This document shows, in pieces, positions 1 through 64,000 of a stretch of 64,000 nt of DNA. Source of the stretch: Microcoleus vaginatus PCC 9802 (lineage in GTDB: Bacteria; Cyanobacteriota; Cyanobacteriia; Cyanobacteriales; Microcoleaceae); contig CP031740.1 of assembly GCA_022701275.1 (NCBI GenBank), positions 2,863,001-2,927,000 of the forward strand. Reading direction: 5' to 3'. The translations under genes were made by a program, and so were the position numbers. Every line of letters begins with the position of its first letter. Within the stretch, counting starts at the first letter, position 1. The notes under the pieces are model-generated. The model saw only the letters and a list, made by a program, of their open reading frames with translations, did not search any database and had not been told where the DNA came from.

Positions 1-2
1 CC

Positions 3-3000
3 CGCCTGTTGGCCGGAGAATCAGTTTTCCAGTACGAAACCACCCACATCGCCAAAGACGGCAGCATGAAACATTTGATGTTCAACGCGATCGCCCTCTA
101 CGACGAAACCGGAAACTTCCTCGGCACCACCGGTACAGCTACCGACATTACCGATCGCAAGCGCGCAGAGTCCGCATTGCAACACGCCAACGCAGAACTA
201 GAGCGCCGAGTAGAAGCACGCACGGCCGAACTGCGCCAGACTTTTGCCGCCCTCACTGCCAGCGAAACCAAGTTTCGGACGATCGCGGCCACCATGCCGG
301 GAGCTTTGTTCCAGTTTTGCAACCGGGACGGAGTTTGGCAAGTTGACTACGTTAGCGATCGCGTCTTCGCTCTCACTGGCGTCACAGCAGCAGAAATGAC
401 GCGAGACTTAAATACATTCATTTCTCGCATCCACCCCGAAGACTTGGAAAGCTACATCGCTTCCGTCAGCGAAGCCGTAGAAAACCTCTCTCCCTGGCAC
501 TATGAAGGGCGGTTAGTCAAGCCCGACGGTGAGATTCGCTGGTGGCAGGGCGACTCCATGCCCACCCGCAGCGAGAACGGCGAAATCGTATTTTGCGGCG
601 TTCAGCTCGACATTACCGATCGCAAAGTTGCCGAAACAGCCATCCGCAACAGCCAGCGGCAGCTAAAAGAAGCCCAGAGACTCGCCCACGTCGGTAATTG
701 GGAAGTCGACGCAATAATGGGAACCGTCACTTGGTCCGAAGAACTCTTTCGCATCTTCGGACTCGAACCGGCCGCCTCTGCCCCCAACCTAGCCGAACAG
801 GTCGCTCTGATCCATCCAGAAGATTTGGAATTGTGGCAGACTCAAGTGGAGCGGGGGCTCGCAGCAGGCATCCCCTTTGATTTGGACCTCCGCCTTTGCC
901 GTCCCGACGGCACGCTGCGGCATCTCAACGCCGTAGGCCGCGCCGAAACCGATGCCAGTGGCAAAGTGCTAAAATTGTTCGGTACGGCGCTCGACATTAC
1001 CGATCGCAAAGCCGCCGAAGCAGCCCTGCGACAAGCAGCAGCCGAGTTAGAAGACAGAGTGAGCGATCGCACGGCCGAACTTTCCCAAGCAGTCGCCCAG
1101 TTAGAACAAGAAATTGGCGATCGAAAAGAAGCAGAAGCAGCGCTACAAGTTTCCGAACAAAACCTGCGAACCATATTTAACAATGTCTACGATGCTATCT
1201 TCATTCACGATTTAGAAGGCAACATTCTCGATGTCAATAATCGAATGTTAGAAATGTACAAAGTGAGCCAGGAACAAGCAACACAATTATCACTTAAAAA
1301 CGACTATTCAAGTGGCGACAATCCCATTGAACAAATGGAAGAACTGTGGGAAAGAGTATTAGCCGGCGAAACACCCCGCGTGGAATGGAAAGCGAGGCGT
1401 CCCAACGACGGTTCAACTTTTGATGCAGAAATTGCCCTCTCCAGGATTCATCTCAACGGCAATCTCAGCGTCATTGCCAACGTCCGAGATATTAGCGATC
1501 GCAAACAGGCAGAAGCAGAACTGCAACAGGCTCAACAGTTTATGGAATCAGTGCTCAACACCATACCTGTAGGAGTATTTGCCAAAGAAGCAGAAGACTT
1601 GCGATTTGTACTGTGGAACCCGGCGGCCAAAGAGTTGCTCGGTTTCAGTGAAGCAGAAGTTAGGGGCAAAAATGATTACGACTTTTTCCCCAGAGAACAA
1701 GCCGAATTTTTCACCGCCAAAGACCGGGAAGCGCTCGCCAGCCGGCAAACTGTAGACATTCCCGAAGAACTGATTCAAACAAGAGAAGGCGATACTCGCA
1801 TATTTCATACGAAGAAAACCGCAATACTCGATGCTGATGGCCAACCGCAATATCTATTAGCTGTCACCGAAGACATTACCGATCGCAAGCGGGGAGAAAT
1901 TGCCTTGAGGCGATCGGAAGCCCGACTCAGACAGCAGGCCGATCGAGAAAAATTGCTCAACAACCTCACTACTCAAATCCGCAATTCCCTCGATTTCGAC
2001 AGCATCATTGCTGTCGCCGTCCAAGAAATTCGCGCTTTCCTGCAGATTGATCGTTGCAACTTTAGCTGGTATCACTGCGACGGGGAGGAACCTTTCTGGG
2101 AAATTATTAAAGAATCTTGCCTCCCCGAACTTCCCCATTTAATAGGTCGCTATAAAGCTTCTGACTTCGGCGCTTTAGGAGAACCGATCTTGCGTCTAGA
2201 AACGCTGCAAGTCGATGATGTCGAAGCAATCGCAGACCCTGTTTGGAGAAAGTCTCTTAGTTCTATGGGGTACCAATCTATATTGGCAATTCCCATGCAG
2301 GCACTTTCGGGGGTCGTGAGTGTTGTTACCTGCTCCCACTCCGCTTCTGTGCGGCATTGGAGCGACAGCGAAGTAGAATTGTTGCAAGCGATTACAGTTC
2401 AATTGGCGATCGCTCTCAACCAAGCCGATCTTTACGCCCAAACTCGCAATAAAGCTCTCGAATTAGAACAAACCTTGCAGCAATTAACCAGCACTCAATC
2501 GCAGTTAATTCAAAATGAAAAAATGTCGAGTCTCGGTCAACTTGTGGCAGGAGTCGCCCACGAAATCAACAACCCAGTTAACTTTATTTACGGCAATCTC
2601 ACCCACGCTAACGACTATACTCAAGACTTGCTACACCTGATCGAACTTTACCAAAATCACTATCCCGATCCAGTCCCGGAAATTCAAGAGGAAGTAGACA
2701 ATATTGAACTCGACTTTCTGATGGAAGACCTGCCCAAGTTGCTTTCTTCAATGAAAGTCGGTGCAGACAGAATTCAACAAATTGTTGCTTCTCTCCGCAC
2801 ATTTTCCCGCATGGACGAAGCGGAAATGAAAGCAGTCAACATCCACGACGGCATAGATAGCACCCTGATGATTTTGCAGCACCGACTCAAAGCTAAACAC
2901 AATCATCCAGAAATTGAGGTGATTAAAGAATACGGTCAACTGCCCTTAGTAGAATGTTATGCCGGACAGTTAAATCAAGTATTTATGAACATCTTGAGCA

Positions 3001-3335
3001 ATGCTTTGGATGCTTTGGAAGAACGGGATCTGCGCCGTTCTGCTGAGGAAATGCGGAAACAGCCGAGCCACATCCGCATCCGCACTGAAATATCGCCAGC
3101 GGGCAAGGTAATCATTCGGATTGCTGACAACGGGCCGGGAATACCGGAGACTGTCGGCACTCGGCTTTTTGACCCGTTTTTTACCACTAAACCCGTGGGT
3201 AAAGGCACTGGGATGGGCTTGTCAATTAGCTATCAAATTGTTACAGACAGACACAACGGGTCGCTGAAATGCACTTCTTCGCTGGGACAGGGTACAGAAT
3301 TGGCGATCGAGATTCCCCTCAAAGCTAATGGTTAA
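3..3335 (+). CDS. Multi-PAS/GAF sensor histidine kinase, 5' end outside window
   Basis: The reading frame is open from base 3, so the true start lies upstream. A TTG at 9 is in frame but lies inside a PAS/PAC module and has no ribosome site. Counting from that TTG, a partial PAS C-terminus (1-45) is followed by PAS modules near 84-205, 222-330, 385-495 and 510-625, each ending in the usual D-I-[TS]-D-R-K linker. Short coiled coils separate some of them. A GAF domain lies near 650-810. The kinase core has the phosphoacceptor His851 in VAHEINNP and an ATPase domain with the N box (NILSNALDALEE), DNGPGIPE and GKGTGMGLS. No membrane segment or receiver domain is visible, so it is probably a soluble kinase that passes phosphate to a separate regulator. 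The GAF lacks a recognisable bilin-binding motif. The stimulus is unknown. The core closely resembles that of the kinase at 58603-63948. Confidence 0.93.
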   Translation, partial: RLLAGESVFQYETTHIAKDGSMKHLMFNAIALYDETGNFLGTTGTATDITDRKRAESALQHANAELERRVEARTAELRQTFAALTASETKFRTIAATMPGALFQFCNRDGVWQVDYVSDRVFALTGVTAAEMTRDLNTFISRIHPEDLESYIASVSEAVENLSPWHYEGRLVKPDGEIRWWQGDSMPTRSENGEIVFCGVQLDITDRKVAETAIRNSQRQLKEAQRLAHVGNWEVDAIMGTVTWSEELFRIFGLEPAASAPNLAEQVALIHPEDLELWQTQVERGLAAGIPFDLDLRLCRPDGTLRHLNAVGRAETDASGKVLKLFGTALDITDRKAAEAALRQAAAELEDRVSDRTAELSQAVAQLEQEIGDRKEAEAALQVSEQNLRTIFNNVYDAIFIHDLEGNILDVNNRMLEMYKVSQEQATQLSLKNDYSSGDNPIEQMEELWERVLAGETPRVEWKARRPNDGSTFDAEIALSRIHLNGNLSVIANVRDISDRKQAEAELQQAQQFMESVLNTIPVGVFAKEAEDLRFVLWNPAAKELLGFSEAEVRGKNDYDFFPREQAEFFTAKDREALASRQTVDIPEELIQTREGDTRIFHTKKTAILDADGQPQYLLAVTEDITDRKRGEIALRRSEARLRQQADREKLLNNLTTQIRNSLDFDSIIAVAVQEIRAFLQIDRCNFSWYHCDGEEPFWEIIKESCLPELPHLIGRYKASDFGALGEPILRLETLQVDDVEAIADPVWRKSLSSMGYQSILAIPMQALSGVVSVVTCSHSASVRHWSDSEVELLQAITVQLAIALNQADLYAQTRNKALELEQTLQQLTSTQSQLIQNEKMSSLGQLVAGVAHEINNPVNFIYGNLTHANDYTQDLLHLIELYQNHYPDPVPEIQEEVDNIELDFLMEDLPKLLSSMKVGADRIQQIVASLRTFSRMDEAEMKAVNIHDGIDSTLMILQHRLKAKHNHPEIEVIKEYGQLPLVECYAGQLNQVFMNILSNALDALEERDLRRSAEEMRKQPSHIRIRTEISPAGKVIIRIADNGPGIPETVGTRLFDPFFTTKPVGKGTGMGLSISYQIVTDRHNGSLKCTSSLGQGTELAIEIPLKANG

Positions 3336-3525
3336 TGGGGAATTGGTAAATTGTAATTGGCAATTCGCCATTGTGAAAGCGTTACTCTGCGTCAGTGGGG
3401 TAATTTTCCACCATATCAAATCCGGTAGCATCGTCCTGATAAAATCCAGTTAATACTCAACAATCAGCGACGGTGCAATCGGAATTGATAGAATTCATCG
3501 GCGTTAATGTGTGTTTATCTGCCCT

Positions 3526-3565
3526 CATCTGCGGTTTTAAAAAGATAATTCCTTAACCGCAGATG
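3526..3565. repeat. Inverted repeat, 11-bp perfect arms
   Basis: CATCTGCGGTT (3526-3536) is the exact reverse complement of AACCGCAGATG (3555-3565), with an 18-base loop. Partial copies of the arm continue downstream (ATGCGGATTCACGCAGATG, about 3578-3596). This suggests a dispersed intergenic repeat rather than a classical terminator, because there is no T-run. Confidence 0.6.
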
Positions 3566-3661
3566 ACAAGGGATTAATGCGGATTCACGCAGATGCAGAC
3601 AATAGATATAGGAATAATTCAGATGCTAACCGATTTGATATCATCAGCGAAAATCTAATTT

Positions 3662-3690
3662 TGATGCACCATTTATTCCCTGGTGCATCA
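3662..3690. terminator. Hairpin between convergent genes, possible bidirectional terminator
   Basis: TGATGCACCA (3662-3671) pairs exactly with TGGTGCATCA (3681-3690) across a 9-base loop and is followed by GTTTTGAG. It lies 73 bases past the minus-strand gene's stop codon and downstream of the plus-strand kinase. It could end both transcripts, but the T-run is weak. Confidence 0.5.
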
Positions 3691-3762
3691 GTTTTGAGAT
3701 TGTGAGTTTGTAGCAAAAATGTCTTCACGGGGTGACGCACCATTTACCAATCTGTACCTCAC

Positions 3763-6700
3763 TCAGTCCATAATTTCTATATTACCGAGATTTATCAGCA
3801 TTTGGGTCACGGTGGAACTGTCCAAAGGTTTAGAAAACCAATATCCCTGAGCTAATTCGCAGTCGAGTTCTCGAAGCTGTGCTAACTGTTCGCCTGTCTC
3901 TACACCTTCGGCGATCGCATTCAATCCCAAATTGTGAGCCAAAGTTACGATCGCCCGCACAATCTGCAAAGGCTGACCCCCGTCGTCACCATTTTCGACA
4001 GCCCCCAAGCGGCTCACAAAAGATCGATCGATCTTCAGTGTATCCAGCGGAAAACGGTGCAAGTAACTCAAAGACGAATAGCCAGTACCGAAATCGTCGA
4101 TCGACAATCGAATATTTCTAGCTTTTAATTGGGCTAGCACAATATTGGCTTTCTTCACATTTTCCACGATCGCGCTTTCAGTAATCTCCAATTTTAAACA
4201 GCTCGGATCGCAGCCCGTTTCTGCTAAAATTTCATCGATTTCCTCGATTAAATTCGGCATACCTAACTGTTTAGGAGAGAGATTGACGCTCATTGTTAAT
4301 TGCGAAGGAGCAATAATTGGTAATTTAAAATTCGGAATTGGTACCTGGGAACTTGTACGGAACGTAGCCGAAGTATTGGTAATTGGGAATTGGGAATTGG
4401 TAATAGAGGAGTGAAAATCGCTAATCGGGAATTGGTAGCTGGGAATTGGTAATTTTTTACCGATTCTTTCTTGCCTGTGACCAATACTGGGGCTACGCTC
4501 AGTAAAAGTTCCGTGTTCCTCATTCCCTGTATCTGTTACATCTAAATCCCCTACATTGCCCGTTGCCCTCTTCCCTGTTGTCACCGTGACCGAAGTCGAA
4601 GCGCCTTCTTCATTTTTGTTACCCTGAGCGAGTTGCCCTAAGTGAAGCCGAAGGGAGTCGAAGGGTTTTGTTCCGACTTCCATTGGACTTCTTCTCTCTT
4701 CCTCCGTTAACATTTCTTGCCAAATCCGCAATTGCTGACAAGCTTCCCGCAACACCCAGGCTCCCAGAGGCACGATCAAACCTGTTTCTTCAGCTACAGG
4801 GATAAAAGTAGACGGCGGAACTAGACCCCGAACTGGGTGGTGCCAGCGCACTAAGGCCTCAAAACCTTCGATCGCACCGCTGGCGATCGAAACAATCGGT
4901 TGGTAGTGCAAAATAAAGTGCGAACATTGATCTTTTGTCTCCCCTAATTCCTCCTTGCCCAAAATAGCCAACCGCAGGTCAGTTTCTAACTGCAACAGCG
5001 ACATAGTTTGGTCGTGCATCGCCAAATTAAAGACTTCGTGGCGCGCCTTACCCAAAGCTTTAGCGCGGTACATAGCGATGTCAGCATCGCGTAGGAATTC
5101 TTCCGGGTGAGTGTACGAATTTGATTCGCCACTGGCGGTGGCGTCGCCTCGACTGAAAACAATGCCAATGCTAGCGGTGGTAAATACTTCGTGCCCTTCA
5201 AGATGAAACGGCTTCGTCAGTTCTGTTTGTATCTTTTTAGCTGCGAGGGTGGCGTCGCTGAGGCTCTGAATGTGGTCTAGCAGGATGGTGAATTCGTCTC
5301 CCCCCAGCCGGGCGACGGTATCAGAAACCCGGACGCAGGTTTGCAGTCGCTGCGCGAGGGCGATTAGCAGTTTGTCTCCTAAAACGTGTCCTAAAGAATC
5401 ATTAACTACTTTGAAGCGGTCTAAATCTAGGAAAAGTAAACCAAATTTGTAATCGGGGGACTGATTGGATCGGCGGATGGCTTGTCCTAGCCTGTCTAGG
5501 AACAAAAGGCGGTTGGGCAAACCTGTCAGCGCATCGTGAAAAGCGCCGTGCAGCAGTTCCCGTTCTACTCGCTTGCGCTCGGTGACATCTCGGATAATAA
5601 TCTGGGCGGCGGTCGAGCCTTGATAAGTAGCGGGGATGCCCGCAACTTCAACGTCTATTATTTGTCCATCGAACCGAATCAGTTTTTGTTCGGCAAGGTC
5701 GAGCGGCTGATTTTCTGTCTCGACTAGCCGAATGCGCTCTCTGGCTGTTTCCACATAGTTTGGATGGACGAAATGCAATACCGGAAAGCCGATTAGCGCC
5801 TCGGGAGAGTTCGCACCGAGGAGTTTAGCGCCGGCAGCATTGATGTAGGCGATTTTCCCTTGACTGTGAACGGCGATCGCTTCGGGAGATAGTTCTACTA
5901 AACGGCGATAGCGTTCTTCACTTTCTTTGAGAGATACTATCAACTCGCATCGCTCTTTTTCAGCCTGCTGGCGTTCGACTTCCATTTGGTGAACCGCCAG
6001 AATTTTGCCAATACTTTGAGCCATCAATTCTATAATTTCTATTTCCTCGTACTGAAATTTCTTTTTCTTTATTTCTCTAGAGCTAAAACTCAAAGTCCCG
6101 TAAGTTTTGTTATTAACAAATATCGGGGTTCCGATGTAAGATTCCGAGGGGCATTTTTGATAAGCTGGATGTTTTCGCATCTCAGGAACTACTCCTATAT
6201 GAGAATACGAAACTGTTTTGTTAAGTTGAATGACGGCAGCGCAGTAAGTATCGCTGAGGTTCAATTCACAACCTCGCACTAAGTATTCTAAATCTGTTTT
6301 CGCTGCTCGGACAATAAAAGTCTCGCGGTCAACTTCAGCCATGATCCCCCTAGAAAGTCCAAACATCAAACAGCCTGCTGTTAGATAATCGTCAACCAGT
6401 TCTTCAAAGTTTTGATAATGATAAGTTGTAATCCGGTGCAAGTGTTTGAGATTAGCGCTAAAAGCTGCTAAAGCTTGAGAATTTAAAAATAATTCTTCTT
6501 CCGAACGCTGGCGGTCGGTAATGTCTGTTTGTACTCCAATAAAGTGGGTTAAGTGTCGCCGCGAGTTGTAAACCGGAGCGATCGACAGTTCGTGCCAAAA
6601 AGGCGTGCCGTCTTTCCGAAAGTTGCGTAATATAACTTGAGATTCTCTGCCTTCTTCAATCGCAACTCGCAATTGTTTGGCAGCGGGAGTGTGAGTGTCT

Positions 6701-7890
6701 GTCCCCTGCAAAAATCGGCAATTTTTCCCCATTAACTCGTCTCTGCGATAACCAGTAATCCGCTCAAAACTGGGATTTACATAAATAATCGGATTATCTG
6801 CAACTGTCGCGTCGGTGATGGCAATGCCGTTGCTACAACTTTCGATCGCCCGTTCCATCATTTGTAAGCGCTCTTGCGATAGAATGCGCTCGATCGCCGC
6901 AGCTAACAAGTTGGCGATCGCTTCTACAAAATAAACGTCATCTTGACTGAAAACCCGCCTTTGGCTGGTATGAACCCCCAAAATGCCCCAGGCCTGCGAG
7001 GAGGAACTGTTCGTTGGTTCTGCTTGTCCCCAGTTGCTCCCCAGTCCTCGATTGCCGGGAATAATTACAGTAACGCCGCTGACAGCCCGGTGGTTATGCA
7101 GTAGCGGCAACTCGCTAAAGCGCGTTTCCACCCGCAAATCTTCGACGATTGTCGGTTCGCCCACTAGCAATGTGTAACCTGCTTGCGATCGGGCAGAAGC
7201 GGCAACAGTAGCGCTGCCGACGAGGCCCGACTGCCAGCCAACCCCCGCTCGCAGCAGAAAAGCATGACCAGAGGGCAACAGTTCTAACAACTGACAATAA
7301 TCAACGTCCAGGGTTTGAGCAATTAAAACCGCAGCTTTGTCCATCAGTGCAGACAAATCTGTTTCGGCCAGGGCCTGCTGCCCCAAGTAAGCGACTGCCG
7401 CTTGCTGGCGGGCCCGCGAGTGGATTGACGTGAGCAATTCCTGCTCCTTCGCGGCCGCTCGTTTCCGATCAGTAATGTCGCTGAACACCGACAGAACAGC
7501 TTTCCCCGACACCAATGTCAGATACCGCATTGATACACTTGCCCAAAACAGCGTGCCGTCAGCTTTTTTGAGGCGGACTTCTGTCTCGCGGACGTGTCCG
7601 TTGCGGGCGAGTCGCACCAGCAGTTCCTGGCGGTCTGCGGGGTTGTGGTAGAGCATTTCGGCTTTTTGGCGGTCGATCGACTTGAATCCTGTGAACCCGA
7701 AAGCCTCACGGCATAAATCGTTGCTATAAAGAATTGTGCTGTCCGCCAGACTGCTGACGATCAGGGGCATCGGCATTGAGTTGGCGATCGTCAGCAGTAA
7801 TTCTTTGGTTCCTTGCGGCTCTTTGTACAAGTCTGGCTGGGAGGCCCAGCCGTGATAGTCTTCAGAGTTTTCAGGGATAAAACTTTCCAT
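3763..7890 (-). CDS. LOV/PAS/GAF-GGDEF-EAL cyclic-di-GMP turnover protein
   Basis: The 1375-residue protein should make or break cyclic di-GMP. Order: PAS (about 25-140), GAF (165-340), a LOV-type PAS (345-465) with the flavin-photoadduct motif GKNCRFLQG (Cys391), GAF (495-665), PAS (680-800), GGDEF (805-970) and EAL (985-1370). The GGDEF loop is intact at about 863-867. The inhibitory RxxD site (RVSD) lies exactly five residues before it, so an active, product-inhibited cyclase is plausible. The EAL domain keeps [27 protein letters not shown] and AEGVET, so a phosphodiesterase is also plausible. Between the helix ending LRIWQEM and the strand TMSVNLSP there are roughly 130 extra residues encoded by short intergenic-type repeats (see findings). 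No membrane segment is visible. The gene is divergent from acnB. The presence of the LOV cysteine suggests blue-light input. Confidence 0.95.
4293..4690 (-). repeat. Repeat-derived in-frame insertion within the EAL domain
   Basis: On the plus strand this stretch is built from GGGAATTGG/GGTAATT units (clusters near 4309-4360, 4376-4410 and 4424-4455), followed by GCTACGCTCAG and TCGAAGGG-type elements near 4490-4665. The same GGAATTGG units occur in intergenic DNA at 3336-3371 and 31512-31580. The frame stays open throughout and encodes a segment rich in Pro, Ile, Ser, Thr and Asn at about residues 1062-1196, where other EAL domains have a short loop. Confidence 0.8.
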
Positions 7891-8461
7891 TTTTTAATCG
7901 ATCCATTAGCAGGATAACTTTTTTAAACTTGTGGTAAATGACGATTTCAGATGCAGAGCATTGGTAACAACTGAAGACTTAATTTCATTTGTCAATCAGT
8001 AAGATTACTCAAAAAAACTGCTTTTCTAGGAGTAGAAAATTCGCGATTTGGGAGTGGGTCGGCATAAATATGCTGCTCGGCATGATTCCTCGATCGCGCC
8101 AATCTGAGTTTTGTACCCACAATCCGAGTAAATTCTGAGCACAATTGCTCATTGACAAATGCTTCCCTAGCTTTAGTTGTCAGGGATGGATGCAGAGGAC
8201 GATCGACAGTAGCCCACAACACATTAATCTTAACCACAACAATGCAACTGACGGCCTCTACACTACTCGACTGGAGTTTGATCTCCTGCACTCCCGGTGG
8301 AGAACACATCTGCCTTTGGTATGAAAATCTACAGTTTTTAAAGTTGCGTTAAGTTTTGATAAGAGCGAGGTACTTTACCCAATGTGCAGCGGAAGCTCCT
8401 AATCTAAAAAGTAAAGTCACCTGCAAACAACCACCGAATACTATCCGAGGAGAGAGGAGAA
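7891..8461. promoter_or_regulatory. Divergent promoter region between GGDEF-EAL gene and acnB
   Basis: About 570 bases separate the two divergent starts, and no credible gene is seen. The DNA just before acnB is AT-rich with TACTAT at about 8440 as a possible -10 element, then the ribosome site GAGGAGAGAGGAGA directly before the acnB ATG. No operator was recognised. Confidence 0.45.
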
Positions 8462-11077
8462 ATGCTTGAATCTTACCGCCGTAACGCTGCCGAACGGGCG
8501 GCTTTGGGAATTCCACCGTTGCCGCTAGACGCCCAGCAAACATCGGAACTGTGTGAACTGCTGAAAAATCCGCCGGCTGGAGAAGAAGAAACGTTAATAG
8601 AATTGTTGCGCGATCGCGTCCCGCCCGGAGTAGACAACGCCGCCTACGTCAAAGCTGGTTTTTTAACGGGCATTGCTAAAGGGGAAATCCACAGCCCCCT
8701 AATTGCTCCCAAATGGGCCGTTTACCTGCTGGGGACAATGATGGGCGGTTACAACGTCCAATCTTTAATCGATTTACTTAATCCCACTGCCGAGGTCGCC
8801 ATTCCCGCCACCGCAGCCCGGGCACTGAGCAAAACGTTGTTAGTATTCGACGCTTTCCACGACGTTATAGCTTTGTCTGATACCAATCCCTACGCCAAGC
8901 AGGTAGTCGATTCTTGGGCGGATGCCGAGTGGTTTACGGGTCGTCCTGTGTTGCCAGAAGCGATTACCGTTACAGTGCTCAAAGTTCCTGGAGAAACGAA
9001 TACTGACGACTTGTCGCCAGCACCTGATGCTACCACGCGGCCCGATATTCCCCTGCACGCTTTGGCGATGCTGGAGAGTAAGATGCCAGGAACCTTGCAA
9101 ACCATTGCACACTTGAAGCAAAAAGGCCATCCCGTAGCCTATGTTGGTGATGTTGTCGGCACCGGTTCCTCGCGGAAATCGGCGATTAATTCTGTGCTGT
9201 GGCACATTGGCAATGATATTCCGTTTGTGCCTAACAAGCGCAGTGGCGGTTATATTTTAGGAAGTGCGATCGCCCCGATTTTCTTCAATACCGCTGAAGA
9301 TTCCGGCGCTTTGCCGATCGAATGCGATGTCTCCAAAATGGAAACAGGAATGGTAATTACCATCCATCCATACAAAGGCGAAATCACCAACGAAGCCGGA
9401 GAAATCATCTCCACCTTCACCCTCAAACCCGACACCATTTTAGACGAAGTTCGCGCCGGTGGTCGAATTCCGCTATTAATTGGACGAACTTTAACGGACA
9501 AAACTCGCGCAGCTTTAGGACTAGAACCCAGCACTATTTTTACCCGTCCTACAATCCCAGTAGATACGGGCAAAGGCTTCACTTTAGCACAAAAAATGGT
9601 AGGCAAAGCTTGCGGTTTGTCCGGCGTTCGTCCCGGTACATCTTGCGAACCAGTCATGACAACAGTCGGCTCGCAAGATACCACCGGGCCGATGACTCGG
9701 GACGAATTGAAAGAACTTGCTTGTTTGGGATTTAGCGCCGATTTGGTAATTCAAAGTTTCTGCCACACCGCCGCTTATCCGAAACCAGTTGATGTCAAAA
9801 CTCACCATGAATTACCCGATTTCATCTCAGAGCGGGGCGGCATAGCTTTGCGTCCCGGAGACGGCATAATTCACTCCTGGCTGAATCGAATGTTATTGCC
9901 GGATACAGTGGGAACTGGCGGCGATTCTCACACTCGTTTTCCTTTGGGAATTTCCTTTCCTGCGGGTTCGGGATTAGTGGCATTTGCTGCTGCTTTGGGC
10001 GTCATGCCTTTGGATATGCCGGAATCGGTTTTAGTGCGGTTTAAAGGTGAATTGCAGCCGGGAGTAACGCTCAGGGATGTGGTGAATGCCATTCCCTATG
10101 TAGCAATTCAAAAAGGTTTGCTAACCGTCGAGAAACAGAACAAGAAAAACATCTTTTCTGGGCGGATTATGGAGATTGAAGGTTTGCCGAATTTGAAGGT
10201 CGAGCAGGCTTTTGAATTGACCGATGCGACTGCTGAGCGTTCTTGTGCTGGATGCACGATTAAACTGAGCGTGGAGACTGTTTCTGAGTACATTCGTTCT
10301 AATGTCGCGCTGCTGAAAAACATGGTGGCGCGGGGCTATCAAGATGCGCGGACGATGATGCGCCGGGTAGCGAAGATGGAGGAATGGCTGGCAAATCCGG
10401 TACTGCTGGAGGCTGATGCTGATGCGGAATATGTGGAGGTAATCGAGATCGATCTGAACGAGATTAAAGAGCCCATTGTGGCTGCTCCCAATGACCCGGA
10501 TAATGTTAAGTTGTTGAGTGAGGTTGCGGGCGATCGCGTTGACGAAGTATTTGTCGGTTCCTGCATGACAAATATCGGTCACTACCGCGCCACTGCAAAG
10601 GTGTTGGAAGGTGCAGGGGAAGTGAAAACTCGCCTGTGGATTTGTCCGCCAACTCGGATGGACGAACAGCAACTCAAAGAAGAAGGTTTCTACAGCATTT
10701 TTGGAGCCGCTGGAGCTCGCACAGAAATGCCCGGTTGCAGTCTTTGTATGGGCAATCAAGCGCGGGTTAAAGATGCCACAACGGTTTTTTCAACTTCTAC
10801 TCGCAACTTTAACAACCGCATGGGCAAAGATGCACAAGTTTATCTTGGTTCAGCGGAATTGGCGGCAGTTTGTTCGCTGTTAGGTCGCATTCCTACAGTC
10901 CAAGAATACAATGAGATTGTGGCGAAGAGAATCGATCCTTTTGCTGGCGATTTGTATCGGTATTTGAATTTCGATCAAATTGCTGGTTTTGAGGATGAAG
11001 GGCGAGTGATTGCTTTGGAAGATATGCCTCGAATTGAGGATATTTTGGGAATTCCCGATGGTGTATTGAGCAAGTAA
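8462..11077 (+). CDS. acnB: Aconitate hydratase B / 2-methylisocitrate dehydratase
   Basis: This 871-residue enzyme isomerises citrate and isocitrate through cis-aconitate in the cytosol. It supplies 2-oxoglutarate for nitrogen assimilation in cyanobacteria. The N-terminus ([20 protein letters not shown]) is the helical HEAT-like region specific to AcnB. The swivel domain comes before the catalytic domains, as expected for AcnB rather than AcnA. The three 4Fe-4S ligands are visible as Cys701 (GSCMTN), Cys759 and Cys762 (GCSLCMG). The length matches the family. A strong purine-rich ribosome site (GGAGAGAGGAGA) sits directly before the ATG. The gene stands alone and ends in a clear intrinsic terminator, so it is probably monocistronic. 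Nothing unusual is seen in the protein. Confidence 0.98.
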
Positions 11078-11087
11078 AAAGTGGGGC

Positions 11088-11114
11088 GGGCGAGCGCTCG
11101 CTCGCCCTTTTTTT
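11088..11114 (+). terminator. Rho-independent terminator of acnB
   Basis: GGGCGAGCG and CGCTCGCCC form a perfect GC-rich stem with a tiny loop (11088-11107), followed by seven T (11108-11114). It lies 11 bases after the acnB stop. Confidence 0.92.
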
Positions 11115-11240
11115 ATAATATGAGTAGGGGTTCACGCCTGCATCTCTAATTCACATCCAGGATATTGATCGACCCGGCCCCATCCCCTTTTCGTAAATCA
11201 ATCGAACTTTATATAAATCTGAGAAAGGAGAAAAGTGATT

Positions 11241-11597
11241 ATGCCTGAGCAAGCTTTAATCAGCGAAAGCCAAGGGACAGCAACTTCAGCGCCAGAAACT
11301 CGCATAGGCGAAGAAATTGTAGATTTTTTGCGGGAGATTCAGCAAACTCCGAGAGAATATTGGCCAAACTTACTTCAGATGATTCGGCTATTTCGCGAAA
11401 CAGTAACAATGAAGCCAGGAACCTTCGATACTTCGATAAAAGCTACAGACGAAATTAAGACCATAGATCCCGTACAGCAGCACGAAGCTCTGAGCAAATT
11501 GCTACAGTCTTGGGTTGACGATGGAGATGAACAGGAGCAAACAGAAACCGCTGAAGTTCTCCGCAAGGCACTAGAAAACAACCCCGTGCATATATAA
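11241..11597 (+). CDS. Small protein of unknown function, putative partner of a PIN protein
   Basis: This acidic protein of 118 residues belongs to no family I recognise. AAAGGAG at 11224-11230 serves either the ATG at 11241 (10 bases away) or an in-frame GTG at 11235 (4 bases away); I prefer the ATG. The sequence has a Ser/Thr/Ala-rich N-terminus, then a predicted helical middle (EEIVDFLREIQQ, WPNLLQMIRLFRETV) and an acidic C-terminal segment (WVDDGDEQEQTET). No helix-turn-helix or ribbon-helix-helix is obvious. The PIN-domain gene starts only 9 bases after its stop. The pair therefore looks co-transcribed and fits the layout of a VapBC-type toxin-antitoxin pair, with this protein in the antitoxin position. 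That role rests on position alone. Confidence 0.75.
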   Translation: MPEQALISESQGTATSAPETRIGEEIVDFLREIQQTPREYWPNLLQMIRLFRETVTMKPGTFDTSIKATDEIKTIDPVQQHEALSKLLQSWVDDGDEQEQTETAEVLRKALENNPVHI

Positions 11598-11606
11598 GAG
11601 CATTCC

Positions 11607-12062
11607 ATGAGCAGAATAGTGTTGTTAGATTCTGGGCCTTTAGGAATTGTTACCAATCCCAAAGCCACCTCTCCTTTTTATCAAGAGAGCAAACTTTGGC
11701 TGCAATCTTTGCCACTGAAAGGTTACATTGTAATACTCCCTGAAATTGCGGACTATGAGGTGAGGCGCGAATTAATTCGTGCAAGTAAGGCGGCCGGCAT
11801 TAGACGACTTGATGAACTTAAATCGCAACTTCCCTACCGTCATTTGACTACAGAGGTAATGCTTTTAGCGGCTCAGTTGTGGGCTGATTCGAGAAGGAGG
11901 GGAAGACCAACCGCAGAAGCCAATGCACTTGACGGGGGTGTGATTTTGGGGGCGCAAGCAATATTGGAGGCAACTGAAGGCAATGAGGTGGTAATTGCTA
12001 AAACAAATGTGGGACATTTGTCGCAATTTGTTGATGCTCGCGAGTGGCGACTAATTCAGTAA
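11607..12062 (+). CDS. PIN-domain protein, VapC-like putative ribonuclease
   Basis: This 151-residue protein has the form of a PIN domain, a Mg2+-dependent RNase fold. The acidic positions are visible: an Asp at the end of strand 1 (VLLDSGPLG, residue 8), a Glu in the PEIADYEVRREL helix, and an Asp in ALDGGVILGAQA near residue 109. The final KTNVGHL segment replaces the more usual T.N..DF ending, so the fourth acid is missing or shifted. It follows the 118-residue partner by 9 bases. In such a pair this gene would be the toxin, cutting RNA when the partner is lost. The alternative is an orphan PIN nuclease, which is common in cyanobacteria. No terminator is obvious before the cupin gene. Confidence 0.85.
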   Translation: MSRIVLLDSGPLGIVTNPKATSPFYQESKLWLQSLPLKGYIVILPEIADYEVRRELIRASKAAGIRRLDELKSQLPYRHLTTEVMLLAAQLWADSRRRGRPTAEANALDGGVILGAQAILEATEGNEVVIAKTNVGHLSQFVDAREWRLIQ

Positions 12063-12146
12063 TCTTTAAATCATCGTACTTACCTAATCCCTGCTATACT
12101 TTCAACTACAGATATTTTTACAGACACCGTTAGCGAGATAAACAGC

Positions 12147-12527
12147 ATGGTGGAAACAGTGGACACAATCGAAAAAATGGACGATCGCACACAAACCAAG
12201 TTTTGGGGTCAAGTGACAGTCATAGACGCGGGCGATCGTTACAAGATCAATCGCATTGAAGTCAAACCGGGGCATCACATCAGAACCCAAATGCACTATC
12301 ACCGCAGCGAACATTGGGTAGTCGTCTCTGGAACCGCTAAAGTTATTTGCGACGACAAAGAGACGATTCTCATGCAGAAACAGTCAACCTACGTTCCCAT
12401 GAATACTGCTCACCGCGTAGAAAATCCAGGCGTTATTCCCCTGGTGATGATTGAAATCCAAAATGGCGAATACCTGGGCGAGGATGATATTATCCGTTTC
12501 CCGCAAGATGCTCACGAGGAAGATTGA
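12147..12527 (+). CDS. Cupin protein, phosphomannose isomerase type II C-terminal-like
   Basis: This single-domain cupin of 126 residues resembles the C-terminal metal-binding barrel of type II mannose-6-phosphate isomerases/GDP-mannose pyrophosphorylases. The first cupin motif is seen as GHHIRTQMHYHRSEHW, giving several His ligands, with WVVVSGTAKV following. The second motif is THVP-like (TYVPMNTAHRVEN). The nucleotidyltransferase domain of the full enzyme is absent, so this is either a stand-alone isomerase or a sugar-phosphate-binding protein. The reaction is an inference from the family. The start codon ATG has only a weak purine tract before it. The gene is downstream of the PIN pair on the same strand, about 85 bases away, and convergent with the pentapeptide gene. 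Confidence 0.88.
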   Translation: MVETVDTIEKMDDRTQTKFWGQVTVIDAGDRYKINRIEVKPGHHIRTQMHYHRSEHWVVVSGTAKVICDDKETILMQKQSTYVPMNTAHRVENPGVIPLVMIEIQNGEYLGEDDIIRFPQDAHEED

Positions 12528-12634
12528 TCCCACATTATAATATGAAGCAATCGCAGAGGCCAGCGACAAGCTTCGCACACCGAACAATAACCCACGCAGC
12601 GACCGGAAACAAGATAAATCCTACAATTAAAACT

Positions 12635-12662
12635 GTAGGGGCAATTACAGAATTGCCCCTAC
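12635..12662. terminator. Hairpin between convergent genes
   Basis: GTAGGGGCAATT (12635-12646) and AATTGCCCCTAC (12651-12662) form a perfect 12-bp stem with the loop ACAG. It lies between the cupin gene and the convergent pentapeptide gene. There is no long T-run, so it may be a dispersed repeat acting as a terminator. Confidence 0.6.
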
Positions 12663-12718
12663 CTTATTATATTAAGTTTGTTAAGCACCAGAATTTGATA
12701 TAGCAATTGGCGATCGTC

Positions 12719-13378
12719 CTACGGCAAAGAAGCGTTTTTCAAATCTACATTTGCCATATTGGCATTCTTTAAATTAGCACCTGTCAAGTCTGAACCGTTC
12801 AAATTTGCACCATGCAAATTTGCATTAGTCAAATTTGCATCCCGCAAGTTGACTCCCTGTACGTCTATCCCCGACAAACTGCCGCCTCTGAGGCTGACAT
12901 TAGCTAAATTCGCTACAGACTGGCGAGCATTTTTCAGGTTCGCACCCGCCAAATTGGCGCTTTCTAAATTAGCGCCGATTAAATTAGCGCTGGTGAGATT
13001 GGTATTTTTCAAACTGGCAATCACTAAACCCGCCAGACTCAAATTAGCGCGACTCAAATCAGCACTCTCCAAATTAGCCCCGTGCATTTTAGCCCCTATT
13101 AAACTCGCACCTTGCAATTTAGCTTGTTTCAGATTTGCTTCATTCAGTTTGGCTTCGTCCAAATTTGCACCGTTCAAATTTGCACCTCTGAGATTCGCAC
13201 CGCTCAAATCTGCCCCGCTCAGATTCATACCAGCAAGTTGCGCTCCTGTCAAGTCACATTGGTTACATTTTTTAGTTTCTAATAGTTGCTTGACGTGGGA
13301 TACGTTTTCTGCCTTTACTCCCGAGGCAAAACCCATCGCAATTACCAGCCCTGTTGTTGTTAAAATTCCAAGTTTCAT
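12719..13378 (-). CDS. Secreted pentapeptide-repeat protein
   Basis: This 219-residue protein begins with a Sec signal peptide (positive KLG start, hydrophobic stretch about 5-20, likely cleavage after GVKA). A short segment with two Cys (CNQC, about 38-41) follows. The rest, about 42-219, is a nearly unbroken run of A(D/N)LXX pentapeptides such as LSGADLSGANLRGANLNGA, which fold as a right-handed quadrilateral beta-helix. It should be exported to the periplasm or thylakoid lumen. The family has no single enzymatic role. GGAGGGTG lies about 5 bases before the ATG, which supports this start. No other conserved domain is present. The two cysteines may form a disulfide capping the helix. Confidence 0.93.
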   Translation of the reverse strand: MKLGILTTTGLVIAMGFASGVKAENVSHVKQLLETKKCNQCDLTGAQLAGMNLSGADLSGANLRGANLNGANLDEAKLNEANLKQAKLQGASLIGAKMHGANLESADLSRANLSLAGLVIASLKNTNLTSANLIGANLESANLAGANLKNARQSVANLANVSLRGGSLSGIDVQGVNLRDANLTNANLHGANLNGSDLTGANLKNANMANVDLKNASLP

Positions 13379-13538
13379 ATACCCACCCTCCGCAATATCT
13401 CTCTTAAATAATATCCCACATTATTAAAGAGGTTAGGGTGATCAGTCTCTTTGAGAAACTGTGACAATCATCACCCTATTGTGCACAAAACCTGCAATAA
13501 TTATTGAGTTTTAAACTCCTCAAAATTATTGTAAAGAA

Positions 13539-15188
13539 TTATTGCTTTTTCAGGAACCAAAAAGGAAAAGATTGCGTCGGTTCGAGACGGACGCCGATAA
13601 TGCTGTTCTGAGCAAAAGTATAGTCCTTATCCTGCCAAAGAGGGATGAAGGGTACATCTTGACCCAGTACGTCTTGAATTTCGGCAAATATGCCTTTTCG
13701 GGTTTCAGGGTTTGTTTCTTTGCGCTGCTTGTCGATCAGTTGATTTACCCGATCGCTATAATAAAACGAACCTTGACCTTGACTTTGACCCTTGGAGCAG
13801 CCCCCAGCCTCCGAACCTGTGGCACAATCTAAAAACGGGTGGATGTAATTGTCAGCGTCAAAAAAGTCGGCGGACCAATCCACTAAAACCGCAGGATAAA
13901 TTCCCTTCTCTATGTTTTGAAACAAAGTCGGAGATTCAACGCTGTTAATTTCTACCTGCATTATCCCATCCATTTTGAGTTTAGCTTGCGCCTCGATCAT
14001 ACTCGCCACTAAAGCTCGTTTTGTGGAAGATGAAGGATACCAAAGTGGCAGAACAAAAGGATTTGTGGCCGAGTATCCCGCTTTCGTTAAAAGTTCCTTA
14101 GCCTTTGTGGTGTTGGCATCGCCGTACAATTCTTTAAAAACCGGTTTTTGAACGTCGAAGGTTGTGGGAATCAGACTGTAAAGTGGTTGTGCTTGTCCCC
14201 GCAGTACGCGCTCGTTAATCATGGGCCGATCCATCACTGCTGCGATCGCCTGCCTCACTTCTAACTTGTCCAGCGGTTTAGACTGCATATTCAGCACCAT
14301 GTAACTAACCGTACTGCTTTCCCCCGCGATTTCCTGCCATTTCCCTTTTTTTGCTCCCTCGTCCAAGCTTTGAACTTGGTCTGCATCCAGAGACAAATAA
14401 GCCACATCGACTGCACCAGTCTGAAAAGTATTGAACAAATTTGAGGAACTAGAAAGCAGCAAAATGTCAATTCCTTGATTAACCGGCTTTTCCCCCCAAT
14501 ACTTTTCAAACACGTCAAACTTGAGAGAATCGCTGCCGTACTTCGCCAGCTTGTAACGTCCAGTTCCCACAAACGTATCGGGTTTAAATTTACCCTGTCC
14601 AATCTCGTAAGCTTTCGGAGAAACAGCACACATACCGGAAAATGTCAACAGGGAAGTAAAAGCAGAAAAAGGCTTTTTGAGTTGAAAAGTTAATTCGTAT
14701 TCGCCCGTGGCTTTCACCGATTCTACTGCATCGCTCAACAACATAGCCGGACTGCCACCATTTTTGATAAACCGCTGCAAGGAAAACTCCATTGCTGCGG
14801 CGTTAAACGGTGTGTCGTCGTGAAAAATAACGCCTTGACGCAAGGGGATTGTATATGTCAATCCGTCTTGGCTAACTTTTGGCATTGCTGTCGCTAAGTG
14901 GGGGATTAACTCAGTAGTTCCCGACTTGTAAGCGTAGAGAGTGTCGCCCAAATTCCGCAGCAATTGTCCTGATAAGGTTTCGTAACCGTCCGCAGGATCG
15001 ATCGTCCGCAATTTCAAGGTTGTGCCAATAGTAACGCGGTTATTAGCATTTTCGCCGGTCGCAGTCACTGATCGACGTGCTCCCTGTCCGCAACTTGCAG
15101 TTAACAAGCAGCACAAAAAGAACAGAGCTATCGCTTTAATCACTGAAGGTTTTATATGTATTCTAGGCTGCTGCTTGTTAATTCCCAT
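13539..15188 (-). CDS. ABC transporter family 5 solute-binding lipoprotein
   Basis: This protein of about 549 residues is a peptide/nickel-type extracellular solute-binding protein. A positively charged start, a hydrophobic stretch (AIALFFLCCLLT) and the lipobox LTASC give a lipid-anchored Cys near residue 33. The mature part shows the SBP_bac_5 pattern: ...LRTIDPADGYET near the start, LRQGVIFHDDTPFNA, and the long C-terminal lobe with LWYPSSSTKRAL and PFIPLW. It should deliver oligopeptides or a similar ligand to a DppBC-type permease, but no permease or ATPase gene lies nearby. I take the ATG at 15188 (GGAGTG upstream). A TTG seven codons earlier is also in frame. The ligand cannot be named from sequence. 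Confidence 0.92.
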   Translation of the reverse strand: MGINKQQPRIHIKPSVIKAIALFFLCCLLTASCGQGARRSVTATGENANNRVTIGTTLKLRTIDPADGYETLSGQLLRNLGDTLYAYKSGTTELIPHLATAMPKVSQDGLTYTIPLRQGVIFHDDTPFNAAAMEFSLQRFIKNGGSPAMLLSDAVESVKATGEYELTFQLKKPFSAFTSLLTFSGMCAVSPKAYEIGQGKFKPDTFVGTGRYKLAKYGSDSLKFDVFEKYWGEKPVNQGIDILLLSSSSNLFNTFQTGAVDVAYLSLDADQVQSLDEGAKKGKWQEIAGESSTVSYMVLNMQSKPLDKLEVRQAIAAVMDRPMINERVLRGQAQPLYSLIPTTFDVQKPVFKELYGDANTTKAKELLTKAGYSATNPFVLPLWYPSSSTKRALVASMIEAQAKLKMDGIMQVEINSVESPTLFQNIEKGIYPAVLVDWSADFFDADNYIHPFLDCATGSEAGGCSKGQSQGQGSFYYSDRVNQLIDKQRKETNPETRKGIFAEIQDVLGQDVPFIPLWQDKDYTFAQNSIIGVRLEPTQSFPFWFLKKQ

Positions 15189-15353
15189 CGTCTTTTTTTG
15201 ACACTCCAAATTATTGATTATATTATCAGGACTTACGCACTGTTAGACTAGAAACCGGATTTATTTGTAGATTCTCCTGTAATACAAATATCGCTGCTTA
15301 ACCACAGCAACTTAAAAGCTTGGTGATGTTTGATCGGTTTGAGCTCCTTCGGC

Positions 15354-18300
15354 TCAATTTTTATAGCTTGCTGGGTCATGAGTGTTCTTGCTAAGAAGAG
15401 CGGCGATCGTCTTAATTAATTGATCCGGTTCGATCGGCTTTGCCAGATGTCGGTGAAATCCAGCTTGCAAAGCTTGCTGTTGATTAAACTCGCCCGCATA
15501 GGCAGTCAGGGCGATCGCGGGAATCAGCCCACCCCGTTCTGGCGGCAGGGATCGCACTTGGCGCAACAGCATATAGCCATCCATCCCCGGCATTCCAATG
15601 TCACTCAACAGGACATCTGGCTGGAAATTAGTCAACGCTGTGAGGGCTTCTTGAGGGACAGCCACCGTCACTACCTCTGCACCTGCATCTTCTAGCAAAA
15701 AGGAAATCAAGTCTCGCATATCCGGCTCATCATCTACCACAAGTATCCGCATCCCGGATAACGGTTCATCCGCAGTCGATCGTTCGGAAAGTCCTGCAAG
15801 AGAGTTTTCTTGTCCCTTTACCTTCCCTGATAGGGGCAGTCTTACGGTAAAGGTAGCTCCTAGCCCTTCACCCGGGCTATCTGCGACAACGGTGCCGCCG
15901 TGCAGTTCGACTAGATGGCGCACGATCGCCAGCCCCAATCCCAAGCCACCAAACTTGCGGGTTGTAGCGCCATCTTTTTGCCGGAAGTAGTCAAACACAT
16001 AGGGTAAAAACTCCCGTGCGATGCCAATCCCTGTATCCGCCACCGTAATTTGAGCCTGATTACCAACACGAGTCAAATTCACCTCAACGCGCCCTCCGGC
16101 TGAGGTGAATTTGACCGCATTGGAAACAAGATTCCAAACAATCTGCTGCAAACGGCCCGAATCCCCCAAAATCTGTCCCACCTGAGGATCTAACACAGTC
16201 CGAATATCAATGGATTTGGCAACTGAAGCCAAATTGACGGTTTCGATCGCCGATTCCACCGTTAAAGCTAAATCGACTGGACGCATATTAAGACTGAGCT
16301 TGCCTTGAAGAATTTTCGAGACATCGAGCAAATCTTCAATCAGTTCACTTTGCAGCCTGGCGTTGCGTTCGATCGTCGCTAACGCCTGTGCCGTTTTCGC
16401 CGCATCCAGCTTGCCAGTTTGCAGCAGCTTTGACCAGCCCAAAATGGGATTGAGGGGCGATCGCAATTCATGGGATAGTACCGCTAAAAACTCATCCTTG
16501 ATGCGATTTACCTGTCTTAGCTGTTCCGCTTGCTGCTGGAGTGAATCGTTCAGGCTTGCCCGTTCCAGAGCGATCGCAATTTGGTCACAGGTCGATCGCA
16601 GCAGCTCGATTTCTGCAGGTGTAAAGTGCGTCCGAGTCCGACTGGCAAATGAGAGCGTTCCTAATAACCGCCCTTGAGCGATTAACGGTTGACCCGCGTA
16701 AGCCGTGATGCCCATTTCAGAGATGGCTTTAGCATTTGGATGAGTGGAAATTTGGGCTTGATTCAAGACAAGTTGCTGCTGCGTTTGGGCAACCAGTCCA
16801 CAGAGATATTCACCTAATTCGATCCATGCGATCGCCTGCGCCCTTTCTTCAGAGAGGCCATCGTAGTTTCTCAAATGCAGCATCAGGCGGTTGTCTTTTT
16901 CTTCCACCATGAAGTTGTAGTAACAGTGCAGATCGAGTTGCACTGAAAGTTTGCGGAATAGCGTGTGCATCAAAGCCAGAGGCTGTTGTGTCTTCAACAG
17001 ATCGCGGGTAGTTTCATAAAGCAATTGCAGTCGCTCACTTGCTTGCCGTTGTGCGGTCTTGTCCTGCATGATTTTGACAAATCCCTGCGGACAATCGGCT
17101 TCATTAAGCAGGGGCATCATCAATCCACTGGCCCAAAAGCGATTCCCATCTTTGCGGACGTGCCAGCGTTCGTCTTCGGCCCGTCCTTGCAGTAGAGCCG
17201 TTTGCCTCTCGCACTCGGCTTGTCCTTGTTCGTTATCTTCGGGCGTGAAGATCATCCGAATCGAGCAACCAATTGCTTCTGTCTCGGTATAGCCCAACAA
17301 CCTTTCTGCCCCTGAGTTCCAACTGGCAATGATGCCGTTAAGGTCGAGGGTAAAGATGGCATAATCTTTGGCGCTTTCAAAGATCAGACGGAGGCGAGAT
17401 TCACTCTGGCGCAGGGCTTCCTCAGCTTGCTTGTGGTCTTCAATATCAACACAAGAGCCTATGTAGCCCAAGAACTCACCTTCCAATCCGTAGCGAGGAA
17501 CAGCTTCATCCATAACCCAACGGTATATGCCATCAAAGCGTTTCAAGCGATATTCCATCTTGAACGGTTGACGGGCATCAAAGGCAGTCACATAAGTGCC
17601 TAAACATCGATCGAGGTCGTGGGGGTGGACTCCTTGTGCCCAACCATTGCCCCTTTCTTGCTCGATCGTCCGCCCCGTAAAGTTTAGCCACGGGAGGTTG
17701 AAGTAATAACAGAGTTTATCGGTGTCCGACATCCAAATCAGCACAGGGGCAGCATCTGCCATCAGCCGGAACCTTGCCTCACTTTCCCGTAGTGTGGCTT
17801 CGGCTTGTTTGCGATCGGTGATATCGTTGACCAGTGCTACAAACCCTTCAACTTTTCCCTGGCTATTGAAGCGGGGAACATAGGTTGCATTGACATAACG
17901 GGTTACACCATTTTTGTAGGGAATTTGACTTTCAAAGGTCACTTCCTCTCCTGCCAAGACTTGCTCAACATAAGGAAGAACCGCTTGATACCCCGTTTCG
18001 CCTAAAACCTCTGGGAGATGCTTGCCGTAGATTTCTTTTGCCTGAAGTCCAAACCATTCTTCATATGCTCGATTGTGGAAGCGGTAGCGTTGGTCTGAGT
18101 CTACAAAGGAGATCAAGGCAGGCACGGCATTGGTGACTAAACGAAGTTCTGCTTCTCGTTGTTGCAATACCTCCTCGCCAAGTTTTCGATCGGTAACATT
18201 TCGGAAATAAATGGTAATCCCGTTCGCGGCAGGGTAGGTGCGAACGTCATACCACCGATCGTGATCGCGATAAAACGCCGTGACTGATAAGGCCACGCGC

Positions 18301-20186
18301 TCGTTTGCCACGCGCCGATGAACCCGCTCAAACTCGCTGCCCTCGAGTCCTGGGAATTCTTCCCACAAATTCTTCCCCATCAGATCGCCCGAAGTGCGGT
18401 CTAGCAGAATTTCTGCTGACCGATTCATGTAAGTGAAACGCCAATTCTCATCAAGGGAGAAGAATCCATCATCAATGCTCTCAAGAATGTTCCGACTCTG
18501 CTCTTCGCTTTGACGCAACGCTTCTTCGGCTTGTTTGCGATCGCTGATGTCGATCAATACGCCCCGCGTCGAAATTAGGATGCCCTCAGCGTTGTAGGCG
18601 CAATCGCCCTTTGCCAAAATCCAACGAACGGTGCCATCTGCCCAAAGCGTCCGATATTCTATTTCAGTATGCGCTTGATTCGCTTTTAGCTCACTGATGA
18701 CGGTGTGAACGAATGGGCGATCGTCGGGATGCACGGCTTCTAAAAACACCTGCAGCGACATTGCTGTATTGACGGGTAAACCAAACATCGCTTTGGCTCT
18801 ATCCGTAAAACTCAGCGCGTCTGTTTCTATATCCAAATACCACAAACCAAAATTGCCGCCTTCGCAAGCCAATCGGAGCTGTTCTTCGCTCTCGCGCAAC
18901 GCCTGGAACGATCGATCTCGCTCGAAGGCGATGCTGGCAACTTGGGTGCCGAACTCGGCGAGTTTATATTCCCAATCCGTCGGCCTCCGCGCCTCGCTAA
19001 AGCAAAGCATCAGCGACCCCAGAGCTACATTGTCCTGCCCGATCACGGGCTGAGAATGACACCCTAGAATGCCATGAGCCACGCATAAATTTCGCCATGC
19101 TTGCGACCAGCCATCGTCGTTGGCAATGTCGGCGCAGGTCACGGGCTGACCGCAATACACTGCTTCGCCGCAGGTTCCCATGCACAAATCGTTAATCGGA
19201 GCATCCTTGAGTCCTTCACCAAAAGACGGTGGAAAGTCTGGAGTAATGGAAGCGTTAAACGTCAGTCGCCGATCGTCGGCTAGCAGGAAGCAGGCGCGGG
19301 TACTCGGATTTAGCCTGGATACTGAGACACACACGGCTGCCAGACAGTCGTCTAGTGGCTGTCCGAATGCGAGCGACTCCAGCAGTCGTTTCTGCTCGAT
19401 TAGGATGAGTTCCGCCTGTTTGCGATCGGTGATGTCAGCAAGCAAAACGGTCAGTCCACTGGAGGAAGGGTAAATTCGATGGTCGTGCCAACCATTCCAA
19501 GGAGAGTAGAGATAATCAAACTGAAGCGACGTTTGTTCGCGCATTGCCCGATGAAACTGCACGTAAGCATCGGTATCAACGGCAGCGGGAAATAGCTCCC
19601 AAACGTTCTGACCCAGAATCGCTGACCGCGGCATTCCAACCATTTCACAGTAGCGATCGTTGGCATAGGTGTAGCGCCAATCGCGATCGAGGATGTAAAA
19701 CCCATCGTTGATGCTAGAAAGTACCGTTTCTAGCTGTTCTTTTGCCTCAGTCGTCGCAGCTTGTGCTGCTTCGCCCTGCACCTGTTGTTCTAGTTCCATT
19801 GCCTCCTGTAAATTTTGCAAGGCTGCTTTCGCGTTTTTTATAGCAGTGCGCCACGATAGATTGAGTGAAGCGATCAATCCTGCCACGATCGAAAACATAC
19901 CCAACCGAACTATTGTCTCTACATTAGCTATCTGTAACGAATAGAACGGCTCAATAAAAAAATAGTTGATTGCCAGCGTGGATAAAATTGTTGCCAGCAA
20001 CCCAGCCCCTAAACTGCCATACCAGGTACTTACTATCACCGCGATGAAAAACAGGGGCGTCGTGGTTGGGTATATCCACGGTAAAAGCGATCGCGTTAGC
20101 CCCAGTGCCAGTGCCACGGAGAGGGTCGCCACACCATAGGGAAGTAGTCTAACTCTGAAAATGCTGTTGATTCCCTCTAAACTCAC
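15354..20186 (-). CDS. Membrane hybrid histidine kinase with six PAS, two GAF and a receiver
   Basis: This is a 1610-residue hybrid sensor kinase. The N-terminus (about 12-115) is a KdpD-type DUF4118 membrane block with several transmembrane helices. PAS modules follow near 150-260, 430-550, 565-680, 690-800, 815-930 and 945-1060. GAF domains lie near 265-410 and 1070-1215. The HisKA domain holds phosphoacceptor His1239 in SHELRSPLN. The ATPase domain carries NLVSNAVKF, ADTGIGI and GGLGLGLAI. The C-terminal receiver has acidic VVDDEPD, phosphoacceptor Asp1529 in SDIGMPGMDG, and the conserved Lys in LAKPIE. Phosphate should move from His to Asp and then on to a separate phosphotransfer protein that is not encoded here. 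A broken XRE-type regulator lies just upstream on the same strand. The signal is not predictable. Confidence 0.95.
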   Translation of the reverse strand: MSLEGINSIFRVRLLPYGVATLSVALALGLTRSLLPWIYPTTTPLFFIAVIVSTWYGSLGAGLLATILSTLAINYFFIEPFYSLQIANVETIVRLGMFSIVAGLIASLNLSWRTAIKNAKAALQNLQEAMELEQQVQGEAAQAATTEAKEQLETVLSSINDGFYILDRDWRYTYANDRYCEMVGMPRSAILGQNVWELFPAAVDTDAYVQFHRAMREQTSLQFDYLYSPWNGWHDHRIYPSSSGLTVLLADITDRKQAELILIEQKRLLESLAFGQPLDDCLAAVCVSVSRLNPSTRACFLLADDRRLTFNASITPDFPPSFGEGLKDAPINDLCMGTCGEAVYCGQPVTCADIANDDGWSQAWRNLCVAHGILGCHSQPVIGQDNVALGSLMLCFSEARRPTDWEYKLAEFGTQVASIAFERDRSFQALRESEEQLRLACEGGNFGLWYLDIETDALSFTDRAKAMFGLPVNTAMSLQVFLEAVHPDDRPFVHTVISELKANQAHTEIEYRTLWADGTVRWILAKGDCAYNAEGILISTRGVLIDISDRKQAEEALRQSEEQSRNILESIDDGFFSLDENWRFTYMNRSAEILLDRTSGDLMGKNLWEEFPGLEGSEFERVHRRVANERVALSVTAFYRDHDRWYDVRTYPAANGITIYFRNVTDRKLGEEVLQQREAELRLVTNAVPALISFVDSDQRYRFHNRAYEEWFGLQAKEIYGKHLPEVLGETGYQAVLPYVEQVLAGEEVTFESQIPYKNGVTRYVNATYVPRFNSQGKVEGFVALVNDITDRKQAEATLRESEARFRLMADAAPVLIWMSDTDKLCYYFNLPWLNFTGRTIEQERGNGWAQGVHPHDLDRCLGTYVTAFDARQPFKMEYRLKRFDGIYRWVMDEAVPRYGLEGEFLGYIGSCVDIEDHKQAEEALRQSESRLRLIFESAKDYAIFTLDLNGIIASWNSGAERLLGYTETEAIGCSIRMIFTPEDNEQGQAECERQTALLQGRAEDERWHVRKDGNRFWASGLMMPLLNEADCPQGFVKIMQDKTAQRQASERLQLLYETTRDLLKTQQPLALMHTLFRKLSVQLDLHCYYNFMVEEKDNRLMLHLRNYDGLSEERAQAIAWIELGEYLCGLVAQTQQQLVLNQAQISTHPNAKAISEMGITAYAGQPLIAQGRLLGTLSFASRTRTHFTPAEIELLRSTCDQIAIALERASLNDSLQQQAEQLRQVNRIKDEFLAVLSHELRSPLNPILGWSKLLQTGKLDAAKTAQALATIERNARLQSELIEDLLDVSKILQGKLSLNMRPVDLALTVESAIETVNLASVAKSIDIRTVLDPQVGQILGDSGRLQQIVWNLVSNAVKFTSAGGRVEVNLTRVGNQAQITVADTGIGIAREFLPYVFDYFRQKDGATTRKFGGLGLGLAIVRHLVELHGGTVVADSPGEGLGATFTVRLPLSGKVKGQENSLAGLSERSTADEPLSGMRILVVDDEPDMRDLISFLLEDAGAEVVTVAVPQEALTALTNFQPDVLLSDIGMPGMDGYMLLRQVRSLPPERGGLIPAIALTAYAGEFNQQQALQAGFHRHLAKPIEPDQLIKTIAALLSKNTHDPASYKN

Positions 20187-20228
20187 CCTTTGTACTCCTT
20201 ATCCGAAAAATATCTTGCTCCCAGCGCC

Positions 20229-20490
20229 TTACTGCAACGCTTCGCGAATGCAGTAAGGCGAATTACCTAACTCATCCAGCAAGATGTAAATTTGCTCGAG
20301 TGCCCAGCGAGAAGGGATAGCGTGTCCATTTTCCCAACGATTAATCGTGGGAATGGTCATCCCTCATTCATCCGCCAACTTTTTCTGAGACAGCTTCAGC
20401 GCTTGCCCCAGTTCTCGCCCCCAATTATCGATCGCTGGTTGTTCCGCCCTCAGCCGTTCTATTTTTTTGAGAGCCCTCAGAATTAACAGG
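20229..20490 (-). pseudogene. XRE-type helix-turn-helix regulator, nonsense-broken
   Basis: Read on the minus strand, this stretch encodes ...WGRELGQALKLSQKKLADE, then an in-frame TGA, then GMTIPTINRWENGHAIPS and WALEQIYILLDELG before a TAA at 20231-20229. That is the typical cyanobacterial XRE/Cro-like helix-turn-helix (LS.K.LAD.LG.T.PTINRWENG), with a stop where Leu is expected. No start codon is found upstream before another in-frame TAA near 20503, so the 5' end is also lost. The stop lies about 43 bases before the hybrid kinase start on the same strand. The gene may once have been a regulator or part of a larger neighbour. Programmed readthrough is unlikely but cannot be excluded from sequence. 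Confidence 0.75.
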
Positions 20491-20529
20491 TATAAAGCTT
20501 TTTATATTGTACACCTTTGACAGATCCCG

Positions 20530-20793
20530 GAGGTCCGTCATCTCTCTCAAGATAGGTTTTAGTTGTTGCGACTTGAACATATAAACGCTTCAGCTTACAA
20601 ACGCGCGTCTATTACCGGGGACGGTTTGGCTTTGCTGGAAAGTCTCTCGTTTATGCTTGCCCTAAAAGCTCTATTTTTGATGGTGTTGTGGCTTATTTTA
20701 AACACGCCATAGGCTTGAGTTTTCTTCATCCCAGAAAGCTCTCGGGCCTGGGATGACTTTGTGACGCAAGTCGTAACTGTAGAGTTTGGCCAT
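20530..20793 (-). pseudogene. IS630-type transposase relic
   Basis: Starting at ATG 20793-20791 on the minus strand, the frame reads MAKLYSYDLRHKVI, which is the characteristic first helix of cyanobacterial IS630/Tc1-type transposases. It then becomes unrelated and stops near 20696. Just after, in another frame, come VFKISHNTIK and, further on, KAKPSP. These match in order the FNISRNTI and QAKPN segments of the same helix-turn-helix region. Several stops follow. The element is therefore deleted and frameshifted, with no catalytic DDE part left. An imperfect inverted repeat (CTAACAG...CTGTTAG, about 20844-20865) lies upstream of the start and may be a remnant of the element's end. Confidence 0.7.
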
Positions 20794-21031
20794 GAGCGGA
20801 TTGAACATTATCAAGACGAGGGACTATCTCTAGTATCTGTCCTAACAGCCTTGGCGACTGTTAGTTATATTATTCGGATGTAACCGGATTGGATATGATT
20901 CATGATTCATGACTCCGCCCAACAATGGATACTTGCTTTCCGACAGGAGTTGTAAGCAGTTCAAAATTTTAGACCAAACTTTAATGTCCCAGATTCCTCT
21001 GTGGAATAAATCTAAAATCGACTAACTTGCT

Positions 21032-22507
21032 TTAAATTCCTTTGAGGAGCGATCGCCAATCCCGACAGCGTTTCAGGTAAATGCGAGCTACCTGATCGCT
21101 CGGATTTGTCCGCAAACATTCTTCAAACAATTTCCCCGCTTCTCGGAAATCCTTGCGATCGCACAATAACATAGCTTCATTATATACAGGCAAATTTGCT
21201 AGCTTGGCCGACAGAATTTCCGGCGAATCTGCATCAAATACCTCATATACTACGACATATTGAGATTTTCCTTTTACCTGTACTTTATCCACAATCCTAA
21301 TAGCATAATCGTTCGGATTTCGCAACCGTTCCAAAGTCTGCTGAGAAATTAACAGAGGTACGCCGTAATCTTTGGTCAATCCTTCAATGCGAGATGCTAG
21401 ATTAACAGCATCGCTAATCACAGTGCTGTCCATTCGGCTTTTACCCCCGACTGTCCCCAGCATCAAAGAACCCGAATTGATGCCAATTCCAATTTGAATC
21501 GGGACGTAGCCGACGCCTTGACGGTATTCGTTGTAATTTTTCAGGATATTTAGCATTGCAATACCCGCTTTCACTGCATCATCTGCAAAGTCACTAAACA
21601 AAGCCATAATTGCATCGCCGATGTATTTGTCAATAAACCCGTTATTGCTAGTAATGGCAGGCTCCATCCGCGAAAGATAAGCATTAATAAATTTAAAATT
21701 TTGTTGGGGAGTCATAGTTTCTGAAAGCGTCGTGAAATCGCGAATATCCGAAAAGAGCACCGACATTTCCTGCTGCACTTGGTCGCCTAAATTGACATCT
21801 ATAATACTTTCATATCCCAACAAATTTAGAAATTGGTGAGGCACAAATCTACCGTAGGCATCAGTTAACTCTGATTCGGCATCCAGGGATTTTTCTAAAT
21901 TTTGATTAAGATCAAATAGTTTCTTAATAAATAAATGGCGATCTGCTTCAGCTTCTTTGCGTTCCGTGACATCTTGAAAAACTGCGATCGCAAAAGCAAC
22001 TTTGCCACCCTCGTCAAAAATTGGCGTTCCCCAAATCTCAAGGGGAACTTTCTTGTGGGGGTGATGAATTTCCAGATCCTCAGCCGTCGCGTTTTCGCCC
22101 CTCAAAGCTCGGACGATCGGCAAATTCTCGAAAGGGTAAATAGTCTCAGTTCCCGCAATATAAACTTGATAACTTTCTGACAAATCCTCAACTGCATTTA
22201 AGGGCAAAACTCCTTGACCGAGTAACTGCTCTCCGGCGTTATTTACGTAGTAAGGTCTGCCTTGAGAATCCAGCACGAGCACACCTATGGGAATCGCTTC
22301 AAGAAATTGAGCCAGCTTGATTTCGCCTTCGCGCACCGCCTCAAATGCGCGATATCGCAACTCATTTTCAACCGTATCGGAATGTTGAGCAGTAGTTTCC
22401 AGCAAGATTTCCAGATCCGCTTTTTCCTCCTTCAAGTCTTCCACTTGCTGGCGCAATCTTTCTATCTCTAAAAGTAGCTGTTCTCTAGATGGTTGTTCTT
22501 CCAGCAT
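21032..22507 (-). CDS. PAS-linked class III adenylate/guanylate cyclase
   Basis: This 491-residue cytoplasmic protein joins an N-terminal coiled coil (about 8-70), a PAS domain (85-190) and a class III nucleotidyl cyclase domain (about 240-425), with a TPR-like tail (440-490). The catalytic residues are present. Metal-binding Asp254 (FSDIRDF) and Asp298 (YIGDAIM) are exactly 44 residues apart. The purine-selecting Lys294 is in FIDKYIGD, with Thr362 in the partner position (DSTVISD). Asn369 and Arg373 of VNLASR stabilise the transition state. The Lys/Thr pair is that of cyanobacterial adenylate cyclases such as CyaC and CyaB1, so cAMP is the expected product. It is the last of four close minus-strand genes, 70 bases after the STAS gene, which suggests control by or alongside a partner-switching module. 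Confidence 0.93.
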   Translation of the reverse strand: MLEEQPSREQLLLEIERLRQQVEDLKEEKADLEILLETTAQHSDTVENELRYRAFEAVREGEIKLAQFLEAIPIGVLVLDSQGRPYYVNNAGEQLLGQGVLPLNAVEDLSESYQVYIAGTETIYPFENLPIVRALRGENATAEDLEIHHPHKKVPLEIWGTPIFDEGGKVAFAIAVFQDVTERKEAEADRHLFIKKLFDLNQNLEKSLDAESELTDAYGRFVPHQFLNLLGYESIIDVNLGDQVQQEMSVLFSDIRDFTTLSETMTPQQNFKFINAYLSRMEPAITSNNGFIDKYIGDAIMALFSDFADDAVKAGIAMLNILKNYNEYRQGVGYVPIQIGIGINSGSLMLGTVGGKSRMDSTVISDAVNLASRIEGLTKDYGVPLLISQQTLERLRNPNDYAIRIVDKVQVKGKSQYVVVYEVFDADSPEILSAKLANLPVYNEAMLLCDRKDFREAGKLFEECLRTNPSDQVARIYLKRCRDWRSLLKGI

Positions 22508-22577
22508 AACTCGAGAATTTGCGCCTCGACTAACAAAAAAATTCTCAACAGCTCGCGCCCTAAAAGTAATCGTGTTT

Positions 22578-22928
22578 CTAGAAAAATTCCAACTGCAAAC
22601 CAGGCATCAGGCGCTGGAAATTCTTCAAAGATTTACCGTGCCAAGCTATGCTTTGAGAACCTTGTACCGCCAATTGCACCCTGGCTGTTTTGCGGACCTC
22701 GATAATAAACTTCGATAGCATATTGATGCCCGAACTGTTCAAAAATTCTAACTGCTGCAAATTGAGGGTAATTTTCGTCGGTTCCACGTCGGCAGCCTTC
22801 GTCAGCAACTGCGCTATCGGCGTGTACTCTGCAGGCCCGCTCAGTCTTAGAGATCCAAGAAAACTCACGGTTGCCGTTGCTGGATCGTAACAGATCTGGT
22901 AATCTTCTGTATTAATTTCCATAGCCAC
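22578..22928 (-). CDS. STAS-domain anti-sigma-factor antagonist-like protein
   Basis: This 116-residue protein has the STAS fold pattern. The central strand-loop-helix LEFLNSSGINMLSKF matches the SpoIIAA/RsbV phosphorylation loop (D/N-S-S-G), placing the probable phosphoacceptor at Ser66. In partner switching the unphosphorylated form binds the RsbW-like ATPase and releases its target. The Ser kinase and PP2C phosphatase candidates are encoded directly upstream on the same strand (ATPase gene ends 40 bases away). In Synechocystis the related icfG cluster encodes similar antagonists (Slr1856/Slr1859). A GTG at 22928 has AAGGGA in reach; an ATG two codons later is the alternative start. The C-terminal tail is longer than in minimal STAS proteins. 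Confidence 0.85.
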   Translation of the reverse strand: MAMEINTEDYQICYDPATATVSFLGSLRLSGPAEYTPIAQLLTKAADVEPTKITLNLQQLEFLNSSGINMLSKFIIEVRKTARVQLAVQGSQSIAWHGKSLKNFQRLMPGLQLEFF

Positions 22929-22968
22929 AAAAAAAAGTCCCTTAGATATTATCGATCACCAGCGTTGC

Positions 22969-23583
22969 TTATACTGTTAATTGCACCATAGTTGTCACCG
23001 CAATTACTTCCGGGTCTTGGTGCACGGTCTGGAATTTCCAGCCAAGTTTAGCAGTATAATCGGTGAGCATGGTCAACAAACCCAATCCAGAATTGGTACA
23101 GCTTTCGTCAGCAGCATTTTTTTCCAGCCGCTGAAGGTAAAGTTCGCTTGGCTCCGAGGACAGCAACTGCTGAATATAAGCCTGAAACTTGTCCACAGCT
23201 TGCGGAGAGATGCTGTTAGCAACTGAGAAAATCACACCGTCGCTCTCTAATTGCAGTTTAATATCGATCGGGTACTCCGAGGTTTCATCATTAAACTTCA
23301 TGGCATTTTCTAATAACTCGTTGGCAATGTAGCTAACAGCGCCTTTTATTTCAGCTTGTCTTTCAATTGTCGAGGGATCGTCTTCGTTGCGCGGAAAAAA
23401 AGTCGTCAGGTAGTCAGCGAGAAAATCCGCCGACAAACCGTTGTTCCGCCACCGCTGCTTGAGAGGAACCGAACTCGGAGAAAATCCCATTATTAAGTAT
23501 TCTTGGCTAGCGGGCTGCTCGATGAAATCGCCGAAAATCTGGGTCATATCGGTGTAAGAGCTAAAGTTTGAGATGAGGGGCAT
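22969..23583 (-). CDS. RsbW/SpoIIAB-like ATPase (anti-sigma-type serine kinase)
   Basis: This protein of about 204 residues has a GHKL ATPase N box (ELLENAMKFND, about 93-103), followed by an acidic strand (VIFSVANSI) in the position of the G1 box and a Gly-rich GLGLLTML segment near 170-177. It resembles Slr1861 of Synechocystis, an RsbW-type kinase for STAS antagonists in the icfG cluster. Family knowledge predicts that it phosphorylates the STAS protein encoded next and may sequester another partner. A C-terminal half longer than in Bacillus RsbW is typical of the cyanobacterial form. I use the ATG at 23583; a GTG one codon upstream is possible. It sits 41 bases after the phosphatase gene. 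No sigma factor gene lies in the window, so the final target is unknown. Confidence 0.82.
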   Translation of the reverse strand: MPLISNFSSYTDMTQIFGDFIEQPASQEYLIMGFSPSSVPLKQRWRNNGLSADFLADYLTTFFPRNEDDPSTIERQAEIKGAVSYIANELLENAMKFNDETSEYPIDIKLQLESDGVIFSVANSISPQAVDKFQAYIQQLLSSEPSELYLQRLEKNAADESCTNSGLGLLTMLTDYTAKLGWKFQTVHQDPEVIAVTTMVQLTV

Positions 23584-23624
23584 CACTAAATATATTTTAA
23601 ACTTTAGAAGGGATATCCAAGTAG

Positions 23625-25598
23625 TTATTTTTGTTTGAGTACCAGCAATGTGATGTCATCAAAAACTTTTTGTTCGCCGATGTGCGATCGCACGTCGTTA
23701 ATTACAGCCTGCCTGATTTCGGCAGCCGAACGCTGCGAATTAATCTCTATTACCTTAATTAACCGCTCTAAACCATAAAGCAGTTTATCCATATTTTTAG
23801 CTTCCGTAATCCCGTCAGTGTAAAGCACTACCACATCTCCTGAATACAACTGCACAATTGTTTCAGCAACAAATTCAGCAATATCTGCATCCAGTCCGAT
23901 CGGGAAACCCAAATCGATCGTATCAAACCGCTCTACACAACCGTTAGACCGCACTACAATCATTTCTTCGTGCTGGCCGCTCAACTTCAGCATTCCCTGC
24001 TGATAGTCGAGCAAGGCAAGGCTAGCGTTTCTGTCGCATTTCATCCGCTGGATGTTATCGTAAATTACACTGTTAATAGCGCTTAAAAATTTAACCGGGT
24101 CTGATTCATTGTAAGCGAGCAAAGTTCGGACGGCCGTTTGAACCATAATCATTACAACGCCGCTCTCCAATCCATGTCCCGTCACGTCGCCAATGCCAAT
24201 TTTCACTCTACCTTTGTGCTGGAGTACGTCGTAATAGTCGCCGCCTACTTCATCGGCAGCTTCCATAAATCCCGCAATATCTAAGCCCGTAACTTCCTTG
24301 AGTTCTCGGTCTTTCGGCAGCAGCATCTGCTGAATCTTGCGAGTAACGTCTAGTTCTGCGCTCATTCGGAGATTTTCAGCTTTTAAGCGATCGTTGAGAA
24401 CAGTAATTTCTTGATTAGCAGCAACTAAGGCATCGGCAATTTTGTTAAACGCAGCCACCACTTGCCCCAGTTCATCTCTGTTATCCAAAATAATTTTGTG
24501 ATCTACATTGCCACTTGCCATCTTTTTTGAGGCTTCGTCTAGGACAAATACAGTTTGCATAACGCTTCTGTAAAAAGCTACAAATAAATAAATAACTATT
24601 AGTAAAGTTATTAACACCAAAACCGAAATAAAAATTTTTTTTGTAATAAAAGTCTCAATACGTTTGTGCAGTAAGAAGTCTAATTCCTTAGAAGTTTCGT
24701 CCCATAGTTCAAAACTCGAATCCAGAACTCTATCGCTTCCATCAAGATAGGCATAATATTCCACTAAGGCTGTGGGATTAATCAGTTTATCTAGTTGCGC
24801 GGTTAGCAGATCTACTACCGAGTTAAATTTTGTCAATTTATCGCTTAATTTCGATCGCAGATTCCCGTGACGATTATTGCTAAATCCTACCTCCATATTG
24901 ATTGCTAAATCATGATTAAGTTCTCTCAATTTGCCAGCCAAAGTAATCAGTTTTGCTCTTGTTTCAGGTTTGGCATAGGAAAGCAAGCTGTTTTTTTGAG
25001 AAATTAGTCTAATTTCTGATAAAATTTTTTGCATTTCTGGAATCTTCAGCAAAGTTGCATCCATTAAATAATAGGTATCTAAATCAGGGTCTAATATGAG
25101 ATTGGAAATATCGCCGACGTGAGCGCTCAATCTATTAATATCTTCTGTTAAAGTTTGACATACAAAATCGTAAGTTTCTCTACTCCAATGGCTGCGACGA
25201 AGTTTAAAATTTTGCCACTTGTGATAGATTTTATTAAAATACTCGCTAGAAACTAATTCTTTTCGTAACTGACGATCTGTATATACCAGGGATTGAAAGT
25301 TCGCGTCAATCTTAGCTTCTAAATCTGCTATCGTATCTGGCGGGCTTAAATTGGTATTTAAAGGCTGATAATTTAACAGTTGAAGTTTAGGTATGTATTG
25401 CCTCAACTGGCGGAGCGGGCGCAGGTATTCATTACCGTAAATTTCTTTTTGGGCAAAATCAACCCTGCTATTAATTTCGGAAATCAGCAGGTACATGACT
25501 AAGGTTAACGGTATTGCAAATAGAAAACCGATTAGGGTAAATTTTTGAGGATAGCTCAACCGATTCATTAAATGGATTCCCAGGGATTTTCTACTCAT
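23625..25598 (-). CDS. Membrane PP2C (SpoIIE/RsbU-type) phosphatase with HAMP
   Basis: This protein of about 657 residues has a transmembrane helix near its start (FTLIGFLFAIPLTLVMYLLI), a long helical extracytoplasmic sensor and a second transmembrane helix (FISVLVLITLLIVIYLFVAF). A HAMP domain (about 365-420), a coiled coil and a PP2C-type phosphatase complete the protein. Metal ligands are seen in EVGGDYYD, GIGDVTGHG, LYTDGITEA and FDDITLLV. It should dephosphorylate the STAS antagonist in response to an external or membrane signal, as IcfG (Slr1860) does in Synechocystis. It is the first gene of the four-gene operon. The longest frame begins at a TTG 28 codons upstream, so I use the first ATG (25598); an ATG at 25568 just before the first helix is also reasonable. 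Confidence 0.9.
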   Translation of the reverse strand: MSRKSLGIHLMNRLSYPQKFTLIGFLFAIPLTLVMYLLISEINSRVDFAQKEIYGNEYLRPLRQLRQYIPKLQLLNYQPLNTNLSPPDTIADLEAKIDANFQSLVYTDRQLRKELVSSEYFNKIYHKWQNFKLRRSHWSRETYDFVCQTLTEDINRLSAHVGDISNLILDPDLDTYYLMDATLLKIPEMQKILSEIRLISQKNSLLSYAKPETRAKLITLAGKLRELNHDLAINMEVGFSNNRHGNLRSKLSDKLTKFNSVVDLLTAQLDKLINPTALVEYYAYLDGSDRVLDSSFELWDETSKELDFLLHKRIETFITKKIFISVLVLITLLIVIYLFVAFYRSVMQTVFVLDEASKKMASGNVDHKIILDNRDELGQVVAAFNKIADALVAANQEITVLNDRLKAENLRMSAELDVTRKIQQMLLPKDRELKEVTGLDIAGFMEAADEVGGDYYDVLQHKGRVKIGIGDVTGHGLESGVVMIMVQTAVRTLLAYNESDPVKFLSAINSVIYDNIQRMKCDRNASLALLDYQQGMLKLSGQHEEMIVVRSNGCVERFDTIDLGFPIGLDADIAEFVAETIVQLYSGDVVVLYTDGITEAKNMDKLLYGLERLIKVIEINSQRSAAEIRQAVINDVRSHIGEQKVFDDITLLVLKQK

Positions 25599-26126
25599 AA
25601 TCGATAGATTTGAAAAATATTGAACTAAAAAACTAACGTTGGCTACTAAAGTATTTCCCGGGACTATCGCTCTAAAAAACAATAATGCTAATACAATTAA
25701 TCAGCGATAGCTAGCTTAGTTTATAATGCGTTTCCGTCCTGTTGCAACAAGTTTTGTGGCATCCCTTTCATCTCGTCGGCTCAGCTCGCCTACCACAGTC
25801 TAAAACACCTTTAGCAGTTTTGGAACGATGAAAAGTCATTCGTACTGAGATTGTGGGACACAATTAGAGGATTTTAAGAATATTTACTTAAGCATAAATT
25901 TTTCTTAATACCCCGAGACAAAAAGTAAAAATTAAGTGATAACTGGGTAGTGCAAGTTTCCTGAAACACAACTGCCGGCCGCGAGTAGGAAATACTTGGG
26001 CCGCACCAGCAGTCAAGTTAGTTCTGCACAAAGGAACTAGCAGCATCAGCAAAAGTGCCTAAATAAGTATCTGCAGTTGAGTGTTCAGGAGCGATCGCGC
26101 ATTGTGTAAAGTGAGGCAGAGGGCGT
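25599..26126. promoter_or_regulatory. Divergent promoter region upstream of the partner-switching operon
   Basis: About 530 bases lie between the phosphatase start and the plus-strand gene at 26127. No gene is supported. The region should hold the operon promoter. AT-rich stretches occur near 25680-25730 and 25860-25940, but I see no convincing operator, including no TGTGA-N6-TCACA site. Confidence 0.4.
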
Positions 26127-26711
26127 ATGATGAAAAGAATCTCCACAAATAAGTTTCCCCAGAATAAAAACCGAGACCAAAAGCAGCCCAATCCTGTAAT
26201 CTTGGCTTTGGTGCTGACAGGAATTCTGGTATGGGAAATGTATCCGGCGCTAAGACACACCGCTGCGGCGAACGCGGGCGCTCTCAAAGATTCCCTTGCC
26301 CAGTTGGAAAAGCAACAGCAGCAAACCGCGCAGCAATTTTCCTCAGCAGCGCTGCCCCCAAAAATCAGCTATTCGGTATTGGCACTTAATACTCTAATTT
26401 CCGAACCGGGCAAATTGGCCGAGGCTACACGCCAAAATCCCCCGAACAAATTGCCCGCAACCGTAGCAGCAGCAGTCCGGCGAGAGTTGTCGGACTCCAC
26501 TGGCATTGCTGCTGACAAGTTGAAAGTAACTGAATCGAGCGGACAAAGTTGGCCGAATACTTGTTTAGGACTCTCCAAAGCGGATGAAATTTGCGGTCAA
26601 ATGATTGTCGAAGGTTGGCGGGTTGTGGTTTCTGATGGTAGGCAAACTTGGGTTTACCGTACTAATGCTAGGGGAAATATCTTGCGTTTGGAAAAAAAGT
26701 TAGCTAGGTAA
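26127..26711 (+). CDS. Conserved hypothetical protein, single membrane anchor
   Basis: The 194-residue protein begins with a basic, Asn/Lys/Gln-rich stretch. A single hydrophobic segment follows (PVILALVLTGILVWEMYP, about 23-40), which would act as a signal anchor. A helix rich in Gln (QLEKQQQQTAQQ, about 56-67) comes next. The C-terminal domain (about 100-194) contains two Cys (TCLGL and EICGQ) and the motifs VEGWRVVVSDG and WVYRTNARGN, which I associate with uncharacterised cyanobacterial periplasmic proteins. I cannot name a function. Two ATG codons are adjacent (26127, 26130) after a weak GAGG. The gene is divergent from the phosphatase operon and is followed by a repeat cluster. Confidence 0.75.
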   Translation: MMKRISTNKFPQNKNRDQKQPNPVILALVLTGILVWEMYPALRHTAAANAGALKDSLAQLEKQQQQTAQQFSSAALPPKISYSVLALNTLISEPGKLAEATRQNPPNKLPATVAAAVRRELSDSTGIAADKLKVTESSGQSWPNTCLGLSKADEICGQMIVEGWRVVVSDGRQTWVYRTNARGNILRLEKKLAR

Positions 26712-26747
26712 ATGTACCCCTGTGAAATGAAATATAAGTTTCGTTTT

Positions 26748-26957
26748 GGGACAGGCTTTTGGGCCTGTTCCACAAAGAGTGAATTTTCTTGTTGGAAGTT
26801 TGTTGTGGGCTTCTGGGAACAGGCAAGATGCCTGTTCCACAAAGAGTGAATTTTCTTGTTGGAAGTGTCTTGTGGGGTGAGCTTCTGGGAACAGGCAAGA
26901 TGCCTGTTCCACAAAGAGCGAGTTTTTTTGTGGGTGGTTTCTTGTGGGGTGGGCTTC
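26748..26957. repeat. Three tandem ~70-bp hairpin repeats
   Basis: Three consecutive units begin near 26748, 26815 and 26887 (spacing about 67 and 72 bases). Each starts with a perfect or near-perfect hairpin (GGAACAGGCA-AGA-TGCCTGTTCC in the second and third) and continues with CACAAAGAG[TC]GA, a T-rich run and GTGGG...GCTTCT. Copy one has a degenerate hairpin. The open frames across them on the minus strand are repeat translations, not genes. Confidence 0.85.
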
Positions 26958-26968
26958 TAGCCCGCCCC
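26946..26968 (-). terminator. Hairpin downstream of mnmA
   Basis: GGGGTGGGCT (26946-26955) pairs with AGCCCGCCCC (26959-26968) with one G-T pair. It begins 6 bases past the mnmA stop. No T-run follows on the minus strand, so termination is a guess from position. Confidence 0.55.
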
Positions 26969-26973
26969 TTGTC

Positions 26974-28065
26974 TTAATTGGGGAGCTGGTTTCTTTCGAT
27001 GATGCCGCCGCCCAACAGCACGTCTCCGTCATACCAAACAGCCGCTTGTCCGGGGGTAATGCTCAACTGCGGTTCGTCAAAAATCAACTTAACTCTTGTA
27101 CCGCCGGCTTTTTCCTCTGCTTGGGATGGTTCCACAGGAATAATTGTAGCGGGGACGGGGTGCGATCGATATCGAATCTGTACCTGAGCCCGAATTGGAG
27201 CCGTGGGCGCAGCCACAGAAACCCAATTCACTTTCTGGACAGTACATTCAGATTCTACTGCCAACTGTCGATCGCCCACAATTACCCGATTGCCAGCAGC
27301 ATCGAGTTCAATCACATACAGCGGTTCCGGTGCAGCAATCCCGAGTCCCTTCCGCTGGCCGATGGTGTAGTGGTGCACGCCGTCATGCTGTCCGAGCACC
27401 CGCCCTGACTTGTCCACAATGTCACCCTTTTGCGGCGCAATGTACTTATCCAGAAAAGCCCGCATCGAACCGTTACTTTCCACCAAGCACAAATCCTGAC
27501 TTTCCGGCTTATCAGCAGTTGTCAAGCCAAATTCCGCCGCAATTCTGCGAGTTTCTGTCTTGGTAATTTCCCCCAAAGGAAACTCCGTACCCGCCAACAA
27601 ATCCTGTGTTAAATCATACAAGAAATAAGACTGATCTTTCGCAGGGTCGATCGCCCGCAGCAACTGATAGCGACCTGTAGCAGCATCGTAAGTAATCCGG
27701 GCGTAGTGCCCTGTAGCGATTTTTTCAATTCCGAGTTCTTCGCGAGCATACTTAAGCATTGGCCCGAACTTCACAGTTTTATTGCACTGGGAACAAGGTA
27801 AAGGCGTAACTCCTGCACTGTAACCCTCCACCAAATAATCGACAATACTTGCCTGAAAGACCTCGCGGCTGTCAACAATGTGGTGGGGAACGCCCAAATC
27901 TTCGCAAATTTTAGCTGCATCGACCATTCCCTCAGAGCAGCACTGACCTTTGCCCTTCATCAACCACAGCGTTAAACCCACCACTTCATATCCCTGATGG
28001 TGTAAAATTGCGGCTGCTGCGGAACTATCGACCCCGCCGGAGAGGCCTACAACAATCTTGTTCAT
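26974..28065 (-). CDS. mnmA: tRNA-specific 2-thiouridylase MnmA
   Basis: The 363-residue enzyme thiolates U34 of Lys, Glu and Gln tRNAs in the cytoplasm. It activates the base with ATP and takes sulfur from a cysteine desulfurase relay. The PP-loop SGGVDSS is at about 9-15. The two catalytic cysteines are Cys91 (PLPCSQC) and Cys193 (DLCLVES), matching Cys102 and Cys199 of the E. coli enzyme. ATGHYAR and IGQRKGLG are further family signatures. The length is normal. The ATG is clear. The gene is monocistronic, divergent from nnr by about 115 bases, and followed by a hairpin. Confidence 0.97.
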
Positions 28066-28179
28066 GGTTGGAGAGAAATTGCTATTTTACTGTTACTTTG
28101 TTCGATCGAGCTAATTTATTATACCACAAGTATACTACAACTTGCCACTGCTGCTGTTAGCTGAAATTTTAGCACTAAT

Positions 28180-29832
28180 ATGACTATTCAAAAATTTGTT
28201 GTCACCGCCGACCAAATGCGGCAAATAGAAACGAGAATCTTTGCTGCTGGAATGCCAGTCGCAGCTTTAATGGAAAAAGTCGCGGGACTGATTGCTAGAC
28301 GCATTCAGGCGCTTTTGAAAGCGGAAGGAAGTTCGGCAACTAGCAGTGTACGGGATTTAACCGATAGAAGGAAAAGGGAAGAAGAGAAAAATCTTGTTAA
28401 TTCTCAATTGCCAGTTATCGGCGTATTGGTTGGGCCGGGACACAACGGCGGCGATGCTTTGGTTGTTGCCCGCGAATTGCACTTTCAAGGGTTCCAAGTA
28501 GTTATTTACTGCCCCTTTTCTAAACTCAAAGAACTAACAAAAAGTCACGCTGATTATGCGCGTTATTTAAATATTCCATTTGTTAACAAAATAGAAGCAC
28601 TAAAAAACTGCGACTTGCTCATTGATGGTTTATTTGGATTCGGATTAGAAAGAGAAATTACTAACTCCACAGCCACCACAATTGAGGAAATAAATAATTT
28701 AAATATCCCCGTTGTCAGTATAGATATTCCATCGGGAATTCATACAGATACCGGAGAAGTTTTGGGGACGGCTATCCGGGCAAAACATACATTATGTTTG
28801 GGTTTGTGGAAAATGGCATTTCTGCAAGACCGAGCGTTAGAATATATCGGCAGTTCCGAATTAATTGATTTTGATATTCCCGCAGCAGATATTGCAGCAA
28901 TATTGGGTGAAACGCCAGCAATACAACGCATTACAAAAGCCTCGGCAACTCAGCATTTGCCGTTACCCCGATCGCCAATTTCACACAAATACACCAACGG
29001 TCACTTACTACTTATTGCAGGTTCCCGCCGCTACAGCGGAGCAGCAATTTTGGCAGCATTGGGAGCAAGAGCTAGCGGCATCGGAATGCTGTCAATTGCC
29101 GTTCCTGAGTCGATTAAACCGATGTTGAGCAGTCAGTTGCCAGAGGCTTTAGTTATAGGATGTCCCGAAACCCAAAGCGGTGCAATTAGCGAATTGCCAG
29201 TAGCAATTGATTTGAGTTCTTATGATGCGATCGCGGCAGGGCCAGGTCTGACATTGGAAGCGGCAATAGCTGTAGAATCTGTACTGGAGAGCGATCAACC
29301 TCTGGTTTTAGATGCTGACGGTTTAAATATCCTCGCTCAACTCGGCACAGTCCCGATTTTGTCCGAACGCTCAGCAGTGACAATCATCACGCCTCACCCG
29401 GGCGAATTCAAGCGTTTATTTCCCGAATTAGCCGAGCAAACGGGCGATGATCGAATTGCCGCAACTCAAGCAGCAGCTCAGCTTTGCGGTGCAACGGTAT
29501 TGCTCAAAGGAGCCAGAGTTTGCATAAGTTGGAAGGATGAGGGCGATGCCCTACGAGATAGCTACGCTTCACGTACCATCACCTACCTCAATCCCGAAAG
29601 CACCCCAGCCCTCGCCAGAGGCGGCAGCGGCGACGTTCTTACAGGCTTGTTAGGGGGACTATTAGCAACAGCGATCGCCCGCAACTCCCCCCCCCAATCA
29701 GTTGCTGCAACAGCAGCTTGGTGGCACGCTCAAGCCGGAATCCTGGCTGCAAAAGAACGGACGGAATTAGGAGTAGATGCTTTTACTTTGACACAGTATT
29801 TAATTCCAACATTGCGAGAATTTGCTGAGTAA
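28180..29832 (+). CDS. nnr: Bifunctional NAD(P)H-hydrate epimerase / ADP-dependent dehydratase
   Basis: This 550-residue repair enzyme restores NAD(P)H from its damaged hydrate. The N-terminal half (about 1-240) is the YjeF_N epimerase, with VGPGHNGGDALVVAR and SIDIPSGIHTDTGE. The C-terminal half (about 255-545) is the ribokinase-like dehydratase, with AGSRRYSGAAILAA, AAGPGL, LDADGLN, TPHPGEF and ARGGSGDVLTG. All key motifs are present. Two unusual insertions are visible: about 20 charged residues near 50-72 in the epimerase (TDRRKREEEK), and about 12 residues near 454-467 in the dehydratase encoded by a palindromic repeat (29540-29580). Both keep frame. The gene starts at an ATG with no strong ribosome site and stands alone. 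Confidence 0.96.
   Translation: MTIQKFVVTADQMRQIETRIFAAGMPVAALMEKVAGLIARRIQALLKAEGSSATSSVRDLTDRRKREEEKNLVNSQLPVIGVLVGPGHNGGDALVVARELHFQGFQVVIYCPFSKLKELTKSHADYARYLNIPFVNKIEALKNCDLLIDGLFGFGLEREITNSTATTIEEINNLNIPVVSIDIPSGIHTDTGEVLGTAIRAKHTLCLGLWKMAFLQDRALEYIGSSELIDFDIPAADIAAILGETPAIQRITKASATQHLPLPRSPISHKYTNGHLLLIAGSRRYSGAAILAALGARASGIGMLSIAVPESIKPMLSSQLPEALVIGCPETQSGAISELPVAIDLSSYDAIAAGPGLTLEAAIAVESVLESDQPLVLDADGLNILAQLGTVPILSERSAVTIITPHPGEFKRLFPELAEQTGDDRIAATQAAAQLCGATVLLKGARVCISWKDEGDALRDSYASRTITYLNPESTPALARGGSGDVLTGLLGGLLATAIARNSPPQSVAATAAWWHAQAGILAAKERTELGVDAFTLTQYLIPTLREFAE
29540..29580. repeat. Palindromic repeat embedded in frame in nnr
   Basis: GGGCGATGCCCTACGAGATA and the following GCTACGCTTCACGTACCATC form an imperfect inverted repeat (GATG...TACG / CGTA...CATC). 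The style is that of short palindromic elements common between cyanobacterial genes. Here it encodes DEGDALRDSYASRTIT inside the dehydratase domain. Confidence 0.6.
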
Positions 29833-29988
29833 ACAATCAACAGTAGTTGGTAGGGTGCGTATCCCGCATCTTTGTATTGGGTAGGTGTCCACCGCGCACC
29901 TTAGCCCTTGGTTTGTATTGACAACGAAAGTCCTCATAAAAATATTACAACTTGCATTCCTTACGACAAACCAACGGGTAACTCAAAC

Positions 29989-30030
29989 GAGTGACACTCA
30001 CATGAGTGACACTCGAAAAAGTGACTGTGT
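29989..30030. promoter_or_regulatory. Iterated 15-bp operator-like repeats upstream of the peptidoglycan-binding gene
   Basis: The odd palindrome GAGTG-A-CACTC occurs at 29989-29999 and again at 30004-30014, with centres 15 bases apart (29994, 30009). A degenerate third copy (AAGTGACTGTG) is centred at 30024, keeping the period. They lie 71-112 bases before the ATG at 30101, where a regulator or an iteron-type protein could bind. Confidence 0.6.
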
Positions 30031-30100
30031 ATTCACAAATCCCACCAGTTATACCTGAAATATAAAAGACCAAAACTTAAATGTTGAGAGGAACCACATT

Positions 30101-30631
30101 ATGTACACCGAAGAAAGAAGCTTGAACAATGAAACTCTGGCTCTCGTCGCCGATACTACTGCTCAATCAACTCTTGCATTTGCTGCAACCACTGGAGTAA
30201 ACAAACCCACTTTACAAATCGGTTCAACAGGCGAAGCTGTCACGGAACTACAACAGCTTCTATATCATTGGGGATATTATTTCGGCCCGATTGACAGTAT
30301 CTTCGGCGTCCAAGTTCAAAACGCCGTCAAAGGCTATCAACACCGAGTCTTTTTAAAAGAAGATGGGATTGTGGGTTCTATAACTTGGGAAGCACTATAC
30401 TCTGGTGCACCTGTGAATATGCCGATCGTCATGAAGGGCAGTTCTGGCAATGCTGTTAAAATTGTTCAGAATGTCTTGAAAATCAATGGATACTATTTCG
30501 GTTCGATTGACGGATTCTTCGGGACGATGACAGATGTAGCAGTGCGGCAATTGCAAATCAACAAGGCTTTACCGCAAGATGGAATTGTCGGCTATAGAAC
30601 TTGGCACGTCCTCAGCAAGTTACCCCACTAA
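30101..30631 (+). CDS. Protein with two peptidoglycan-binding domains
   Basis: This 176-residue protein consists of two PG_binding_1 repeats. The first (about 40-105) runs from LQIGSTGEAVTELQQLL to DGIVGSITWEAL. The second (about 112-175) runs from MKGSSGNAVKIVQNVL to DGIVGYRTWHVL. Each contains the YYFG.ID..FG turn. These three-helix modules bind cell-wall peptides, but no catalytic domain is attached. The N-terminal 35 residues are polar and lack a classical signal peptide, so the location is unclear. Export by another route or cytoplasmic use are both possible. GAGAGGA lies 9-10 bases before the ATG. Iterated palindromes upstream suggest a specific regulator, and a strong hairpin follows the stop. 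Confidence 0.92.
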   Translation: MYTEERSLNNETLALVADTTAQSTLAFAATTGVNKPTLQIGSTGEAVTELQQLLYHWGYYFGPIDSIFGVQVQNAVKGYQHRVFLKEDGIVGSITWEALYSGAPVNMPIVMKGSSGNAVKIVQNVLKINGYYFGSIDGFFGTMTDVAVRQLQINKALPQDGIVGYRTWHVLSKLPH

Positions 30632-30677
30632 TGACGGGTTGGATTCACTTTCAGTCATCGCCCAAAATTGGTAGCTC

Positions 30678-30712
30678 AATTAGGGATTTAGGCTTTGCCT
30701 AAGTCCCTAATT
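30678..30712. terminator. Long hairpin after the peptidoglycan-binding gene
   Basis: AATTAGGGATTTAGGC (30678-30693) pairs with GCCTAAGTCCCTAATT (30697-30712), giving 16 bp with one G-T pair and a TTT loop. It lies 47 bases after the stop. No T-run follows, so it may be a dispersed hairpin repeat that also ends transcription. Confidence 0.6.
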
Positions 30713-31037
30713 ATCGTTAAGGGGAATGCTGCGCGGGAATGGCGATCGCAAATTATGTTACCGTTCCCGGCTCTGAAAAATATTCTTAACTTTCCCGTCT
30801 TTTTTTGTTACTATATGGCGGGAAATTGGTAGTCTCTATCCGGTTCCTTTACCTTCAGTTTTAGTTGTAAATTTTAGTTGTAAATAGTTGCACTCAGAAA
30901 ATTATTATTCCGATACTTCCCTAACAAGACTTAGGCATGGCGGGCTTATTCCCGGTTTATACGAAAAATTCCAGGTTTAGTAACGAGAAATCTAGGAATC
31001 AACCGGGTTCTTAAGCCAAGCGCGCGCAAGTCCAGAA

Positions 31038-31511
31038 CTAACCTTTGATGAACTTTTCTAATTTTTGAGCCATCTTCTCGACAATTCCCTCCGAACTATC
31101 TCCCGCCGATGCTTCTGCTTCAATACGCTTGACCGCATCCTCTGGAAGATTGAGCAACTGCACTAATTTTTGATAAGCTGCGGCTTCTTCAGCGTTAATT
31201 TTTGGTTCGTCGGGAGTGCGAGAACTAGAGGAAATGACTTCATAGCCGAGTTGCAAGACTAATTCCCTTTCATCTGGAGTTTCTAGTTGTCCGATCAACT
31301 CGTCAAGGGGGATATTTTGCATGATGTAATCCCGCAGTTCTTGTTGCATTTGTTGTCCGTCGGTATCAGGGGCAAACAAAGTGCAAAAGCGCTCGAGCAT
31401 TAAATTAACTTCTTCGGTCGCGAGTTGGCCGTCAGCCCAGGCCATAGAAGTAACAATCCTCAGCAGATTCATCTGGCGGGGCGAAATTGATGGAGGAGGT
31501 GGGGTTTGCAT
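31038..31511 (-). CDS. TerB-like protein
   Basis: This helical, acidic protein of 157 residues matches the TerB/tellurite-resistance fold. The motif MAWADGQLATEEVNLM is the metal-binding first helix pair, and the following TDGQQMQQELRDYIMQ belongs to the core. Stand-alone TerB proteins in cyanobacteria have no proven enzymatic role. Family studies link them to metal ions and membrane stress complexes. I take the ATG at 31511; a TTG two codons earlier is also open. The C-terminus (IVEKMAQKLEKFIKG) is amphipathic. It is on the same strand as the M61 peptidase, but the 108-base gap between them contains AATTGG repeats, so co-transcription is uncertain. Confidence 0.8.
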   Translation of the reverse strand: MQTPPPPSISPRQMNLLRIVTSMAWADGQLATEEVNLMLERFCTLFAPDTDGQQMQQELRDYIMQNIPLDELIGQLETPDERELVLQLGYEVISSSSRTPDEPKINAEEAAAYQKLVQLLNLPEDAVKRIEAEASAGDSSEGIVEKMAQKLEKFIKG

Positions 31512-31580
31512 AATCAAAATTGGTAATTGGTAATTGGGAATTTAGAAAAGGGAAATTGGGAATTGGGAATTGAGCCTGAT
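31512..31580. repeat. AATTGG-type intergenic repeats
   Basis: GGTAATTGGTAATTGGGAAT and then GGGAAATTGGGAATTGGGAA lie between the TerB-like and M61 genes. The units are the same as those translated inside the EAL domain at 4293-4690. Confidence 0.75.
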
Positions 31581-31619
31581 TCCTTCTTGTCTTTTATTTC
31601 CCTTTCCCCTTCATTTATG

Positions 31620-33521
31620 TCACAATTTCGATAAAGGAACTCCCAGCCATCCAGTAAAGTTTTGTTTCTGAATAGCAGTCGGCTGTTCCACCGACACGAT
31701 CGAGTAACGCGTCGGTCGCGGCGGGGCGAGAGTAACGCGACAAGTCCGCAGTTCGTCTTGGTGAAAAACTGTCACCGACACGATATCCCCAGGCTTGAAA
31801 TCTTTTAGTCTCTCGCCCGCTTGTTCTGCATTTACCCGAAAACCTTCGATCGCCAGCAACTCGTCCCCAGCATCAATTCCGGCCAATTGTGCCGGAGATC
31901 CTACTTCGACAAATTTAACCATTTCCCGCCCGTTTTCCGCTCCCAACGTCCAACCGATGCGAGGCGTTTGGTCAGTTTCATCTACCCAAAGTTGCAGCCC
32001 GAAAGGTTCCAGATACTTGTTGTAAGGCAACTCTTCTGTGCCGTCTATATAGCGCGCGAAAAAGTCGCTCAAATCCATATCGGCGACCGACTCGATCGCA
32101 CTTTGCAACTCTTCGGGAGTAAAGCCTATTTCTGCGGGCAGCGAAGGAGAATTTAACTGTCCATTTGATGTCAGATGCGCCGGCTTGGCGTCTGTTTCCG
32201 GCTTCAGTTCAAAATCGTCATTTTTACTGGAATTAGCATTGCCAAACTGCTGCCACATCAAACGCATCACATCGTCGAGCGATCGCTCGTTGCCGTGTCT
32301 GGCTCGAATCAACAAATCGAGCAAAAACGAAACAACTTCCCCTTTCAAATAATAGGAAACCTGGGAGTTGTCGCTGTTAGCATCCCTGCGATAAAGTTTA
32401 ATCCAAGCATCCCAGCTCGACTCACTGACAGGCTGCACACCCCGCCCCGGAGTCGTCTGCAAGCGAGTGATTTCCTTAGCCATACTTTGGAAATAACCTT
32501 TCACGCTGTAGATACCAGCTCGAAAAGGAATGACCAAATCGTAATAACTGGTCGTGCCTTCAGAAAACCATAAAGAAGGAGTGTAGTTCTCTTTTTCGTA
32601 GTCAAATACTTCCAGAGCTTTCGGTCGAATGCGCTTGACATTCCAGAGGTGAAAAAACTCGTGAGCCACCAACTGAATAAAGCGTTCGTACTTTTCCTTA
32701 GCCCGAAAATTAAAACGCGGATAGTTGAGAGTGCAGCACTCCTTGTGTTCCAAACCACCAAAACCCGAGCCGGACAAATGCAGGAAAAACACATAGCGTT
32801 CGTAAGGCAAACCGCCGAACATTTTGGCTTCAACCTCAATGACTTTTTGGATGTCTTGAATCGCCCGCTCTGGTTCTAAATTGCCTTTTCCCCAAACAAC
32901 TAGCTGGTGGGGTTTTCCCCTCACTTCAAAATCGTAGACTTCGTGACAGCCAATCTCAAAAGGACTGTCTGCGAGAGTGTCAAAATCCGCTGCAGCAAAA
33001 GTAAGATTTTGGCCGGAAACAGGTGGCAAAGCAGTAACTGTGCGCCATTCCGGCTGCGGTGGCACAACTGTCACGGTGTAACAGTTGCGCTCAAAACCGG
33101 GCAAGAAAAAGCACAAAGCCGCCGGATTGAAATAACCGTGAGTCGAGTCTAAATGATTGGTTCGCACTGTCAGTTCGTTGGCAAAAATACGGTAGCGAAC
33201 CGTGACATCTGACACCGAATGGGTCTCGATTTGCCAGTGATTTTTGCTGAGCTTGCGCCAAGGTAAAGCTCTATCGCCCGAGAGCGAGCTAAAATCTTGC
33301 AGGTGGCGGGCGTACTCTCGAACCAAGTAAGAACCGGGAGTCCAGACAGGCATTTTTAAATCCAGAACCGGCTCCGACCAACCTTGCACGCGCAAAGTCA
33401 CTTCAAACAGGTGGGATTCAGGATTGGGCATCGCCACCGAATATTGAATTGTCGGTGCTGTTAGTTGCCCCTCACTGTTGCCAGCAGCGGACGAGGTATC
33501 CAAACAAGTAACATCTGTCAT
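31620..33521 (-). CDS. M61-family aminopeptidase with PDZ domain
   Basis: This 633-residue metallopeptidase resembles glycyl aminopeptidases of family M61. The N-terminal beta domain (about 25-190) is followed by a catalytic domain with the zinc motif HEFFH at 287-291 and the downstream Glu in WFSEGTTSYY (about 328). A C-terminal PDZ domain (about 535-620) carries GSPAQLAGIDAGDELLAI. No signal peptide is visible, so the enzyme is probably cytoplasmic. It would remove N-terminal Gly or Ala from peptides, though the exact specificity is inferred from the family. Its ATG overlaps the stop of the upstream Crp-family gene by four bases (ATGA), which implies translational coupling. That pairing of regulator and peptidase is unusual. 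Confidence 0.93.
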   Translation of the reverse strand: MTDVTCLDTSSAAGNSEGQLTAPTIQYSVAMPNPESHLFEVTLRVQGWSEPVLDLKMPVWTPGSYLVREYARHLQDFSSLSGDRALPWRKLSKNHWQIETHSVSDVTVRYRIFANELTVRTNHLDSTHGYFNPAALCFFLPGFERNCYTVTVVPPQPEWRTVTALPPVSGQNLTFAAADFDTLADSPFEIGCHEVYDFEVRGKPHQLVVWGKGNLEPERAIQDIQKVIEVEAKMFGGLPYERYVFFLHLSGSGFGGLEHKECCTLNYPRFNFRAKEKYERFIQLVAHEFFHLWNVKRIRPKALEVFDYEKENYTPSLWFSEGTTSYYDLVIPFRAGIYSVKGYFQSMAKEITRLQTTPGRGVQPVSESSWDAWIKLYRRDANSDNSQVSYYLKGEVVSFLLDLLIRARHGNERSLDDVMRLMWQQFGNANSSKNDDFELKPETDAKPAHLTSNGQLNSPSLPAEIGFTPEELQSAIESVADMDLSDFFARYIDGTEELPYNKYLEPFGLQLWVDETDQTPRIGWTLGAENGREMVKFVEVGSPAQLAGIDAGDELLAIEGFRVNAEQAGERLKDFKPGDIVSVTVFHQDELRTCRVTLAPPRPTRYSIVSVEQPTAIQKQNFTGWLGVPLSKL

Positions 33522-34198
33522 TGACTTGCCAAATTAATCAAGTGCTTGAGGTTGATCAAATGGATAGTTTGGTGGTCTGGATCGATTTTGATCCAACCTT
33601 TACTATCGAGTTTTTCCATAATTTTGCTGGTTTCATCTAGGGTGATATCTGTTACATCAGCTAAGTCTTCATAAGGAATATTGAAGATATCTTTGCCCTC
33701 AGCAGTTTTCTGACCGTAGTTTTCTGCCAGCTCGACTAAAGTATTTGCTAGTTTAACCGCTGGCTGCCGATTTCGGAGTTGATAGCGGTGATTGGTTTGG
33801 CGCAGCCGCCGCACCATCAGTTGCAGCATTCGGTGGTGCAATTGCGGGTCTTTAAACAGGGTTTGGATAAATCGCTGAGCTGTGACGCTCAGCAGCCGCA
33901 CCGGCGAGAGAGCAAGTACGTCATTCGATCGGGGAGATTCGTCAAGAATTGCCATTTCGCCGAAGAAGGCACCCCGCCCTAAAATAGCCATTGAGACAGC
34001 TCGATCGTTTGACAAGCGCCGGACTTTTACCCAGCCAGACACGACAAAGTAAATCGCGTTGCCCCAAGAATCCTCCATCACCACAGCTCGGCCCGGGGGA
34101 TACTCATGCTTGACGGCATTTGATAGCAGCCCTCCCAAGGTTTCTGGGTTAGCACCCTTAAATAGAGGGAATAGCTCACTGAAAGCTTCTGTCTTCAT
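33518..34198 (-). CDS. Crp/Fnr-family transcriptional regulator
   Basis: This 226-residue regulator has an N-terminal cyclic-nucleotide-binding barrel (about 10-120) and a C-terminal winged helix-turn-helix (about 150-215). The phosphate-binding cassette reads GEMAILDESPRSN, keeping Glu81, Arg90 and Ser91 at the positions that hold cAMP in E. coli CRP, so cAMP or a related ligand is plausible. There is no FNR-type Cys cluster. The recognition helix (ITLDETSKIMEKL) lacks the CRP Arg180/Glu181/Arg185 pattern: ungapped alignment gives Leu, Asp and Lys. DNA specificity is therefore likely to differ from TGTGA sites. It overlaps the M61 peptidase gene by four bases. A predicted cAMP-forming cyclase is encoded about 10 kb away. 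Confidence 0.92.
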   Translation of the reverse strand: MKTEAFSELFPLFKGANPETLGGLLSNAVKHEYPPGRAVVMEDSWGNAIYFVVSGWVKVRRLSNDRAVSMAILGRGAFFGEMAILDESPRSNDVLALSPVRLLSVTAQRFIQTLFKDPQLHHRMLQLMVRRLRQTNHRYQLRNRQPAVKLANTLVELAENYGQKTAEGKDIFNIPYEDLADVTDITLDETSKIMEKLDSKGWIKIDPDHQTIHLINLKHLINLASQ

Positions 34199-34358
34199 GC
34201 AAACTCGCGGAGGTGGGAAATATGATTAGGCGACACCCAACAGCTAGGGAACGATCGATGTTTGGGAACACAAACAATCCGTTGCTCCTTTAATTGATGA
34301 TAAGGGTGCAGAGGCCCGGTTCACGTAAAATTGGCAGATTCTTTAATCTTAAACGGGT

Positions 34359-35243
34359 TTACAAGCCTGCCACTGCCTGTTGAACTTTGCCCAACAGAGG
34401 TTCTATGTATTCCGGCCAGCCGATCGCGATTGACTGCGTGTGGGCCAGAGTCTCCGGCTCGATCGCATCTTTAGTCCACCTCAGCGGTTGACCTTGCATG
34501 TCGCAACACACCAATCCGGCTGCTTTTGCTAAAGCCAGAGGACCGGCGGTATCCCACACTTTAACTCTGCCGTTGAGATACAGGTACAAACCAGCTCGAC
34601 CGAAGATAACTTCCATCACTTTTAAGCCAAAGCTGCCCAGCGAGTAAAATTCTGCTCCGGGAATGCTTTGGGCGATCGCCCGGGCGTAGTTTTTTTGGTC
34701 TTTGTCTCCGAGAACAATTTTACAATTTTCCGCTGTCGGAGCCGGGGGTTTGCACAGCGCGATCGGCTGGGGCGCTTGGGTTCCCACAGTTTGGAACAAT
34801 CCCCAATCTTTGCCGCCAAAATACATTTGGTCAAAAGCCGGGGCGTAGAGCCAGCCGGCCACGGGTTCCCCTTCAAGCAGCAGACCCACCATCGAAGCGT
34901 AGTGCAGTTTTCCCCGAATAAATTCTTCAGTCCCATCGAGGGGATCGATGCACCAGAGACGCTGGTAATTGGCCCGGTAAGCTGCTCTGGAGGCGCTGTT
35001 TTCCTCCGTGATCCTGCCGTCTTCAGGAAACAAAGCGCTAAATGCTGCCGATAGTTGTCGGTCTAGGTATTGATCTATACTCGTCACGTAGTCGTTGGGC
35101 CCTTTCTCGGAAACTTCAAAAGGTTCGGCTGCTAGCTTGTAAGCTTCTTGACCGCATTCGCGCAGGGTGTAGCGAATTTTTTGATCTTGCTCTGGAGAAA
35201 TATACATGAGGTTAAACATAAATTTTTTAGCTAACTTCAGCAT
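34359..35243 (-). CDS. Inositol monophosphatase/CysQ-family phosphatase
   Basis: This 294-residue enzyme is a Li+-sensitive, Mg2+-dependent phosphatase. The metal motifs are visible as ITEEN (about 80-84), CIDPLDGTEEF (104-114) and VWDTAGPLALAKAAG (about 232-246). VTSIDQYLDR marks the N-terminal helix. The family includes 3'(2'),5'-bisphosphate nucleotidase (CysQ, recycling PAP from sulfate assimilation), inositol monophosphatase and fructose-1,6-bisphosphatase-like enzymes. The TEEFIRG following DPLDGT is the CysQ/SAL1 style, so PAP is my preferred substrate, with moderate confidence. Three ATGs lie close together (35243, 35219, 35207) and no ribosome site picks one; the last gives MYISPEQ and may be real. 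Confidence 0.88.
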   Translation of the reverse strand: MLKLAKKFMFNLMYISPEQDQKIRYTLRECGQEAYKLAAEPFEVSEKGPNDYVTSIDQYLDRQLSAAFSALFPEDGRITEENSASRAAYRANYQRLWCIDPLDGTEEFIRGKLHYASMVGLLLEGEPVAGWLYAPAFDQMYFGGKDWGLFQTVGTQAPQPIALCKPPAPTAENCKIVLGDKDQKNYARAIAQSIPGAEFYSLGSFGLKVMEVIFGRAGLYLYLNGRVKVWDTAGPLALAKAAGLVCCDMQGQPLRWTKDAIEPETLAHTQSIAIGWPEYIEPLLGKVQQAVAGL

Positions 35244-35653
35244 AAAAGCTTAAGTCCTTGGAATCGATCGGCGCGTTTCACTGTTTTTGACTCGTACAGG
35301 ATTTGCGCGCCGATGCCGAGAAACCGGGTTTCTTAACCATCTGGGCTGTTGCTATACAAGCGCCAGACAGGATTCGGGGATGTCAAAAAAATTTTAGAGA
35401 CTAAGCAGATACTAAGCTGTCCCGTATCTAAATTGTATTTTTGGGGCGGGCGAGACACCCCACAATAATTTCATCAAACTTGACTATAAAATTTAGATGC
35501 GCCTTAGCATACTAGAATTATCTGTTTTAAAATCTCAAATCTCAAATCCAAAATCCCGTGACCGATCGGACCAACACGTTCAACAGCAGAGGATAAAATC
35601 TTCTGAGGTTAGATAATTTGTGCCAGCACCAGCATAATTAAAAGGAGAATAGT
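35244..35653. other. Intergenic region between divergent genes
   Basis: No gene is supported. It contains the short palindrome GAAACCGGGTTTC (about 35321-35335), a member of a hairpin family seen elsewhere in the window. A GGGGCGGGCGAGACACCCC segment lies near 35442-35461. AAAGGAG at 35641-35647 is the ribosome site of the following gene. Confidence 0.5.
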
Positions 35654-36706
35654 TTGAAATACCACTTGGCATTAGGTCGCAAAATAGACCTAGATGGAAT
35701 TGACCGCGATGCAAAACTCGGCAAATGCCCTCGCCACGTCCTGCGATCCCTCAGAGACCGCTTAAATGCCACCGTTCATGCCCCGGATGGCGAAGCGATA
35801 TCGTTGAGCGACAAGCTGCGATCAAAAATTTCTTCTAAACCCGAACATTGGGCCGCCGCGCGCAAATTGTCCAAGCAAGTCAGCAGCGACGACGTGATAT
35901 TTTGTACGGGCGAGGACATTGGGATTCCAGTGGCGGCGGCGTGTAGCCAATTGCCCAAGCGCCCGAAAATTGTGGTATATTTCCACAATATCGATCGGCC
36001 GCGCGGCCGCCTCGCCCTGAAACTATTCGGTTTGGCTGAAAAAATTGACCTATTCATGGTCAACGCCCGCCCTCAAACTGACTTCCTCCGCAGCTATTTA
36101 GCTATACCTGAATCCCGCATTTTAGTGCTTCTAGACCAGACAGACACTCAGTTTTTTACACCGGGTCCAGTTTCTGCCGAGAAAAAGCGGCAAACGATTG
36201 TTAGCGTCGGATTAGAAAAGCGCGACTACCGACTCTTAGCAGCAGCAACTGCTGACTTAGATGTTGACGTAAAAATTAGCGGTTTTTCTATAGATGCCAA
36301 GGCTTTATCGAAAGCTTTCCCCGATACTATGCCAGAAAATATGTCCCGCAAATTCTACGAATGGCCAGATTTACTGCAGCTTTACCGCGATGCAGACGTA
36401 ATTGCAGTTTGTTTGGTGGACAATAAATATGCTGCTGGAGTGCAGGCTTTACTGGAAGCAATGGCCTGCAAGCGGCCCGTCGCCATTACTCGGACTCCAG
36501 GTATGGTCGATTATTTAGCGGCCCCGAATATTGCTAAAGTCGTAAATGTGGGAGATGCATCAGGTTTGCGCGAGGCGATCGTCCATTTGCTAAAAAATCC
36601 TCAAGAAGCTGAATCGCAAGCGCAGCGGGGCTACGAAATGGTTGTGAACCAGCACAGTAGCGAACGTTATGTCGATGTTTTGGCCCAGAAGCTGCGATCG
36701 CTTTAA
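35654..36706 (+). CDS. Glycosyltransferase, family 4-like (GT-B)
   Basis: This 350-residue protein looks like a retaining GT-B glycosyltransferase. The C-terminal half holds the nucleotide-sugar site, with VSVGLEKRDYRLL where the second Rossmann fold starts. EWPDLLQLYRDADVIAVC follows, then GVQALLEAMACKRPVAITR, which contains the E-x7-E-like motif region. The N-terminal half shows VYFHNIDRPRGR. Donor and acceptor sugars are unknown. It is probably cytoplasmic or peripheral to the membrane. The start is a TTG at 35654, chosen because AAAGGAG ends seven bases upstream and no good ATG is near. It is a single gene, with an 11-bp hairpin 9 bases after its stop. No exopolysaccharide cluster surrounds it. 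Confidence 0.88.
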   Translation: MKYHLALGRKIDLDGIDRDAKLGKCPRHVLRSLRDRLNATVHAPDGEAISLSDKLRSKISSKPEHWAAARKLSKQVSSDDVIFCTGEDIGIPVAAACSQLPKRPKIVVYFHNIDRPRGRLALKLFGLAEKIDLFMVNARPQTDFLRSYLAIPESRILVLLDQTDTQFFTPGPVSAEKKRQTIVSVGLEKRDYRLLAAATADLDVDVKISGFSIDAKALSKAFPDTMPENMSRKFYEWPDLLQLYRDADVIAVCLVDNKYAAGVQALLEAMACKRPVAITRTPGMVDYLAAPNIAKVVNVGDASGLREAIVHLLKNPQEAESQAQRGYEMVVNQHSSERYVDVLAQKLRSL

Positions 36707-36714
36707 TAAAACTT

Positions 36715-36738
36715 TATGGTGCGCCTCGGCGCACCATA
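36715..36738 (+). terminator. Perfect 11-bp hairpin after glycosyltransferase
   Basis: TATGGTGCGCC (36715-36725) and GGCGCACCATA (36728-36738) pair perfectly around a two-base loop, starting 9 bases after the stop. No T-run follows. Termination is inferred from position. Confidence 0.6.
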
Positions 36739-36993
36739 ACTCTGGTCCGGAGGATGCACAAGGCACACCTTACTGCTATAAATAAAAAGCCAAACTATTT
36801 ATTACCTAAGTCATCTTTAAAAAATAATGAATTATGAGTAGCAGTTACTAATTAAATCTCACAGCAGTTACGTAGCTAGTAAATAAACCGGGTTGTTAAA
36901 ACATAATCGAAAGCCTTAAGGAAGTATTTTCGTTCATCAAACCCGGTTTCTGTGCCTAAAACGGTTTCACTCAAAACTCCCCCATCCAAACTA

Positions 36994-38919
36994 TTAAGAC
37001 TCCCGTCCACTAGCCCACTTATCCCGCCATTTCACCGTCCCTTCCGAAACTAAAACCCAGCGGCGACAAACCAGATTTTCTCGCAGTGGCGACTGTCCTT
37101 CCCGTAGCAGCGCATACTTATAAGAAATCAACTTACCCGCGCTTTCATTAAAAGGAATTTCCCCAAACCAAGTATTAGTATTGATATACTCCAACGGGTA
37201 ACCCTTACTAATATCCCAATTCCCCAATTCAGGACAATCTCCAATCACCACAATTCTTTCTCCAGGCTGAGTTTGAACGCTGTTAAGCTGCGCCCGCACA
37301 ATAGTTGTCGCCTTAACTCGCTCTCCGACGCGGCTAAAAATCATTACTTCCCGCGCACCCAACTCTAAATTGTACAACATCCCATCTTTAACTTCAAACT
37401 TGCGACGCGATAAAACCTCCGTATGCTCTCCATCAGGCAGCTCCGTATCAACCTCTTCAATTGTAACAGCATTGCCACGATTCATCGCTACAAACACCAC
37501 AGAATCGCGATAGCGGCGCACGTAACAATAAACATCAGCAGTTAGATATTTTTGCCACTGACTCCCCATCGAAATAGCTGGGTTCAGCCGCCGCAATCCA
37601 GACAGCAACCGCACATCTCGGTAAATCGGGGAATCATTATCCCACTTTTCCATCATCGGGCGATTGTAAGGGTCATTTCCCCCATCTGTATCATCATGCA
37701 GATACTGTTCAGTGCCGTAATAAATGCAGGGAATGCCACGAGTCGTCATAATTAAACATATCGCCAACCGCAGCATTTCTAGATCGGGATTCAACGACTG
37801 AAACCTCGGCATATCGTGGTTGTCAATAAAAGTAATCAACTCCGTCGCCCCGTAGTAGCGGTGATCCAAATTCAGTACATCTTGGACTAACTGAAATCCC
37901 GCGCCAGCACCCTTTCCCAATACTTCTCGAATTGCCACGCACAGCCCAAAATCTAAAATAGTCATCCCCGACTCGTTGGCAAATTCCACAGAACGATCGT
38001 TTCGAGGGTCGCTGTAAATCCATTCGCCAAAAATGAAAACATCAGGTCTGTGTGTTAAAATGTCAGCATTAAATTCCTGCCAAAACCAAATAGGCATATG
38101 CTTGACTGTATCCACCCGCAAAGCATCAACGCCTCTGTCCAGCCATTGTTTAATTGCTGACTTAATGTAATTGCGGTATGCAATATTGTTTTCGTTGAAA
38201 GTTGCTAAACCCGACAGTTCGCAGTTTTGGACTTGCCATTCATCTTCCCAGTTTTTGACTTCGCCGTAGTGGTGATACCAGTTATCTGCATCGTCGTTAA
38301 AGTCAGCTATTTTTACGCCGTCGTCGTAGAGTTCCCCTTTTTTTCCACTAAAATCTGGGTTGCTGTGATTGCAGACAATATCCAGTACGAGTTTCATATT
38401 TCGCTGGTGCAACTCGTCTACTAACTTGTCAAATATGGTATTTTTAGTTTCTTGTGTTTGGTTGATAGAAGGATTGTCGCCTTTGGCAATAAAGCGGGGA
38501 TTTAGTCGCTTGAAATCTTTAGTCCAGTAGCCGTGAATCGCTGCTTGTTCGACAAATAATGCTTCTACTTGCTCGAACAGTGGAGTTAGCCAAACTGCGG
38601 TAACACCCATATCTTTTAAGTAGTCGAGTTTGTCGATAACTCCCTGCAAGTCGCCACCCCAATATTTCCCCCAATCTTTGCCTTCTGGATCGTAAAGTTC
38701 TGGGTTTGGGCCTTCGTTATTTTCGGGGTCGCCGTCGTAAAAGCGATCGACTACAATAAAATAAATTGTTTCTTGTCGGAATTCAATGTCTCTGGTGTAA
38801 AGGAATTCTAAATCGAGTTCGCTTTCTGGCTTAACTTCTTCTACCAGAGACTCAATTTTGTCTTCTGATTCTGTAACTTCGTATTGAGAGGAAGTTTGAT
38901 TGGGAGTGACTGATGTCAT
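36994..38919 (-). CDS. GH13 alpha-amylase-type enzyme with C-terminal CBM20
   Basis: This 641-residue glycoside hydrolase acts on alpha-1,4-glucans. After an acidic N-terminal 45 residues, the GH13 barrel (about 48-450) shows the family motifs: nucleophile Asp270 in ALRVDTVKHM, acid/base Glu299 in IFGEWIY, and transition-state Asp369 in IDNHDMPRF. VCNHSNPDF is the first conserved region. A beta domain follows, and a CBM20 starch-binding module occupies about 540-635 (VIGDCPELGNWD, NTWFGEIPF, KYALLREG). CBM20 plus this barrel resembles cyclodextrin glucanotransferase-type or maltogenic enzymes, so the product could be maltodextrins or cyclodextrins. There is no signal peptide, so the target is probably intracellular glycogen. 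It is the last intact gene before a stretch of decayed genes. Confidence 0.93.
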   Translation of the reverse strand: MTSVTPNQTSSQYEVTESEDKIESLVEEVKPESELDLEFLYTRDIEFRQETIYFIVVDRFYDGDPENNEGPNPELYDPEGKDWGKYWGGDLQGVIDKLDYLKDMGVTAVWLTPLFEQVEALFVEQAAIHGYWTKDFKRLNPRFIAKGDNPSINQTQETKNTIFDKLVDELHQRNMKLVLDIVCNHSNPDFSGKKGELYDDGVKIADFNDDADNWYHHYGEVKNWEDEWQVQNCELSGLATFNENNIAYRNYIKSAIKQWLDRGVDALRVDTVKHMPIWFWQEFNADILTHRPDVFIFGEWIYSDPRNDRSVEFANESGMTILDFGLCVAIREVLGKGAGAGFQLVQDVLNLDHRYYGATELITFIDNHDMPRFQSLNPDLEMLRLAICLIMTTRGIPCIYYGTEQYLHDDTDGGNDPYNRPMMEKWDNDSPIYRDVRLLSGLRRLNPAISMGSQWQKYLTADVYCYVRRYRDSVVFVAMNRGNAVTIEEVDTELPDGEHTEVLSRRKFEVKDGMLYNLELGAREVMIFSRVGERVKATTIVRAQLNSVQTQPGERIVVIGDCPELGNWDISKGYPLEYINTNTWFGEIPFNESAGKLISYKYALLREGQSPLRENLVCRRWVLVSEGTVKWRDKWASGRES

Positions 38920-39208
38920 GAGATGTATATTTTTATATTGTAAGATTGGTCAGTTATGCGGAGCTAGAGTCCGAGATAGCTTTTCCATTTAACTGATTTT
39001 TAGAGCATCATACGGAATTTACTCGTTTAATGAAATCTTCCTTTAGATGGAGGGCAGACTCATCCTTGAGCATTAAGTGGATGAGACTTCATATTTTTAG
39101 CGTCATTCTCAATCAAAGAGGCAGAGCCTCAAAAGCCTGCGCTACCAGACTGAGCCTGGTAAGGAGAAAAGCTGCACTAATTGTGCGATCGCACTTTTTC
39201 CCTTCCTT
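38920..39208. other. Gene-less stretch upstream of the amylase gene
   Basis: No gene is supported. A small inverted repeat (GAGGCAGAGCCTC, about 39118-39130) and a GCGATCGC site near 39185 are visible. The region should include the amylase promoter. Confidence 0.4.
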
Positions 39209-39385
39209 TCATTCCTCCCGCCAATTTTGGATATCTTCAACACTCAAACCAGTAGTTGGACTGATTGTTTGATCGTCTAGTATATGGACAAGGTGCCTAA
39301 CAATTTCCAAAGCCTTTTCTCTCATTCGCCGTTCCCTTCGTTGCTGCATTTCTTGCCCGAGTCCTTTACCCTTACTATGTAGCAG
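39209..39385 (-). pseudogene. C-terminal fragment of an Rpn/PD-(D/E)XK-type protein
   Basis: The minus strand reads GKGLGQEMQQRRERRMREKA, then ALEIVRHLVHIL and LSVEDIQNWREE before a TGA at 39211-39209. The charged Q/E/R helix after a GKG..G linker is the usual tail of cyanobacterial recombination-promoting-nuclease (Rpn) or PD-(D/E)XK family proteins. No nuclease domain precedes it; the frame runs into the inverted repeat at 39402-39450. The family assignment is by tail pattern only. Confidence 0.5.
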
Positions 39386-39401
39386 TAGCTAAAAGTGGTT
39401 G

Positions 39402-39450
39402 GTAGTGAGGACTTTAGTTTTCATAATCTGAGGACTAAAGTCCTCACTAC
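39402..39450. repeat. Inverted repeat with perfect 17-bp arms
   Basis: GTAGTGAGGACTTTAGT (39402-39418) is the exact reverse complement of ACTAAAGTCCTCACTAC (39434-39450), with a 15-base loop. It lies between the two nuclease-type fragments and has the size of a miniature palindromic mobile element. Confidence 0.8.
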
Positions 39451-39534
39451 AAACACTGTTTATTGCGAGTAATTGAGCGGAGATCATATGGGAGGTTGAC
39501 ATCCACATAGCCTACTCTACCGACTACTTTTATT

Positions 39535-39715
39535 CTATTGTGTCAAATTGACTTCTCGAATCTCTTCTAGCGTCAGATACCACGATTTTGCGATTTGTTC
39601 ATCGCTCCATCCTATTGCTTGCAAGCGAGCAATAGCCTCTATTTTCGCGTGCTGCTTTCCCTGCAAAAACTCCGGCGAATCTTCCTGTAAGGCGCAGAAA
39701 TTTAGGGATGGAATG
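39535..39715 (-). pseudogene. C-terminal fragment of a second Rpn/PD-(D/E)XK-type protein
   Basis: The minus strand encodes IPSLNFCALQEDSPEFLQGK, then QHAKIEAIARLQAIGWSDEQ and IAKSWYLTLEEIREVNLTQ before a TAG at 39537-39535. The FLQGK.HAK.EAI linker followed by a W.DEQIA...L..EE helix-turn pattern is a common C-terminus of cyanobacterial Rpn-type and related nuclease/transposase proteins. The rest of the protein is missing: at about 39715 the DNA changes to the ATP-grasp remnant on the other strand. This is a truncated gene. Confidence 0.55.
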
Positions 39716-40403
39716 TATCGGTTTTTATCTCAAACTTTTTAGCCACGCTAAATGGGCTAATCACTACTATAAAATTAAATTGCCATCTCATCGAATCAAT
39801 CAGATTCCAATTGCTCACAAACTGGGTATTACTCTCCCTCCAACACTCGTAACCAATTCCTACGAAGCGGCTTGCAACTTTGTGACCGCACAGGGAAAGT
39901 GCATTCTCAAATCGATGTGCTACTCTGGATTCCTACATGATGAAAAGGAATATGGTTGCTATACTTGCCCCATTGATGTAGAAACACTCTTAGCATTTCG
40001 AGACAGTATTCGATTGGCGCCAGTTTTCATTCAAAAACAAATTCAAAAGAAGGCAGAATATCGCGTTACATTAGTTGGCAAGCATGATTTTGTTTACCGG
40101 ATTGATGCCAAACATACCAACGATTCAGATGTGACTTTGGATTGGCGCGTCGCCGAACCGGCCAAACTCGTTCACGTTCCCGATTAATTGCCAATGGATT
40201 ACCTCAACAAACTTTATCAAATGCTTGACGAGTTTGGTTTAAATTTTGGTGCATTCAACATCATTCGCGACGAGGATGATACGGTCTATTTTATTGAACT
40301 TAATCCCAACCGATAGTGGTATTGGAGTGAAATTCTCACTAAAATGCCTATGGTTCGCGCAATGGTGGAACTCATGGAAGATTTAGCGCTTCAATATCAA
40401 TAA
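39708..40403 (+). pseudogene. ATP-grasp (peptide-maturase-like) gene, truncated with two nonsense codons
   Basis: The plus-strand frame reads through LPSHRINQIPIAHKLGITLP, TLVTNSYEAACNFV, IQKKAEYRVTLVGKHDFVYR and DWRVAEPAKLVHVPD to a TAA at 40185-40187. It continues in the same frame with LPMDYLNKLYQMLDEFGLNF and YFIELNPNR to a TAG at 40314-40316. It then runs WYWSEILTKMPMVRAMVELM to a final TAA at 40401-40403. This matches the C-terminal two thirds of ATP-grasp ligases of the MvdD/graspetide-maturase type. The normal ending is ELNPNGQW, so TAG replaces a Gln codon by one base; TAA replaces what is probably Glu before LP. The N-terminal third is absent. No precursor peptide gene is visible nearby. 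The gene is dead unless both stops are read through. Confidence 0.8.
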
Positions 40404-40545
40404 GTAAGCTTACCTAAAAAAACAGAAGACCCAGAACCACGACTTCTTTAAGTGCGGCGGCGCTCTAAAAGAAGAGCATTTTACGTTTAATTAGAGCGAG
40501 CTACTTATCCGAAAAAGGAAAGATCGCGGGAGATCCACCCCAACC

Positions 40546-41409
40546 CTAGCTAACTACAGCCACCGCAGACTCTGGCACCTGAGAATGCTCCACCCGAAAA
40601 ACATTGGCGCTCAGATTAGCAACAACTTGTTTCCCCTGCTGCGTCAATTCCAAGTAGCCGATCGCATCCTTCACATACCGATACACCACATTCCAATAAA
40701 ATTTCGGATAACCATCCCGCAACTCCCCCGGATTTTGATAGCCCAAAACCAGATTCTGCCCAGTTTCCTCAAACTCGTAAAACAGCGCAGCAATCTTTTG
40801 CAAATATCGCGGATCGCTCAACTGACCAATTAAATCAGCAGCGCGAACTAAACCCGGATAATTTACCGTATCTTGATAATCTTCATCGGCAGGAACCGGA
40901 AAACGAGTCAGCTCAATATTACGCTTAACCAGCTCAGCATCAATCAGTTTATGACCGCCAAAACGCTCGTCAATAAACATTTTTCCGCGATCGACATGAT
41001 AATTCATCAAACTAGCATCCGTCCCCCCCGGAGCCAGCGTTAATTTCAGGTCGCCTATTCCCGTCGCATACAGTCCCAAATCTGTTCTATCTTGCCTGCA
41101 AACACCTTTAACATACCCGATATCGTGACATAGCAAAGCAATGTGGAAGTGCAGCCAATCTTCGCAGGAAACACCCCCTTCGCGGATGTGCTTCCCACCC
41201 AGAATTGCTTGTCCCACCAAGGTTACTAAAATAGTGTGTTCGACATTGTGGTAAAGAGCATCGCTATTAGCAATATTTTCTAAAGCCATACTCGCCACCC
41301 AAGCAATAATCTCTCCATAGTCAGATTTAAACCCGCCATAAGTGTGGCGGTAGCCTTCAATCAGGCGATTGACAAAAGCCTTAATCAGCAGTTCAGTTGC
41401 GTTAAACAT
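40546..41409 (-). CDS. HD-domain metal-dependent phosphohydrolase
   Basis: This protein of about 287 residues has the HD-superfamily metal site: His in LYHNVEHT (about 54-58), the paired CHDIGYVKG (about 94-102), and a downstream DRGKMF/HVDRG segment with further acidic residues. HD enzymes hydrolyse phosphate monoesters or diesters, often of nucleotides or cyclic nucleotides; the substrate here is not evident. There is no GYP motif, so it is not a c-di-GMP HD-GYP enzyme. The first ATG (41409) is preceded at 8 bases by AGGGA, better than the GTG two codons earlier. The gene faces the decayed ATP-grasp gene, and nearly 1 kb of non-coding DNA lies upstream. Confidence 0.88.
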   Translation of the reverse strand: MFNATELLIKAFVNRLIEGYRHTYGGFKSDYGEIIAWVASMALENIANSDALYHNVEHTILVTLVGQAILGGKHIREGGVSCEDWLHFHIALLCHDIGYVKGVCRQDRTDLGLYATGIGDLKLTLAPGGTDASLMNYHVDRGKMFIDERFGGHKLIDAELVKRNIELTRFPVPADEDYQDTVNYPGLVRAADLIGQLSDPRYLQKIAALFYEFEETGQNLVLGYQNPGELRDGYPKFYWNVVYRYVKDAIGYLELTQQGKQVVANLSANVFRVEHSQVPESAVAVVS

Positions 41410-41415
41410 ATTCAC

Positions 41416-42405
41416 TTCCCTGAGTCCACGTAAATTATTAAATTATTTTTATAGTTATTGTTTTTGCTGCTACCGTTTGATGTTATTTTTGGCTTAATCG
41501 CCACAATGGATACCCGCTCCTATCGAGAGGCATCCATTGATATTATCAACAATTATGGCTTAAATTATGGCTCTCGCAACTACCAGAGCGACAGACCCTA
41601 TAAATAATTGATATCAAGGGGCGATCGAGGTATGACACCCCTCAATCAGCAGTACCGTGTTACATCTTCCGCGCATACGTCAGTCGATTTTAGAGGTTAG
41701 ATTTACTCGACAGATACATCTGGGGGCGGGAAGTAGGATCTAAAATTTTGGGTTGCTCACCACTGTTGTCGGAAACTTGTCTCTGTTTTGGCTGACGCCG
41801 CCCAAAAACGAGAGCGAGCGAAAGCGTAACCCCATTAATTCCTCATACACAGGATTAAGCTTGCACAGAGGCGGTATGTAGAAAAGATGGTGTCCCCATC
41901 ACGGAATATCTCTCTCACAAGAACACCGGGCGAGTATAAGTTGGCACACAACATAGTTACTGATGGCTCTCCCACTGCAATGCTATCAAGCCACTCTCCC
42001 ACTGGTTGCACGAGGCGGGCGATCGCGAAAAGTTAAGTCTTGGCACTGATTTTCCGGGAAAATACTTGTAGTCAAGTTCATGATTGATATCAGTAATCAT
42101 TACTAACAAAAACTTATGAATCACCCGACTTCATCATCAACGAAACCCGCTGTTGCTCCGGTGACGTGAATAAGTTTTATCCCTGACACTTGCCGCCCCC
42201 AAATGTGATGCGAAGAGCTAGCATTTGTGATTTAAAATTCGCAAAAGTGTGAGACAGATCACGGACGCTCTTCCCTACAGAATCTATATTTAGATAGATG
42301 GCAATAAAATAACACAAAATAACTTGCAATCCTCCGTCGCAGCTTCCCCCTCTCATAATCTGCGCTCTACTGCTCTTTATACTTACTAATATAAGGTTTC
42401 AGGCA
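41416..42405. other. Long intergenic region with Crp-like sites
   Basis: Nearly 1 kb has no supported gene on either strand. The left part should hold the HD-gene promoter. The right 200 bases carry several TGTGA half-sites and one near-consensus Crp site (42248-42263) before the gene at 42406. An AT-rich TATATTTAGATAG segment lies near 42284 and may be a -10 region. Confidence 0.5.
42248..42263 (+). promoter_or_regulatory. Crp-like operator TGTGA-N6-TCACG
   Basis: TGTGAGACAGATCACG matches the TGTGA-N6-TCACA pattern of CRP and of cyanobacterial SyCRP1 sites at 9 of 10 positions. Its centre is about 150 bases before the ATG at 42406 and about 30-40 bases before a possible -10 element (about 42284). 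Lone TGTGA half-sites occur at 42203 and 42225. Confidence 0.6.
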
Positions 42406-43221
42406 ATGATTAAACCAAAACATAAATATGCCGACCTTGCTCAACTCCCCCACACAGATACCGTGTTCCAAAAACTCCCTGTAGAAGTTAAAGATTGGGC
42501 CCAAAGCTTGCCTTGGAACCAACGGCGCTATGTCCTGTCCCTCTGCTACATATTGTGTGCATCTACTCCCGACTTGCAAGCAGAATTTTTAGATGATTAT
42601 ACAGCCGACGGTTTAGTCTCAAAAATGTTTGAAGATGTAGATACTCTACACCGAGTCAAAGAGTATTTAATCAGATTTCGAGTCAAAAAGCAATTAAACC
42701 AATCCGATTTAAGAAGCTACATCAAACAATTTTATATCCACTCAGCTCAACAATCGCGGCGAGAAACTGACCAATATTTAGAATCTGCACTCCGCTTCGT
42801 CTTGAATACAGAAGAACGCAATAATGTTTTTAACTACATTTTGGGCTTTGAATTTATTAAAATTGTGTTTCAAATGAGCTGGTTGCAACACGAAAGATTA
42901 GCGAGACTGCAAAAAAATCAGTCGCAATTTATCGACACCTATATCAAGCCGATTCAACACGCACACAGAATTAATGGCATAATTCTACCGAAAGATGAGA
43001 GAATTTTTTTTGCCAGACGCACCTATTACGTTCAACTGCCTAACATTTCCTACAGAAAGCTCATTGAGTTAGTCCTGGCAACTTTTACTACAGAAATGGT
43101 GAGTAATTGCGGATTTTCAATCAGCCGCCACTCTCAAGCTCTGCGCTTTGACTGCGATTACATTTACGATCCAGAACCAGAAGAAGAAAGATTTCCTACC
43201 GACTTGCAATTTATTCATTGA
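42406..43221 (+). CDS. Conserved hypothetical protein, possibly Crp-regulated
   Basis: I do not recognise the family of this 271-residue soluble protein. It is largely helical in its first two thirds, with charged helices such as FLDDYTADGLVSKMFEDVDT and RVKKQLNQSDLRSYIKQFYI. The C-terminal third is more mixed, with FFARRTYYVQLPNISYRKLI and FDCDYIYDPEPEEE. No membrane segment, signal peptide or nucleotide-binding loop is visible. The ATG has only a weak AAGG upstream. The near-consensus Crp site and TGTGA half-sites in the long upstream region are the main clue, suggesting control by cAMP. In cyanobacteria such targets often concern motility or cell-surface functions, but nothing in this protein proves that. 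Confidence 0.78.
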   Translation: MIKPKHKYADLAQLPHTDTVFQKLPVEVKDWAQSLPWNQRRYVLSLCYILCASTPDLQAEFLDDYTADGLVSKMFEDVDTLHRVKEYLIRFRVKKQLNQSDLRSYIKQFYIHSAQQSRRETDQYLESALRFVLNTEERNNVFNYILGFEFIKIVFQMSWLQHERLARLQKNQSQFIDTYIKPIQHAHRINGIILPKDERIFFARRTYYVQLPNISYRKLIELVLATFTTEMVSNCGFSISRHSQALRFDCDYIYDPEPEEERFPTDLQFIH

Positions 43222-43377
43222 TTTTAGGCAGTAAGGTGTACCCTACATTGCTTTTTTCTCTTTACTTTTAGTGTCGCTTTGGGTACAGGAGAGTTTTTGA
43301 AGCATGGGAATTCTAGCCAGCCAGTTAAAACCGAATTTTTCAGTCGGATGTGATATAAAATAGGATGGCTGTATCAA

Positions 43378-44421
43378 TTAACCTTCCGCTTGCATTTCTT
43401 CAATGTCAAACCAGCTAACTATCACTCCCGCTAGGGGAATAGCCAGAAATATACCTAGAAGTCCTGCGGCTCTCGCCCCCACTAACAGTGCAAAAAATAC
43501 CACTACCGGATTTAAGTTAAGGGAATTTTGCATCAGTCTCGGATGAATAAAGTTGTCTTGAATTTGCTGCAAAACAATGCAAGCTGCCAATACTTTTAAA
43601 GATAGCCACACATTTTGAGACAATACAATAAAACAAACTAAGCTAATGCCCAGCGTCGCTCCGATCCCTGGAACTAAATCAAACAATCCGATAATAAAGG
43701 CTAAAATTAAGGGAAATTTCACATCTAACAGCAGAAAAATTAAAAAACTTGCTGTTGTCAAAAATAACATTAACAAAATTTGGGCCTGAAAAAATCCTAA
43801 AAAGTTTCGCTCTATTGTTAAACTTAAACGCCTGTGCAGGTGTCGGGGTATAAATTTGAGAACCAACACCCACAGCCTCTCTCCATCAAGTAACATGAAA
43901 GAAGCCACGACCATAATTAATATTAAATTCAATAAATTGGTTAAAAATACTTGTAAAAAAGCAATACTCGAAACAACTCCTGCCAAAGCTTGATTTCGCA
44001 GTTGTTCCTCAATAACTCGCAGGTTAACTTGTAGGTTTCTCGCCCGCAGGAATGTTTCCAGGCGCTCGGACAGAGGCGCCAGAGCATTCAGAAATTCAGT
44101 CATGCTGTCAATTAATTGCTGTCCTTGAGATAAAAGAGTGACGCCTACCGTGACGGTGAGACCGCCAAAAACTAAAATAGTGAGCAAGACAACGAAGGCG
44201 ACAGCTAAACTTCGCGGTAAAAATCTCTGGAGAGTTCGCACCGGATAGTTGAGCAAAAAAGCCACGAGGGCAGCAATGGTGAAAACCGCGACTGCTGTTT
44301 CAAAGTAAGCTAAAAGTTGCAGTCCAGCCCAACCAGAAGCAAATAAAAGCAAAAACCGGACTAAGGCTAAATTGCTTAGCATATTCCAAAAATTGGGAGG
44401 GGTTCTTTCTTGTTCTTTCAC
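43378..44421 (-). CDS. AI-2E family (PerM/TqsA-type) transporter
   Basis: This 347-residue integral membrane protein shows the AI-2E/PerM pattern. Two N-terminal transmembrane helix pairs are followed by an amphipathic soluble segment (about 95-150, QQLIDSMTEFLNALAPLSER). Further helices follow, with FLGFFQAQILLMLFL, the signature LFDLVPGIGATLG (about 247-259) and a C-terminal NFIHPRLM...LNLNPVVVFFALLVG block. Known members export the quorum signal AI-2 or act as Na+/H+ antiporters or as permeases for other molecules, so the substrate is open. The start is a GTG at 44421; the nearest ATG (residue 14) is inside the first helix region. It is convergent with the gene at 42406 and appears monocistronic. 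Confidence 0.92.
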   Translation of the reverse strand: MKEQERTPPNFWNMLSNLALVRFLLLFASGWAGLQLLAYFETAVAVFTIAALVAFLLNYPVRTLQRFLPRSLAVAFVVLLTILVFGGLTVTVGVTLLSQGQQLIDSMTEFLNALAPLSERLETFLRARNLQVNLRVIEEQLRNQALAGVVSSIAFLQVFLTNLLNLILIMVVASFMLLDGERLWVLVLKFIPRHLHRRLSLTIERNFLGFFQAQILLMLFLTTASFLIFLLLDVKFPLILAFIIGLFDLVPGIGATLGISLVCFIVLSQNVWLSLKVLAACIVLQQIQDNFIHPRLMQNSLNLNPVVVFFALLVGARAAGLLGIFLAIPLAGVIVSWFDIEEMQAEG

Positions 44422-44838
44422 AGGGATTTTTAGGGGTTAATATTATAGCTCAAAAATATTGCAGAGCCCTCTTTTACAATCGCACCCAAGATATATCTGC
44501 GGCTATCCCCCTCAAGGCAGAAAACAGATGTCGAACTGAGGCAGGAGTGGGTTCTATTCACCATAAGTTCGATCGTCACGAATACCCAATGAAACACGCT
44601 CGCGATCGAAACAAACAGGCTTTTGGAGTCTAAAACCGCCTCGGAAACTCTTTGCGAGGGAAGGATTTGTCGTGGCAGGCCCCCAATTAGGAAACAAACG
44701 CTCCAACTTGCTGGCGCCGAAAAACCCGGTTTCAGTGCCAGTGGCGAAAAATTTCAACTCTGCTCCGTGGAAGATAGTATGAACAGGTCAATTTTTGGGA
44801 TACTAGAAACTAGCACTCAACTTAGCTGAGGAATAAAC
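44422..44838. other. Divergent intergenic region
   Basis: No gene is supported between the AI-2E transporter and gshA. Short open frames on both strands show no domain pattern or ribosome site. It contains AAAAACCCGGTTTCAGTGCC (about 44723-44742), a half copy of the hairpin family described in the findings. Confidence 0.5.
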
Positions 44839-45990
44839 GTGCTGCTATCAAAAGGCTTTGAAGTAGAAATGTATACCGGCACTCCCGAAGGTGAGGTTGT
44901 CGGTCTCTCCGATCGCATAGTTGCCGATCTAGAGGGATTTGTCCGGGAGCCTGATAGCCGCAATGTGGAGTACACGACCGCCCCGCTGTCCAGCTACGAT
45001 CGCCTGCTGTGCGCCTTAGTCAAGCCGCGAGTCCGGCTGCGCGAGTATCTCAAACAATTGGGCGACTATACCTTGCTGCCAGGAAGTACCTTGTCTCTCG
45101 GGGGGAGCGATCGATTTTACCGCTCCGATCCCAACAACCCCTACCACACCTACATCGAGCAAACCTACGGCACCAAAGTCGTCACCGCCAGCATTCACAT
45201 CAACATCGGCATCTCCCAACCAGAACTGCTGATGCGCGCCATCCGCCTCGCCCGCGTCGAAGCACCGCTGTACCTTGCCTTGAGCGCATCTTCCCCCTTC
45301 CTCGACGGCGAAGTCACGGGCTATCATTCCACTAGGTGGGGTTTGTTTCCCAAAACTCCCGCCATCGTCCCCCTGTTTGAAAGTCACAGACATTACATCC
45401 AGTGGACTGAAGAACAGCTAGAACTTGGCACCATGCAAAACGTCCGCCATTTGTGGTCTGCCGTGCGACCAAATGGCGATCGCCGCCCCTACTGTCTCAA
45501 CCGCCTAGAACTGAGAATTTGCGACCTCGAAGTCAATCCTCTGGCTTTGTTAGCCATCACTGCCTTGCTAGAAGCTCGCATCTGGCAGATGATGGAAGAC
45601 CCCAGCTTAGACCCTTTAGAACTCAGCACCTTGCCGGCGGCCACCCGCAACGAAGACTTAGTTGCCCTCACAGACGCCAACGAAATTGCTGCATCCCGGC
45701 AAAGTTTGGATGCCGAACTCACCCATTGGCAAGACGGCAGAACTATTCTGGCACGAGATTGGATTGAGGAAATTTACCGAGAAGTGTGGCCTATAGCCAA
45801 AAAACGCGGCTTTAGCTGCTTTCTCTCGCCGCTCAAAAAGATTCTCCGGGAAGGCAACACGGCCCAGCAGTGGTTGAAGCTGCACGAGGGCGGTTCGGAC
45901 ACCCGCAGTATTATTCTGCAAGGGATTAATGGCATGGCTCACCAAGAATGGGAGCTCGAAGACAACTTGTGCGCCCAGTTAGTTGCCTGA
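44839..45990 (+). CDS. gshA: Glutamate-cysteine ligase, cyanobacterial type
   Basis: This 383-residue enzyme makes gamma-glutamylcysteine, the first step of glutathione synthesis, in the cytosol. The N-terminus (LSKGFEVEMYTGTPEGEVVG) and the segments NVEYTTAPLSSYDRLL, LLPGSTLSLGG, VTASIHINIGI and NRLELRICDLE match the short cyanobacterial GCS form rather than the long E. coli GshA. Conserved acidic residues for Mg-ATP are in GFEVEM, NVEYTT and RLELRI. The start is a GTG with GAGG about 8 bases upstream; no ATG is available before conserved sequence begins. The gene is alone. GshB is not encoded in the window. A G/C-rich hairpin follows its stop. Confidence 0.94.
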   Translation: MLLSKGFEVEMYTGTPEGEVVGLSDRIVADLEGFVREPDSRNVEYTTAPLSSYDRLLCALVKPRVRLREYLKQLGDYTLLPGSTLSLGGSDRFYRSDPNNPYHTYIEQTYGTKVVTASIHINIGISQPELLMRAIRLARVEAPLYLALSASSPFLDGEVTGYHSTRWGLFPKTPAIVPLFESHRHYIQWTEEQLELGTMQNVRHLWSAVRPNGDRRPYCLNRLELRICDLEVNPLALLAITALLEARIWQMMEDPSLDPLELSTLPAATRNEDLVALTDANEIAASRQSLDAELTHWQDGRTILARDWIEEIYREVWPIAKKRGFSCFLSPLKKILREGNTAQQWLKLHEGGSDTRSIILQGINGMAHQEWELEDNLCAQLVA

Positions 45991-46011
45991 AGTACCGGCC
46001 GTTATTATAAC

Positions 46012-46031
46012 GGGGGCTTTCACTAGCCCCC
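46012..46031 (+). terminator. Hairpin after gshA
   Basis: GGGGGCT (46012-46018) and AGCCCCC (46025-46031) form a 7-bp stem 21 bases after the gshA stop. No T-run follows. Confidence 0.5.
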
Positions 46032-46230
46032 TGAGTATGCGTACTCAGCCAATAATACAAATAGCCGAAACCTCCCGCGAAAAATTTGCAGAGCGGCGTC
46101 GAAAAACAAATCAGAATATTTAATCAATGGAGCTGGACAAAGGTTATAAATAAAAGCTATAAGGTAGATCTACCTTTGGGTAGTTTTATAAAATTCCCAG
46201 TTGCTGTATATATTGCTTTTAATTAGCTTC

Positions 46231-46692
46231 ATGCCCCAACTTGTCTTGATTCACCCGCAAATCCCCCCGAATACTGGCAATATCGCCCGCACTTGCGCTG
46301 CCACAGGCACGGAACTGCATTTAGTGGGCCCGCTGGGGTTTGAAATTAGCGATCGCTACCTGAAACGGGCCGGCTTAGATTACTGGCCCTACGTCAATCT
46401 CCACTGCCACGAAGACTTAGCGGCTTTTCTGGCCTGTCGCCAGCAGCGCGGGGGACGATCGATCGGATTCAGCACTGGCGGGCGATGCAGTTACGCGCAA
46501 TTCCAATTTCAGCCCAGCGACTGGCTGATGTTTGGCTCGGAAACTGTAGGCATTCCCCAATTCGTCTTAGATGCCTGCGACGCCACAGTTTTTATTCCGA
46601 TGAGCCAGCCTGGAGTCAGGAGTTTGAACCTCTCCGTCAGCGCCGCTGTAGGTTTATTTGAGGCTAAACGACAGTTGGGCGAGCTGGGATAA
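46231..46692 (+). CDS. trmL: tRNA (cytidine/uridine-2'-O-)-methyltransferase TrmL
   Basis: This SPOUT-class methyltransferase of 153 residues modifies the 2'-OH of the wobble base (position 34) of certain Leu tRNAs, with S-adenosylmethionine as donor. The SPOUT motifs are clear: PPNTGNIARTCAATGTELHL (motif 1), LMFGSETVGIP (motif 2) and PMSQPGVRSLNLSVSAAVGL (motif 3), which form the trefoil knot. The length is typical. I use ATG 46231, where the MPQLVLIHPQIPPN start agrees with the family; the open frame extends ten codons further to a TTG. It is monocistronic, with no clear terminator. Confidence 0.95.
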   Translation: MPQLVLIHPQIPPNTGNIARTCAATGTELHLVGPLGFEISDRYLKRAGLDYWPYVNLHCHEDLAAFLACRQQRGGRSIGFSTGGRCSYAQFQFQPSDWLMFGSETVGIPQFVLDACDATVFIPMSQPGVRSLNLSVSAAVGLFEAKRQLGELG

Positions 46693-47273
46693 ATCATTAT
46701 CAACACATAAATATATAGATATTTAATAGCTGCAGCCGGCTGCCAAATCTCCATTTAAATATAAGAAATTTGTATCAAAGCCGTTAAAATCTAGATAGCC
46801 GAGATTAATATATTTTATTCATTCTAAAACTGATTGTTATCAGCAACACCAAATTACTCGTAAGAGGATTCAGCAACAAAAACAGAGGATTTTAGCGATT
46901 TAGGGCGTTAGCGAGCACCAGCTTGGGTCTGAACACTATATCTAGTAAATATACGGTTGTAGGCTGTCCGGAAATTAGCATAAAGTCGGATAATAGGTGA
47001 GAGTCATAGCCTTACCGGAACGAAGATTTTAGGTATTCGTTCTAACTATTGCGGTGTAAGGCTTTTGAGGTTAATTGCACCAGGTTTGACCGAGAATTTA
47101 AAAATTTCTGACGGTTTGAGCTTGTCTAAATTAAAAAAGCAAGGTAATCTGGCCTAAGCATGATAGCTGTCAACAATCAGAATATTTTTGCTTGTTGATT
47201 TAAATTCAGCGTCATGCGATCCCCTTGAGTGTTTCCAAGGACAGTTAGCGCTTCTCAGTAGGAGGTCGTTTTT
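46693..47273. promoter_or_regulatory. Promoter and long leader of the LysM/M23 gene
   Basis: About 580 bases precede the TTG start, and no gene is supported. It contains a nested hairpin (47008-47063), a second hairpin (47089-47115) and AGGAGG at 47260-47265, eight bases before the TTG. The length and secondary structure suggest a regulated 5' untranslated region. Confidence 0.5.
47008..47063 (+). ncRNA. Nested hairpin, candidate structured leader element
   Basis: AGCCTTAC (47008-47015) pairs with GTAAGGCT (47056-47063). Inside it GAACGAA (47018-47024) pairs with TTCGTTC (47035-47041), and CG/CG adds to the junction. A TTTT follows. A weaker hairpin (ACCG...CGGT, 47089-47115) comes next. It lies about 210 bases before the LysM/M23 start. 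It could be a riboswitch-like element, an attenuator, or the terminator of an unseen small RNA. No known riboswitch consensus was recognised. Confidence 0.4.
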
Positions 47274-49748
47274 TTGAAACGAACATATCCCCAAATTAAG
47301 CCTGTTCAGGCTAGTGAAATCGACAGAGACGGTTCTGCGGAACCATCCAAACAGACAACGCTCAGCACAGGCAGAGTTCGCTCTCTCGCCACGATCGGGC
47401 TGGCAATATCGGTAGGTGCTTCTAGCATCCTGCTACCGAGAAATGGAGACAGCGCTCGCGCGTCTGAACTCGCACCGACATCCGAATCCACCGCTGAAGT
47501 ACAGCCAGTATCGGCCAACGGGCCCGCTACGTCGGCACAAGTTGACGGTTCCAGGGCAGAACAGCCCGGATCACCTTCTGAACCCGCGACGGTTAAGGTC
47601 CAGGAGGGGCAAAGCCTTTGGGAGCTTTCTCGGGATTATGAAGTTGAACCGTTGGCACTAGCAACTGCCAACGAGATCAAACCCGATACTCTACTCCAAG
47701 TTGGCCAACAGCTCAGAATTCCGACTGCGACGGAAGCCACACCACAACAGAACGCCGGCTATAGCACATCGGCTTCGCTAGATCGCGCAGCGACGGTCAA
47801 TCCCGAACAAGAGTTAAATCTGACTGGCTCCGAGCCATTGGATAGTGCAGCCATGACAGCGCTGCCATCAACCGCAGCGACCCCGCTGGTCACGACGGTA
47901 CCGGAACAAAGTTTGATCGACATCCCGAATGCAGACGGGGCGATCGACAGTTTGAAAAAACAGGAAAACCGCACCACAGAATCGGGTCGAACTATGTTCG
48001 GGTCGGAGGGGGGAGCAAATTTATCTACACCTGCGGCATTTTTGCCCGAGTCAGCACCGACGCTGACCGACCCCGGATATGCAACTGGGAAAACTATTCC
48101 TGACCTCAATGCCACACCTGTAATTCCCAATTCCGGGGTCGGTCAAGCAGCATCGCCCGATCGAGCATTCGAGTCAATTGAACAGTCTTTGGCAACACCC
48201 AGTTTGCCCTCGGCTGTGGTAGTCCCCCCTGCGGGAAGTACCGCCGCGCCGGCTGAGGCTCTCTACAGCGTGCGTCCGGGAGATACCCTAGATGCGATCG
48301 CCAAAGGTCACGGCGTATCGCCCAAAGATCTGATCTCCGTCAACAAGCTCGGCAACCCCAACTTGCTGAATGTCAATCAACGGCTCAAAATTCCCCAAGT
48401 TGGGTTTAAAAATCCAGGGGTGGAGGCGGCAGCCTCTTATTCTGCATCCAACTCTACATCTGTCTGGTCGGCGACTTCGGTTCCCGCATCTTTGAACCCC
48501 AGCTCGTCTACTTCGGAAATAGCCGGTGCTGGCGTTGCAGCACCCGCTCCCACAGTGCCTGTTGTCTCTCCCCTGGAGAACCTGGAAGGTCTGAACAATA
48601 TTTCAGCGCCGATGGTTCCTCAAATTAACAGCATTCCGCTCACTCAAGTTTCCCAAACGATTCGCGATCCAGGGAAGCTGGCTCTTCAAGGCGAACCAAC
48701 ATTTACAGGTGCAGTTGACACCAGTGCCCTGCCTGGGCCAGCCAGTGCAACTGCTACCGCCATAGCTACGGGAGAATACCCGCAGCCGCTCAGCTTCGTG
48801 GCAAATACTAGCGCCCCGGCTTCAAATGCCGATCCAACTAGCGCTTTACCAGAGTCGAATTCGGAGGCCCTCCCTACCGCAGAAGCTCTCAACCCTTATT
48901 CCGAACGCTTGAGGGCAGAAGTTGTCAGGCTGCGAGAGGAATATCGCGCCTCGCGCAATTCGATCGGGGCCAATGCGGTGTCCCTGACTCCAACTGAGGG
49001 GCCCTCGGTCAACCCATCTGAGGAGATGCCAAGTGTCAATCCATATCTCTACACCCCCGACTATACTGAGGCGGTGCAGAATGAAATCAGTAGACCGCCA
49101 TCGAGAGCCTGGTCTGAACAGGTTCAGAAGCAGCAGCAAGAGCGTTTAAACCCCGATCGCGCAGCCGAAATGCAACCGATCAACCTGACGCCGACCTCTG
49201 CTCAGCAGCGGCCTATGGTAGCAACTGCTCCTTTGGGATCTGAGGGTTACGACCCCCTAAGCAACCCGTCTTTGGGACGCATGGTTTCTCCGGAACTGCC
49301 TCCGCTGTCGAACCCTGATACTTATCTGCCTAACGGCAAACAACAGTCGGCTAACGGGTTTATTTGGCCATCTAAGGGCGTTCTTACTTCTGGCTACGGT
49401 TGGCGGTGGGGACGGATGCACAAAGGAATTGATATTGCAGGGCCGATCGGCACGCCAATTGTGGCAGCATCAGACGGGGTGGTTACCTATGCTCAGTGGA
49501 ACGACGGCGGCTACGGGTATCTGGTGGAAATTACCCATCCTGACGGCACTGAGACTGTCTATGCCCACAACAGCCGAATTTTGGTGCAAAAGGGTCAGAG
49601 AGTCGCTCAAGGGGAACAGATTTCAGAAATGGGCAGCACTGGCTTCAGTACCGGGCCACACTTGCACTTTGAAATTCATCCCGCCGGACAGGGTGCTATC
49701 AATCCAATGGCTTTGCTGCCCGACGATGCGTCCAGCGCTTCTCGGTAA
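47274..49748 (+). CDS. LysM-domain M23 metallopeptidase (NlpD/EnvC-like)
   Basis: The protein has 824 residues. A basic N-terminus is followed by one hydrophobic segment (SLATIGLAISVGASSILLP, about 37-55), acting as anchor or signal. LysM domain 1 (about 108-150, VQEGQSLWELSRDYEV) and LysM domain 2 (about 331-375, YSVRPGDTLDAIAKGHGV) bind peptidoglycan. Long Ser/Pro/Thr/Ala-rich linkers follow. The C-terminal M23 peptidase (about 695-815) carries zinc ligands in MHKGIDIAG and HLHFEI, with YAHNSR between. It should bind and cut, or help activate cutting of, peptidoglycan cross-links, for example at septa. TTG start: AGGAGG lies 8 bases upstream and no nearby ATG fits. A structured leader precedes it. 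Confidence 0.95.
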   Translation: MKRTYPQIKPVQASEIDRDGSAEPSKQTTLSTGRVRSLATIGLAISVGASSILLPRNGDSARASELAPTSESTAEVQPVSANGPATSAQVDGSRAEQPGSPSEPATVKVQEGQSLWELSRDYEVEPLALATANEIKPDTLLQVGQQLRIPTATEATPQQNAGYSTSASLDRAATVNPEQELNLTGSEPLDSAAMTALPSTAATPLVTTVPEQSLIDIPNADGAIDSLKKQENRTTESGRTMFGSEGGANLSTPAAFLPESAPTLTDPGYATGKTIPDLNATPVIPNSGVGQAASPDRAFESIEQSLATPSLPSAVVVPPAGSTAAPAEALYSVRPGDTLDAIAKGHGVSPKDLISVNKLGNPNLLNVNQRLKIPQVGFKNPGVEAAASYSASNSTSVWSATSVPASLNPSSSTSEIAGAGVAAPAPTVPVVSPLENLEGLNNISAPMVPQINSIPLTQVSQTIRDPGKLALQGEPTFTGAVDTSALPGPASATATAIATGEYPQPLSFVANTSAPASNADPTSALPESNSEALPTAEALNPYSERLRAEVVRLREEYRASRNSIGANAVSLTPTEGPSVNPSEEMPSVNPYLYTPDYTEAVQNEISRPPSRAWSEQVQKQQQERLNPDRAAEMQPINLTPTSAQQRPMVATAPLGSEGYDPLSNPSLGRMVSPELPPLSNPDTYLPNGKQQSANGFIWPSKGVLTSGYGWRWGRMHKGIDIAGPIGTPIVAASDGVVTYAQWNDGGYGYLVEITHPDGTETVYAHNSRILVQKGQRVAQGEQISEMGSTGFSTGPHLHFEIHPAGQGAINPMALLPDDASSASR

Positions 49749-49886
49749 CGACTGGGCGAAAGTTATGGGTTTTGAATGATTACCAAAACTCATAACTTTT
49801 ACTGGAAGTCATTAGAAAGAGTGTTGTTTAAAAACAAGACATAGCTAGCCCTACCGTGCTACGATAGTAAATCGTGAAGTAGATTT

Positions 49887-49959
49887 GGCTCAGTGGCGCA
49901 GTGGTTAGCGCAGGGGACTCATAAGCCCAAGGTCGCAGGTTCAAATCCCGCCTGAGCCA
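49887..49959 (+). tRNA. tRNA with CAU anticodon (elongator Met, or Ile2)
   Basis: The 73-base cloverleaf has a perfect 7-bp acceptor stem (GGCTCAG/CTGAGCC), a D-stem GCGC/GCGC, the loop CTCATAA with anticodon CAT at 49920-49922, a T-loop TTCAAAT and discriminator A. No CCA is encoded. Three stem mismatches are seen: G27-A43 and A31-G39 in the anticodon stem, and A51-C63 in the T-stem. The U4-A69 pair resembles elongator Met. Lysidine-modified Ile2 is not excluded. Confidence 0.88.
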
Positions 49960-49979
49960 TTATTTAATCAAAAAAACTG

Positions 49980-50008
49980 CGCTCTCAAATTTGAGAGCGT
50001 CTTTTTTT
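49980..50008 (+). terminator. Rho-independent terminator of the tRNA
   Basis: CGCTCTCAAA (49980-49989) and TTTGAGAGCG (49990-49999) are perfect reverse complements, followed by TC and seven T (50002-50008). It lies 20 bases after the tRNA. Confidence 0.9.
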
Positions 50009-50085
50009 GATTGGTCGAGAAGATACTTGTAGTCGTTATGAGTATGATATATTTGTAACAGTTCGTAAAAAAGGAAACAAAATCT

Positions 50086-50685
50086 ATGACCAGTGAATGC
50101 CTCCGGGTTGGTCAAGCTGCACCCGATTTCGCAGCGACAGCCGTAGTGGATCAGGAATTCAAGACAGTTAAACTGTCAGACTATAAAGGCAAAAAGTATG
50201 TAGTCCTGTTCTTCTACCCCTTGGACTTCACCTTTGTGTGCCCAACTGAGATTACAGCATTTAGCGATCGCTTCGAGGACTTCAAGAAAATCGATACCGA
50301 AATCCTCGGCGTATCCGTTGACAGCGAATTCTCTCACCTCGCTTGGATCCAAACAGACCGCAAATTAGGCGGTGTCGGCGACCTCAACTATCCCTTAGTT
50401 GCTGACCTCAAAAAAACAATTAGTTCAGACTACAACGTCCTCGACCCAGAAGCAGGCGTTGCCCTCAGAGGCCTGTTCATCATCGACAAAGAAGGCATCA
50501 TCCAACACTCTACTATTAACAATCTTGCCTTCGGCCGCAACGTGGATGAAACTCTCCGTACTCTGCAAGCTATCCAACACGTCCAGTCTCACCCCGATGA
50601 AGTTTGTCCCGCTGGCTGGCAGCCCGGTGACAAGACTATGACTCCCGATCCTGTCAAGTCTAAGGTATTCTTTGCTGCGGTTTAA
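50086..50685 (+). CDS. Typical 2-Cys peroxiredoxin
   Basis: The 199-residue enzyme reduces peroxides with electrons from thioredoxin. The peroxidatic Cys52 sits in FTFVCPTE and the resolving Cys174 in EVCPAGW. The pair is 122 residues apart, as in typical 2-Cys dimers. [10 protein letters not shown] and a C-terminal KVFFAAV resemble the GGLG and YF motifs of overoxidation-sensitive forms, with GGVG in place of GGLG. No signal peptide is present; it is cytosolic, possibly thylakoid-associated. AAAGGAAAC precedes the ATG at a good distance. A second redoxin gene follows in the same direction after a hairpin. Confidence 0.97.
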
Positions 50686-50702
50686 GCAGATTATATTTGT
50701 AG

Positions 50703-50723
50703 GGACACGGCAGTGTCGTGTCC
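50703..50723 (+). terminator. Hairpin between the two redoxin genes
   Basis: GGACACG (50703-50709) and CGTGTCC (50717-50723) pair, and the loop adds a few weaker pairs. It lies 18 bases after the peroxiredoxin stop and probably separates the two transcripts. There is no T-run. Confidence 0.5.
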
Positions 50724-50790
50724 GTACCTGCAGGGGCATTCATTTAACCGGATTTTTAATTAGCAATTAGCAATTACCCAATTAGGAAAT

Positions 50791-51330
50791 ATGCTGACTT
50801 CTACTAATTTTAGCGGCTTGTTAAATCAGCGGTTTTTCCAAAATTTATTGCCTGTTCCGGCGACTAATGTTCTGAACCTGGGACAGATGACGCCAGATTT
50901 TGAATTGCCGGATATTAATAATGGCAAATTGGTGCGGCTGTCGAATTATCGGGGCGATAAGCCGGTAATTCTGGCTTTTACGCGGATTTTTACAGAAAAG
51001 CAATATTGCCCTTTCTGTTTTCCTCACATTAAAGCTTTGAATGAAAACTGGGAAAAATTTGCCGATCGCAATATAGAATTATTGATGATTGCCAGTACCG
51101 ACGATCGCCAAAGCCAAATTGTGGTTAGAGATTTAGGCTTGAAAATGCCTCTGCTTTCTGATCCAGGCTGTCAAGTTTTTCGGGCTTATCAAGTCGGTCA
51201 GGCTTTAGGTGCTCCTTTGCCTGCTCAGTTTGTTTTGGGTGCAGATGGAAAACTCCTCTTCAAACATTTGTTTTCTTTCATAGACCACAATGCTAGTGTG
51301 GACACTTTGTTGAAATATGTTGATCGGTAA
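50791..51330 (+). CDS. Peroxiredoxin-fold protein with CPFC motif
   Basis: This 179-residue thioredoxin-fold protein is of the AhpC/TSA-redoxin type. The N-terminal part (GQMTPDFELPDINNGKLVRL) is the family start. The active-site region reads EKQYCPFC (Cys73 and Cys76), giving a CxxC pair at the position where peroxiredoxins usually have a single peroxidatic Cys preceded by P..T. The normal T/S-x-x-C is replaced by E-K-Q-Y-C. Later LPAQFVLGADGKLLFKH is typical of the family. It may be a bacterioferritin-comigratory-like peroxidase or a thiol oxidoreductase. It is 106 bases from the 2-Cys peroxiredoxin gene, which hints at a shared role in peroxide defence. Confidence 0.88.
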   Translation: MLTSTNFSGLLNQRFFQNLLPVPATNVLNLGQMTPDFELPDINNGKLVRLSNYRGDKPVILAFTRIFTEKQYCPFCFPHIKALNENWEKFADRNIELLMIASTDDRQSQIVVRDLGLKMPLLSDPGCQVFRAYQVGQALGAPLPAQFVLGADGKLLFKHLFSFIDHNASVDTLLKYVDR

Positions 51331-51544
51331 GGAAACCGCTGCTGTGTCCTAATTTGGAGTTTTTCACCGCTGATGTACGCTGGTTTAGGCCCATCAGCGG
51401 GATTTTTTCATCGGTTGACACTGGCTGCGACAGATCTTTAGTCCTAAATACTTATTGTGCCAATTGCGATGGCGGAATGTTGCCATGTTCGCTCGACATT
51501 AATCTAGGCTATAGCTTGAAGGTACGTAGTACAAGTTTAAGCCA

Positions 51545-54500
51545 ATGTCGTCTCCCAAAGGTCGATCGAGCAAAATTGAATTGAGCGTCTTAGCCTCGCA
51601 TCCTGAGTTGTTGACCGGTTTAGATGCGTGGCTGCGGATAGGTTTACTTTCGCCCGCTGAGGTTGAGGAATTGTGCCGACAGTATTTAGTCTGCCCACTC
51701 AGAGAGCCCGCTGTAGAACTTTCTGAAATTGACGATAGCCCGATCGCTCCTATTGCCGAGCCAAAAGTACCTGCCTTATCAACGCAAAAAGCAGTAATTA
51801 GCAGCAGAGAAAGCGTTGCTAGGCCCACAGAAACTACTCAAACCCCTAGTTTTATCACTCAAATTTTGCACTCACTAATGGCAGAAATTAGCGTGGTGTG
51901 GCTGTTGTTTTTAGGAGTGTTCATGGTAGTTGTCTCGTCTGGAGTCTTAGCTGCCAGTCAGTGGGAAAGATTTCCGGCCGCCGGACAATATGGAGTTTTG
52001 TTAGCTTATACTTTAACTTTTTGGGCGATTAGCAGTTGGGCAAACAGACAGCATAATTTGCACTTGACTGCTAAAACTTTGCAAGAAGTGACGCTGTTGC
52101 TAGTGCCGATCAATTTTTGGGCAATGGATACTTTTGGATTGTGGCGGTATCCTGGGGATTGGGCGGTAGCAATCGCAGCGGCACTTATTTTGACTTGGAT
52201 AACTGCCCGGATTATCAAAGATCAATATCAAAGCTTTTCAGGAAAAAATATCACTCGTTCGATCGCCCTAAATCACTTGGGATTGAGTTATTTGCACTGG
52301 GGGTGGGCATTTGCAGGCTTTTCCCTGGCTGCGGTTTATGTGGGTACAGTGGGAACGGCTGCTGCTAGAGTTTATCAAGTTCAGCAACAACGATTGCAAT
52401 CTATCCAACGTGGGGGAAATACTGAAACATTCCCCGCTGCTTTCAGTTTGAGCCGAGATTTTCTGACTTACAAAAAAGCGGCTTTAGTAGCTTTTTCGTT
52501 AGGAATTTTACTGGGTCGAGCGATATTTGTCAAGGATGTAAATATCGCTGAAATGGGTTTAGCTTTGGCGATTTGTGGCGTGCTTTTAGCATGGGTAGAT
52601 TGGCAGCAACCCCTCGCATCTGGGGCTATTGAAAACAATATATCCGACCAGCCAAATCCCAGCAATTTTTTTAAATGGCAATTAGCGGGAATGGGTTTGT
52701 TGGGTTTGGGATACCTGGTTTGTTTTCGCGACATTCCGCTACAGGCGATCGCAGTTAGCGGATTGGCTGTTTGGTTTTTTTACAACCGTTTAGTGCGGTT
52801 TTGGCAAGAGTTTGATTTGCTAATGCTTGAGGCGGTGGGACTTCAGAGTATTTGGCTGTTTTGGCGAGTGCTTCCTTTAGGGATTAAAACACAACTTGTG
52901 GCATTTTTAACTCAGTTTACAAACTCTCAGCAAACTCCTTGGGCTTTTTGGGGTGTTCTGCTGTTGCCTTATTTAATTTTAATGGTAAGTGGGGGGCAGT
53001 GGCTCTACCGCAAGCGAAAGTTTCAACTTGCCCGTTTTGGCGAAAACCTTGCTCTCGGTTTGGGGATTGTTTTAACTGTTATTAGTTTTGTCAATCCGTT
53101 TTGGCGATCGCTCAATTTATTAGCCTCTACTTTAATTTTAGGTTGGATCACTTGGAAATACGTAATTCCCGATAATTTCCGGCGAGTTTCGAGGCCTGCT
53201 TCTGCGGCTGAACCACACCGAAATCCGGTAATTTTGATTCCCATAACTCAGCTTATGGGTTTAGGCGCGATCGCTTCGGCAATTGACTTATTTTTCCCCA
53301 ACCTGACACCCAATATTTGGTCGGCAATATTATTAATATTAATGGCGAGTGAATGGGTATTTTTTCTCTGGATGAAAGCGGCAAATGCCCGCGAAAGTTC
53401 TGCGTTTTTCCGCTGGCCTCCTGCATGGTTCCAAAGTTCTTGGTATCTGGGCTTAGTATTAGCAGGATTCAGCTTTATATTGTTGCAAAATTATTTAATT
53501 GCCGCTACTGCCACTCATCGCCCTCAGTGGAGTTTGCTCTGGCTGGCTACTCCTTTGGCTTTGACTGCTGTTGCTAAATATACTGAGCTCCCTCACAAAC
53601 AAGTTGCCAGTACCTTTAGTGTGATCGCCTTAATATTCGCACAATTTCTAATTTTTACTTTTCCGGGATATCGGTTAATTGGTTTTGGCTTTGCATCCTT
53701 ATTAATGTTGGTCAATACTTACTATTTACTAGAGCTACCAGCGGCTGTGATTGGAGTGGGGTTTGGCTTGAGTTTCGTAGCTGCGGTGATCGATCAATTA
53801 GGTTTTGTGTCAGGTTGGGATTGGGGAATTGCCGGGGCGATCGCTCTTTTGTCTCTGTGGTGGCTTCGCAGCATAATAGTTCGTTTTTCTAGGGGTTTAC
53901 CTGAGCCTTTTCCATTAGCTGAAATTTACGAGCGAGCTTTAGATGGGTGGGCAATCTTACTGGCAAGCTTGCTGTTAACAACTATTACATTTTATTCCTA
54001 TGAACTCTACGCAGCCAGTAGCTTGAGTTTCCCGCCCTCTGCTGAAGCTTTGGCTGCGATTTTGGTGATCATGGCTGCGATTGTTTTCCGAAATTTACGC
54101 CAACTTTCCCCTCTGGCAATTTATGCCTTGGCTTGGAGTGTGGAGTTGTTGACAGCAGTGGGTTTGAGTTTTGTCGATCGCACTACGATTAATTTGGCAG
54201 TTGCTAATATCGCTCTCGGATTGTTTACTCAATTATTGGGTGACGTGTGGCGGCGCCGCCGCCCCGATCCAACAATTTTACCTAGCATCCATTTTATACC
54301 TTTAGTTTACGGGGTATTGGGTTTAACTTTCCGATCGCACACTTTGACGAATTGGACTGGTTTAACTGTGTTGGGTGCGTCTTTAATTGCGATCGGCATT
54401 GGTAGGCGGGAGCCAGAATTCAAACCTTTGGTTTATTTAGGATTAATTGGCGTGTCCCTTGCTGCTTACGAATCGCTACTCTATCAACTTTTTCAAACAC

Positions 54501-55597
54501 CAGGAGGAGCTTTTGGCGATGGCTTAATTGTCCTGGCCACTCTTGGCACAACTTTAACATATATCTATCGAATTTTATCTCCTTGGCTCAGTAATTATTT
54601 ACATTTAACCAATGCAGAGTTAAAAATATTTGCTCACCTGCACTGGGTTGTGAGCAGTTTGCTCCTGATTTGGGCTTCTGCCTATGATATTAAATCTGGC
54701 CTAAGTTTAGGATTAGTCACTGGTGCTTTATTAGTTCAATACGCTTTCTTGCAAGGGCGAAATAATCTCGATCGCCCATGGGCAGAAATTTGGATTTACT
54801 TGGGTTGGCTAGAAGCCTTTGGCATCCGGCTTTACTGGATCAATACACCTTTAGTTAAGTATATTTCCGGGCCGCTGGGGCCGTGGAAAGTTGCCTTCGC
54901 TTCTCTATTAGCCTATTTCATTTATATTTTGCCTTGGGACAACTGGGGTTGGTCCAAAAAACCTTGGCAGGTAATTGCTTCGCTGATTCCAATAGTTACT
55001 ATTTTGGAAAGTCCGGCTAAGTTTTATCCGATTAGCTTGCTGATAGCTGGCGCCTTCTATGTTTTCCTGGCTTGGGAAAGGCAGGAAGTCCGTTTTACGT
55101 ATGTGAGTGTGGCGATAATTGACTGGATATTGCTGCGGTGGTTCTGGCAAATAGGATTGACTCAGCAAGAGTTTTATGTTACTCCTTTAGGGCTTTCTTT
55201 ACTTTATATTGCTCAGTTCGATCGCACTCTCAAATTACCAGCACAAAAACCGCTGCGCCACACTCTGCGAATGCTCGCAACTGCGCTGATTTGCGGGATA
55301 CCTCTTTTGACTCAGCAAAGCTACGGTTTAGTGGCGGGAGTTTTTAGTTTGGTGGCTATTGCAGCCGGTTTGGCGCTGCGAGTTCGGGCGTTTTTGTTTG
55401 TGGGAACGGCTGTATTTTTAATTAATGTTTTCTATCAGTTGGTGATTCTGATATTGGATTATCCGCTGATTAAATGGGCAATTGGTTTGGCTTTTGGGAT
55501 TGCGTTTATCTGGATTGCTGCTACTTTTGAAACTCGGCGCGATCGCATTTCTGCTTTTGTGCAGCATTGGGTTGGGCAATTGCAATCCTGGGATTAG
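51545..55597 (+). CDS. Giant polytopic membrane protein of unknown function
   Basis: The 1350-residue protein has a soluble start of about 110 residues (LLTGLDAWLRIGLLSPAEVE looks like a short helical domain; the following stretch is acidic and Pro/Ser/Thr-rich). From about 115 to the end, hydrophobic helices are packed closely. I estimate more than 25 transmembrane segments with short loops. There is no P-loop, transporter signature or catalytic motif that I can see. The helix-dense architecture resembles the DUF2157-type cyanobacterial membrane proteins, but this is a weak match by eye. The N-terminal LLSPAEVEELCRQYL pattern is also seen in that kind of protein. The gene ends 40 bases before a bidirectional terminator shared with clpC. 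Function is unknown. Confidence 0.9.
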   Translation: MSSPKGRSSKIELSVLASHPELLTGLDAWLRIGLLSPAEVEELCRQYLVCPLREPAVELSEIDDSPIAPIAEPKVPALSTQKAVISSRESVARPTETTQTPSFITQILHSLMAEISVVWLLFLGVFMVVVSSGVLAASQWERFPAAGQYGVLLAYTLTFWAISSWANRQHNLHLTAKTLQEVTLLLVPINFWAMDTFGLWRYPGDWAVAIAAALILTWITARIIKDQYQSFSGKNITRSIALNHLGLSYLHWGWAFAGFSLAAVYVGTVGTAAARVYQVQQQRLQSIQRGGNTETFPAAFSLSRDFLTYKKAALVAFSLGILLGRAIFVKDVNIAEMGLALAICGVLLAWVDWQQPLASGAIENNISDQPNPSNFFKWQLAGMGLLGLGYLVCFRDIPLQAIAVSGLAVWFFYNRLVRFWQEFDLLMLEAVGLQSIWLFWRVLPLGIKTQLVAFLTQFTNSQQTPWAFWGVLLLPYLILMVSGGQWLYRKRKFQLARFGENLALGLGIVLTVISFVNPFWRSLNLLASTLILGWITWKYVIPDNFRRVSRPASAAEPHRNPVILIPITQLMGLGAIASAIDLFFPNLTPNIWSAILLILMASEWVFFLWMKAANARESSAFFRWPPAWFQSSWYLGLVLAGFSFILLQNYLIAATATHRPQWSLLWLATPLALTAVAKYTELPHKQVASTFSVIALIFAQFLIFTFPGYRLIGFGFASLLMLVNTYYLLELPAAVIGVGFGLSFVAAVIDQLGFVSGWDWGIAGAIALLSLWWLRSIIVRFSRGLPEPFPLAEIYERALDGWAILLASLLLTTITFYSYELYAASSLSFPPSAEALAAILVIMAAIVFRNLRQLSPLAIYALAWSVELLTAVGLSFVDRTTINLAVANIALGLFTQLLGDVWRRRRPDPTILPSIHFIPLVYGVLGLTFRSHTLTNWTGLTVLGASLIAIGIGRREPEFKPLVYLGLIGVSLAAYESLLYQLFQTPGGAFGDGLIVLATLGTTLTYIYRILSPWLSNYLHLTNAELKIFAHLHWVVSSLLLIWASAYDIKSGLSLGLVTGALLVQYAFLQGRNNLDRPWAEIWIYLGWLEAFGIRLYWINTPLVKYISGPLGPWKVAFASLLAYFIYILPWDNWGWSKKPWQVIASLIPIVTILESPAKFYPISLLIAGAFYVFLAWERQEVRFTYVSVAIIDWILLRWFWQIGLTQQEFYVTPLGLSLLYIAQFDRTLKLPAQKPLRHTLRMLATALICGIPLLTQQSYGLVAGVFSLVAIAAGLALRVRAFLFVGTAVFLINVFYQLVILILDYPLIKWAIGLAFGIAFIWIAATFETRRDRISAFVQHWVGQLQSWD

Positions 55598-55637
55598 ATT
55601 CATCGATAAGTTGCTTTTTTTTACTGGTATTTTTTAA

Positions 55638-55674
55638 TTAAAAACCCGGTTTCTCTAAGAAACCGGGTTTTTAA
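55638..55674. terminator. Bidirectional terminator between the membrane protein gene and clpC
   Basis: TTAAAAACCCGGTTTCT (55638-55654) and AGAAACCGGGTTTTTAA (55658-55674) are perfect 17-base arms around a CTA loop. A/T flanks give a T-run in each direction. It sits between convergent genes. Confidence 0.93.
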
Positions 55675-55704
55675 TCAACAGTATTTATCCGTTTTTAGAG
55701 GGCA

Positions 55705-58173
55705 TTAATGGCTCAATGCGAATTCGGGCAATTTCGGCTCAGATGAACCATCGGGCACTACCTTAACCTGACCGTTTTCATCCACATCAACGATCGCCTT
55801 TTGGCCGTCTTTCAGCTTCCCAGACAGCATTTCCTCAGCCAGTACATCTTCCAACAACCGCATGATTGCGCGGCGTAAAGGTCGAGCACCGTAGCTGGGA
55901 TTGTAGCCTTCTGTAACTAACAAGTCCTTGAACCGGTCCGTCACCGACAAAGTAATACCCTGTTCGGTTAAGCGGCTGAAGACTTGCTGCAACATGATGT
56001 CCGCAATCTGCTTGACTTCTTCCCTGTTCAACTGGCGGAAGACGATAATCTCATCCAAGCGGTTGATAAATTCGGGACGGAAAACCTGTTTCAGTTCTTC
56101 GTTTACCAAGCTGCGAACGCGGTTGTACTGACCGTCTGCGGCACTTTCAGCAAACTCGAAACCGAGACCGCCACCGCCTTTTTCAATCACTCGCGAACCG
56201 ATGTTGGAGGTCATGATCAGCAGTGTATTCTTAAAGTCAACTGTCCGACCTTTAGCATCCGTCAAGCGGCCGTCTTCCAAGATTTGCAGCATCATGTTGA
56301 AGACATCCGGGTGAGCTTTTTCGATTTCGTCGAACAAGATGACCGTGTAAGGACGGCGCCGGACTGCTTCTGTTAGTTGGCCACCTTCGTCGTAGCCGAC
56401 GTAACCGGGAGGCGAACCGATGAGTTTGGAAACCGTGTGGCGTTCCATGAATTCGGACATATCTAACCGAATCATGGCTTCTTCGGAACCGAAGAAATAA
56501 GTTGCCAGGGCTTTTGTAAGTTCGGTTTTACCGACGCCTGTGGGGCCGGAAAAGATGAAACTGGCGATCGGGCGATTGGGATTTTTCAAGCCTACCCGTG
56601 CGCGACGGATAGCCCGAGAAACTGCGCTGACAGCTTCTTCTTGACCAATCAAGCGCTGGTGCAAAGTATCTTCCATGTGCAGCAGCAATTCCGATTCGGA
56701 TTCTGTCAGCTTGCTGACCGGTACTCCCGTCCAATTAGCCACGATGTGGGCGATGTCTTCTTCGGTGACGATGGGAGAAGTTTTGAGTTGGCTTTTGTTG
56801 ATCGTAGCTTCGGCGATTTCGGCTTCAATTTCTAATTCGCGATCGCGCAATTTTCCAGCTTTGTCGAAGTCTTGCTCGCGCACTGCTGCATCTTTTTCTT
56901 TTGTTACTGCAGGCAGTTGTTTTTTGAGTTCTTTAACTTCGGGCGGGGTTTGTGAATTCATCACGCGGACGCGGGAACCTGCTTCGTCAATTAAGTCGAT
57001 CGCCTTGTCTGGCAAAAACCGATCATTAATGTATCTGTCTGACAGTGTGGCCGCTGCTTCTAAAGCTGCATCGGAAATTGTCAGTCTGTGATGCTGTTCG
57101 TAAGCCGAGCGCAACCCGTACAATATTTCTATTGTTTCAGCCACGCTCGGTTCACCGACTTTGATCGGTTGGAAGCGGCGTTCTAAGGCTGCGTCGCGCT
57201 CGATGTGCTTACGATATTCCTCCAAGGTAGTTGCGCCGACACACTGCAATTCGCCTCTAGCAAGGGCTGGTTTGAGCATATTGGAGGCGTCCATGCTGCC
57301 TTGAATTGCGCCTGCACCGACTAAGGTGTGAATTTCATCGATGACCAGAATGATGTTGCCTGCAGCGCGAATTTCGGCCATGATTTTCGTTAGCCGTTCC
57401 TCAAATTCGCCTCGGAACTTTGTACCAGCAATCAGCGAACCCATATCGAGGCTGATTACTTGTTTGTCTTCTAAAATTTCCGGGACGTTTCTATTAACAA
57501 TCCGCTGGGCTAGGCCTTCGGCGAGGGCTGTTTTGCCTACTCCCGGTTCGCCTACTAACACAGGATTGTTCTTCGTGCGGCGGCCGAGCACTTGGATCAC
57601 GCGCTCAATTTCATTTTCGCGGCCCACCACGGGATCGAGTTTGCCGGCTGCGGCTAACTTGGTCAGGTTTGTGCCGAATTCTTCTAAAGTGGGGGTTTTG
57701 CGATCGCCGCTCTCCCCCCTACCTCCGGGTACCGCCGCGACTTCTCCCACGGCACGAATTACCTGTGTGCGGACTCTCTGGCGATCGATCCCCAAGTTTT
57801 GCAGCACCTTCGCCGCCACCCCTTCATCGTCCTGAATCAGCCCCAGCAGGATGTGCTCGGTGCCGATGTAATTGTGGCCTAACTGCCGCGCTTCGTTGAG
57901 TGCCGTCTCAAAAATGCGCTTGACGCGGGGCGTAAAAGGAATTTCCGGCGGGAGGAACCCAGAACCTCTACCGATGATATTTTCGATTTCATTGCGTGCC
58001 TCTTTCAAGTTGAGGCCCATATCCAGTAATACTTTTGCAGCGATGCCAGTGCCTTCGCCGACGAGTCCCAGAAGAATTTGCTCGGTGCCTACAAAATTGT
58101 GACCGAGGCGCCGCGCTTCCTCTTGGGCTAGCATGATTGCTTTAATGGCTTGTTCTGTAAAGCGTTCAAACAT
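55705..58173 (-). CDS. clpC: Clp protease ATPase subunit ClpC
   Basis: This 822-residue HSP100/AAA+ unfoldase feeds proteins to the ClpP/ClpR peptidase. Two N-terminal Clp repeats (about 1-145) lead to AAA domain 1 with Walker A GEPGVGKT (208-215) and Walker B VIDEIH. A middle coiled segment with the UVR motif ([19 protein letters not shown]) follows. AAA domain 2 has Walker A GPTGVGKT (543-550) and [11 protein letters not shown]. All sensor and arginine-finger regions look intact, and the length is that of cyanobacterial ClpC. It is the only ClpC-type gene in the window and probably essential. The ATG is well defined at [16 protein letters not shown]. It is expressed alone and ends at the shared terminator. 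Confidence 0.98.
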
Positions 58174-58602
58174 ATTTTTTCTATCCTACTGTCTTGGCGA
58201 GGGCTGTATCGCTGCTGGTGAGGAGCGATTTGGAACACTACACAAATTATAGATGTAAATTTTTGTGTATTTCGTTCTCTAACAATGTATCTTGCTAAGG
58301 GAGGAGGGACAGTGGGGAGAGCCGAATAGTAGGGGTGTGGTTGCCGTCCGCTGTCGATCGGATATTAATTGAGAATAATAGTAGCAAAATGGCTTGATTG
58401 CATAAATACTATCATTTTATGTACAAGTTGTATTCTTGTTCGAGCAAATAAAGCTTGATTTTTGTTGGCCTAAGTACATGGTTGAATTAAGCATATAACA
58501 GTTGCCATGTCAAGGCTTTTGACTGTTGAGGGTGGTCGTGCCCTCAGTCAACAGCGAACAGCGACTCGAATCAGATATATTTTCAACTCTCAGGAGAACT
58601 CC
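58174..58602. promoter_or_regulatory. Divergent promoter region, clpC and the kinase fusion
   Basis: About 430 bases lie between the two starts. The frame of the kinase is open for 32 codons before the chosen ATG, to an in-frame ATG at 58507 with no ribosome site. The region is AT-rich around 58370-58500 and holds no other supported gene. Confidence 0.5.
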
Positions 58603-61600
58603 ATGCAATTTCTCTCCCAATACCAAATCCACTGCACTCTCCACGAAGGTATCGAAACGATTATTTATCGAGGAAAAATCCCCACCCACCAGGATACAAC
58701 CGTACTCAAAATCCTGAAAGCTGAATATCCCACCCTTGATGCAATTACCCGGATCAAGCACGAGTATCGCATTCGCCAACATTTAGACCATCCGGGCCTC
58801 GTTAAAGTCATTAGCCTAGAAACCTTTGACAACCGTCTCGGCTTGCTTTTAGAAGACTTTGAGGGCGAATCTCTCGATCGCCTCATGTCGAGACAAAAGC
58901 TCGAAGTCATAACCTGTTTGAGGTTTGGCATCCAACTCATAAAAACCTTAGAATATCTACACCTTCAAAAAATTATTCACAAAGATATTAAGCCGAGCAA
59001 TATCATCATCAACAGCCACACAGGAATTATTAAACTGACCGATTTCGGCATTGCTTCACGATTAACCAAAGAAAATCCCCAAATTAATAATATTAACTCG
59101 CTAGTCGGTACTTTTGCTTATATGTCTCCAGAACAAACCGGGAGAATGAACCGCACCCTAGACTACCGCACCGACTTTTATTCTCTCGGTATTACCTTAT
59201 ATGAAATGCTGACAGGTCAATTACCATTTATGAGTAACGACCCCTTAGAGATAGTTTACAGTCACATAGCATCTCAAGCAATTGTACCCCATCAAATTAA
59301 TTCAGAGATTCCACCAGCCCTCTCACAAATTGTGATGAAACTGATTGCCAAAAATGCCGAACAGCGATATCAAAGTGCGGGCGGATTGCTTGCAGATTTA
59401 GAAAATTGTTTACATCAGTTAGAAACTACAGGCAAGATAGTCAATTTTACGCCGGGAAACTTAGATATATTGAGTCAGTTGTTGATTCCTCAAAAATTGT
59501 ACGGTCGGGAAACACAAGTCAGCGAACTATTGGCAGCATTTGAACGTGTAGCTAATCCTTGCGAGGAAAATTCTTCCCCTTCCCAAATTGAACTGATCTT
59601 AGTTTCTGGTTATGCAGGTATAGGCAAATCGGCCGTAGTCAGCGAAATCCAAAAACCCATAACCCGACAGCGGGGCTATTTTATTTCAGGTAAATTTGAC
59701 CAATTCAAGCGGAATATACCTTACGCATCTTTAATTCAAGCTTTTAAATCTTTGATCCAGCAATTACTTGCGGAAAATAGCAAAAAAATACAAGATTGGC
59801 AACATCAACTTTTAGCCGCACTAGGCAAGGCCGGACAAGTAATTATTGACGTGATTCCCGAACTAGAATTGGTAATTGGCAAACAGCCTCCAGTTCCCGA
59901 ACTTGCCCCCACAGAAGCACAAAACCGCTTTAACAGGCTATTCAAAGAATTTATCCACGTATTCGCACAAAAAGAGCATCCATTAGTCATATTTCTCGAT
60001 GACTTGCAGTGGTCAGATTCAGCGACCTTGAAATTAATGGAATTGCTGGCAACTGACCCCGACAGCAAATATTTACTATTAATTGGAGCCTATCGAGATC
60101 GTGAAGTTAGCTCTACCCATCCTTTAATGCAAACAGTAGAGTACCTTGAACAAACGGGGACTATTATCAACAAATTGGTGCTGCAACCTCTTTCTTTAGC
60201 CCAGGTAACTGAGTTAATTTCGGAGACGTTGAATGACTCAGAAAGAATTCACCCCTTAGCGGAGTTAATTTGGAATAAAACTGGTGGTAATCCTTTTTTC
60301 GTGACGCAATTGCTCAACACTCTTTATCAAGAAAAACTTTTGAAATTTGACTTTCCCCGGCTGCTCTCTACCGGAATAAAAGGGCAGTGGCAGTGGAACA
60401 TTGAGGATATTCAAGCTATTGGTATTACAGATAAGAGTGTAGTTGAACTGGTAGCCAGTCGGATTCAAAAACTGCCAGACATTACACGAGAAGTTTTGAA
60501 ATTAGCCGCTTGTGTTGGCGACAATTTCACTCTTGATGTTCTCTCTACTGTCAACGCAAAATCTCCATCAGCGACTGCGACGGAACTCTGGGATGCTTTG
60601 CAAGCGGGGTTAATACTTCCATTGAATGAGAGTTACCTTATTCCTTTATTTTTAGATCGAGAATCAGCCGTTAATTTAAATTTCAATTCTTCGCGAGTGG
60701 GCTATAAATTTTTGCACGATCGCGTCCAGCAAGCTGCATATTCGCTGATTCCTGATGATGAAAAGAAAGCCACTCATCTTACCATCGGTAAATTGCTACT
60801 TGAAAATACGCCACCCGATAAAGTAGAAGAGAGAATTTTTGATATTATTAACCAGTTGAATGTAGGAATTGATTGTCTCACCCGGCAATCAGAAAAAGAT
60901 GAATTAGCAGGGTTAAATTTAAGGGCTGGGCATAAGGCAAAAGCAGCTAACGCTTACGAACCCGCTGTTAAGTATTTGAATGTGGGAATTTCCTTATTAG
61001 CACCTGATAGCTGGGTTCGCAACTATGACATGACGCTGCGGCTGTATGTAGAGACGCTGGAAGCGGAATATTTAAACACCAACTTTGAGCAAGCAGAAGT
61101 TTTGGCAGAAGTGGTTTTGCGATCGGCTAAAAACCAGCTTGACATAGTGAAAGTGTATCAGCTAAAGATCCTATTTTATCAGGCTCAAAGCCAGATGCTA
61201 AAAGCGGTTGAAACAGGTCTAGAAGTGCTGGCAATGCTGGGAGTAAACCTATTAGATCAGCAAACCATTGCAGTGCCAAAATTGCCGCGAATTGAGGAAT
61301 TAGAAAACCTGCCAGTTATGACAGATCCTTATCAACTGGCAGCTATGGAAATCCTGACAGCCCTCTATCCTCCTGCTTATATTGCCAAACCAGAAATTGT
61401 GTCCTCCCTCGTCTTGACTATGGTCAATCTTTGTATTGATCGCGGTCATTCAGCATTAGCTACTTTTCCCTATACTCTTTATGGAACGATCCTATGCGGC
61501 ATCGAAGGCGACATCGAAGCTGGCTACTACGCTGGGCTAATCGCTTTAAAGCTGCTAGAACAATTTAATGCTACCCAACAGAAAGCTAAGGTTTATGTAA

Positions 61601-63948
61601 TGTTTAATGGTCATATAAGAATCTGGAAAGAGTCTACTAAGAATACACTTCCTTCCTTTCTAGAAGGAAGGACTTTTGGTTTGGAAAGTGGTGACTTAGA
61701 ATGGGCAGTTTATAATTCTAAGCACTATATTGCCAATTTATTCTTGGTGGGAGAAACCCTAGATTTGGTCAAAGAAAAACAAACCATTTATATGGAATTT
61801 TTGATAAAAAATAAACACGAATTTGCCATAGGTTATGCTAAAGTTTGGCAAGTAATTGCTTCAAGTTTAAGAAGCAAAACAGCAGAGCAATTACGATTAG
61901 TTAGCGGCAGGTTGGATGAACCTGCTGTGATGTCGCGTTGGCAGAAAGAAAATAATCGAATGTCGCTGTTTGCAGCTTATGTTGCTAAATTGATGCTGCT
62001 TTATTTATTTAAAGATTATGCTCCGGCTGTTGCCCACGGTAAATTAGCGGCAGAATACGCAGATGGGGCGATCGGCTTAATCACTGTTGGGGTACACAAT
62101 TTCTACTATTCGCTGGCCCTCCTCGCTCACTATCCTCACAGTGACAATCAAGAAGCATCTCTAGCTATTGTTAACTCTAATCAGCAACTTATGAAAAAGT
62201 GGGCCTACCATGCACCCATGAATTATCAGCATAAATACGAGTTAGTCGAAGCAGAAAAAGCGCGAGTTATCAACGATAAGCTTGCCGCCATGGATTATTA
62301 TGACTTAGCTATTAAAGGGGCTGCTGCTAACGGTTACATCCACGAAGAAGCATTAGCTTATGAATTAGCTGGAGAGTTTTATCAATCTTTGGATAAAGAG
62401 ATAAGTGCTCGAGCTTATCTGACCAAAGCTTATTATGCTTACATCCGCTGGGGAGCTACAGCCAAAGTTAAAGACTTAGGATCCCGTTATCATTATTTAG
62501 TTGAGCGCCATCAAGACGCAATACATAAAAATGTTATCACCACTGCCCAAACTACTATTAACAATAGTTGGGTGCTGGATTTTTCAACAGTTGTAAAAGC
62601 ATCACAAGCTGTTTCGAGCGAAATTATTCTCAGCCACTTGCTAGAGAAACTCGTACAGCTTGTAAAGGAAAACGCAGGCGCTCAAAAAGTATTATTTCTT
62701 GCCAAGACAGGTAATCAATTATTCATAGAAGCTGGACTTACAGGTCAGTTTAATGATGTAACCTTGTTACAATCTCTCCCGATTGCCGAATCGGAGAGCC
62801 TCCCAATTTCATTAATTAACTATGTAGACAGAACCCAAAAATACTTGGTTTTAGATGATGCTACCCAAGCCGAGCAATTCCAATTCGACCCTTATATTGC
62901 GACCAATCAACCCCTATCTATCCTCGTATTGCCAATTATCCATCAAGGCAACCTTACGGGAATTTTTTACTTAGAAAATAATTTAACAAAAGGTGCTTTT
63001 ACTAGCGACAGGCTAGAAATTTTGGGAATCCTGTCTGCACAAGCCGCTATTTCTCTAGAAAATGCTCGTTTTTATAGTATTCTGGAAACGCGAGTAGCCC
63101 AAAGAACTGAGAATTTGCATACTGCATTGGAAGAACTTCGCCACACTCAATTGCAGCTAATTCAAAGTGAAAAAATGTCCAGTTTAGGGCAAGTGGTCGG
63201 GGGAATTGCTCACGAAATTAATAACCCGATTAACTTTATTTATGGAAATTTATATTACACCAACGAATACGCTGAAAGCTTACTAAATCTACTACGTTTA
63301 TACCAAAATAATTACCCAAATCCTGTGCAAGAAATAGTACATGAAACAGACCAAATAGATTTAGATTTTTTAATGAATGATTTCACTAAAATGATCGATT
63401 CAATGAGAGTGGGCGCTGCGAGAGTTCGCGATATTGTGCTGTCGCTGCGAAACTTTTCTCGGCTAGATGAATCAGATAGAAAATGGGTTAATATCCACGA
63501 AGGTATGGACAGTACCTTGATGATTTTGGATCACAAATTACTTAATATTCAAGTGATCAAGGAGTACGGCAATTTGCCTTTAGTGAACTGCTATCCGGGA
63601 GAAATTAATCAGGTATTTATGAATGTACTGACCAATGCGATTGATGCTTTTTGTCGCGAAAGAGGGAGTGAAGTTGACTCGAAACGGACTCCGACAATCC
63701 AGATTTGCACTGAAGTGGCGGAAGGAAATCAAGTAGCGATTCGCATTGTTGATAATGGTGTGGGGATGAATTCGGAGGTGCTGGGTAAAATATTCGATCC
63801 GTTTTTTACTACTAAACAGGTAGGTAAGGGGACTGGTTTGGGATTGTCTATCAGTTATCAAATTGTGGTAGAACAGCATGGAGGAAAGTTAATTTGCAAG
63901 TCGGAACCTGGAGAGGGCAGCGAGTTTACTATACTGCTGCCGTCTTGA
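58603..63948 (+). CDS. Ser/Thr kinase-AAA ATPase-GAF-histidine kinase fusion
   Basis: This protein of about 1781 residues joins two kinase systems. The N-terminal eukaryotic-type kinase (about 8-270) has catalytic Asp128 in HKDIKPSN, DFG Asp147 and APE-like SPEQTGRMNRT; the glycine loop is poorly conserved. An AAA/NACHT-like ATPase (about 310-600) shows GYAGIGKS (336-343) and FLDDLQWSDS. A long helical, TPR-like linker (about 700-1290) is followed by GAF (about 1330-1480) and a histidine kinase with His1537 in IAHEINNP, DNGVGM and GKGTGLGLS. Such trifunctional kinases occur in cyanobacteria and some other bacteria. Start: ATG 58603, because CAGGAGA lies 6-8 bases upstream. An earlier ATG (58507) lacks a site. 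The stop is inside the window, so the gene is complete. No receiver domain is attached. Confidence 0.94.
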   Translation: MQFLSQYQIHCTLHEGIETIIYRGKIPTHQDTTVLKILKAEYPTLDAITRIKHEYRIRQHLDHPGLVKVISLETFDNRLGLLLEDFEGESLDRLMSRQKLEVITCLRFGIQLIKTLEYLHLQKIIHKDIKPSNIIINSHTGIIKLTDFGIASRLTKENPQINNINSLVGTFAYMSPEQTGRMNRTLDYRTDFYSLGITLYEMLTGQLPFMSNDPLEIVYSHIASQAIVPHQINSEIPPALSQIVMKLIAKNAEQRYQSAGGLLADLENCLHQLETTGKIVNFTPGNLDILSQLLIPQKLYGRETQVSELLAAFERVANPCEENSSPSQIELILVSGYAGIGKSAVVSEIQKPITRQRGYFISGKFDQFKRNIPYASLIQAFKSLIQQLLAENSKKIQDWQHQLLAALGKAGQVIIDVIPELELVIGKQPPVPELAPTEAQNRFNRLFKEFIHVFAQKEHPLVIFLDDLQWSDSATLKLMELLATDPDSKYLLLIGAYRDREVSSTHPLMQTVEYLEQTGTIINKLVLQPLSLAQVTELISETLNDSERIHPLAELIWNKTGGNPFFVTQLLNTLYQEKLLKFDFPRLLSTGIKGQWQWNIEDIQAIGITDKSVVELVASRIQKLPDITREVLKLAACVGDNFTLDVLSTVNAKSPSATATELWDALQAGLILPLNESYLIPLFLDRESAVNLNFNSSRVGYKFLHDRVQQAAYSLIPDDEKKATHLTIGKLLLENTPPDKVEERIFDIINQLNVGIDCLTRQSEKDELAGLNLRAGHKAKAANAYEPAVKYLNVGISLLAPDSWVRNYDMTLRLYVETLEAEYLNTNFEQAEVLAEVVLRSAKNQLDIVKVYQLKILFYQAQSQMLKAVETGLEVLAMLGVNLLDQQTIAVPKLPRIEELENLPVMTDPYQLAAMEILTALYPPAYIAKPEIVSSLVLTMVNLCIDRGHSALATFPYTLYGTILCGIEGDIEAGYYAGLIALKLLEQFNATQQKAKVYVMFNGHIRIWKESTKNTLPSFLEGRTFGLESGDLEWAVYNSKHYIANLFLVGETLDLVKEKQTIYMEFLIKNKHEFAIGYAKVWQVIASSLRSKTAEQLRLVSGRLDEPAVMSRWQKENNRMSLFAAYVAKLMLLYLFKDYAPAVAHGKLAAEYADGAIGLITVGVHNFYYSLALLAHYPHSDNQEASLAIVNSNQQLMKKWAYHAPMNYQHKYELVEAEKARVINDKLAAMDYYDLAIKGAAANGYIHEEALAYELAGEFYQSLDKEISARAYLTKAYYAYIRWGATAKVKDLGSRYHYLVERHQDAIHKNVITTAQTTINNSWVLDFSTVVKASQAVSSEIILSHLLEKLVQLVKENAGAQKVLFLAKTGNQLFIEAGLTGQFNDVTLLQSLPIAESESLPISLINYVDRTQKYLVLDDATQAEQFQFDPYIATNQPLSILVLPIIHQGNLTGIFYLENNLTKGAFTSDRLEILGILSAQAAISLENARFYSILETRVAQRTENLHTALEELRHTQLQLIQSEKMSSLGQVVGGIAHEINNPINFIYGNLYYTNEYAESLLNLLRLYQNNYPNPVQEIVHETDQIDLDFLMNDFTKMIDSMRVGAARVRDIVLSLRNFSRLDESDRKWVNIHEGMDSTLMILDHKLLNIQVIKEYGNLPLVNCYPGEINQVFMNVLTNAIDAFCRERGSEVDSKRTPTIQICTEVAEGNQVAIRIVDNGVGMNSEVLGKIFDPFFTTKQVGKGTGLGLSISYQIVVEQHGGKLICKSEPGEGSEFTILLPS

Positions 63949-64000
63949 TGAATTAAAGCCATCGTGAAAGCAACTGTTCAATTACTTCCACAAAGCCGAT

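Follow-up and report, generated by a model that had tools for sequence, protein, structure and literature searches.

A SiaABCD-like partner switch that may act on a stalk-bearing class III cyclase in Microcoleus vaginatus

Partner switches are known to regulate sigma factors and, in a few cases, diguanylate cyclases. As described in PMC7278518, PMC7647112 and PMC8457831, SiaABCD of Pseudomonas aeruginosa comprises a membrane PP2C, a GHKL-fold kinase, a STAS-like switch and a nucleotide cyclase, all co-transcribed. The diguanylate cyclase SiaD alone is an inactive pentamer; unphosphorylated SiaC binds its stalk and activates it, with the T68 loop of SiaC (N67-T68-S69) contacting stalk residues S82, D83 and Q86 (PMC8457831). 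The available text of the same paper gives two further pairs, HsbA-HsbD and BgrV-BgrR, in which a partner-switch STAS protein acts on a nucleotide cyclase. Among cyanobacteria, the Synechocystis icfG cluster (Slr1861, Slr1856, Slr1859 and IcfG) combines a PP2C, a GHKL kinase and STAS proteins, Slr1861 being described as a SpoIIAB homologue and anti-SigC factor, and HmpU/HmpV/HmpW form a hormogonium partner switch in the filamentous Nostoc punctiforme. Unlike the locus described here, to which the latter is likened by description, neither system is given a cyclase in the available parts of PMC12329169 and PMC8256260. Slr1659 appears in an inferred network (available text of PMC4614683), and no assigned target for slr1658/slr1659 regulators was found among the literature matches listed.

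Here we analyzed positions 21032-25598 of a window of 64,000 nt from Microcoleus vaginatus PCC 9802; coordinates are those of this window, and all features described lie on its minus strand. The locus encodes a PP2C, a protein of GHKL-type fold, a STAS-like switch and a nucleotide cyclase, and on these likenesses SiaABCD is its nearest working analogue. We propose, with a probability of roughly 0.7, that the locus encodes a partner switch of the SiaABCD kind, with a class III adenylyl-type cyclase as its output, activated through a stalk-docked STAS protein. Its target would differ in type from HsbD and BgrR, which are diguanylate cyclases (PMC8457831, available text).

ORF calling gave four genes in the order PP2C, ATPase, STAS protein, cyclase. 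Starts at ATG 25598, ATG 23583, GTG 22928 and ATG 22507 leave 41, 40 and 70 bases between successive genes, in agreement with the original prediction. The STAS protein possibly starts at ATG 22922, and the ATPase start is uncertain because numerous homologues start at the position corresponding to ATG 23547. A promoter scan placed no minus-strand site between the genes and one inside the cyclase; it is uninformative because its 7 sites in total compare with 11.9 in shuffled sequence, and a terminator scan was no more informative. Conservation of the order beyond this strain had been proposed as a check, and the four-gene order was indeed seen again in 24 of 80 named loci, across Microcoleus and some related cyanobacteria. 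The cyclase is present at full length in 28 of the 29 genomes of the genus. Its retention and the repeated gene order exceed chance.

The first gene (23625-25598) encodes a SiaA-like membrane PP2C (SpoIIE) phosphatase of 657 aa, presumably the input sensor of the switch. Pfam matches to SpoIIE (2.5e-39) and HAMP (7.8e-7) and two hydrophobic stretches, one around residues 19-45 and the other around 314-353, bear out its earlier description as a membrane PP2C with HAMP. The acidic motifs GGDYYD, GDVTGHG, YTDGIT and DDITLL are present, and the length of 657 aa recurs at L084 and other loci. Against the SiaA equivalog NF038263 (NCBIfam) the protein scores 81.3 bits, under the cut-off of 700; its two partners likewise stay under the cut-offs of the SiaB and SiaC models.

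The second gene (22969-23583) encodes a GHKL protein, presumed to be the kinase of the STAS protein. It passes the NCBIfam slr1658 family model NF052618 (294.8 bits, cut-off 200) and the slr1658 superfamily model NF047703 (265.3 bits, cut-off 100), and is above the cut-off of Pfam DUF6272. It did not reach Pfam HATPase_c or HATPase_c_2 (18.5 vs 26.4 and 15.6 vs 27.4 bits). The N-box NELLENAxK is conserved among aligned homologues, and an invariant Asn stands in place of DxGxG, the box of RsbW/SpoIIAB-type kinases; kinase activity is not assured because this box is lost. The protein therefore falls outside the RsbW/SpoIIAB kinases as defined by the HATPase_c cut-off and DxGxG. In an AF2 model (pLDDT 88.9) its predicted fold is SiaB-like, the best match being SiaB (6kko_A, Z 13.1), tied with UsfX (8ih8_C, Z 13.0), and it scores 25.3 bits against the SiaB family kinase model NF038262, under the cut-off of 85. 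The original prediction of an RsbW-like ATPase thus stands as to a GHKL-type ATPase gene but not as to kinship, the protein being of the slr1658 family and not SpoIIAB-like.

The comparison with icfG that accompanied that prediction seems to have named the wrong relative: the ATPase passes the slr1658 model, whereas the available text of PMC12329169 presents Slr1861 as homologous to SpoIIAB. SiaABCD, the closer analogue, does not figure in the original prediction. We set icfG/Rsb aside as the parent system on family (slr1658) and fold, Slr1861 being known by its description. If the switch genes nevertheless worked in icfG or Rsb style, they would target an anti-sigma factor or other protein, and the cyclase would be a mere neighbor or lie upstream. 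SpoIIAB, RsbW and UsfX are near fold neighbors, a point in favor of this view, but reading through the ORFs between 17000 and 30000 of the window recognized no sigma factor gene, and the stalk motif described below follows slr1659 through genomes and output classes; we regard this arrangement as improbable.

The third gene (22578-22928) encodes a STAS switch protein that passes the slr1659 superfamily model NF047705 (NCBIfam; 160.5 bits, cut-off 100), so that both switch proteins belong to the cyanobacterial slr1658/slr1659 superfamilies. It lies slightly below the cut-off of Pfam STAS (21.3 vs 22.6 bits) and under that of the SiaC family PF09345 (17.3 vs 24.5 bits). Its AF2 model (pLDDT 92.2) has a SiaC-like predicted fold; SiaC is the best match (Z 12.7), and RsfB (Z 11.8) is within 1 Z unit and counts as a tie. 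The SSG loop noted earlier is confirmed as N64-S65-S66-G67 (22728-22739), the presumed phosphorylation loop, which is invariant in 35/35 aligned slr1659 proteins. The canonical RsbV/SpoIIAA loop is D-S-S/T-G, and with N-S-S-G and a Pfam STAS score under the cut-off the protein does not class as an antagonist of that type. SiaC and the STAS protein are alike in the fold of the switch and in an Asn-Thr/Ser-Ser loop, and in both systems a stalk lies N-terminal to the cyclase.

The fourth gene (21032-22507) encodes the presumed output, a cyclase of 491 aa in which the stalk precedes a PAS domain (21953-22303; Pfam PAS_4, 1.1e-10) and a class III nucleotidyl cyclase domain (21257-21778; Pfam Guanylate_cyc, 4.3e-20, 72.5 bits against a cut-off of 21.9), with PDB homologues and a weak TPR match at the C-terminus. 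In class III adenylyl cyclases two Asp bind metal and Lys with Thr/Asp binds adenine; an Asn and an Arg also take part. The catalytic motifs FSDIRDF, DKYIGDAIM and STVISDAVNLASRIE were located and supply both metal Asp, a Lys/Thr pair for the substrate, and also the Asn and Arg. The predicted PAS-cyclase with a full set of catalytic residues is thereby upheld; domain and residues are those of a class III adenylyl cyclase, and the product is probably cAMP. The genome has 35 class III cyclase matches over the cut-off, only two of which bear the stalk motif. It also encodes two paralogues of this PAS-cyclase, with 63% and 58% identity, whose alignments to it start no earlier than residue 53-54; the profile found the stalk motif in neither.

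The stalk motif on which the STAS protein presumably docks (residues 14-51 of the cyclase; 22355-22468) spans 38 residues and contains DLEiLLETTtEHSDtvEaeL. In the source genome each of the three slr1659 genes over the cut-off lies beside a protein with this motif (a cyclase in two cases, a histidine kinase in the third), with no further match there better than E 0.03. A profile trained solely on these three proteins was then applied to other genomes: at E≤1e-4 it matched 23 of the 31 that have slr1659 over the cut-off vs 0 of 124 without; the remaining 8 of the 31 gave this three-protein profile no match even at 1e-3. Among 1601 ORFs from 41 loci, 31 carry the stalk (including the 3 training proteins), distributed over 25 loci, and all lie on the slr1659 strand within 1.8 kb. 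By a tally made by hand, their output classes are 15 GGDEF proteins, 8 class III cyclases, 3 histidine kinases, 2 HAMP proteins and 3 with PAS only. In a second, GHKL-anchored set, a stalk ORF lies no more than 3 kb from the GHKL or STAS gene at 48 of the 80 named loci, never on the opposite strand; the other 32, a few of which end at contig edges, have none within 3 kb. In six genomes (G002, G005, G066, G070, G080, G116) the stalk gene is on another contig or at least about 10 kb away, none adjoining slr1659. Four slr1659 neighbors scanned at loci without a linked stalk are unrelated proteins, namely a lysyl-tRNA synthetase (L039), MscS-like channels (L051, L065) and an aldo/keto reductase (L073).

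These counts are not independent because genomes and repeats are related, which leaves room for the view that the stalk is an ordinary dimerizing coiled coil, shared among neighbors by common descent and without a docking role; in the PDB set, columns 1-20 of the profile do match coiled coils in general. Conservation, however, peaks at columns 18-38, with a His invariant in 16/16 rows, and the stalk precedes unrelated output domains. Together with the stalk-less paralogues and the 0/124 genomes, columns 18-38 led us to reject a generic coiled coil as the full explanation, and we hold this view to be very unlikely. Where the motif is repeated, 36 of 36 spacings equal 4 mod 7; the profile-supported copies, near-identical proteins included, are spaced by 25 (3), 46 (2), 53 (17) or 60 (14) residues. 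Spacings of 32, 37 and 82 from a plain regex count were stray matches and were set aside. We also tabulated STAS residue 73 (Lys or Met) against a stalk Ser or Gly and dropped the pairing because it is possibly just a clade effect.

The stalk resembles that of SiaD in two respects, both taken from residue numbers in the available text of PMC8457831: the spacing of S82, D83 and Q86 equals S-D-x-x-[E/Q] of the cyanobacterial motif, and the two SiaC sites are spaced by 32, which is 4 mod 7, as in the cyanobacterial repeats. The outputs differ, the locus having a class III cyclase with PAS and one stalk motif, SiaD a GGDEF domain and two. A stalk-profile search of the PDB set did not find SiaD. 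Seven GGDEF outputs from related loci were scanned against the SiaD model, and all seven matched with scores under the cut-off. SiaD (7e6g_A) matches L061 into the stalk (65-290 on 48-267) and L070 over 166-372 on 64-261. PleD matches likewise begin ahead of the GGDEF domain.

Our inference from these sequence patterns is that docking of the STAS protein on the cyclase stalk switches cAMP synthesis. In the proposed mechanism, the membrane PP2C would sense a signal and remove phosphate from the slr1659-type STAS protein, which the slr1658-type GHKL protein would phosphorylate in the NSSG loop. Unphosphorylated STAS protein would dock on the N-terminal helical stalk (motif HSDtvE) and alter the coiled coil leading into the PAS and catalytic domains, raising cAMP output; phosphorylation would free it from the stalk. 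GGDEF enzymes and histidine kinases that bear this stalk at related loci would come under a like switch. The original prediction that the switch acts on the cyclase, through either the STAS protein or the ATPase, gains support, and the STAS protein is favored as the binder because slr1659 genes adjoin proteins of differing output class with a common stalk motif, and because such proteins lie elsewhere in some genomes. We likewise infer binding, phosphorylation, activation over inhibition, and the cAMP product. The same docking could operate with reverse sign, bound STAS protein keeping the cyclase inactive until phosphorylation releases it. Sequence does not fix the sign of control, and the measured precedent is SiaC-SiaD alone, where, in the available text of PMC8457831, unphosphorylated SiaC activates and lone SiaD is an inactive pentamer; we therefore consider inhibition unlikely and retain activation by the docked STAS protein.

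Elsewhere the same tag recurs beside these switch genes on enzymes of c-di-GMP and on sensor kinases, which suggests a plug-in design for several signals. It seems somewhat more probable than an even chance that slr1659 STAS proteins read the stalk as a portable address tag, through which one phosphorylation switch would serve cAMP, c-di-GMP and histidine-kinase outputs and could swap them in evolution, some loci setting cAMP and c-di-GMP jointly. If the proposed docking mechanism holds, partner switches would also control cAMP, their control site would be a short motif recognizable from sequence, the uncharacterized slr1658/slr1659 families would gain a function, and the rewiring of one switch to different second messengers would be explained. 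Such stalk-borne control of cAMP by a partner switch was not found as an idea among the literature matches listed, which comprised titles and abstract starts and covered few subscription papers or preprints. At 4 of the 25 linked loci (L042, L059, L062, L063), a stalk-GGDEF protein and a stalk-class III cyclase lie beside the same switch genes, and at L125 a single protein joins stalk, GGDEF and cyclase, the cyclase site of which appears decayed.

The four minus-strand genes of the original prediction were recovered in the ORF listing in the claimed order and with the claimed gaps of 41, 40 and 70 bases. The first (23625-25598) encodes a membrane PP2C (Pfam SpoIIE and HAMP), the second (22969-23583) a GHKL protein of the NCBIfam slr1658 family, presumably the STAS kinase, the third (22578-22928) a STAS protein of the NCBIfam slr1659 superfamily, presumably the switch, and the fourth (21032-22507) a PAS-class III cyclase (Pfam PAS and Guanylate_cyc). 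Motifs located in the cyclase sequence include the adenylyl-type residues. Next after the cyclase on the same strand lies a 1610-aa multi-PAS hybrid histidine kinase (15354-20186; domains by reading), and a histidine kinase ORF of 1611-1613 aa likewise comes next in loci L083, L084 and L087. Among the library hits listed, none was recognised by title and abstract opening as dealing with a cyanobacterial adenylyl cyclase controlled by partner switching, and six terms looked up in a second-messenger review (PMC10117731) gave no hit. According to PMC12329169, Slr1861/Ssr1600/SigC is the sole cyanobacterial cascade shown to use the classical mechanism.

Residues 14-51 of the cyclase form a 38-residue helical motif, the stalk, which is the presumed STAS-docking site. 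The 6.7-Mb genome carrying the window holds two slr1658 genes, three slr1659 genes over the cut-off, together with one further weak match (E 4.6e-5). The neighbours of all three slr1659 genes over the cut-off have an N-terminal stalk segment in common: one is the window cyclase, another is a cyclase at L004, and the third is a histidine kinase at L005 whose PAS/GAF domains were assigned by reading. A profile of 16 stalk segments retrieved these three proteins at E 1.7e-19 to 1.9e-13, with the next-best match at E 0.03. Class III cyclases give 36 matches in this genome, 35 of them exceeding the Pfam cut-off, which gives the impression of a large set; only two carry the stalk. Among the matches listed, at least two PAS-cyclase paralogues share 63% and 58% identity with the window cyclase. 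Their alignments begin only at residues 54 and 53, respectively, and the stalk profile has no match in either; thus, the stalk is a part that sets the slr1659-adjacent cyclase apart from these two paralogues. The 63%-identical paralogue has an internal stop. At the second switch of the genome (L004:6224-14180), the first gene encodes 1834 aa ending in a PP2C, and the stalk-cyclase, slr1658 and slr1659 come after it, an order repeated in G039 (L052). The third slr1659 gene (L005:4681-7311) has no slr1658 gene beside it and is followed by the stalk-histidine kinase, as also in L038 and L048.

A full-length cyclase including the stalk is present in 28 of 29 genus genomes, one of which (G183) has an internal stop in it, and in 3 further genomes among 61 family genomes searched. 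Within these genomes gene order was read in two: G039 (L044) matches the window, and G127 (L042) has a GGDEF gene inserted between STAS and cyclase. The original prediction had called for a check of gene order across cyanobacteria, and the order does recur: among the best 80 of 454 relatives of the GHKL protein (the named set), 24 loci have PP2C and GHKL, followed no more than two genes later by a stalk-class III cyclase. Most are from Microcoleus or near relatives, with Coleofasciculus (L133) and Symplocastrum (L140) also represented; the closest locus among these best 80 is that of Microcoleus sp. FACHB-DQ6 (98% GHKL identity). Recounting found no intact STAS ORF in two of the 24, L087 and L096, and a stalk ORF present in L103. 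Seven more of the 80 loci have GHKL and a stalk-class III cyclase, with the PP2C not directly before. Tychonema bourrellyi (L106) has PP2C, GHKL and STAS, and no stalk ORF was found at the locus. At L053:9285-11864, in L150 (Planktothrix) and in L153 (uncultured Oscillatoriales), the position upstream of slr1658 that the PP2C takes in Microcoleus is occupied by an 859-aa class III cyclase lacking the stalk; the L053 protein shares 58% identity with the window cyclase across residues 64-481.

The stalk (E<=1e-5) was found in 31 of 1601 ORFs from 41 slr1659 loci, including the three own-genome proteins on which the profile was trained. All 31, spread over 25 loci, share the strand of slr1659 and lie within 1.76 kb of it. 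By our tally they include 15 GGDEF proteins, of which Pfam identified 7 and NCBIfam 2 and the other 6 were assigned from a motif or near identity, and 8 class III cyclases, Pfam and phmmer each identifying 4. The remainder are 3 histidine kinases recognised by their H-box motif, 3 PAS proteins and 2 HAMP proteins, one of which falls slightly short of the Pfam cut-off. The stalk-HAMP proteins (L041:8281-8766, L050:8169-8660; about 160 aa) contain no catalytic domain by Pfam and are perhaps adaptors. Of the 80 loci in the named set, 48 contain a stalk ORF no more than 3 kb from GHKL or STAS, always on the same strand. Class III cyclases (phmmer) account for 34 of the 54 stalk ORFs in this set, a share that reflects the many Microcoleus loci. 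In six genomes without a stalk neighbour at the slr1659 locus, stalk proteins are located elsewhere: five GGDEF proteins (L076, L078, L080, L081, L082; by reading), one protein with the architecture GGDEF-EAL-stalk-GGDEF (L079) and one with the architecture CHASE2-stalk-PAS-histidine kinase (L077). The gammaproteobacterium Candidatus Parabeggiatoa (L139:333-3588) has slr1658, slr1659 and a stalk-PAS-histidine kinase, perhaps by horizontal transfer from cyanobacteria. No stalk ORF was found in six other Thiotrichaceae loci (L115, L143, L147, L151, L156, L161), two of which (L147, L156) end less than 1 kb from the STAS gene.

The 16-segment profile had a match in 27 of 156 phylum genomes. These include 26 of the 32 genomes that have slr1659 over the cut-off; in the remaining one, G121, the match is confined to the coil half. 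Because this profile was built from loci under test, we repeated the search on the 155 other genomes with the three own-genome segments only. At 1e-3 the stalk was found in 23 of the 31 genomes that have slr1659 over the cut-off and in 2 of the 124 that do not, and at 1e-4 in 23 of 31 and 0 of 124. The extra matches (G058, G083) span profile columns 7-28. Fisher's p for the association is 5e-21, which overstates its strength because the genomes are related.

The predicted folds point to SiaABCD of Pseudomonas aeruginosa (PP2C, kinase, switch and diguanylate cyclase, respectively). SiaC is the best match of the slr1659 model (pLDDT 92.2) by both Foldseek E-value and VIA-align (Z 12.7, rmsd 2.5, 115 aligned; RsfB: 11.8, 2.3, 101). 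For the slr1658 model (pLDDT 88.9), VIA-align places SiaB first (Z 13.1, rmsd 3.2, 154 aligned), in a tie with UsfX (13.0, 3.0, 128); by Foldseek E-value SpoIIAB comes first, and of the leading Foldseek matches SiaB has the highest TM-scores. In the SiaC-SiaD structure, SiaC T68 inserts between the stalk helices and contacts S82 and Q86, with D83 near, and binding is blocked by T68 phosphorylation or N67/T68/S69 mutation (PMC8457831). At the S82-Q86 place, in a register chosen from residue numbers, the cyanobacterial stalk mostly reads [S/G/A]-D-x-x-E, and N-S-S-G is present in all 35 slr1659 proteins aligned. Repeated stalk motifs are spaced by 25, 46, 53 or 60 (36 of 36), all 4 mod 7, a pattern that fits docking sites kept in one coiled-coil phase; the SiaC sites S50 and S82 of SiaD, 32 apart, are likewise 4 mod 7, an agreement expected by luck alone 1 time in 7. 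The SiaD model matched 7 of 7 scanned stalk GGDEF carriers, all below the cut-off, with nearly complete coverage, stalk included, in two (L070, 2-252; L066, 6-252; of 252). The window proteins reach none of the SiaA, SiaB and SiaC model cut-offs, and the window GHKL protein lacks DxGxG. Given these two results and the 8 of 31 slr1659 genomes in which the own-genome profile found no stalk, we file the window system as one that would work like SiaABCD without being a member of it.

Stalk-GGDEF and stalk-cyclase proteins occur together in 4 of the 25 linked loci (L042, L059, L062, L063). A single protein at L125:9117-10808 has the architecture stalk-stalk-GGDEF-cyclase. Over 269 residues the cyclase half shares 51% identity with that of L140 and, by reading, has lost key residues, so that the site is apparently degraded; the GGDEF site is YGGEEL. 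This fusion may be the relic of an output exchange from cAMP to c-di-GMP.
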